IMG/VR virus record: IMGVR_UViG_3300021139_000204
Coordinates: 1 to 20,085 of that record
Length of the DNA: 20,085 bases
Reading direction: 5' to 3' (one strand)
From: a virus
Shown piece after piece: positions 1 through 20,085 of the stretch (position 1 is the stretch's first letter; each line of letters opens with the position of its first letter). A program made the translations under genes and the position numbers. The notes under the pieces were generated by a model. That model was given only the letters and a program-made list of their open reading frames with translations. It was not told the DNA's origin and ran no database searches.

Positions 1-2
1 CT

Positions 3-53
3 GGGGGATCTACGGCTCAAAACTGGGTCCGTCAATTAAGAATAGATTGGTAA
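3..53 (+). CDS. C-terminal end of an upstream structural (tail fibre-like) gene, partial
   Basis: Only the last 16 codons are in the window. The frame starting at base 3 reads to a TAA at 51-53 and ends STAQNWVRQLRIDW. This frame is preferred because it stops one base before the ATG of the next gene, as is usual here, and because its end resembles the YQVRQFSY end of the tail spike at 18409-19548. A second frame (from base 2) runs to a TGA at 56-58 and would give an ATGA overlap, so the choice is not certain. The role is inferred only from the adhesin cluster that follows. Confidence 0.4.
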   Translation, partial: GGSTAQNWVRQLRIDW

Positions 54-54
54 T

Positions 55-708
55 ATGATAATAGAACCTGGCGTAACCATTGGTGGTGCTATAACAATAG
101 CCGATCCTACAGTACCAACAACAGGCAATGTTACGACGTGGACAGATAGTACTTTTGCTAATATAGCCGGCAACGGCAGTGGATACCTGTCATCATCGTT
201 AAGTGCTACTAATCAAATGTGTTGGCAGTTATTTTATGCTGAACGCACGGTCATTATACCTGCACAGGCCAATGGCTTAGGTTTGAGTGTTTATGCAGGT
301 GATAGTAATAGTTGGACATGGTGGATAACCGTTGGTGCTATACCTGGTATTAATAATTTTTACAGTAACCCAGCACAGATTGGATCTGGCACTTGTTCGG
401 CATCGACGACAGGATTAGCCGGAGCATTTGTGCCAAGCACCACAACAGTATCGACTACAATACCGGCTGGTAGTTATTTTATGATTGGAGTTACTGGTGG
501 CCCATACTATAGAACATTCCAAAATGCTACACAAAATAATACATTTACAATAAATGGTGTACCTTATGTTACAGCATTAAATACAGTTTATTACAGTCCG
601 TATCCTAGTGGCCCAACTGCCGGAGTACCCACACAGGTTGGCGGCACAACCGCAGGATATACAACGTATACCGGCAATATAACAGTTTTAAGCGTGGTGT
701 TTCAATGA
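55..708 (+). CDS. Putative virion adhesin / tail fibre-associated protein, unknown fold
   Basis: A 217-residue protein rich in Ser, Thr, Gly, Asn and aromatics, without charged helices or membrane segments. This composition is typical of beta-structured phage fibres and adhesins. Residues 1-15 carry the tag GVTIGGAITI, which resembles the starts of the genes at 705 and 2707. The rest has alternating hydrophobic strands (around residues 63-95) and a Pro/Gly/Tyr-rich region (about 180-205). It overlaps the next gene by 4 nt (ATGA), so the two are probably translationally coupled. I recognise no catalytic motif. It could be a carbohydrate-binding tip or a fibre chaperone; position in a four-gene adhesin run is the main argument for a virion role. 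Confidence 0.7.
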   Translation: MIIEPGVTIGGAITIADPTVPTTGNVTTWTDSTFANIAGNGSGYLSSSLSATNQMCWQLFYAERTVIIPAQANGLGLSVYAGDSNSWTWWITVGAIPGINNFYSNPAQIGSGTCSASTTGLAGAFVPSTTTVSTTIPAGSYFMIGVTGGPYYRTFQNATQNNTFTINGVPYVTALNTVYYSPYPSGPTAGVPTQVGGTTAGYTTYTGNITVLSVVFQ

Positions 709-1877
709 CAATAGTAAGTAGCGGAGTTAGCATAGGTGCTGGTATTACATTTACCAGCGAGCCTTTCTACACCTTTACAACATTTACTTTTCAGACTGGC
801 AACATACTTGGCTCGTCGGGCCCAACAGCAACACAACTATTTGGCAATACCTACAGCAACGTGGGTAACACTTGGTTAACTAACTCTAGTTGGTATAGTG
901 TAACTAACGGCATACAATATTGGACGGTGCCATTTAGCGGCAACTATCAAATTACTGCTGCGGGAGCGAGCCCTGGCCTAATAGGTGGCGGAACAAGTTA
1001 TTATTCTGCTCCATACTATGGATCTGGACTTGGTGCTAAAATTCGAGCCACAGTACAACTAATACAAGGGCAAACTCTTGCTATTGTTGCTGGCCAATCA
1101 ACGTACCCTAGTGTTAACGCAGGCCAATTTTCCTGCCAAGGCGGAGCCGGTGGATCATTCGTTGTTGCTCTAAACACCTCATCTAGTATTACATCGTCTA
1201 ACCAATATACCATTATTCCTATTGTGATTGCAGGTGGCGGGGGTGGCCCTGGATGGTATAACCAAAGTGGTGTTGAGTACGGTATTGGTGGCAATGCTGT
1301 AACTACCATGAGTGGCGGATACAGTTACAATCAGATTGCACAAGGCAACGGTGCACCTGGTGGTACTAACGGACAAGGCGGAGTTAGTACCATTGATATA
1401 TATGGTGCTGGTACAGTGTCAGGATACAGTGGTGGTGCTGGTGGTGGACTCTATAGCACTGGTTTTAACGGTGTTAATGGATCTAGTACTCGTAGTACCG
1501 CAGGTTCAGGTAACTATGGTGGGGGTGGTGCAGGATTATTTCAAGGTGCCAGTGGCGGCCAAGTTAACCCTAGTTATTCTACAAATAGTAGTGCTGGTGG
1601 ATTTGGTGGCGGTGGCGGTGGCGGGGCCATTGATGGTGGAGGTGGCGGCGGATACTCAGGAGGTGGAGGAAGCTATAGTGCAACAGTTCGTGCAGATGCT
1701 GGTGGAGGTGGAGGAAGTTATATTATACCCACTGCTGCAAACATAGCCACTAGCGATGGCAACTATAACGGAGCTAACGTGTTCTATGATGGCAGTACTA
1801 TAACAAAAATAGGAACCACTGGTAATACAGCATATAACTTTGGTTCGGGTTACGTAACTATAACGGCGGTGGCATAA
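705..1877 (+). CDS. Glycine-rich tail adhesin-like protein
   Basis: A 390-residue protein. Residues 1-15 hold the tag SGVSIGAGITF shared with neighbours. An aromatic beta-rich part follows (about 20-90, including QYWTVPFSGNYQI, which looks like a small jelly-roll-type strand pair). From about residue 85 on it is dominated by Gly clusters such as AGGGGGGPGW and runs of six or more Gly around 299-330, then a short end with GSGYVTITAV. Gly-rich clusters like these occur in phage receptor-binding proteins, where they can form polyglycine-II helix bundles as in T-even gp38 adhesins; that structural match is inference. Its start overlaps the previous stop by 4 nt, and its final base is the A of the next ATG. 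The GGT/GGC repeats create long meaningless ORFs in other frames. Confidence 0.75.
   Translation: MTIVSSGVSIGAGITFTSEPFYTFTTFTFQTGNILGSSGPTATQLFGNTYSNVGNTWLTNSSWYSVTNGIQYWTVPFSGNYQITAAGASPGLIGGGTSYYSAPYYGSGLGAKIRATVQLIQGQTLAIVAGQSTYPSVNAGQFSCQGGAGGSFVVALNTSSSITSSNQYTIIPIVIAGGGGGPGWYNQSGVEYGIGGNAVTTMSGGYSYNQIAQGNGAPGGTNGQGGVSTIDIYGAGTVSGYSGGAGGGLYSTGFNGVNGSSTRSTAGSGNYGGGGAGLFQGASGGQVNPSYSTNSSAGGFGGGGGGGAIDGGGGGGYSGGGGSYSATVRADAGGGGGSYIIPTAANIATSDGNYNGANVFYDGSTITKIGTTGNTAYNFGSGYVTITAVA
1600..1720 (+). repeat. GGT/GGC/GGA low-complexity tract inside the Gly-rich adhesin gene
   Basis: Short tandem and near-tandem GGTGGC and GGTGGAGG units encode consecutive Gly residues. A unit reading GGTGGAGGAAGCTAT near 1661-1676 recurs as GGTGGAGGAAGTTAT near 1708-1722. 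Such tracts can change length by slippage or recombination, which would alter the adhesin in-frame or out of frame. Confidence 0.6.
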
Positions 1878-2710
1878 TGATTATACGCGGAGTTACATTA
1901 ACAAATGTTGGATACATAGTTGATACTACACCAGTAACCAACGGACTACAATTATACTTGGATAGTCGTAATCCTACTTCGTGGCCGGGGTTGGGAACCA
2001 CCTGGTATGACTTGTCGGGCAACGGTAAAAATGCCACATTCTACTATGATAGTTTTAGTCCAGCAACTAGCGAGAACAATACCACAAGTGCAGTGATTGA
2101 TGGGACTGCACTAAACAGTAGTTCAATGATCAAGAACGGTTATAATGATTTGAGATTTGATGGCAGCACTGGTAGTGCCGTATATCAATATGCTGCTGGA
2201 TCAAATCTTGGAACTAACATTACTCAATGGACTATTAATACTTGGTTTTATGCCAACAGTTGGCAGACTGGTGGATATTTGCCCGCCATATTTACAGGTG
2301 TATACACTGGCGGTGGCGGCAGTACCTCAACGGTTAATTTCTGCTTGACTAGTTATAACGGCAGTACAGCCAGCGATACTAATATACGTGCAGGATATTA
2401 TAGTGTTGCAACTGGTTGGCAATTGAGCGGTGGCTATGCACTTACAACTGGCACATGGTATAACATTGTGGGCACATACGATGGTGCTAATATCAAATTA
2501 TATATTAACAATGTACTACAAAACACAACGGCCAGTGCCGGCGGCGGAAGCAATTTGGTCAGTACACTAGGGTATCGTGTTGCACGACGTTGGGATGGCT
2601 ACGACTCTTTTGATGCTTACATTCCGGTTGCTATGTTGTACAATCGTGCATTGAGTGCCAATGAAGTTAGCCAAAACTTTAATTATTTTAGAGCAAGGTA
2701 CGGGGTATGA
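1877..2710 (+). CDS. LamG / concanavalin-like lectin domain protein (adhesin)
   Basis: A 277-residue protein with the layout of a laminin-G/concanavalin A-like jelly roll. GLQLYLDSRNPTSW and TTWYDLSGNGKNATFY (about residues 23-56) match the typical opening 'L.LD..N..SY...W.DLSGNGN'. LRFDGSTGSAVYQY, WTINTWFYANSW, WYNIVGTYDGANIKLYINN and a closing segment YNRALSANEV follow in the usual order. These domains bind carbohydrate or protein ligands, so a receptor-recognition role at the virion surface is likely. The first ten residues (MIIRGVTLTN) are a weak version of the tag in the flanking genes. It begins at the last base of the preceding stop and overlaps the next gene by 4 nt. A paralogue follows directly. 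Confidence 0.8.
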   Translation: MIIRGVTLTNVGYIVDTTPVTNGLQLYLDSRNPTSWPGLGTTWYDLSGNGKNATFYYDSFSPATSENNTTSAVIDGTALNSSSMIKNGYNDLRFDGSTGSAVYQYAAGSNLGTNITQWTINTWFYANSWQTGGYLPAIFTGVYTGGGGSTSTVNFCLTSYNGSTASDTNIRAGYYSVATGWQLSGGYALTTGTWYNIVGTYDGANIKLYINNVLQNTTASAGGGSNLVSTLGYRVARRWDGYDSFDAYIPVAMLYNRALSANEVSQNFNYFRARYGV

Positions 2711-3429
2711 ACATAGGTGGTGGAATTAACATAGGTGGCGGCATAAGCATTCGAACAGAATCGAGTTTAAGTTATGTCACTGCTGGTCTGCTGTTCAATC
2801 TTGACATGCAAAACTATGTGTCGGGAACAACTTGGCCCGACAACAGTGGCAATAACAATAATTTTACCTTCTATCAAGCACCCACTGGTAGCAGTTATGG
2901 CACGGTGTACAATACTGGTACAAGACAGGCCTATTGGAGTAGTCCTGGAAATAACGGTGCGGTTGCGGCCAGTACCATATTTCCAGCAAACACTGACTAC
3001 AGCAAAGGTATTGTGTTTCAGTTTACAGGATCAAACTTTTTCAACCTAATAGGATCTGGTACTAACGAAACATTTTGGGGTGCCGGTGGTACCACATTAT
3101 ATGCTGGTAATAATAACGGTGATGGTTATCAAGTAGTAGGGTCTAATATCACACTCAGTGCCAATACATGGTACTATGTTTCGATGAGTTTTAGCGGGAC
3201 TACGGGTTGGACTATCTATATAAATGGTGTGGCTCATGGAACCAGTGCTTCTACTGTAAATAGACCAGCAGCATCAACCCCAGAAATATTTGCGTATCAA
3301 GGCAATGCCAACAACACAACTGGTAAAGTTTCTGTGGCACACGTATACACTAGGGCATTAACTGCTGCCGAACATCTTCAAAATGCCACCTATTATTTGA
3401 CTAGATATAACGGATCAAGTCCAGCCTAA
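2707..3429 (+). CDS. LamG / concanavalin-like lectin domain protein, paralogue
   Basis: A 240-residue protein. It begins MNIGGGINIGGGISI, two copies of the IGGGI tag found in this cluster. The rest parallels the preceding gene: AGLLFNLDMQNYVSG and TTWPDNSGNNNNFTFY, then NTWYYVSMSFSGTTGWTIYINGV, then HVYTRALTAAEHLQNATYYL (compare YNRALSANEVSQNFNYF). The two are therefore divergent copies of one lectin fold. It is the last gene of the adhesin run; after its TAA at 3427-3429 comes a 24-nt gap with a promoter-like sequence before the replication genes. The precise ligand cannot be read from sequence. Confidence 0.8.
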   Translation: MNIGGGINIGGGISIRTESSLSYVTAGLLFNLDMQNYVSGTTWPDNSGNNNNFTFYQAPTGSSYGTVYNTGTRQAYWSSPGNNGAVAASTIFPANTDYSKGIVFQFTGSNFFNLIGSGTNETFWGAGGTTLYAGNNNGDGYQVVGSNITLSANTWYYVSMSFSGTTGWTIYINGVAHGTSASTVNRPAASTPEIFAYQGNANNTTGKVSVAHVYTRALTAAEHLQNATYYLTRYNGSSPA

Positions 3430-3433
3430 ACAG

Positions 3434-3462
3434 TTGATTCTAACCAAAACTTCATGTATAAT
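3434..3462 (+). promoter_or_regulatory. Candidate sigma70-like promoter before the primase gene
   Basis: TTGATT at 3434-3439 (4 of 6 consensus -35 bases) is separated by 17 nt from a perfect TATAAT at 3457-3462. It sits exactly at the change from adhesin genes to replication genes, where an early promoter would be needed. If used, transcription would start near 3469, so translation would begin at the ATG at 3466 or 3469 rather than 3454, on an almost leaderless mRNA. The -35 is imperfect and AT-rich DNA gives chance matches. Confidence 0.35.
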
Positions 3463-4500
3463 AGCATGATGCTGAACTCGATTCTAGACACTGTTAACAC
3501 ACTACTGCCTGCAAAACGCAAAACAAACTCCACAAGTGGTTGGACCAGTTTCAACGCAGTCTGTTGTCATAATAGAGGCGAAACACAAGATACCCGTGGT
3601 AGGGGCGGAATCATTACAAACCCCAATGGTGCTATCTCTTATAGTTGTTTTAACTGCAATTATACTGCAAACTATACTCCTGGTAGACACTTAAACTACA
3701 AGTTCCGTAAACTACTAAGTTGGCTGGGGGCAGATGACAATACCGTAAAGCGATTGGTGATTGATGCTATACGTATTAAAGAATTAGTTGAGCCAGATCG
3801 AGTAGAAGAAGTAAAAGAAGAAATAACATTTAAGCCCCGACCCTTGCCTGCGGAAGCACAAACATTTCATGCACTAGAAACATTTCATAAATTATCAGAC
3901 AATGCCGATACCCCAATACACCATGATCCTGTGTTGTATATGGCACAACGTGCAATAGATTTACAAAAATATGAGTGTTACTATACCACAGAACAACAGT
4001 ATAATTTACACAAACGAGTTATTATCCCCTTTACTTGGCAGAATGAAATTATCGGATATAGTGCACGAGCATTTGATCCACAAGTAAAGCCCAAATATTA
4101 TAGCCAATACGACGCCAACTATGTGTTTAATACAGATAAACAATTGCCCAACGCTAAGTTTGTAATTGTTTGTGAGGGGCCTATGGATGCTATGAGCATT
4201 GATGGTGTAGCAATATTAAGCAATGAATGTAGCGAACAACAAGCAGATATTATTGACAGCTTGGGACGTGAAGTAATTGTAGTTCCAGATTATGATCGAG
4301 CAGGAATGAAGCTTGTTAGTGATGCACAAGAATTTGGATGGAGCGTCTCTTTTCCATTATGGTTTGGCACATTTAAAGATATCAATGCAGCAGTGATCAA
4401 GTATGGCAAATTGTTTGTGTTAAAAAGCATACTCGAAGCACGGGAATCGAGTCGATTAAAAATCGAGCTCAAGAAGAAAAAATTAAATAATCAATTATGA
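3454..4500 (+). CDS. 61: DNA primase, T4 gp61-type (zinc-binding + TOPRIM)
   Basis: A 348-residue primase-type protein that would make RNA primers for lagging-strand synthesis with the gp41-type helicase encoded next. The N-terminal part has a zinc-ribbon pattern: CCH at about residues 33-35 and CFNC about 30 residues later. A TOPRIM domain follows at about 225-300. It contains FVIVCEGPMDAMS, with the catalytic Glu, and VVPDYDRAG, with the DxD metal ligands. The C-terminus is very basic (KKKK) and may bind DNA. Start choice is uncertain: ATG at 3454, 3466 and 3469 are all in frame and none has a clear Shine-Dalgarno; a TATAAT at 3457-3462 would favour the later ones. Its stop overlaps the helicase start by 4 nt. 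Adjacency of the primase and helicase supports both calls. Confidence 0.88.
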   Translation: MYNSMMLNSILDTVNTLLPAKRKTNSTSGWTSFNAVCCHNRGETQDTRGRGGIITNPNGAISYSCFNCNYTANYTPGRHLNYKFRKLLSWLGADDNTVKRLVIDAIRIKELVEPDRVEEVKEEITFKPRPLPAEAQTFHALETFHKLSDNADTPIHHDPVLYMAQRAIDLQKYECYYTTEQQYNLHKRVIIPFTWQNEIIGYSARAFDPQVKPKYYSQYDANYVFNTDKQLPNAKFVIVCEGPMDAMSIDGVAILSNECSEQQADIIDSLGREVIVVPDYDRAGMKLVSDAQEFGWSVSFPLWFGTFKDINAAVIKYGKLFVLKSILEARESSRLKIELKKKKLNNQL

Positions 4501-5915
4501 CAATAAAAGAATATACACCAGATTTACAAAAGTTATTTTTAGAAATGATGATGCAGGATGCATCAAGTTATGTACGTGTGCAAAACATTTACAATCCCGA
4601 GAACTTTGATCGAAGCCTACGAGCAGTTGCTGAATTCATCAAAACACATACCGATAGTCACAAAACCATGCCCACGCTGGAGCAGATTAAGGCCACAACC
4701 GGAGTTGAACTCAAGCCGGTACCCGAACTAAACGAGGGACACTACGAGTGGTTCATGCAGGAGTTTGAAGGCTTTACCCGACGACAAGAACTAGAACGTG
4801 CTATTTTAAAAGCCGCAGACATGTTGGAAAAAGGTGACTATGATCCTGTAGAAAAATTAATCAAAGATGCAGTACAAATTAGTTTGCAAAAGGATATGGG
4901 AACAGATTACTTTGCAGATCCTGCGGCACGTATCAACCGATATTTTAATTCAGGCGGACAAGTGAGCACAGGTTGGCCACAAATGGATCGACTATTGTAT
5001 GGCGGATTTAGTCGAGGCGAACTTAACATTTTTGCTGGAGGTTCAGGTTCAGGTAAATCGCTAGTAATGATGAACATAGCACTCAGTTGGCTACAAACCG
5101 GACTCAGTGGAGTTTATATTACATTGGAATTGAGCGAGGAACTAACCAGTCTTAGAACCGATGCCATGTTAACCGGGACAGGCACAAAAGACATACGCAA
5201 AGACATTGACACCACCACAATGAAAGTGCGTTTAGTAAGCAAAAAGTCCGGACAGTATAGGGTTAAGGCGTTACCGGCACAAAGCACAGTGAATGATATA
5301 CGCAGCTATTTGAAAGAAGTACAAATACAAACTGGAATACGAGTTGACTTTGTCATGGTGGATTATTTAGACTTGGTAATGCCAGTAAGCGTTAAAGTCA
5401 ATCCCAACGATCAGTTTATCAAAGACAAGTATGTGGCTGAAGAATTACGCAATCTAGCCAAAGAACTAAACATACTATTGGTAACTGCAAGTCAATTGAA
5501 TCGTAGCGCAGTTGAAGAAGTAGAATTTGATCACAGTCATATTGCAGGCGGTATCAGTAAAATTAACACAGCAGATAATGTGTTTGGTATCTTTACAAGT
5601 CGTGCCATGCGTGAGCGTGGCAAGTATCAAATACAGTGTATGAAGTCGAGATCGAGTACTGGCGTTGGGCACAAAATTGATTTAGAGTACAACATTGAAA
5701 CCATGCGCATCACTGATCCTGGCGTAGATGCAAACGAGAACAGTTTTGGCCCACCCAAGGCCAGTATCATGGAACAGATCAAAGACAATCCCCGACAGTT
5801 TATCAAGCCCGAAGCCAAACCTGGACAAGGGCTGGACATGCCCGCAGTCCAGGCCGAAGTGCAAAGTACCAAACTCAAAAGTATGTTGGCTGGATTAAAG
5901 AGCAAAGCGGAATGA
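4497..5915 (+). CDS. 41: Replicative DNA helicase, T4 gp41 / DnaB-type
   Basis: A 472-residue RecA-fold hexameric helicase that would unwind DNA 5'-3' at the fork and partner the primase upstream. Residues 1-130 form an alpha-helical N-terminal domain; the ATPase core starts around 155 (STGWPQMDRLLYGGFSRGEL). Walker A is GGSGSGKS at 181-188 with K187. Motif H1a is YITLELSEE, and Walker B is VMVDYLDL with D289. TASQLNRSAVE matches the DnaB motif H3 Gln segment, and RSSTGVGHKIDLEYN matches the H4 Arg-finger region. The last 50 residues are Pro/Lys/Gln-rich and probably flexible. Length fits gp41. The gene is translationally coupled to the primase (ATGA) and overlaps the next gene by 4 nt. Confidence 0.93.
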   Translation: MTIKEYTPDLQKLFLEMMMQDASSYVRVQNIYNPENFDRSLRAVAEFIKTHTDSHKTMPTLEQIKATTGVELKPVPELNEGHYEWFMQEFEGFTRRQELERAILKAADMLEKGDYDPVEKLIKDAVQISLQKDMGTDYFADPAARINRYFNSGGQVSTGWPQMDRLLYGGFSRGELNIFAGGSGSGKSLVMMNIALSWLQTGLSGVYITLELSEELTSLRTDAMLTGTGTKDIRKDIDTTTMKVRLVSKKSGQYRVKALPAQSTVNDIRSYLKEVQIQTGIRVDFVMVDYLDLVMPVSVKVNPNDQFIKDKYVAEELRNLAKELNILLVTASQLNRSAVEEVEFDHSHIAGGISKINTADNVFGIFTSRAMRERGKYQIQCMKSRSSTGVGHKIDLEYNIETMRITDPGVDANENSFGPPKASIMEQIKDNPRQFIKPEAKPGQGLDMPAVQAEVQSTKLKSMLAGLKSKAE

Positions 5916-6565
5916 ATTTGATTTGCTTCCCTCATTACACCTGTGGTGGATTGCTTTGTGATATTTTTAATAACACATTTTCTGCGGTGGGTGCCAATGG
6001 AGGAATAAGGTCAATTGCGCACTCTTTGGGGAAAATTGGAGACTCCAATGACATACATGATAGCTATGATCCCAACATATTGCATAAACAATTAGAAAAA
6101 ATTCGTGTAGAACAATGGCAATGGATTGGAACCCATTGCCATCCTGTATTATTAGATATAACTAAATTTGATAAAGTACTATTGATTACTACAACTACTT
6201 TTAAAAGTAAACTATATCGATGGATTAGGGCCTATCATCACTATTATTATAATTCTATTCCTTGGAAAAATCTAATGGGTATAGATCGAATAGACAAAGA
6301 AAGAGAAACAGCCAAAAGCTATCTTAAACCATTTTTGCCAATGAGTGCAACAAATGTCATCAATATCGAATTCGCCGAAGTTGTAGAAACTTCCATCGAG
6401 TTTACAAAACTCATCGGGGATGTGGAATTTGACAAACATGTATCTAGATGGAAATCGCTGAATAATTTTTTATATGATAGTGATATTTGGCAAACCACAG
6501 CAGTAAAAAGATTCTACGAGGCCGAATTGGAAGCAAATCTAAACACACACTATCTGTATGAATAA
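5912..6565 (+). CDS. Phage accessory protein, possibly sulfotransferase-like
   Basis: A 217-residue protein. The start MNLICFPHYTCGGLLCDIF resembles the strand-loop-helix at the start of sulfotransferase-like P-loop folds, where 'FPxxTGGxxL' would hold the PAPS phosphate. The middle has IGTHCHPVLL (about 72-82), then KFDKVLLITTTTFKSKLYRWI (about 87-107), a predicted strand followed by a basic helix. The late part has a series of acidic/aromatic helices. This layout is shared loosely with the minus-strand gene at 15927-16571 (FVSFTNGKFIASCL, FYTCHDY, ARVLTVIP). Both are followed by an SGNH-like gene with a short overlap. It starts 4 nt inside the helicase gene yet is more AT-rich than its neighbours, suggesting a later insertion. 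The enzymatic call is inference; glycan or lipid modification is a guess from context. Confidence 0.5.
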   Translation: MNLICFPHYTCGGLLCDIFNNTFSAVGANGGIRSIAHSLGKIGDSNDIHDSYDPNILHKQLEKIRVEQWQWIGTHCHPVLLDITKFDKVLLITTTTFKSKLYRWIRAYHHYYYNSIPWKNLMGIDRIDKERETAKSYLKPFLPMSATNVINIEFAEVVETSIEFTKLIGDVEFDKHVSRWKSLNNFLYDSDIWQTTAVKRFYEAELEANLNTHYLYE

Positions 6566-7250
6566 GATTTTTTGTTTTGGTGATGGGTTTGCTGCAAATC
6601 ATATTTGGCCCGAGTGGCCTGCTATTGTCTCGGCATTGTATCCAAACATAAAACATGAAAATTTTGGTGCAATAGGCGCCGGCAATGAGTTTATATCATC
6701 AGCAATAATTCAAGCACATAAAAAAGATCCAGATGCATTTTTTATAGTGCAGTGGGCCGAATTCAAAAGATTTGATAAATTATTGCAAGATGATTCCTGG
6801 GATGAAATAATAAAAACTGATCCAACTTATTATTTTAATACTGTAATGTTAGGACAACAAAAATGGTGGATCAGCAGCAATAGCAAACAAGAATCCGTAC
6901 AAAAATACCACCAATTTTATGTACAATCTCAACAGGCAAAATTGAGAACCGATAATTACATGTATTTGATATCAAATTTGCTAAAAGATCACGCTATATT
7001 CTTTTCAACTCACGACATGAATATCTATTCAATGCATACTAGATTTGCTGGTACAAGACAGAAAGAAATACAACCTGCGCCCTGGATTCATATGTGTTTT
7101 GTTGAAGAAATAATACTACCAAAAATGCCATTTTTACCATGCCCCAAGCGTCTAGCAATGCTGAAAGATTTAATTCAACAACAATCCTGGGAGGCCTATC
7201 ATTGGGACCGGGACAAAATCTGGAATGATATTGTCAATAGTCTAAATTGA
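6558..7250 (+). CDS. SGNH hydrolase-like protein, probably lacking the catalytic Ser and His
   Basis: A 230-residue protein aligned at its N-terminus with the SGNH protein encoded at 15205-15930: FGDGFA versus GCSFT in block I, IGAGNEFISSAI versus AAAGNQYICDSV in block III (the Gly-Asn at residues 42-43 in both), then QWAEFKRFDKLLQDDSW versus MWSGVTRLDYLTSLDDPAW. In SGNH/GDSL esterases block I carries the nucleophilic Ser; here the aligned position is Gly. The usual C-terminal DxxH block is not visible. It may therefore be a binding protein, or have an altered mechanism. It overlaps the preceding gene by 8 nt and forms a two-gene cassette with it. The DNA is AT-rich compared with the primase/helicase block. 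Confidence 0.6.
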   Translation: MNKIFCFGDGFAANHIWPEWPAIVSALYPNIKHENFGAIGAGNEFISSAIIQAHKKDPDAFFIVQWAEFKRFDKLLQDDSWDEIIKTDPTYYFNTVMLGQQKWWISSNSKQESVQKYHQFYVQSQQAKLRTDNYMYLISNLLKDHAIFFSTHDMNIYSMHTRFAGTRQKEIQPAPWIHMCFVEEIILPKMPFLPCPKRLAMLKDLIQQQSWEAYHWDRDKIWNDIVNSLN

Positions 7251-7258
7251 TAAACAAC

Positions 7259-7265
7259 ATAAATA
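7259..7265 (+). promoter_or_regulatory. T4-late-promoter-like ATAAATA box
   Basis: ATAAATA lies 20 nt before the TTG start of the next gene, in the 35-nt gap after the SGNH-like gene. T4 late promoters have TATAAATA at about -10. A TTGATA at 7247-7252 precedes it, but no TATAAT is correctly spaced. Supported by recurrence of the same box before other genes of this window. Confidence 0.4.
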
Positions 7266-7285
7266 CAACACAAATGGAGTAAATC

Positions 7286-7534
7286 TTGCAAAAGCGAGCC
7301 CGTAGTATATTAGACGAATTGGACACGTTGTTGGTACACAAAGATCGCGAGAATCTAGTGGAATCACGTGCTGCTCATGTTATACAGGGTGCGATCAATC
7401 TCATCAAGTATATACAAGAAAACTATGAACCCGAGCAAGCCATGGAACTAGAGCGTAGATTGCTCAATAGCATACGCACACAAGAACCAGAAAAATTTTC
7501 TCGTGGTATTAGGAAGATCAAAAGTGAAAATTAA
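7286..7534 (+). CDS. Small helical phage protein, unknown function
   Basis: An 82-residue charged, all-helical protein (ARSILDELDTLL, then IQGAINLIKYIQENYEPEQAMELERRLLNSI, then a basic end). No motif is recognised. The start is TTG at 7286: the in-frame ATG at 7274 is followed at once by GAG TAA, and a TGGAG ribosome-binding site at 7275-7279 is spaced 6 nt from the TTG. It is the first gene of a four-gene run ending in the ligase-like protein, with which it probably shares a transcript. It overlaps the next gene by 11 nt. A DNA- or protein-binding helper role is possible but not shown. Confidence 0.7.
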   Translation: MQKRARSILDELDTLLVHKDRENLVESRAAHVIQGAINLIKYIQENYEPEQAMELERRLLNSIRTQEPEKFSRGIRKIKSEN

Positions 7535-7832
7535 AGAAGTAATGTCCGAGGGTTTGCTTGATAAACTGTTAGGACACAAGAGTATCAAGCCCGCGGGTTG
7601 GGACGAATTTCATAAAGGGCAACAACAACGGCTAAAACAGGTCAAAGCCGCTAGCAATGCCACAAAACAAAACGTAAAAATTATTCCGGCAAGTGGAGCT
7701 CATCCCACAATGGCCAAATACAAGAATCAAGACTATGTGCTGGGCAACAATGAAATCTGGTACACCGCCAAGGGACGTCCAGTCACAATTGCCTTGGCAG
7801 CGATCTTGAATCGCGCACTCGAGCAAACATAA
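7524..7832 (+). CDS. Small basic phage protein with MKIKExxxE start, unknown function
   Basis: About 102 residues, basic, with RLKQVKAASNATKQNVKIIPASG in the middle and a compact end (DYVLGNNEIWYTAKGRPVTIALAAIL). I place the start at the GTG at 7524 because AGGAAG at 7511-7516 is a well-spaced ribosome-binding site; a GTG at 7503 is upstream of that site and an ATG at 7542 would remove the first six residues. With this start the protein begins MKIKEVMSEG, the M(K/R)(I/L)xE form seen in several neighbours and resembling the T4 capsid-targeting peptide. Its stop overlaps the next ATG by 1 nt. Function unknown. Confidence 0.68.
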   Translation: MKIKEVMSEGLLDKLLGHKSIKPAGWDEFHKGQQQRLKQVKAASNATKQNVKIIPASGAHPTMAKYKNQDYVLGNNEIWYTAKGRPVTIALAAILNRALEQT

Positions 7833-8605
7833 TGTATCATCTATTCGAAGGCGGTAACGCAATACCCACAAGTAAACCTGTAGATCAAGCGGATGTGCCC
7901 ACTGTGATTGCCACAACCAAACGCGAAATGCCACAGGCGCTATTAAAGAATTTAGAAACCGATATTGGCAGTGCCGGCTTTAAAACTGTGCCCAGTGGCG
8001 ACATTGACCTAATGGTTGATGCCGAAGATGTTGTTGCACTATTTAAAACACAAGATGCCAAAGATCCAGTCAAGGCTGCAAAACAAAGTCTAGCAACTTA
8101 CTTTACAGCAAAAGGCATAGAAGCCAATGTAAACGGACGCAATGTCAGTATTGGAGTAAAATATCCCAAAGGATATGCGCAAGTTGATTTGATGGTTATA
8201 CAAGATGTGCATGTGGTTGCTCCTTGGCATCAACATGGTAGACGTAAAATGTACGCTGATCCCAATTTTAAAGGTGCACATAATTTTATTTTAATGAACA
8301 GTATTGCCAAGCACCTGGGCCTGAAGTTTGATGCATTTGGAGCCAAACTGATGCGTAGAGATGACAACACTGTAGTTGGTCGTACCATGCCCGAAGTTGC
8401 CAAAATACTGCTTGGTGCCAAAGGCAAGGAAAGCGATTTGTACAGTGTGAGCGCAATGATACGAGCGCTTGAAGCCGACCCCGATCGAGAAAGTAAGTTG
8501 GCACAAGCCAGACAAGATGCAGTAAAAGGATTAATAACCTTGCCCGAGGCTGCACCCATGCCAGGAACAGCAGCTTGGTTTAGACACCTAGGCCATAATT
8601 TATGA
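7832..8605 (+). CDS. Nucleotidyltransferase-fold protein (Pol-beta-like NTase)
   Basis: A 257-residue protein with the signature of the Pol-beta nucleotidyltransferase superfamily: G46-S47, then SGDIDLMVD giving D57 and D59 of the DxD metal pair, and AQVDLMV with D119 as the third carboxylate. Such enzymes transfer a nucleotide from NTP/dNTP to RNA ends, proteins or small molecules. PWHQHGRRKMYADPNFKGAHNFIL (about 131-154) follows, and a helical C-terminal half with RALEADPDRESKL. It begins MYHLFEGG, with LFE a possible prohead-protease site. It is coupled by ATGA to the KxDG ligase-like gene, so the two probably act in one pathway such as RNA or DNA end repair; this is inference. The acceptor substrate cannot be told from sequence. 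Confidence 0.75.
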   Translation: MYHLFEGGNAIPTSKPVDQADVPTVIATTKREMPQALLKNLETDIGSAGFKTVPSGDIDLMVDAEDVVALFKTQDAKDPVKAAKQSLATYFTAKGIEANVNGRNVSIGVKYPKGYAQVDLMVIQDVHVVAPWHQHGRRKMYADPNFKGAHNFILMNSIAKHLGLKFDAFGAKLMRRDDNTVVGRTMPEVAKILLGAKGKESDLYSVSAMIRALEADPDRESKLAQARQDAVKGLITLPEAAPMPGTAAWFRHLGHNL

Positions 8606-9678
8606 AACTAGAATTTATTGATAGTATACTGACTGAAGTTGTTGCTGACCAAGGGCCACGTATACCACATCCTGAAGATACCATATTTGATGGATTGGCC
8701 GAAGCACAACGATATGTACAAGCACTTAAAGATGTTATAGCTGACCCTGGTAAAATCTCGATCAAATGGGACGGCGGTATTGCGCTGGTATTTGGTCGTA
8801 AAACTTCGGGCGAGTTCTTTTGTGCCGACAAGTATATGCCCAATAAAGGTGTGCTACCAACTAGTCCTAAACAATGGATTGAATACGATCAAGCACGTGG
8901 TGCAAATCGCAATGATCTATATGAAAAGATTAACACCATCTGGAAAGGACTTGAAGCTGATGTTGTTGCTCCTGGCACCTACAAGGGCGATTTAATGAGT
9001 GTAGGTCCTACCCCTTTAGTTAAGGGCATGTATGAGTTTAAGCCTACTACAGTTACGTATCGTATACCGCCAAAGAGCCCGATTGGAGTGCTAATAGCAA
9101 ACAAGGTAGGAGTACTTGTAGTACATCAAAAAGACGGTGCACCTTGGGACGGGCGAACAGGATTGGCAAATAACGGAGACGTCGCAATTATCAACCCCAC
9201 TGCCGGGCTAAAATTTACACTCAAAGATCCTGTGCAATTAAGTAATGCTGCCACAAAAGCAGTCAACGGACCCGCAGGGCAAGCCGCAGAACAATTTTTA
9301 AAAGGCATGGACGGAGTTGCCCAAGTTGCCCTTAAAAAGTACTTTAACCACAAAATTACCGGACAAACTGCTGAAGACGAGGTCACCTGGTTGCAAAAAA
9401 ACGTGAGCGGAAAACAGTATAAAAATCTAGTGGGCGAAAATCAAGGCGGTTACTTGTATAGAAATGCCAAAGGATACAAAGCTCTTAGAGACACTTGGAA
9501 TGCCATTTACAAATTTAAAGTGGCTCTTGCCAACGAGCTTGAGGCACAGGTCAAGGGATTTGAGCAGTGGACCGGCGGGCAAAAAGCCGGCGAGGGTTTT
9601 GTAGTGGATGCACCCGGAGTGGGACTTATAAAACTGGTAAATCGCGGGGTTTTTGGTCAAGCGCATTTCAACAAGTGA
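8602..9678 (+). CDS. Ligase-like covalent nucleotidyltransferase (KxDG motif), phage family
   Basis: A 358-residue protein. KISIKWDGGIALVFGR (51-66) fits motif I of DNA/RNA ligases and capping enzymes: KxDG with K55 as the predicted AMP-accepting Lys, followed by Arg66. TYKGDLM (127-132) fits motif III, and MYEFKPTTVTYRIP and IGVLIANKVGVLVV lie where motifs IIIa/IV would be. GLKFTLKD around 204-211 is a candidate motif V. The last ~100 residues are helical and basic. It resembles a conserved but poorly described protein of T4-like marine phages. The N-terminus contains SILTE at 8-12, a possible (I/L)xE processing site. The gene overlaps the NTase gene by 4 nt and ends the four-gene run. Strand-joining or end-adenylating activity is inferred. 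Confidence 0.7.
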   Translation: MKLEFIDSILTEVVADQGPRIPHPEDTIFDGLAEAQRYVQALKDVIADPGKISIKWDGGIALVFGRKTSGEFFCADKYMPNKGVLPTSPKQWIEYDQARGANRNDLYEKINTIWKGLEADVVAPGTYKGDLMSVGPTPLVKGMYEFKPTTVTYRIPPKSPIGVLIANKVGVLVVHQKDGAPWDGRTGLANNGDVAIINPTAGLKFTLKDPVQLSNAATKAVNGPAGQAAEQFLKGMDGVAQVALKKYFNHKITGQTAEDEVTWLQKNVSGKQYKNLVGENQGGYLYRNAKGYKALRDTWNAIYKFKVALANELEAQVKGFEQWTGGQKAGEGFVVDAPGVGLIKLVNRGVFGQAHFNK

Positions 9679-9701
9679 TCCCGGGGTTTTTTAGAAAAAG
9701 A

Positions 9702-9708
9702 CTAAATA
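9702..9708 (+). promoter_or_regulatory. T4-late-promoter-like CTAAATA box with 48-nt leader
   Basis: CTAAATA sits 48 nt before the ATG at 9757. The leader ends in a strong Shine-Dalgarno, AAAGGA at 9743-9748, spaced 8 nt. A good ribosome-binding site plus a terminator after the gene suggest a dedicated late unit for an abundant protein. The 78-nt gap holds no gene. Confidence 0.5.
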
Positions 9709-9756
9709 AATGCATGTAGTCCTAGATGGGCTCATTATTTTTAAAGGAAAAACAAA

Positions 9757-10224
9757 ATGGCTATTCAGACAAGATATGTAGGTGACTCAAATGGTATTGT
9801 TAACGTTGACAACAACCTAAACAGCATCGGTACTGGTGCAATTATTGCTACAGGTTTAACAAAGCCTCCAATGGCATTCAAAATTACTGCAACTAGCTCA
9901 GCAGGTAACATTGCTCTAGAAACAGTAACTGGTGGTGCAGTAGAAACAATTCTACGTAACATTGCTATTGATTCTACAGTTGTTATGTACCAAGTTGAAA
10001 CAACTGGCGGTACAACAAGCAATCAACTTAGCGTATTGCTAGAAGCTACTGGTGCAGGTCCTGCTAACAGTGGTTATGGTGCACAGACATTTACACCAAC
10101 TACAGTTGCAACAGCATTGACATCACGTTTACAAGCACTAAACAGTTCTGGTAACATTGGTGTTGCTGGTAACATTTGGGCTGCTGGTATCAGCGTAACA
10201 TCAAGCGGTTTTAAACTAGCTTAA
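9757..10224 (+). CDS. Small probable virion protein, likely highly expressed
   Basis: A 155-residue protein with almost no charged residues, rich in Gly, Ala, Thr, Val, Ile and Asn, predicted all-beta. It begins MAIQTRYVGDSNGIVNVDNN and has many short strands (ETILRNIAIDSTVVMYQVET; SNQLSVLLEATG). No enzyme motif or signal peptide is seen. Codon use is strikingly biased to GGT, GCT, ACA and AAC compared with neighbours, the mark of a strongly expressed gene. It has its own TAAATA box, a strong ribosome-binding site and an intrinsic terminator just downstream, so it forms a one-gene transcription unit. A capsid decoration, tail or other major structural protein is the best guess; the exact position in the virion is unknown. 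Confidence 0.78.
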   Translation: MAIQTRYVGDSNGIVNVDNNLNSIGTGAIIATGLTKPPMAFKITATSSAGNIALETVTGGAVETILRNIAIDSTVVMYQVETTGGTTSNQLSVLLEATGAGPANSGYGAQTFTPTTVATALTSRLQALNSSGNIGVAGNIWAAGISVTSSGFKLA

Positions 10225-10244
10225 TAGTTTTTAAACAGAGAATG

Positions 10245-10268
10245 AAGGCACATTTTTGTGCCTTTTTT
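10245..10268 (+). terminator. Rho-independent terminator
   Basis: An 8-bp perfect stem, AAGGCACA (10245-10252) pairing with TGTGCCTT (10257-10264), closes a TTTT loop and runs into four more T residues. It lies 20 nt after the stop of the small structural gene and ends its transcript. Confidence 0.9.
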
Positions 10269-10276
10269 CTTGGCTG

Positions 10277-10283
10277 CTAAATA
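10277..10283 (+). promoter_or_regulatory. T4-late-promoter-like CTAAATA box, 4 nt before a start codon
   Basis: CTAAATA follows the terminator directly and precedes ATG 10288 by 4 nt (CTAAATACTGTATG). There is no Shine-Dalgarno between them. If this is a promoter the mRNA is leaderless or nearly so. The near-identical arrangement at 11070-11084 (CTAAATAACAGTATG) supports a functional element. Confidence 0.45.
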
Positions 10284-10287
10284 CTGT

Positions 10288-10725
10288 ATGAATGCTCCAG
10301 GCTTACAATTTTTTACAGGTTATACGCTAGTTGATATTACACCAACTCGTGTTATTCGCAGTAGCATACCCGACGATGTCAAACGAAACCAACAACGCAA
10401 TTGGGAAACAGTGTTGCAATGCATGAGCCTGCGCACACAACCCTTGCATATAACCGAGCCCACAATATATCAAGATGTATCTGTAGACCTATTGCGATTT
10501 GGCGACTATTTTGAAGGCAAACACACAATGTGGTCTTGGAGTTGGGCCATTGAAAGTCAAGGAGTTTATGATTTACCCGGCAAACCGCTTGGCGGGCTAA
10601 TGCAAGACTTTGAACAAGTGCCAATCATTACCGGACTAGAAGAAACTGGTAGATTCATGCTTCCCATCTTTTATCCTTATGGTGCTATTAAAAACGTATA
10701 TTTCGTTCAACATCACGAGCAATAA
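10288..10725 (+). CDS. Conserved-looking phage protein, unknown function
   Basis: A 145-residue soluble protein from the ATG at 10288. A GTG at 10258 would extend it upstream but lies inside the terminator stem, so it is rejected. The sequence is aromatic-rich with several distinctive segments: LQFFTGYTLVDITPTRV, MWSWSWAIESQGVYDLPGKP and GRFMLPIFYPYGAIKNVYFV. There is no membrane segment, signal peptide or known catalytic motif. The gene stands at the head of a run of small genes extending to 12950 and is preceded by a TAAATA box, which points to late, virion-related expression. I do not recognise the family. Confidence 0.72.
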   Translation: MNAPGLQFFTGYTLVDITPTRVIRSSIPDDVKRNQQRNWETVLQCMSLRTQPLHITEPTIYQDVSVDLLRFGDYFEGKHTMWSWSWAIESQGVYDLPGKPLGGLMQDFEQVPIITGLEETGRFMLPIFYPYGAIKNVYFVQHHEQ

Positions 10726-10728
10726 ATA
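10722..10728 (+). promoter_or_regulatory. T4-late-promoter-like ATAAATA box overlapping a stop codon
   Basis: ATAAATA overlaps the TAA of the preceding gene and starts the 91-nt gap before the coiled-coil membrane protein. As part of it coincides with a stop codon, chance is possible, but the box recurs in the same position before other genes. Confidence 0.35.
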
Positions 10729-10736
10729 GAGTATAG

Positions 10737-10790
10737 ATGCTCAGGCACCACTTAGGCTCACTTTACGGCACACATCAAGGCACACGTTAG
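10737..10790 (+). other. Possible 17-codon leader ORF in the 91-nt gap
   Basis: ATG at 10737 opens a reading frame of 17 codons closed by TAG at 10788-10790, 8 nt after the ATAAATA box and 26 nt before the next gene. The peptide is His/Gly-rich with no recognisable feature. No Shine-Dalgarno is seen, so it may be chance or an untranslated leader. Confidence 0.15.
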
Positions 10791-10816
10791 AAGCGTCGAC
10801 TAACCACGAGAACAAA

Positions 10817-11077
10817 ATGGCCGGTACGGAAATTGAAAAGAAAAGCCTAGAGGCGCACGTAGAGTTATGCGCTGAAAGGTATAATAGTTTGGAAGAGAAA
10901 TTAAACAATCTCGAGTCCAGAATGGACAAGGTTGAGACACATCTTGTGGACATCAAAACTGCATTGAGCAATCAAGACAGCAGTCAGTACAAAACTCTAG
11001 TCACAATTGGTACCACAATTATTGGGGTACTCATCACTGGCCTAATAACTTTGGGTGTACACATCGCTACTAAATAA
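10817..11077 (+). CDS. Small coiled-coil, C-terminally membrane-anchored protein (XhlA/holin-accessory-like)
   Basis: An 86-residue protein in two parts. Residues about 5-55 form a charged helix with heptad spacing (YNSLEEKLNNLESRMDKVETHLVDI), a strong coiled coil. Residues about 60-82 are a single hydrophobic segment (LVTIGTTIIGVLITGLITLGV) ending HIATK. Coiled coil followed by one terminal transmembrane helix is the layout of XhlA-type and other lysis-accessory proteins, so a role at the host membrane during lysis, or as a small membrane regulator, is plausible. No lysozyme or holin lies next to it in this window, which weakens the lysis reading. The ribosome-binding site is weak (GAGAAC). 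The next gene starts 5 nt after its stop. Confidence 0.68.
   Translation: MAGTEIEKKSLEAHVELCAERYNSLEEKLNNLESRMDKVETHLVDIKTALSNQDSSQYKTLVTIGTTIIGVLITGLITLGVHIATK
11070..11076 (+). promoter_or_regulatory. CTAAATA box, 5 nt before a start codon
   Basis: CTAAATA overlaps the end of the coiled-coil gene and precedes ATG 11082 by 5 nt, without a Shine-Dalgarno. The string CTAAATAACAGTATG parallels CTAAATACTGTATG at 10277-10290. Confidence 0.35.
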
Positions 11078-11081
11078 CAGT

Positions 11082-11291
11082 ATGCGAATTGTAGAATTAC
11101 TTAACAACATATCGGTACCGATCAATAATGAACAAGCTGACTTATTGGGCCGATTTGACCACGAGCCTACAATATTCAAAAACAAGCTCAACGAGCGCGA
11201 GCAAGAAATTGCAAATCAACTAACGGCACAAGACATACTGCTACGCCGTAATGACAATGGCCAAATCACGTACAAAAAGAAAATCCGCTAA
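11082..11291 (+). CDS. Small phage protein with MRIVE start, unknown function
   Basis: A 69-residue charged protein. The start at 11082 is chosen because it lies just after the preceding stop and gives MRIVELLNNI, like the starts of neighbours at 11792 and 12513; a GTG at 11055 would run 23 nt inside the previous gene. Seen in it: LGRFDHEPTIFKNKLNEREQEIANQL (helical, charged) and a basic end ITYKKKIR. No motif is recognised. Its 3' end overlaps the next gene by about 35 nt, unusually long for this window, which suggests tight coupling or a later start for the next gene. Confidence 0.6.
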   Translation: MRIVELLNNISVPINNEQADLLGRFDHEPTIFKNKLNEREQEIANQLTAQDILLRRNDNGQITYKKKIR

Positions 11292-11790
11292 GGACCGCAT
11301 GCCCCAAGAAGTCAGCCAGATGGTGGATCTAGCTGCCGACTACATTCAGCATTGGACTCGCAATGAATTGCATCGAATTCAATCAGGCAACGCACCAATC
11401 TGTATACCCATCAAATCGGGATATCTAATAGGCACTTACACTCTACGCACCTACTCAAATAAAAAATGCGATGTTTTTGATAACACTGCTAACTTGGTAC
11501 ACACATTTGAAGACAAACGCAGTGCAGTTCTATACACAATATACACCATCAAAAGACAGTACAAAGCAGCAGACAATATCCGTAATCTTGATATAGAAAT
11601 AAATAAAAACTATACAGACACGCAGGCCTGGCGCAATCACATAGCCAAAGCCCGTAAAAGACGAGATTATGATACAGTAGATATTAGAACTTCTAGGTTG
11701 GAAATAGCCGAAAAAGACTTGGAATTGGCACGAAACGAAATATCAAAAATCTATCTAGCTGCTAAATATAATAAAATATGGGATTTATAA
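11257..11790 (+). CDS. Basic coiled-coil phage protein, unknown function
   Basis: About 177 residues, starting MAKSRTKRKSAKDRM. An ATG at 11251 would add two residues (Met-Thr). The basic N-terminal tail could bind nucleic acid. Residues about 20-110 look like a small alpha/beta domain (PICIPIKSGYLIGTYTLRTY; SAVLYTIYTIKRQYKAADNI). The last 70 residues are a long charged helix (KARKRRDYDTVDIRTSRLEIAEKDLELARNEI), probably a coiled coil. No Shine-Dalgarno is evident and the gene starts inside the previous one. Its stop is 1 nt before the next ATG. The run of small genes around it suggests a virion or assembly role, which is inference. Confidence 0.68.
   Translation: MAKSRTKRKSAKDRMPQEVSQMVDLAADYIQHWTRNELHRIQSGNAPICIPIKSGYLIGTYTLRTYSNKKCDVFDNTANLVHTFEDKRSAVLYTIYTIKRQYKAADNIRNLDIEINKNYTDTQAWRNHIAKARKRRDYDTVDIRTSRLEIAEKDLELARNEISKIYLAAKYNKIWDL
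11762..11768 (+). promoter_or_regulatory. CTAAATA box inside the 3' end of a gene
   Basis: CTAAATATAATAAAATA at 11762-11778 begins with the recurrent box and lies 23 nt before ATG 11792. It is within coding sequence, where it encodes AAKYNKI, so it may be incidental. Confidence 0.3.
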
Positions 11791-11791
11791 C

Positions 11792-12511
11792 ATGAGACTC
11801 TCTGAAATGCATACCGAGGTTACACCTCAAAAAATTAACCGAGTTATGGAAAGCCGTTTTGGTTTTAGCATAGACTATGATAATTTGACTTATGCCAAGG
11901 CACAACGCCTGCACAAAGCCATTAACGAAAACATGAATAATATTCGTAAAAGTTTTGGCGCACATACAGTGGAGAAGAATCCCAAGTATGTAGAACTGAT
12001 GCTGGTTCGTGAGGGCCTAGACAAATGGCTACACAGCGAACAAGGTTTGTTTGAAAGTGAAATTGGTGCCAGTGAAGCACGTCTTGCTGCACAAGACATT
12101 GTGGACTCGATTCAGGACATGATGGAAAAAATCGGCAAGATGCAGAACGAACAGGTACCGGCTCTTATTGCCACCATACGTGATCAAATTGGTATGGAGC
12201 AAAGCGAAGCGTTTAAAACCGCAGTTAAACCAATACTAGATACACTGTATCAAGCAGTGGTATCAAGTCAAGAACAGGCCGAGCAGGCAGTTTTACAATT
12301 GGCCGGAGAAGCTGCTCCTGCTGGTGATATGAATATGAATTTGGGCGCACCCGATGAGACAGGTCTAGGCGGAGATGCTATGGCACCAGAAATGGGTGAT
12401 GATACCGGAACACCTCCTCCCGAAAGCGACCTAGACAACGCTGAAGATGGATTTGATGCAACTGATGCTGCCGCTGGCGGTAGTGCAACTCTAGGACGTG
12501 GCCGTCGCTAA
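11792..12511 (+). CDS. Probable internal/structural virion protein with acidic C-terminal tail
   Basis: A 239-residue protein beginning MRLSEMHTEV, with LSE at residues 3-5 and a second Glu at residue 9, close to the T4 capsid-targeting form. Residues about 10-70 are a helical domain (ESRFGFSIDYDNLTYAKAQRLHKAINENMNNIRK), followed by an extended helix bundle with Gln/Glu-rich coiled coil (QDIVDSIQDMMEKIGKMQNEQ; YQAVVSSQEQAEQAVLQLAGE). The last 65 residues are acidic and low in complexity (Gly, Asp, Pro, Met, Glu) and end GRGRR. Helical core plus acidic tail suggests a scaffold, prohead-core or internal protein. Unlike T4 gp22/gp67 I see no specific family signature. The gene follows by 1 nt and is followed by another of the same start type. 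Confidence 0.72.
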   Translation: MRLSEMHTEVTPQKINRVMESRFGFSIDYDNLTYAKAQRLHKAINENMNNIRKSFGAHTVEKNPKYVELMLVREGLDKWLHSEQGLFESEIGASEARLAAQDIVDSIQDMMEKIGKMQNEQVPALIATIRDQIGMEQSEAFKTAVKPILDTLYQAVVSSQEQAEQAVLQLAGEAAPAGDMNMNLGAPDETGLGGDAMAPEMGDDTGTPPPESDLDNAEDGFDATDAAAGGSATLGRGRR

Positions 12512-12512
12512 C

Positions 12513-12950
12513 ATGAGAATTAACGAAATAATTTTTGAGAGCAAAGACTACCCTGAGTTTGACTCAGAGGTAAACAGTCCCATCGAGGACGAGGCTGACA
12601 CCCGCGGTGATGCAAGTTTGATTACTGCTCTTGAATATTTGCGCAACGAAGCTGAACAAAGCAATGCAGTGACACCACGTGTCAAAGTAGACACTGTGAT
12701 AAATCGTGTGCGTGCCATGCCCGGAAATGAAGCATTTAACTATGCTGCTCTTGACAAAGCGCAAAAAGACAATGAAACAGTAAAGAGCATGATCAAACGT
12801 ATTGAAGATGATACCCACACCGGGGACAAATACGTTTATCTTGCTCCTGCCGAAAACACCGTTGACACCGGCGGTGACGGAGCAACCGATCTTGATAATG
12901 ATAAATCATCCAAGATTGTGAGTAGCATGGCCAAGCGTGCCGCCAGCTAA
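12513..12950 (+). CDS. Acidic phage protein with MRINE start, unknown function
   Basis: A 145-residue acidic protein. The ATG at 12513 is chosen over the upstream GTG (12498) because it starts 1 nt after the previous stop and gives MRINEIIFES, with INE and IFE matching the (I/L)xE cleavage rule of T4 gp21. Residues about 40-95 are helical (SLITALEYLRNEAEQSN; VDTVINRVRAMPG; NYAALDKAQKDNETVKSMI). The end is Asp/Gly-rich, then SSKIVSSMAKRAAS. It shares the start type and acidic character of the preceding gene and is probably its functional partner. It is the last gene before the sigma70 promoter of the cargo unit. Function unknown. Confidence 0.7.
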   Translation: MRINEIIFESKDYPEFDSEVNSPIEDEADTRGDASLITALEYLRNEAEQSNAVTPRVKVDTVINRVRAMPGNEAFNYAALDKAQKDNETVKSMIKRIEDDTHTGDKYVYLAPAENTVDTGGDGATDLDNDKSSKIVSSMAKRAAS

Positions 12951-12959
12951 CCAAAACTC

Positions 12960-12988
12960 TTGACAACTTACAATAAATAATTTATAAT
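12960..12988 (+). promoter_or_regulatory. Perfect-consensus sigma70 promoter of the cargo unit
   Basis: TTGACA at 12960-12965 and TATAAT at 12983-12988 are both exact consensus hexamers with the optimal 17-nt spacer. Transcription would begin near 12995, giving a short leader with AAGGAG at 12998-13003, 6 nt before ATG 13010. This is a host-type promoter readable without phage factors. The spacer also contains AATAAATA (12972-12979), a late-promoter-like box, so the site could serve host and late polymerases. Confidence 0.88.
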
Positions 12989-13009
12989 ACTTAACACAAG
13001 GAGAGTATC

Positions 13010-13327
13010 ATGAAGAAAATCCTATCACTATTCATTCTAACATTGAGCCTAACTGCCAGTGCCGAAGCCTGTTGCTATCGCGGTGGTTATTACCATCATG
13101 GATACAGTGGCGGTTGGGTGGCACCTGCTTTAATTGGCGGAGTAATCGGATACGAACTGGCACAACCTCGCACAGTGGTTGTTGAGCAACCGCCTGCAGT
13201 TGTTTACACACAACCTCCAATGGTGGTACCGCAACCGGGTTATGCACCTCCTCCAGTGGGCTATCATTACCAACAAATGGTTAATCCACAAACCAATCAA
13301 TATCAATTGGTATTGGTGCCAAACTAA
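13010..13327 (+). CDS. Secreted Gly/Pro/Tyr-rich small protein (moron-type cargo)
   Basis: A 105-residue protein with a clear Sec signal peptide: MKK, a hydrophobic core (ILSLFILTLSLTAS) and an AEA cleavage site before CCYRG. The mature part opens with Cys-Cys, a Gly/Tyr/His stretch (GGYYHHGYSGG) and a small-residue hydrophobic stretch VAPALIGGVIGY resembling a glycine zipper. A Pro/Val/Gln-rich region follows and ends YQLVLVPN. It would go to the periplasm or outer membrane. Such proteins are common in proteobacterial chromosomes but odd inside a T4-like late region, so it is probably host-derived. It has its own consensus promoter and ribosome-binding site. The CC and HH could bind metal (speculation). 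Surface alteration or superinfection exclusion are possible roles. Confidence 0.8.
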   Translation: MKKILSLFILTLSLTASAEACCYRGGYYHHGYSGGWVAPALIGGVIGYELAQPRTVVVEQPPAVVYTQPPMVVPQPGYAPPPVGYHYQQMVNPQTNQYQLVLVPN

Positions 13328-13328
13328 A

Positions 13329-13460
13329 ATGAAACTACGCAAACTGCGCCGTAAGTTATATGTCGCCATCTTTAGACACGATGTCAAACGTGAAAAGAAA
13401 CTTTGGTACAAAATTCTAAAAAAATCTATTAAACACAAACACACCCAGGATGTACAATAA
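13329..13460 (+). CDS. Very basic 43-residue protein, unknown function
   Basis: A short ORF of 43 codons lying 1 nt after the previous stop and sharing its last base with the iscU ATG. About 40% of residues are Lys, Arg or His (MKLRKLRRKLYVAIF at the start, KKSIKHKHTQ near the end). This exact fit between two genes, without gap, argues that it is translated. It could bind nucleic acid or an acidic partner. There is no Shine-Dalgarno beyond coupling from upstream. No family is recognised. Confidence 0.55.
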   Translation: MKLRKLRRKLYVAIFRHDVKREKKLWYKILKKSIKHKHTQDVQ

Positions 13461-13846
13461 TGGCCTACTCGGAAAAAGTTATTGATCATTACAACAATCC
13501 CAGAAATGTAGGATCATATAAAAAAGGTGAAGAGGGAGTTGGCGTAGGGCTCGTAGGAGCACCATCGTGCGGTGACGTTCTTCAATTAAGTATAAAGGTA
13601 GAAAATGGTATTATTAGAGATGCTCGTTTCAAGACATATGGATGCGGTTCAGCGATCGCTTCTAGTTCACTCATTACCGAATGGCTCAAAGGGCGAACAC
13701 TGGATCAAGCGAGCAGTATCAAAAATAGCGACATCGCTGAGGAACTTGCTCTCCCACCAGTCAAAATCCACTGTTCAATCCTTGCCGAAGACGCCATCCG
13801 GGCGGCGGTAGCAGATTACAAATCCAAGTATGATCACGCTAACTGA
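13460..13846 (+). CDS. iscU: IscU iron-sulfur cluster scaffold protein
   Basis: A full-length (128-residue) IscU. It builds [2Fe-2S] clusters from sulfur supplied by IscS and passes them on with HscA/HscB. All key residues are present: GAPSCGD with C37 and D39, YGCGSAIASSS with C62, and LPPVKIHCSILAEDAI with the HscA-binding LPPVK motif (98-102) and C105. The start MAYSEKVIDHYNNPRNVGS and the end VADYKSKY are almost the same as the E. coli protein from memory. Codons (CTC, ATC, GCG, TTC) look more host-like than those of neighbours, suggesting recent transfer. It overlaps iscA by 17 nt. No iscS, hscA, hscB or fdx is in the window, so it must depend on host partners. Confidence 0.96.
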   Translation: MAYSEKVIDHYNNPRNVGSYKKGEEGVGVGLVGAPSCGDVLQLSIKVENGIIRDARFKTYGCGSAIASSSLITEWLKGRTLDQASSIKNSDIAEELALPPVKIHCSILAEDAIRAAVADYKSKYDHAN

Positions 13847-14153
13847 AGCGGCTACAAATAAAATAAAAAAATTATTAGAAAAACGTGGCGGCGTTGGTAT
13901 TCGCCTTGGGGTTAAAACAACTGGGTGCAGTGGTTTAGCATACGTACTAGAATACGTAGATAAGTACATGGAGGATGCTAACACAATCAACTATGCACAA
14001 AACGATTTTTCAGTTTTTGTAGATAAAAAGAGTGATGTATATCTAACAGGCATGACTGTGGATTATGTTCGAGAAGGCCTTAACGAAGGTTTCAAATTTA
14101 TCAACCCCAATGAACGTGACCGGTGTGGGTGCGGTGAAAGTTTTCGAGTATGA
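13830..14153 (+). CDS. iscA: IscA-type A-type Fe-S carrier
   Basis: A 107-residue A-type carrier (HesB/IscA/SufA family) that receives clusters or iron and hands them to target enzymes. The three ligand cysteines are present: TTGCSGLAYV (C33) and RCGCGESF (C99, C101). The segment VREGLNEGFKFINPNERD between them is typical of IscA. Length equals that of bacterial IscA. The ATG lies 17 nt inside iscU, so the pair is translationally coupled and keeps the chromosomal iscU-iscA order. ErpA or SufA are alternatives, but order and sequence favour IscA. The stop overlaps the next gene by 4 nt. Confidence 0.93.
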   Translation: MITLTEAATNKIKKLLEKRGGVGIRLGVKTTGCSGLAYVLEYVDKYMEDANTINYAQNDFSVFVDKKSDVYLTGMTVDYVREGLNEGFKFINPNERDRCGCGESFRV

Positions 14154-15241
14154 TAGCAATATATAGCGATAGTCAAATAATAGATCTAGAGTGGATACCC
14201 AATGCAAATATCCCGCAACCAAATACAGTTTACCACACCTACGAAGAATATGTAAACAGTACCGCTGAATATAAAATAGCATTTACTACACAACGACTGC
14301 ATTGTGATTATGATATCAATTGTACTGCTTATCGAGGATTTGAAGATAAGATAAACAAACTGAGTGCAGTCAGCACATTGGTGTTTACCATTGAAAGCGA
14401 GCTACACGATTTTCATTGGCGCATGTGGGAACTGTGTTATCATGACAATGTGTATTGGGTCGTGCCCGGACAAGTCAATGACAGTGGCATGAGTAAAAAT
14501 ATCATACACTGGGCCGATTGGTTTAAAACAACAGTGGCCCTGTATCGCAAACTGCCCGACATAGTTGCAAAATTTGATTATACTGCCACAAAGTCTCGAT
14601 ATTTTGATGCATTATTAGGCAGTCCCAAACCACATCGAGATTTTGTCAATGCACAAGTTATAGCAAACAATCTACAAGATAAGTTTATTATGACCTATGG
14701 CGGACAGTGGAATGACAATGAATTTTATGCCAAAGACTATTTTATATGGGAACCAGGAACTACAGCGGTTGAAGACAACCAACCAGGTACTGCAGGTTAC
14801 GTGGAATATTTTGGCAATAGATGCCATTTGAGTCAAGTTATTCCGCTAGATGTTTTTAATAATACTGCCTACAGTATAGTTGCTGAAACCGACTTTGACA
14901 ATACTCTAAGTTTTTTTAGTGAAAAAACGGCCAAGCCCTTGATTTATCGTAGACTGTTTGTTGCATTCAGTGGGTACAAGTTTCTACAAAATTTACGTGA
15001 TCTAGGATTTAGAACATTTGACAACGTCATTGATGAAAGTTATGATTTGATCAAGGATGATACAGCACGACTTACGGCAGCATTTGAACAGGTAAAATAT
15101 TTGTGTTCAGTTCCGCAGTCAGAAATATTTTCACAGATTGCCACTACATTGGATCACAATTATAATCTAATAATGTCCACTGATTGGACTCGACGTGCTG
15201 CACATCAGATCAGCGACATTATTGTTTCGGCCCAGCGTTGA
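14150..15241 (+). CDS. Glycosyltransferase-like protein (GT10-like C-terminal motif)
   Basis: A 363-residue protein. The N-terminal ~130 residues are an alpha/beta domain (MIAIYSDSQIIDLEWIP; VSTLVFTIESELHDF; DNVYWVVPG). In the second half, FFSEKTAKPLIYRRLFVAFSG (E258), DLGFRTFDNVIDESYD (ending at 299) and a helical end form a pattern shared with the minus-strand gene at 16564-17649. The 'SEKTxKP ... hhhhG' segment resembles the donor-binding motif of GT10 fucosyltransferases (TEKLxxAL..VPVVLG). Many marine viruses carry related genes. It is last in the cargo unit, coupled to iscA by ATGA. Its 3' end overlaps the SGNH gene on the opposite strand by 37 nt. Sugar transfer to host or virion glycans is inferred. 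Confidence 0.6.
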   Translation: MIAIYSDSQIIDLEWIPNANIPQPNTVYHTYEEYVNSTAEYKIAFTTQRLHCDYDINCTAYRGFEDKINKLSAVSTLVFTIESELHDFHWRMWELCYHDNVYWVVPGQVNDSGMSKNIIHWADWFKTTVALYRKLPDIVAKFDYTATKSRYFDALLGSPKPHRDFVNAQVIANNLQDKFIMTYGGQWNDNEFYAKDYFIWEPGTTAVEDNQPGTAGYVEYFGNRCHLSQVIPLDVFNNTAYSIVAETDFDNTLSFFSEKTAKPLIYRRLFVAFSGYKFLQNLRDLGFRTFDNVIDESYDLIKDDTARLTAAFEQVKYLCSVPQSEIFSQIATTLDHNYNLIMSTDWTRRAAHQISDIIVSAQR

Positions 15242-15930
15242 TTGGCCAGCGCTCCGGGATGAAATCCATCAGGCATAAAACTGCCTAGCTCCTTGGCCAT
15301 TTCGTATATTCCATCTCGATTGGAATTAGAAAATATCCATTTGTCAAAATCTATTTCGTTCAAGAGATAGTTTAACTCGGCATATTTGTAAACTCCAAAG
15401 TCTCCATTGGGACTTACGTTGTCCTGTCGATTCCAATAGTTAACATAACTCATGAAGTGAAAGGGAATATTTTTTGCAGTCAGGTAGTTTTGTAGTTTGA
15501 CTATTTCTTGTAAATTGATAGTGGCAAGGCTCAACTCGCTTGACACTTTGTACATTTCGTAAAACATCTTGTGTGCCACAGGATTTTTAAACCAAGTGCC
15601 CATTTGCCCTCCGCTAAAGATGTAGCCCAATTTGTCTCCAGGAATGCGTCGATAAAATCCATAACTGTCAAACAGTTTGTTCCACGCTGGATCATCTAGA
15701 CTGGTCAAGTAATCCAAACGAGTAACACCGCTCCACATTACCAATACATGATCGGGACGTGATGCAGCAACACTTCTAATTACACTATCGCAAATGTACT
15801 GATTACCGGCAGCTGCTTCGGCCACATTGGTAATATTATGATTTGTAATATATCGCGGCCAACAGATATTAGGACCTCCGGGCGATTCGGGCCATTGTGT
15901 AAAACTACATCCTGATATTAATAGGTTCAT
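15205..15930 (-). CDS. SGNH/GDSL hydrolase-like protein with intact catalytic residues
   Basis: A 241-residue protein with the SGNH order: block I ISGCSFT with S9 as nucleophile, block III AAAGNQYICDSV with G42-N43, a VLVMWSGVTRLDYL strand, and DGFHP near the C-terminus with D221 and H224 as the DxxH pair. Such enzymes are esterases or O-acetyl/acyl-transferases acting on carbohydrates or lipids. It is the third gene of a minus-strand operon with a glycosyltransferase-like and a possible sulfotransferase-like gene, so adding or removing acyl groups on a glycan is a reasonable inference. It has a paralogue at 6558-7250 whose catalytic residues look lost. It overlaps the upstream gene by 4 nt and ends inside the convergent plus-strand gene. 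Confidence 0.75.
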   Translation of the reverse strand: MNLLISGCSFTQWPESPGGPNICWPRYITNHNITNVAEAAAGNQYICDSVIRSVAASRPDHVLVMWSGVTRLDYLTSLDDPAWNKLFDSYGFYRRIPGDKLGYIFSGGQMGTWFKNPVAHKMFYEMYKVSSELSLATINLQEIVKLQNYLTAKNIPFHFMSYVNYWNRQDNVSPNGDFGVYKYAELNYLLNEIDFDKWIFSNSNRDGIYEMAKELGSFMPDGFHPGALANQRWAETIMSLI

Positions 15931-16571
15931 ATTTGATTCTTTTTATGTGCTAGGTAAGCATTTCTATATCGAAATACTTTTCGAAAGTCTAATTGTATTT
16001 TTAACGCGATTGCCAGAGTTCTCATTGCTTTTACAAAAGCAGGCTCGTTGTAAATGTCTTGTTGTTTGATTTGAAGGTCAGTGTCGTACAATCTGAATTC
16101 ATCGAATTCTCGTTCAACACGACTATTTTCAAAAGTTGTCTCAAATTGATTAGTGTTTTTTGATTGATAATTTTTCTTGCACAAATCCAAATTGGGAATA
16201 ACTGTGAGTACTCGTGCATTTGTAAATATATTTTTTAAATATTGAAAAGTCTTGTAATCGTGGCAAGTGTAAAATATATATTTGTTTTGCTCCACTGCTG
16301 ACTTTGCCTCGTCGGTCAAATAGTCAAACCAATTATTGGGATTATTGAACCAATCATTTTTGGGATCTCGCCACCAAAATTTTTCATCGTTTACTTCTAC
16401 AAAAAACCAATCACTGTAACGTCTTAGTCGATCGATCATGTCTTCTTCAGTGACCATTTTGTATACATCATTGCTCAACATAAGACAAGAGGCAATAAAT
16501 TTTCCGTTAGTAAATGAAACAAAGTAGTTTATTATTATGCGATCACTTTTTACAAACTCTTCTTTATTCAT
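15927..16571 (-). CDS. Accessory protein, possibly sulfotransferase-like, paralogous in layout to 5912-6565
   Basis: A 214-residue protein. IIINYFVSFTNGKFIASCLMLSND (about 12-35) is a strand-loop-helix with T-N-G-K in the loop, a possible phosphate- or PAPS-binding segment. NKYIFYTCHDYKTFQYL (about 95-111) and NARVLTVIPNLDLCKKNYQSK (about 116-136) follow, matching the order THCHP then KVLLITTTTFKSKLY in the plus-strand gene at 5912. The end is helical and basic. Both copies directly precede an SGNH-like gene. Aromatic and Asp/Asn-rich stretches (FWWRDPKNDWFNNPNNWFDYL) are distinctive. Identity between the copies is low and I cannot prove the family. It is coupled on both sides (8 nt and 4 nt overlaps). 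Confidence 0.5.
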   Translation of the reverse strand: MNKEEFVKSDRIIINYFVSFTNGKFIASCLMLSNDVYKMVTEEDMIDRLRRYSDWFFVEVNDEKFWWRDPKNDWFNNPNNWFDYLTDEAKSAVEQNKYIFYTCHDYKTFQYLKNIFTNARVLTVIPNLDLCKKNYQSKNTNQFETTFENSRVEREFDEFRLYDTDLQIKQQDIYNEPAFVKAMRTLAIALKIQLDFRKVFRYRNAYLAHKKNQI

Positions 16572-17649
16572 ATTGATCTACTACTTGTTGCATCCGCTGA
16601 TTAAAAACATTCACCTGTTTGTATAATAAATCGCGATTGTGTTCAATTATGTGTTGTACTTTTATGTAGTCACGTTGTATTTCGTCTTTGGAACGAGACA
16701 AAAACTTTACTATTTCGTTTGTTACTGTGATTAATCTATTGCCGTTGTTTAAAATTTTGTCGTAACTTTCGTCAATTACGCCATCAAATGTTTTATAGCC
16801 TAGACTGTGTAATAAATCCAAGCTGCCTGTTTGCCCCACAATAATGAACATTTGATTGTTGCTTATGGCGTTAAAAGTCTTTTCAGTTACAAAACTCATG
16901 TTAAAACTGTGCGCATTATTGACAAATTGTGTTTCGCCAATGATGGCCAAGTAACAAGATAAAAACAATGATCTAGACAACCCGCCAAGTTGGTGCGAGG
17001 AATCGATACTGATGGGAATATGTGGTTCACACAAATCAAACGTCGTTTGACAAAAGTCAAGTTGTTGTTGTGTAAACATTCGATTGATGCTAAAATCCAA
17101 TGGACTGTATTTGCCTTCACGGCAACGATATGTTATCAGTGATTGATCCAACAAGTTATGTCTAATTAGAGTGCCCAATGTAAATCTACGATGTTGTGTG
17201 TCCTTGAGATTGAGAAAAGAATATTTATTGGGTTTATCAAGCGTTATTGGTTGTGGGCCAACATCTTTATTGACCCAAATCCGTGAAGCGCAAATGTCAA
17301 ACACCGGGAAAAATTCAATATCAAACTTATGTGGAAAATATGAATCAACATTGACGTTGTGACTCAGCCCGGTCAAATACACCAATTTAAATCCCTGGCG
17401 GCCAATTATGTCGTTTAACTTTTCGATCCAATCTCGGTTGAATACCCCTTGCTCGACGGCATGAAACAGTATTACTAAAGTGTCAGGGCCAAGAGTATTT
17501 AAAAATGCCAACTCGGTATCGAAATGGTCGTGAATATTGTAGATACAATGTATAATGATATTGTATCTGCTGTTGAGTTTTAGATTTTGCAAATCGTTGC
17601 CAAATGGGTCGGCACGTTCGATATTTTGAACAGTAATTGACGCAGACAT
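16564..17649 (-). CDS. Glycosyltransferase-like protein (GT10-like C-terminal motif)
   Basis: A 361-residue protein, first gene of the minus-strand operon. An N-terminal alpha/beta domain (YNIIIHCIYNIHDHFD; DTLVILFHAVEQGVF; GFKLVYLTGL) is followed by YSFLNLKDTQHRRFTLGTLI (about 160-179). The C-terminal block is MSFVTEKTFNAISNNQMFIIVG with E256, then LHSLGYKTFDGVIDESYD, shared with the gene at 14150. The TEKTF...G segment resembles the donor-sugar motif of GT10-type enzymes. There is no signal peptide or membrane helix, so it would act in the cytoplasm on a soluble or membrane-bound acceptor. It starts from a divergent 16-bp region containing TATAAATA 6 nt before its ATG. The DNA is AT-rich. 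Confidence 0.6.
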   Translation of the reverse strand: MSASITVQNIERADPFGNDLQNLKLNSRYNIIIHCIYNIHDHFDTELAFLNTLGPDTLVILFHAVEQGVFNRDWIEKLNDIIGRQGFKLVYLTGLSHNVNVDSYFPHKFDIEFFPVFDICASRIWVNKDVGPQPITLDKPNKYSFLNLKDTQHRRFTLGTLIRHNLLDQSLITYRCREGKYSPLDFSINRMFTQQQLDFCQTTFDLCEPHIPISIDSSHQLGGLSRSLFLSCYLAIIGETQFVNNAHSFNMSFVTEKTFNAISNNQMFIIVGQTGSLDLLHSLGYKTFDGVIDESYDKILNNGNRLITVTNEIVKFLSRSKDEIQRDYIKVQHIIEHNRDLLYKQVNVFNQRMQQVVDQYE

Positions 17650-17665
17650 AGTAAATATTTATATA
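17650..17665. promoter_or_regulatory. Divergent start region with palindromic TAAATATTTA and minus-strand TATAAATA
   Basis: Only 16 bp separate the two divergent ATGs. They hold the perfect palindrome TAAATATTTA (17652-17661). On the plus strand it gives GTAAATA 8 nt before ATG 17666; on the minus strand it gives exact TATAAATA (17663 back to 17656), the T4 late consensus, 6 nt before the ATG at 17649. No Shine-Dalgarno fits on either side. It may be a bidirectional late promoter with near-leaderless transcripts, though AT-richness makes chance possible. Confidence 0.5.
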
Positions 17666-18376
17666 ATGATAAACAACCTATACAACTATACACCGATTAG
17701 CAGAACCACAATTGAAGGCAAACGACATTACTGTTTGCCCGATGGCAGTAAAGTACCCAGTGTAACAACTATTCTAGATCGTACGGCTCCTGCAGAAAAA
17801 CGGGAAGCATTACAAAAGTGGCGTGATGCCATTGGCCATGAACGTGCACAACAGATCACAACTGAAGCCGCCAATCGCGGTACTAGGATGCACAGTTATT
17901 TAGAAGCATACATTCTCAGTGATGACATGAAGCCCCTGCCCACCAATCCCTATGCACATCCTTCTTGGTTTATGGCCGCACAAGTTATACTTGAGGGCTT
18001 GTGCAATGTAGATGAATTTTGGGGCAGTGAAGTGCCTGTTTACTATTCGGGCTTGTATGCAGGTACTACGGATTGCGTGGGTGTATGGAAAGGTGCTCCT
18101 GCTATCCTGGATTTCAAGCAAAGCAACAAAGTCAAAAAGCGTGAACACATTGGCGACTACTTTATTCAACTGGCAGCCTACGCAGCAGCACACAATGACA
18201 CACACGGCACCGAGATCGATACCGGTGTAATTTTGATGGCAGTTCAGCCAAAACAACTGCCAGATGGCACCTATTCCACGCCAGAATACCTGGAATTTGT
18301 TGTTGAAGGTGACGAGTTTAAGTATTGGACAGAAGAGTGGATGAAACGTGTGGAGATGTATTATCTTGTCAGCTAA
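17666..18376 (+). CDS. PD-(D/E)XK nuclease (RecB/Cas4/MGME1-like exonuclease)
   Basis: A 236-residue nuclease. The motif order matches the RecB-like PD-(D/E)XK family: RGTRMHSYLE with H76, E122 in WGSEVPVYY, GTTDCVGVW with D136, then the core AILDFKQSNK with D149 and K151, and FIQLAAYAAA with Q168 and Y172. The N-terminal PSVTTILDRTAP is usual for the MGME1/phage subgroup. These metal-dependent enzymes trim single-stranded or double-stranded DNA ends in recombination, repair or host DNA degradation. The gene runs divergently from the minus-strand glycan operon and is followed by the tail spike. There is no Fe-S cysteine cluster as in Cas4/AddB, so no link to the IscU/IscA pair is evident. Confidence 0.85.
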   Translation: MINNLYNYTPISRTTIEGKRHYCLPDGSKVPSVTTILDRTAPAEKREALQKWRDAIGHERAQQITTEAANRGTRMHSYLEAYILSDDMKPLPTNPYAHPSWFMAAQVILEGLCNVDEFWGSEVPVYYSGLYAGTTDCVGVWKGAPAILDFKQSNKVKKREHIGDYFIQLAAYAAAHNDTHGTEIDTGVILMAVQPKQLPDGTYSTPEYLEFVVEGDEFKYWTEEWMKRVEMYYLVS

Positions 18377-18379
18377 ATA
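18373..18379 (+). promoter_or_regulatory. CTAAATA late-promoter-like box before the tail spike gene
   Basis: CTAAATA overlaps the TAA of the nuclease gene and lies 29 nt before ATG 18409, leaving room for a normal leader with AAGG around 18393-18396. This is one of the best-placed copies of the box, before a clearly late gene. Confidence 0.5.
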
Positions 18380-18408
18380 CTTAAATTATCGCAAGGTTTA
18401 AGTAAAAC

Positions 18409-19548
18409 ATGGCAATCCTACAAATTTCTCAAATCCAAATTCGACGTGGGTTACAACAAGATCTACCCCAATTGGCCAGCGCCGAAATGGGTTGGGGTCT
18501 TGATACTCGCAGACTGTTTATTGGTAATGGCACCCTGTCCGAAGGCGCTCCCACAGAAGGCATGACAGAAATAATGACGCAATACAGCAATGTGTTGCAG
18601 TTCAATAATCTATACACATTTGCTGGAACCGATTCGGGTTATACCAGCGTGACCGGGGTCAATGCACTCAGCCCTGTAACCAGAAGCATACAGAGTGCGT
18701 TAGATGACAATGTAACTGTAAAGGATTTTGGCGCAGTGGGCGACGGAGTCACTGATGACACCGCAGCCATAAACCGTGCCATACAACAAATTTACATCAG
18801 CACTTTGAATACAACACATGCCAATGTGCAACGAACCATCAAGATTCCAGCTGGAACCTACCTCACTACCAGTCCTTTGTTGATACCGCCCAACTGCACA
18901 CTCAAAGGTGATGGCAAAAACAACAGCATTATAAACAACACAGGATCCAGTTACACATTTCAATCCTGTGACAGTTTGTTCCAATCGGGCGGGGCTCAAG
19001 GCACCAACGGAGCAGTTAATCCACAATTTATAACTGTTCAAGACATACAACTAAAAGGAACAACTTCAGCACCAGTGGTGTATCTAAACAATACAACCGA
19101 TGCCATATTTGATCGCGTCACCATCAGCGGTGGTAGCTATTCGGCATCGTTGAATGGCACATCGAGCGTAATTAAATTTTTCAATAGCACCTTTACAGGA
19201 TATGTGGTTGCGTCCCTCACCGTGGCAAGCACAGTCACTGGATTGGTGACACGCAACGATCGCTTTGACACTTACCAAAAAACACTCAGCGCCGGCACCA
19301 GCACAATCACCACATTGACTGGCGCAGGATATATAGATTATCAATTGTTTGATAGCAGTAATAACTATAGATTTGGGCGAGTAAACTACAATGTCAGCAA
19401 CGGTGTTGCAACCTTTGACGAAAGCTTCAATGAGCCAGCAGTGGCACTTGGCGCAAACGTTTATATTTGGAGTGCCAATGCCAACGTCACATGTTCGGTA
19501 ACTAACACCACCACAATCAAGTATCAAGTCAGGCAATTTAGTTATTAA
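18409..19548 (+). CDS. Tail fibre/tail spike with pectate-lyase-type beta-helix
   Basis: A 379-residue receptor-binding protein. Residues 1-45 (QIRRGLQQDLPQLASAEMGWG...RRLFIGNG) are a short phage fibre module seen at the start of many tail proteins, probably for attachment. VTVKDFGAVGDGVTDDTAAINRAI (103-126) is the hallmark opening of pectate-lyase-3 beta-helices, followed by KIPAGTYLTTSPLLIPPNCTLKGDG and Asn/Thr/Ser-rich rungs to about 260. The last 100 residues form a different beta domain ending TTTIKYQVRQFSY. Beta-helix spikes bind or cleave surface polysaccharide; catalytic residues cannot be assigned here. It is preceded by a TAAATA box and followed after 3 nt by the next gene. It lies far from the adhesin run at 55-3429. 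Confidence 0.85.
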   Translation: MAILQISQIQIRRGLQQDLPQLASAEMGWGLDTRRLFIGNGTLSEGAPTEGMTEIMTQYSNVLQFNNLYTFAGTDSGYTSVTGVNALSPVTRSIQSALDDNVTVKDFGAVGDGVTDDTAAINRAIQQIYISTLNTTHANVQRTIKIPAGTYLTTSPLLIPPNCTLKGDGKNNSIINNTGSSYTFQSCDSLFQSGGAQGTNGAVNPQFITVQDIQLKGTTSAPVVYLNNTTDAIFDRVTISGGSYSASLNGTSSVIKFFNSTFTGYVVASLTVASTVTGLVTRNDRFDTYQKTLSAGTSTITTLTGAGYIDYQLFDSSNNYRFGRVNYNVSNGVATFDESFNEPAVALGANVYIWSANANVTCSVTNTTTIKYQVRQFSY

Positions 19549-19551
19549 TAC

Positions 19552-19995
19552 ATGTTTCAATTACGAGCTGAGGATCGATTGAGATCCTGGCGTGAATTTC
19601 GAATACGATTAAATTCACTCACTATGGATTCTGCAATGGCCGAATTGTCACAATTTTGGTCTCGTGCCCCTTTCACGCCTTATCATCTTGAATCAAATCC
19701 CGAAACTTGGCCCGATCCCTGGACCTTGATTGAAGAAAATTATTACTGTGATATTGCAAAATGTTTGGGAATCATGTATACTGTAACACTTACGCAACAC
19801 AAACAAGAGTTGACAGTAGACTATAGAGTTTACCAAGACTCAATTGGGCACGAATACAATTTAGCTTGGATCAATCAAGGGAAATATATACTTAATTTGA
19901 TAGATGGTGAGGTTGTAAATATTGAACAGTTCGATAAAACATTAACATTAGTAAAACAGTATTCTGAGTCAGAATTGAGATTAGACAGTTATTAA
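19552..19995 (+). CDS. Conserved T4-like phage protein, unknown function
   Basis: A 147-residue protein. RAEDRLRSWREFRIRLNSL (5-23), MAELSQFWSRAPF (about 29-41) and NPETWPDPWTLIEENYYCDIAKCLGIMYTV (about 49-78) resemble, from memory, a conserved hypothetical protein of T4-like cyanophages with SWREFR and WPxPWxLL motifs. The second half is a set of strands (QELTVDYRVYQD; GHEYNLAWINQGKYILNLIDGEVV). No membrane or catalytic motif is seen. It starts 3 nt after the tail spike stop and ends 10 nt before nrdA. Adjacent virion genes make a structural or assembly role possible; this is inference. Confidence 0.72.
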   Translation: MFQLRAEDRLRSWREFRIRLNSLTMDSAMAELSQFWSRAPFTPYHLESNPETWPDPWTLIEENYYCDIAKCLGIMYTVTLTQHKQELTVDYRVYQDSIGHEYNLAWINQGKYILNLIDGEVVNIEQFDKTLTLVKQYSESELRLDSY

Positions 19996-20005
19996 AGAGG
20001 AATCA

Positions 20006-20085
20006 ATGACAACAATTCAAGTAACAAAAAGAGACGGACGACGAGAGCCGCTGAATTTAGAAAAATTACACCAAGTGGTAATTTG
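20006..20085 (+). CDS. nrdA: Ribonucleoside-diphosphate reductase, large subunit (NrdA), N-terminal fragment
   Basis: Only 26 codons are inside the window. MTTIQVTKRDGRREPLNLEK and LHQVVI match the start of the ATP-cone domain of class Ia NrdA (VTKRDGxxExxNLxKxHxV in E. coli). The enzyme reduces NDPs to dNDPs for phage DNA synthesis and is common in T4-like phages. A good ribosome-binding site, AAAGAGG at 19994-20000, lies 5 nt before the ATG. The gene is cut by the window edge. An anaerobic NrdD also has an ATP cone, but the KRDGR..PLNLEKLH wording favours NrdA. Confidence 0.8.
   Translation, partial: MTTIQVTKRDGRREPLNLEKLHQVVI

Follow-up and report, generated by a model that had tools for sequence, protein, structure and literature searches.

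A PolX-like nucleotidyltransferase coupled to a DUF6267 ligase-like protein in phages: a candidate head-packaged gap-fill-and-seal pair

Described viral repair modules and the layout of the locus

Viral repair modules that combine a polymerase with a ligase are already known. PgVPolX, the PolX-ligase fusion of Phaeocystis globosa virus, fills and seals gaps; it comes from a giant algal virus, contains an NAD-dependent ligase and has lyase activity (PMC5537341), whereas in the phage pair described here the ligase has a predicted ATP-type fold and belongs to a separate family, DUF6267, and the predicted polymerase is without an 8-kDa domain. The particle of African swine fever virus (ASFV) carries a polymerase (Pol X), a ligase and an AP endonuclease (PMC12172490). 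ASFV Pol X is, like the phage nucleotidyltransferase (NTase) appears to be, a minimal PolX without the lyase domain, and is its best structural match; unlike the phage pair, the ASFV enzymes belong to an animal virus, are encoded by separate genes and are not known to be packaged by means of a T4-type leader and protease. Large phages also encode RlaP with Rnl1 or Rnl2 (PMC7824862), where, as here, an NTase of the Pol-beta superfamily stands beside an ATP-grasp ligase; however, our NTase misses the RlaP model (PF10127), DUF6267 misses the Rnl1 and Rnl2 models, and some genomes hold both systems.

As to packaging, gp21 of phage T4 takes short N-terminal peptides off internal proteins, and proteins that carry a capsid-targeting sequence some ten residues long are directed into the T4 head (PMC9958956, PMC3012670, PMC5694885). 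The leaders of T4 IPI-III and Alt resemble those described below in being about ten residues long and ending in glutamate; the T4 proteins are cut by gp21 and ejected with the DNA, but this cargo consists of inhibitors and an ADP-ribosyltransferase rather than repair enzymes, and for the leaders here cleavage and packaging are predicted. Finally, T4-like cyanophages encode DUF6267 (phrog_455) proteins, annotated as hypothetical, of the same family and with the same invariant motifs as ours, which differ in having no leader and in being partnered by a HIGH-type nucleotidyltransferase.

The locus lies in a viral DNA stretch of 20,085 nucleotides, IMG/VR record IMGVR_UViG_3300021139_000204, which we refer to as the window. 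Four plus-strand open reading frames follow a primase and a helicase gene (Table 1), with a one-base overlap (TAATG) between gene 2 and the NTase gene and an ATGA overlap at 8602-8605 joining the NTase and DUF6267 genes. These coordinates agree with the preliminary description, which had reported an ATGA-coupled enzyme pair behind two small genes. It had called both small genes unknown, which holds for gene 2, a gene without a family, and not for gene 1, which is a member of phrog_11854. Gene 1, with a TTG start preceded by GGAG, has relatives in 43 phage records and stands directly or nearly directly after the helicase in PA5oct, GAP32, Phosso, Atu_ph07 and Vibrio phage 2.275.O. Co-occurrence of all four genes, which had been proposed as a check, is borne out in part: gene 1 is syntenic behind the helicase, and gene 2 is variable. 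Three relatives (L021, L022 and L024) have the NTase fused to a larger region of the gene-2 type. Neither gene 2 nor the NTase could be placed in a functional family by scans of Pfam, NCBIfam, PHROG and PADLOC.

Table 1. Features of the window discussed in the text; a slash marks a predicted cleavage point
Feature	Position	Strand	Basis or remark
DnaG-type primase	3454-4500	+	phrog_47
DnaB-type replicative helicase	4497-5915	+	synteny context
Gene 1, 82 aa	7286..7534	+	phrog_11854 'virion structural protein', E 5.5e-16
Gene 2, ~102 aa	7524..7832 (start 7503 or 7524)	+	no family
PolX-like nucleotidyltransferase, 257 aa	7832..8605	+	motifs, model, relatives
Predicted cleavable NTase leader, MYHLFE/ before GGN	7832..7849	+	residues 1-5 pLDDT below 50
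NTase active-site segment, G46-S47...G56-D57-I58-D59	7967..8008	+	alignment
Third catalytic aspartate (predicted), D119 (Q-V-D-L-M)	8186..8188	+	alignment
DUF6267 (PF19782) protein, 358 aa, predicted ligase-type covalent nucleotidyltransferase	8602..9678	+	Pfam E 1.4e-24
Predicted cleavable DUF6267 leader, MKLEFIDSILTE/	8602..8637	+	residues 1-17 pLDDT below 50
Motif I, K55-W-D-G, predicted AMP-accepting lysine	8764..8775	+	alignment
Motif III-like, G129-D130-L	8986..8994	+	Asp where classical ligases have Glu
Motifs IV and V, E331-G-F-V...K344-L-V-N-R	9592..9645	+	alignment
Two further genes with leader-like N-termini	11792..12950	+	MRLSEMHTE/V at 11792; MRINEIIFE/S in 12498

Enzyme classes and coupling of the two proteins

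The GS...DxD...D signature of Pol-beta-like NTases, which had been read from the 7832 product, holds throughout the family: G46, D57, D59 and D119 are identical, and S/T47 is kept, in 61/61 aligned relatives. The structural model (pLDDT 89.6) shows a palm and a thumb and no 8-kDa lyase domain, as in ASFV PolX, which VIA returned as the best match (Z 9.2 over 156 residues, rmsd 3.5); Foldseek matched Pol lambda (E 2.7e-5) and also Pol mu, and among the matches listed there were family-X polymerases only. At the level of sequence, neither the NTP-transferase nor the PolX families of Pfam were matched at E values up to 10, PDB sequence profile searches gave no credible match for the NTase or for DUF6267 (those to a cap-repeat protein and to AVO1 were spurious), and the NTase profile, run once against genomes of bacteria and archaea, returned no relatives. 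Motifs and model together lend good support to classifying the 7832 product as a minimal polymerase/nucleotidyltransferase of the family-X type. We speak of 'PolX-like' and 'ligase-like' proteins because the profiles miss the Pfam polymerase, ligase and RlaP models.

The 8602 product belongs to Pfam DUF6267 and to phrog_455, neither of which has an assigned function, and DUF6267 was not mentioned in the literature searched. KWDG and GDL had been taken as signs of a covalent nucleotidyltransferase, and the alignment agrees, with K55, D57, G58 and D130 invariant in 55/55 DUF6267 domains. The motif inventory was right as far as it went and had missed motifs IV and V, where E331, G332 and K344 are found in 54/54 rows covering those positions, as well as the N-terminal leaders of both proteins. 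The acidic position of motif III is an invariant aspartate, D130, in a G-D-L context, and not the usual glutamate. When the model (pLDDT 93.3, pTM 0.90) was compared by VIA, the best 50 rows were all RNA or DNA ligases, with Z values of 5.5-7.5 that are middling when taken singly, and Foldseek alone gave no significant match (best E 0.15); since 50 of 50 rows fall into one superfamily and the motif set is nearly complete, a chance common arrangement is unlikely. The nominal top rows are RNA ligases (Naegleria, TbREL1, T4 Rnl1), with RNA and DNA ligases less than about one Z unit apart, which amounts to a tie. The Pfam ligase models PF09511, PF09414 and PF01068 did not match the 8602 product, for which DUF6267 is the sole credible Pfam score, and in the G genomes they either hit elsewhere or gave no match. 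Relatives of DUF6267, as judged by similarity to the protein of the window, occur in 240 phage records; a scan of bacterial and archaeal genomes added two MAG contigs. An ATP-type polynucleotide ligase fold with K55 as the predicted AMP acceptor is well supported for DUF6267. For both proteins, structure prediction, which had been proposed as a check, recovers the folds of known enzymes, family-X polymerases and ligases, in which the motif residues are catalytic, and we hold the two class assignments with high confidence.

How tightly the two proteins are associated was assessed with relatives drawn from searches of viral contigs. The counts of fusions come from non-iterated profiles, because the iterated DUF6267 model was contaminated by NTase sequence of the fused proteins; these profiles yield 54 fused ORFs that contain both domains, NTase first. 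After removal of near-duplicates, 79 distinct NTase loci remain: 50 are fused to DUF6267, 19 have it within 3.5 kb, many with overlapping genes, five lie on truncated contigs and are uninformative, and five are unlinked, no ligase being detected in reach. The fused form was matched over 80% of its length by no isolate phage in the collection. In the distant jumbo phages Atu_ph07 and Phosso, a relative of the NTase is accompanied by a different, KLDG-containing ligase-like protein, in reversed order. The partnership is kept across reversed order and fusion and therefore points to function, not mere neighbourhood; functional coupling of the NTase with DUF6267 is very likely. The earlier proposals that a Pol-beta-type NTase is coupled to a ligase protein, and that the pair is distinct from T4 Pnkp/Rnl1, are both upheld by the widespread fusion, the invariant motifs and the agreement of the models. 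Several freshwater relatives have a second Pol-beta-like NTase inserted between the NTase and DUF6267.

N-terminal leaders, fusion junctions and predicted head packaging

T4 gp21 cleaves after the glutamate of an (I/L)-x-E sequence, in which I or L stands at P3. Both of our proteins begin with segments that end in this way (Table 1). Among 81 distinct NTase N-termini, all have glutamate at P1 (81/81) and L, I or V at P3 (81/81), before GGN or SSH, while P2 is occupied by 12 different residues. Standalone DUF6267 proteins start in the manner of MKLEFIDSILTE/V or MLLEFITTLTE/G. Model confidence is low in both leaders and high in the domains, and the DUF6267 leader is modelled with a short helix at residues 4-10. 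In the fused proteins, the linker has an [I/L]-x-E site immediately ahead of DUF6267 in 52/54 cases, compared with 1.8% of 2,408 control windows taken from other parts of these proteins. Further junctions have the same character, LTE/S in N-terminal fusions to the NTase, of the gene-2 type, and LAE/A in one N-terminal fusion to DUF6267, and the second NTase shows the P3/P1 pattern with a free P2. Within the mature domain, avoidance of protease sites is seen for the NTase and not for DUF6267. As judged by their sequence, the [I/L]-x-E sites match the T4 prohead-protease and capsid-targeting signal.

Other genes of the window carry similar N-termini: gene 2 begins with the leader-like VKIKEVMSE/G, and the gene pair at 11792..12950, the first member of which is related to a phage virion structural protein, possibly encodes fellow head cargo. 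For gene starts in general, a T4-like leader pattern, chosen after inspection and thus post hoc, gives a modest enrichment (15/257 starts against 7/668 internal sites, p 8e-5), and a broad pattern gives a weak one in one 354-kb relative (29/427 against 17/426), weak because start calling is crude. The T4 gp21-family protease (PF03420) is present in 9/20 relative records, including, with the exception of one 168-kb record, all those longer than 160 kb; the 20-kb window record is without a prohead protease gene. Furthermore, according to its annotation, gp253 of PA5oct, a relative of the NTase (E 5.6e-9), was detected in virions by ESI-MS/MS, although it is a distant relative with no obvious leader at its N-terminus.

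Taken together, these observations make cleavage and packaging in the head fairly probable. A tentative alternative, of distinctly lower probability, is that the same enzymes stay unpackaged and act in intracellular repair or replication, the [I/L]-x-E element serving as a structural strand at the N-terminus or as a feature of the linker. The position of the cluster beside the primase and helicase genes would suit such a role, as would the leaderless DUF6267 of cyanophages, and the mass-spectrometric annotation concerns a relative of the NTase only, not of DUF6267. However, a structural element would have to account for a P3/P1 pattern that recurs at the starts of the NTase, DUF6267 and the second NTase and at three kinds of fusion junction, for leaders modelled at low confidence in both proteins, and for the annotation of an NTase relative in PA5oct virions.

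Proposed mechanism, substrate and biological meaning

Overall, we marginally favour a reading in which the two proteins form a gap-fill-and-seal pair that is packaged in the head, ejected with the genome and repairs incoming DNA. The 7832 product would add nucleotides at a 3' end, and DUF6267 would take AMP on K55 and then seal the nick. A protease of the T4 type may trim both enzymes and cut them apart within the head as it assembles, because leaders and fusion junctions end in [I/L]-x-E; the mature enzymes would leave the head with the genome and would mend gaps, nicks or ends in the arriving phage DNA ahead of phage gene expression. The most specific form of this proposal, a packaged PolX-like/DUF6267 polyprotein that is cut apart at [I/L]-x-E and injected as a pre-expression repair kit, is plausible at somewhat less than even chances.

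With regard to the substrate, we lean towards DNA rather than RNA. The preliminary description had suggested a compact RNA or DNA repair system, perhaps directed against tRNA-cleaving host defence. The pairing of an NTase with a ligase stands; the RNA side and the anti-defence role were not established, the NTase being closest to the DNA gap-filling PolX and the cluster following primase and helicase genes. RNA retains some likelihood, since RNA and DNA ligases score much alike against the ligase model, and tRNA repair is kept as a rival because RlaP with an RNA ligase is the nearest known phage analogue: the NTase would restore nucleotides on a cleaved tRNA and DUF6267 would reseal it, as proposed for RlaP and Rnl-type ligases. 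RNA ligases are the nominal top scorers for the DUF6267 model, the ligase-like partner in Atu_ph07 weakly matches Pfam RNA_ligase (E 9.8e-4), and jumbo phages are already known to pair an RNA ligase with a Pol-beta NTase (PMC7824862). However, the nominal lead of the RNA ligases is within the tie noted above, and the NTase model is nearest to a DNA gap-filling enzyme, with no RlaP match. Atu_ph07 and Lak-A2 have an RlaP gene at another place; in ten IMG/VR records tested, the Rnl1 and RlaP models matched nothing, Rnl2 was likewise absent from the IMG/VR relatives that were searched, and the RNA_ligase matches seen in IMG/VR (G005 and G006 only) are to a conventional DNA ligase gene. No tRNA gene was found in the window. 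On this balance RNA repair appears rather unlikely.

Gap filling and sealing of DNA also has to be set against targets other than polynucleotides, where DUF6267 would adenylylate or cap something else and the NTase would be of a regulator type. The cyanophages provide the grounds for this: their DUF6267 adjoins a HIGH-type nucleotidyltransferase, in Syn33 a CTP_transf_like neighbour (NMNAT/cytidylyltransferase-like), and both domains seem to be covered by phrog_455. We consider it improbable, as DUF6267 has a nearly complete ligase motif set and only ligases among the structural matches listed, and the NTase keeps the family-X palm and thumb. Despite its position beside the primase and helicase genes, DUF6267 is most improbable as the phage's own replicative DNA ligase with the NTase as an accessory, a role we reject because separate ligases are encoded elsewhere, an ATP-dependent DNA ligase of ~440-470 aa in most large relatives (9/15 records searched) and an NAD-dependent one in Atu_ph07, Phosso and Lak-A2. 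Ku/LigD end joining (NHEJ) was likewise rejected, Ku (PF02735) being absent from 15 relative records, some of them partial.

The assignments made here give DUF6267, a widespread phage family without a function, a concrete enzyme class, and identify a PolX-like enzyme family that is unnamed in all libraries searched. While polymerase-plus-ligase repair modules of viruses are not new in themselves, head packaging by a T4-type leader is a probable new feature. Our results suggest that the same polymerase-plus-ligase repair module evolved in phages and in giant eukaryotic viruses, and that some phages inject it with their DNA. If so, ejected enzymes that repair the genome on entry would provide an early form of counter-defence or of damage repair.

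Partners of the NTase and DUF6267 in relatives

In cyanophages the ligase-like protein DUF6267 is adjoined by a HIGH-type cytidylyltransferase; the profile of its PHROG family, phrog_455, appears to cover both domains, and the cytidylyltransferase N-terminus, MKKFSAFLTE↓A (arrow: predicted cut), looks like a capsid-targeting leader. A second Pol-beta-like NTase is present in eleven loci (L007, L019, L025-L027, L058, L060, L063, L064, L066 and L067), usually between the first NTase and DUF6267 and with a leader of its own (MRDIILE↓GG); scans of the family libraries assigned it to no family. In PA5oct, gp256, three genes ahead of the MS-detected NTase relative, looks from its motifs like a further divergent ligase, and the gp255 motif resembles one in a protein ahead of DUF6267 in AG-345-P14.

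In the two Lak phage loci L056 and L057 (translated with TAG as Gln), the NTase relatives stand alone: we saw no ligase within ~6 kb on each side. Two contigs assigned to Rickettsiales and Rhodopirellula MAGs, L195 (PALK01000009.1) and L196 (NZVD01000088.1), also carry DUF6267 relatives; they are possibly wrongly binned phage.

Features in the window and in related loci
Feature	Location	Detail
SGNH-type hydrolases (two candidates)	window 6558-7250 and 15205-15930 (minus)	GDGF/SGCSF starts
NifU_N/IscU	window 13460-13846	E 1.7e-49
IscA-type Fe-S_biosyn	window 13830-14153	E 4.4e-21
DUF6267 + HIGH-type cytidylyltransferase	L049 9989-12044	cyanophage
Second Pol-beta-like NTase	e.g. L019 728-1762	~340 aa; GSSAYH...GDIDLQM...VQIDFMW
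PA5oct gp256	L051 8119-9459	KIDG ... EVLYG ... EGYVIRTPSMQVKIVDK
PA5oct gp255	L051 9460-10479	SSEFGG
NTase relatives with no ligase seen nearby	L056 and L057 5863-6840	Lak phages
Tandem paralogue array	L055 8667-12804	Agrobacterium phage Atu_ph07

Other genes in the window

As judged by their domain matches, the overlapping NifU_N/IscU and IscA-type genes are a phage-encoded iron-sulphur cluster scaffold pair. Two further products look by eye like SGNH-type hydrolases; a Pfam scan at E 0.01 gave no matches for either.

Leader-bearing paralogues in Atu_ph07

Slightly downstream of the Atu_ph07 ligase-NTase pair lies a tandem array of paralogues, each beginning with a leader (e.g. MRWHQLIE↓, MKWHQLTE↓A, MRWDQLTE↓A). 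The single array protein scanned had no Pfam match; by eye, the proteins resemble ADP-ribosyltransferases and, by analogy with T4 Alt, are possibly ejected effectors.

Follow-up and report, generated by a model that had tools for sequence, protein, structure and literature searches.

We consider it quite probable that the overlapping iscU–iscA gene pair of this phage is a working two-gene module for Fe–S cluster assembly and delivery that belongs to the phage lineage, with phage radical-SAM enzymes probably being its main clients. This reading draws on the identity of both proteins, their intact ligands, purifying selection, synteny among phages, a mostly viral grouping of IscA and gene-order links in relatives. 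As we picture the loading of clusters, the host desulfurase IscS would give sulfur to the phage IscU, which would assemble a cluster from it; host Hsc chaperones would then unload IscU through its LPPVK site, and the overlapping A-type carrier would put the clusters into proteins that need them and are synthesized in the course of infection. Chief among these clients are probably radical-SAM enzymes (4Fe–4S) that phages encode; in many relatives, their genes stand beside or between iscU and iscA, and this phage's own client would lie outside the 20-kb fragment.

Identity and layout of the iscU–iscA pair

The window, i.e., the whole stretch of DNA analysed, is a 20,085-base IMG/VR virus record and a fragment. 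Its phage genes include those for a primase, a DnaB-like helicase, an exonuclease, and virion and tail-fibre proteins. The features used below are the following:

5912–7250, + strand: two ORFs downstream of the helicase; a twitch-type radical-SAM gene occupies this slot in L244, L245, L002 and L059
13010–13327, + strand: small Gly/Pro/Tyr-rich ORF, 105 aa, an upstream neighbour kept in relatives
13329–13460, + strand: small basic ORF, 43 aa, with its stop directly adjoining that of the iscU start codon (TAATG)
13460–13846, + strand: iscU, 128 aa, Fe–S scaffold, with C37, D39, C62, H104, C105 and LPPVK at 98–102
13571–13573, + strand: iscU Gly38 codon, intact in the window (TGC GGT GAC) and the break site in sister-phage alleles
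13830–13846, + strand: 17-nt overlap between the iscU end and the iscA start
13830–14153, + strand: iscA, 107 aa, A-type carrier, with C33, C99 and C101
14150–15241, + strand: 363-aa ORF that overlaps the iscA stop (ATGA); AlphaFold pLDDT 79
17666–18376, + strand: exonuclease, PHROG 298; 32-nt gap to the fibre gene, with no radical-SAM gene there

The window IscU scores above the NCBIfam IscU equivalog-domain cut-off (TIGR01999, 206.8 vs. 192.4 bits), is 77% identical to its E. coli K-12 counterpart over 124 aa and has an IscU, 2l4x, as its closest solved structure (E 2e-62). The window IscA is above the A-type-carrier subfamily cut-off (TIGR00049, 105.5 vs. 58.8) and below the strict IscA equivalog cut-off (TIGR02011, 134.2 vs. 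150.6 bits), though the latter is its top-scoring A-type model; it is 52% identical to E. coli K-12 IscA over 107 aa, and its closest solved structure is 1s98 (yfhF, i.e., IscA; E 2e-30). Chance is excluded as the source of these identifications. The earlier note on this DNA had described both proteins as full length with every ligand cysteine, D39 and LPPVK in place, and a re-check found all of them. Both genes are under purifying selection, with dN/dS of 0.06–0.13 for iscU (seven pairs) and 0.05–0.14 for iscA (five pairs) in unsaturated NG86 comparisons with the nearest relatives, dS being near 2 or above in some pairs. Judging from these sequences, the window IscU and A-type carrier are probably functional.

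E. coli IscR, IscS, HscB, HscA, Fdx and IscX have no match in the window (E 1e-3). The arrangement is thus not a complete ISC operon, which would place IscS, HscBA and Fdx beside iscUA; the only Isc-protein matches are iscU and iscA, as expected from the earlier description of a phage-borne pair without IscS or HscA/B. Like the bacterial isc operon (E. coli K-12, L240), the window has iscU followed by iscA, with the same residues; unlike it, the window lacks matches to the six other proteins and its two genes overlap. Since no IscS or Hsc partners are found in the window, the phage proteins would depend on a sulfur donor and a chaperone of the host, which is also what the earlier note had supposed.

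The neighbouring 14150–15241 ORF and the one at 16564–17649 are paralogous (24% identity) and end alike, around TFDxVIDESYD. The predicted model of the former gives weakly GT-B-glycosyltransferase-like PDB matches, none of them at E ≤ 0.001, and a function based on this fold was dropped.

The surroundings of the pair bear on whether it belongs to the phage at all. The window's neighbours on both sides of the pair are also found in L002, L046, L077 and L231, while L003 and L163 each hold one close pair member in the same slot. The 43-aa basic ORF stands 5′ of iscU in L002, L003, L004, L006, L046, L059 and L241 as well. A chimeric join at 12950–14153, the event that the earlier note had named as fatal to its claim, is very unlikely because of this synteny. 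Errors of the kind do happen: a GenBank contig with iscU–iscA labelled "Acinetobacter phage MD-2021a" (CAKLQF020000009.1) is really a whole bacterial isc operon amid chromosomal genes, and CAKLQH020000011.1 is probably likewise. The window, however, contains no further Isc gene, and the overlap is found in none of 75 bacterial pairs, where the spacing is 5–462 nt (to the first aligned IscA codon). Taking bacterial contamination and a chimeric join together, we regard their probability as negligible.

Occurrence of the pair in viruses and bacteria

The pair is a frequent trait of phages, not a rarity. An IMG/VR scan with IscU gave 445 relatives, and one with IscA gave at least 563; the best 80 of each were kept, 77 of the IscA set being new loci. 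Each locus spans up to 10 kb either side of the match, and some contigs recur across scans. IscA is present in 72 of the 80 best IscU loci, in 71 of them on the same strand and within 5 kb, and IscU is present in 72/77 of the new loci among the best 80 IscA relatives; as relatives were ranked by identity to the query, conservation counts lean high. The earlier note had regarded an iscU–iscA pair as unusual, a view that these counts overturn. Among 48 arbitrary viral records (those on contigs of at least 10 kb among 80 listed of 90 found by an arbitrary 15-mer), one has IscU and two have an A-type carrier. The exact 17-nt overlap recurs in 51/105 distinct viral pairs.

Matches to E. coli IscS, HscB, Fdx and IscR are absent from all 157 viral loci (best 80 IscU plus 77 IscA); for comparison, 80 bacterial loci contain them in 75, 72, 58 and 68 cases, respectively. 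With no phage IscS found, one might imagine that IscU donates no cluster and instead ties up host IscS as a decoy, to the detriment of tRNA thiolation or IscR control. However, the three cluster cysteines, D39 and LPPVK are intact in 104/104 distinct viral IscU proteins aligned, and a co-inherited A-type carrier, with its three cysteines likewise intact in 104/104 distinct viral IscA proteins aligned, would be superfluous for a decoy. We therefore consider a decoy highly improbable and keep to cluster assembly and delivery. Apparent HscA matches in nine viral loci proved to be DnaK-like Hsp70s, 65–75% identical to DnaK and 40–47% to HscA; these phage genes lie up to 10 kb from iscU in L026, L029, L030, L031, L041, L043, L044, L050 and L053.

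The phylogenies that the earlier note had called for were informative for one protein. IscA groups mostly with viral sequences: the window protein falls within a starred all-viral set of 86 rows (98, quick tree), in a tree that warns of long branches. The quick tree of IscU is poorly resolved, with 9 of 182 inner branches starred, and the nearest row to the window IscU is the viral L002. An origin from one named host was dropped, IscU being too short and its tree poorly resolved.

Phage IscU and A-type carriers are already known, and the window pair joins a known kind of gene. In the portions seen of Nishimura et al. 2017 (PMC5332604), A-type carriers are reported in 14 and IscU in 6 of 16 marine viral genomes, so that both genes would occur in 4; like the window, these genomes encode phage IscU and/or an A-type carrier. 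Radical-SAM genes are present in the same marine genomes, 12 of them in one T4-like genome, and the authors considered them possible cluster users; the same portions describe no adjacent overlapping pair, in-between radical-SAM gene or interrupted iscU, in which they differ from the loci analysed here. According to the excerpts consulted, HMO-2011-type phages carry iscU and erpA (PMC9038755) and OM43-group phage genomes carry sufA (PMC10580990), Fe–S assembly genes as in the window; these are other phage groups, for which the excerpts describe no iscU–iscA pair or client. A phage iscA (PMC8226683) and a phage Fe–S biosynthesis protein (PMC7678222) also appear in print. Phage C48C1 (OQ984149, annotated Kyanoviridae) has an IscU 68% identical to that of the window and one radical-SAM match in its genome; unlike the window, it shows no IscA match in the 40-kb stretch analysed. 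Searches of the open-licence literature turned up no account of an interrupted iscU or of a phage radical-SAM gene lying between iscU and iscA.

Radical-SAM genes as candidate clients

Within the window, no client is evident. The motif CxxxCxxC is absent from all 30 ORFs; the primase has one CxxC, and the exonuclease at 17666 has three scattered cysteines with neither CxxC nor CxxxC, in agreement with the earlier remark that this nuclease lacks a Cys cluster. The same note took the ribonucleotide reductase to be class I, for which there is no basis in the window, as PF02867 has 0 matches there; it is present in 8 of 11 relatives tested. The statement that the use of the clusters was not evident holds for the window, and the search for Fe–S clients that had been proposed for the rest of the genome finds none in its 30 ORFs. 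In relatives, that search does give a likely answer, since many of them carry radical-SAM genes.

The closest association is seen where the two genes stand apart. In 55 loci, iscU and iscA are separated by 200 nt or more; the longest ORF in this gap carries CxxxCxxC in 41 of them, and these ORFs encode 29 distinct proteins. The in-between CxxxCxxC ORF exceeds 500 aa in 37 loci (25 distinct proteins, 24 clusters at 90% identity). Two of the long ones were scanned, and both are above the radical-SAM cut-off and match the B12-binding domain, one of them under the cut-off of the latter. Among short in-between ORFs scanned, L172 is above the radical-SAM cut-off and L170 just under. A profile of 15 aligned long in-between proteins has TokK and CysS as its nearest solved structures. 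The two long proteins of the L180/L225 type have no fitting PHROG, and that of L225 has no match in the phage collection. Cobalamin-type radical-SAM genes of about 565–603 aa lie between iscU and iscA at 8245–9996 in L180 and 8291–9988 in L225, and L073 and L079 each hold two such genes in tandem. In other loci, the gap is filled by a second A-type carrier, and the one scanned (L013) is above the ErpA cut-off.

Elsewhere in relatives, a radical-SAM gene follows the exonuclease in L006, L046 and L059, and twitch-type genes stand behind the helicase in the four loci listed above and just 5′ of iscU in L046. Radical-SAM genes are present in 22/29 chosen records (20 above cut-off; 28 chosen viral records plus phage C48C1) and in 30/42 records related by the window's helicase (28 above cut-off; 42 of 80 helicase loci). 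When the helicase set is limited to records of at least 30 kb, all ten with IscU have one (nine above cut-off) and neither of the two without IscU does. In the 48 arbitrary viral records, radical SAM above cut-off is found in 2/2 with an A-type carrier vs. 4/46 others (one-sided Fisher p 0.013). One 278-kb virus record (G012 77165–90742, L324) has eleven radical-SAM matches in 14 kb.

Other counts point the opposite way. Only 8/50 overlap-type loci (17 nt) have a radical-SAM gene in the analysed stretch, and 3/50 within 5 kb (tblastn, known phage examples). Radical SAM occurs in 6/33 IscU-scan records of 10–43 kb, but in 13/17 IscA-scan records. In the set related by the C48C1 helicase (19 of 80 loci), records of at least 30 kb have it in 0/3 cases with IscU and 4/9 without. 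A general radical-SAM enrichment in all IscU phages is therefore unsupported, given the short IscU-scan records and the C48C1-helicase set. The link is kept where the gene lies inside the pair, and as a frequent presence in records related by the window's helicase. Because the overlap-type, short IscU-scan and C48C1-helicase results go against it, the client link is strong for the in-between type and would reach the window by inference from its relatives.

These same counts leave some room for an alternative in which the pair serves the host's own Fe–S enzymes, those of respiration and of nucleotide and amino-acid pathways. Such enzymes would have to stay loaded while the infected cell is poor in iron or under oxidative stress, and any phage client would then be incidental. 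The window shows no client, and in most overlap-type loci no radical-SAM gene is close by, as would be expected from this explanation. The 41 loci with a radical-SAM-motif ORF between iscU and iscA argue against it, and we judge it unlikely relative to delivery to phage radical-SAM enzymes.

Interrupted iscU alleles in sister phages

L241 is a near-twin of the window: its other matched proteins are 90–100% identical to the window's over 11 kb. Its iscU allele differs from that of the window, breaks after C37–G38 and runs off the contig end; the junction (11463–11481) reads TGC GGA TGA CC GGA GAT, vs. TGC GGT GAC in the window. We hypothesize, with about even confidence, that sister phages including L241 keep iscU functional despite a stop and a frame break between C37–G38 and D39. 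An AGGAG motif and a covarying 16-bp hairpin would make ribosomes hop 4–5 nt from Gly38 to a second Gly and go on at D39. Together, these features would then form a short, portable element for translational bypass within a metabolic gene; phages would exchange intact alleles, such as the window's, and interrupted ones at a single locus, at times together with an intein at C62.

A pattern scan for the break returned 32 contigs, of which 30 are iscU and two unrelated. A scan for the hairpin only returned 48 contigs, all interrupted, 47 in the form Gly–stop–1 or 2 nt–Gly–Asp and L632 otherwise. With L523 and L608, whose hairpin is changed, the total is 50 interrupted contigs (L241, L291, L317, L503–L507, L509–L532, L534, L608, L615–L633), 49 of them regular. 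In these 49/50, C–G–D would be restored if ribosomes hopped from Gly38 to the second Gly. The regular form comprises 16 distinct alleles and 12 junctions, with GGA, GGT or GGC at take-off, TGA, TAA or TAG as the stop and GGA, GGT or GGC at landing. The insertion is 7 or 8 nt, so both frames occur.

AGGAG is found within 60 nt upstream in 48/49 regular contigs and ends 44–48 nt before the end of the Gly38 codon in 15/16 alleles, over different amino acids; among 167 distinct intact viral alleles, it is in that neighbourhood in one and at the exact place in none. In the hairpin, 99.4% of pair cells hold (ten distinct 54-mers), three pairs show compensatory changes, and 0/500 shuffles reach the covariation score; partners slid along the hairpin pair at 26–48%. 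Intact alleles form 5–13 of the 16 stem pairs, one of them 15, in a comparison that favours interrupted alleles as the stem was taken from one, and some intact alleles fold strongly in their own way. A search of Rfam with three hairpin-bearing loci gave no match at E ≤ 0.1. Across 26 interrupted alleles, synonymous difference is 0.22 over the 14 codons that precede the break, compared with 0.71 over codons 1–14 and 0.82 over codons 39–58; the corresponding values for 175 intact alleles are 0.67, 0.78 and 0.81. All 26 complete insertion-free second parts of interrupted iscU retain C62, C105 and LPPVK, and the interrupted copy is the sole IscU found in the 104-kb record G069 and in G057. L524 and L527 (6585–7877) have an extra insertion directly before C62 that ends HN-C and is intein-like, with a Hint match under cut-off in L527, the one of the two that was scanned.

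Decay or sequencing error is very unlikely as the source of the breaks because of their recurrence, constraint and covariation. TAG recoding was also rejected: the in-frame TAG of L311 and L312 falls past the IscU residues that were matched, and six loci inspected have no in-frame stop in their helicase stretches. If the interrupted iscU were instead a split gene giving two polypeptides, a second start would be expected, and four GGA junctions do have an ATG overlapping the stop (TGA); in the other 8/12 junctions, however, the second frame contains no usual start codon (ATG, GTG or TTG) between Gly38 and D39. As for frameshifting, a single frameshift is insufficient because insertions of both 7 and 8 nt occur. 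Ribosome hopping faces objections of its own: L632 has no Gly at the landing site, and some of the synonymous constraint could stem from a short mobile conversion tract.

The classical bypass, T4 gene 60, is a single long case with a Gly take-off and immediate stop, a Gly landing, a hairpin, a Shine–Dalgarno-like motif and a 50-nt gap. The interrupted sister alleles resemble it in the Gly take-off followed by a stop, the Gly landing, the hairpin and the Shine–Dalgarno-like motif. They differ in a gap of 4–5 nt instead of 50 and in a hairpin that is upstream, in the coding region; the third base of the take-off and landing Gly codons often differs, which also counts against a hop.

Taken as a whole, the pair adds to a known class of phage genes, one that occurs often, holds its position and, in many relatives, is linked to radical-SAM genes. 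With this frequency and these links, one can put to the test why phages carry genes for Fe–S assembly. Of greater weight than the pair itself are the interrupted sister alleles. If ribosomes do hop over a stop at the cluster site, such alleles would add a new form of translational bypassing, a natural short system with many variants that span three Gly codons, three stops and two gap lengths.
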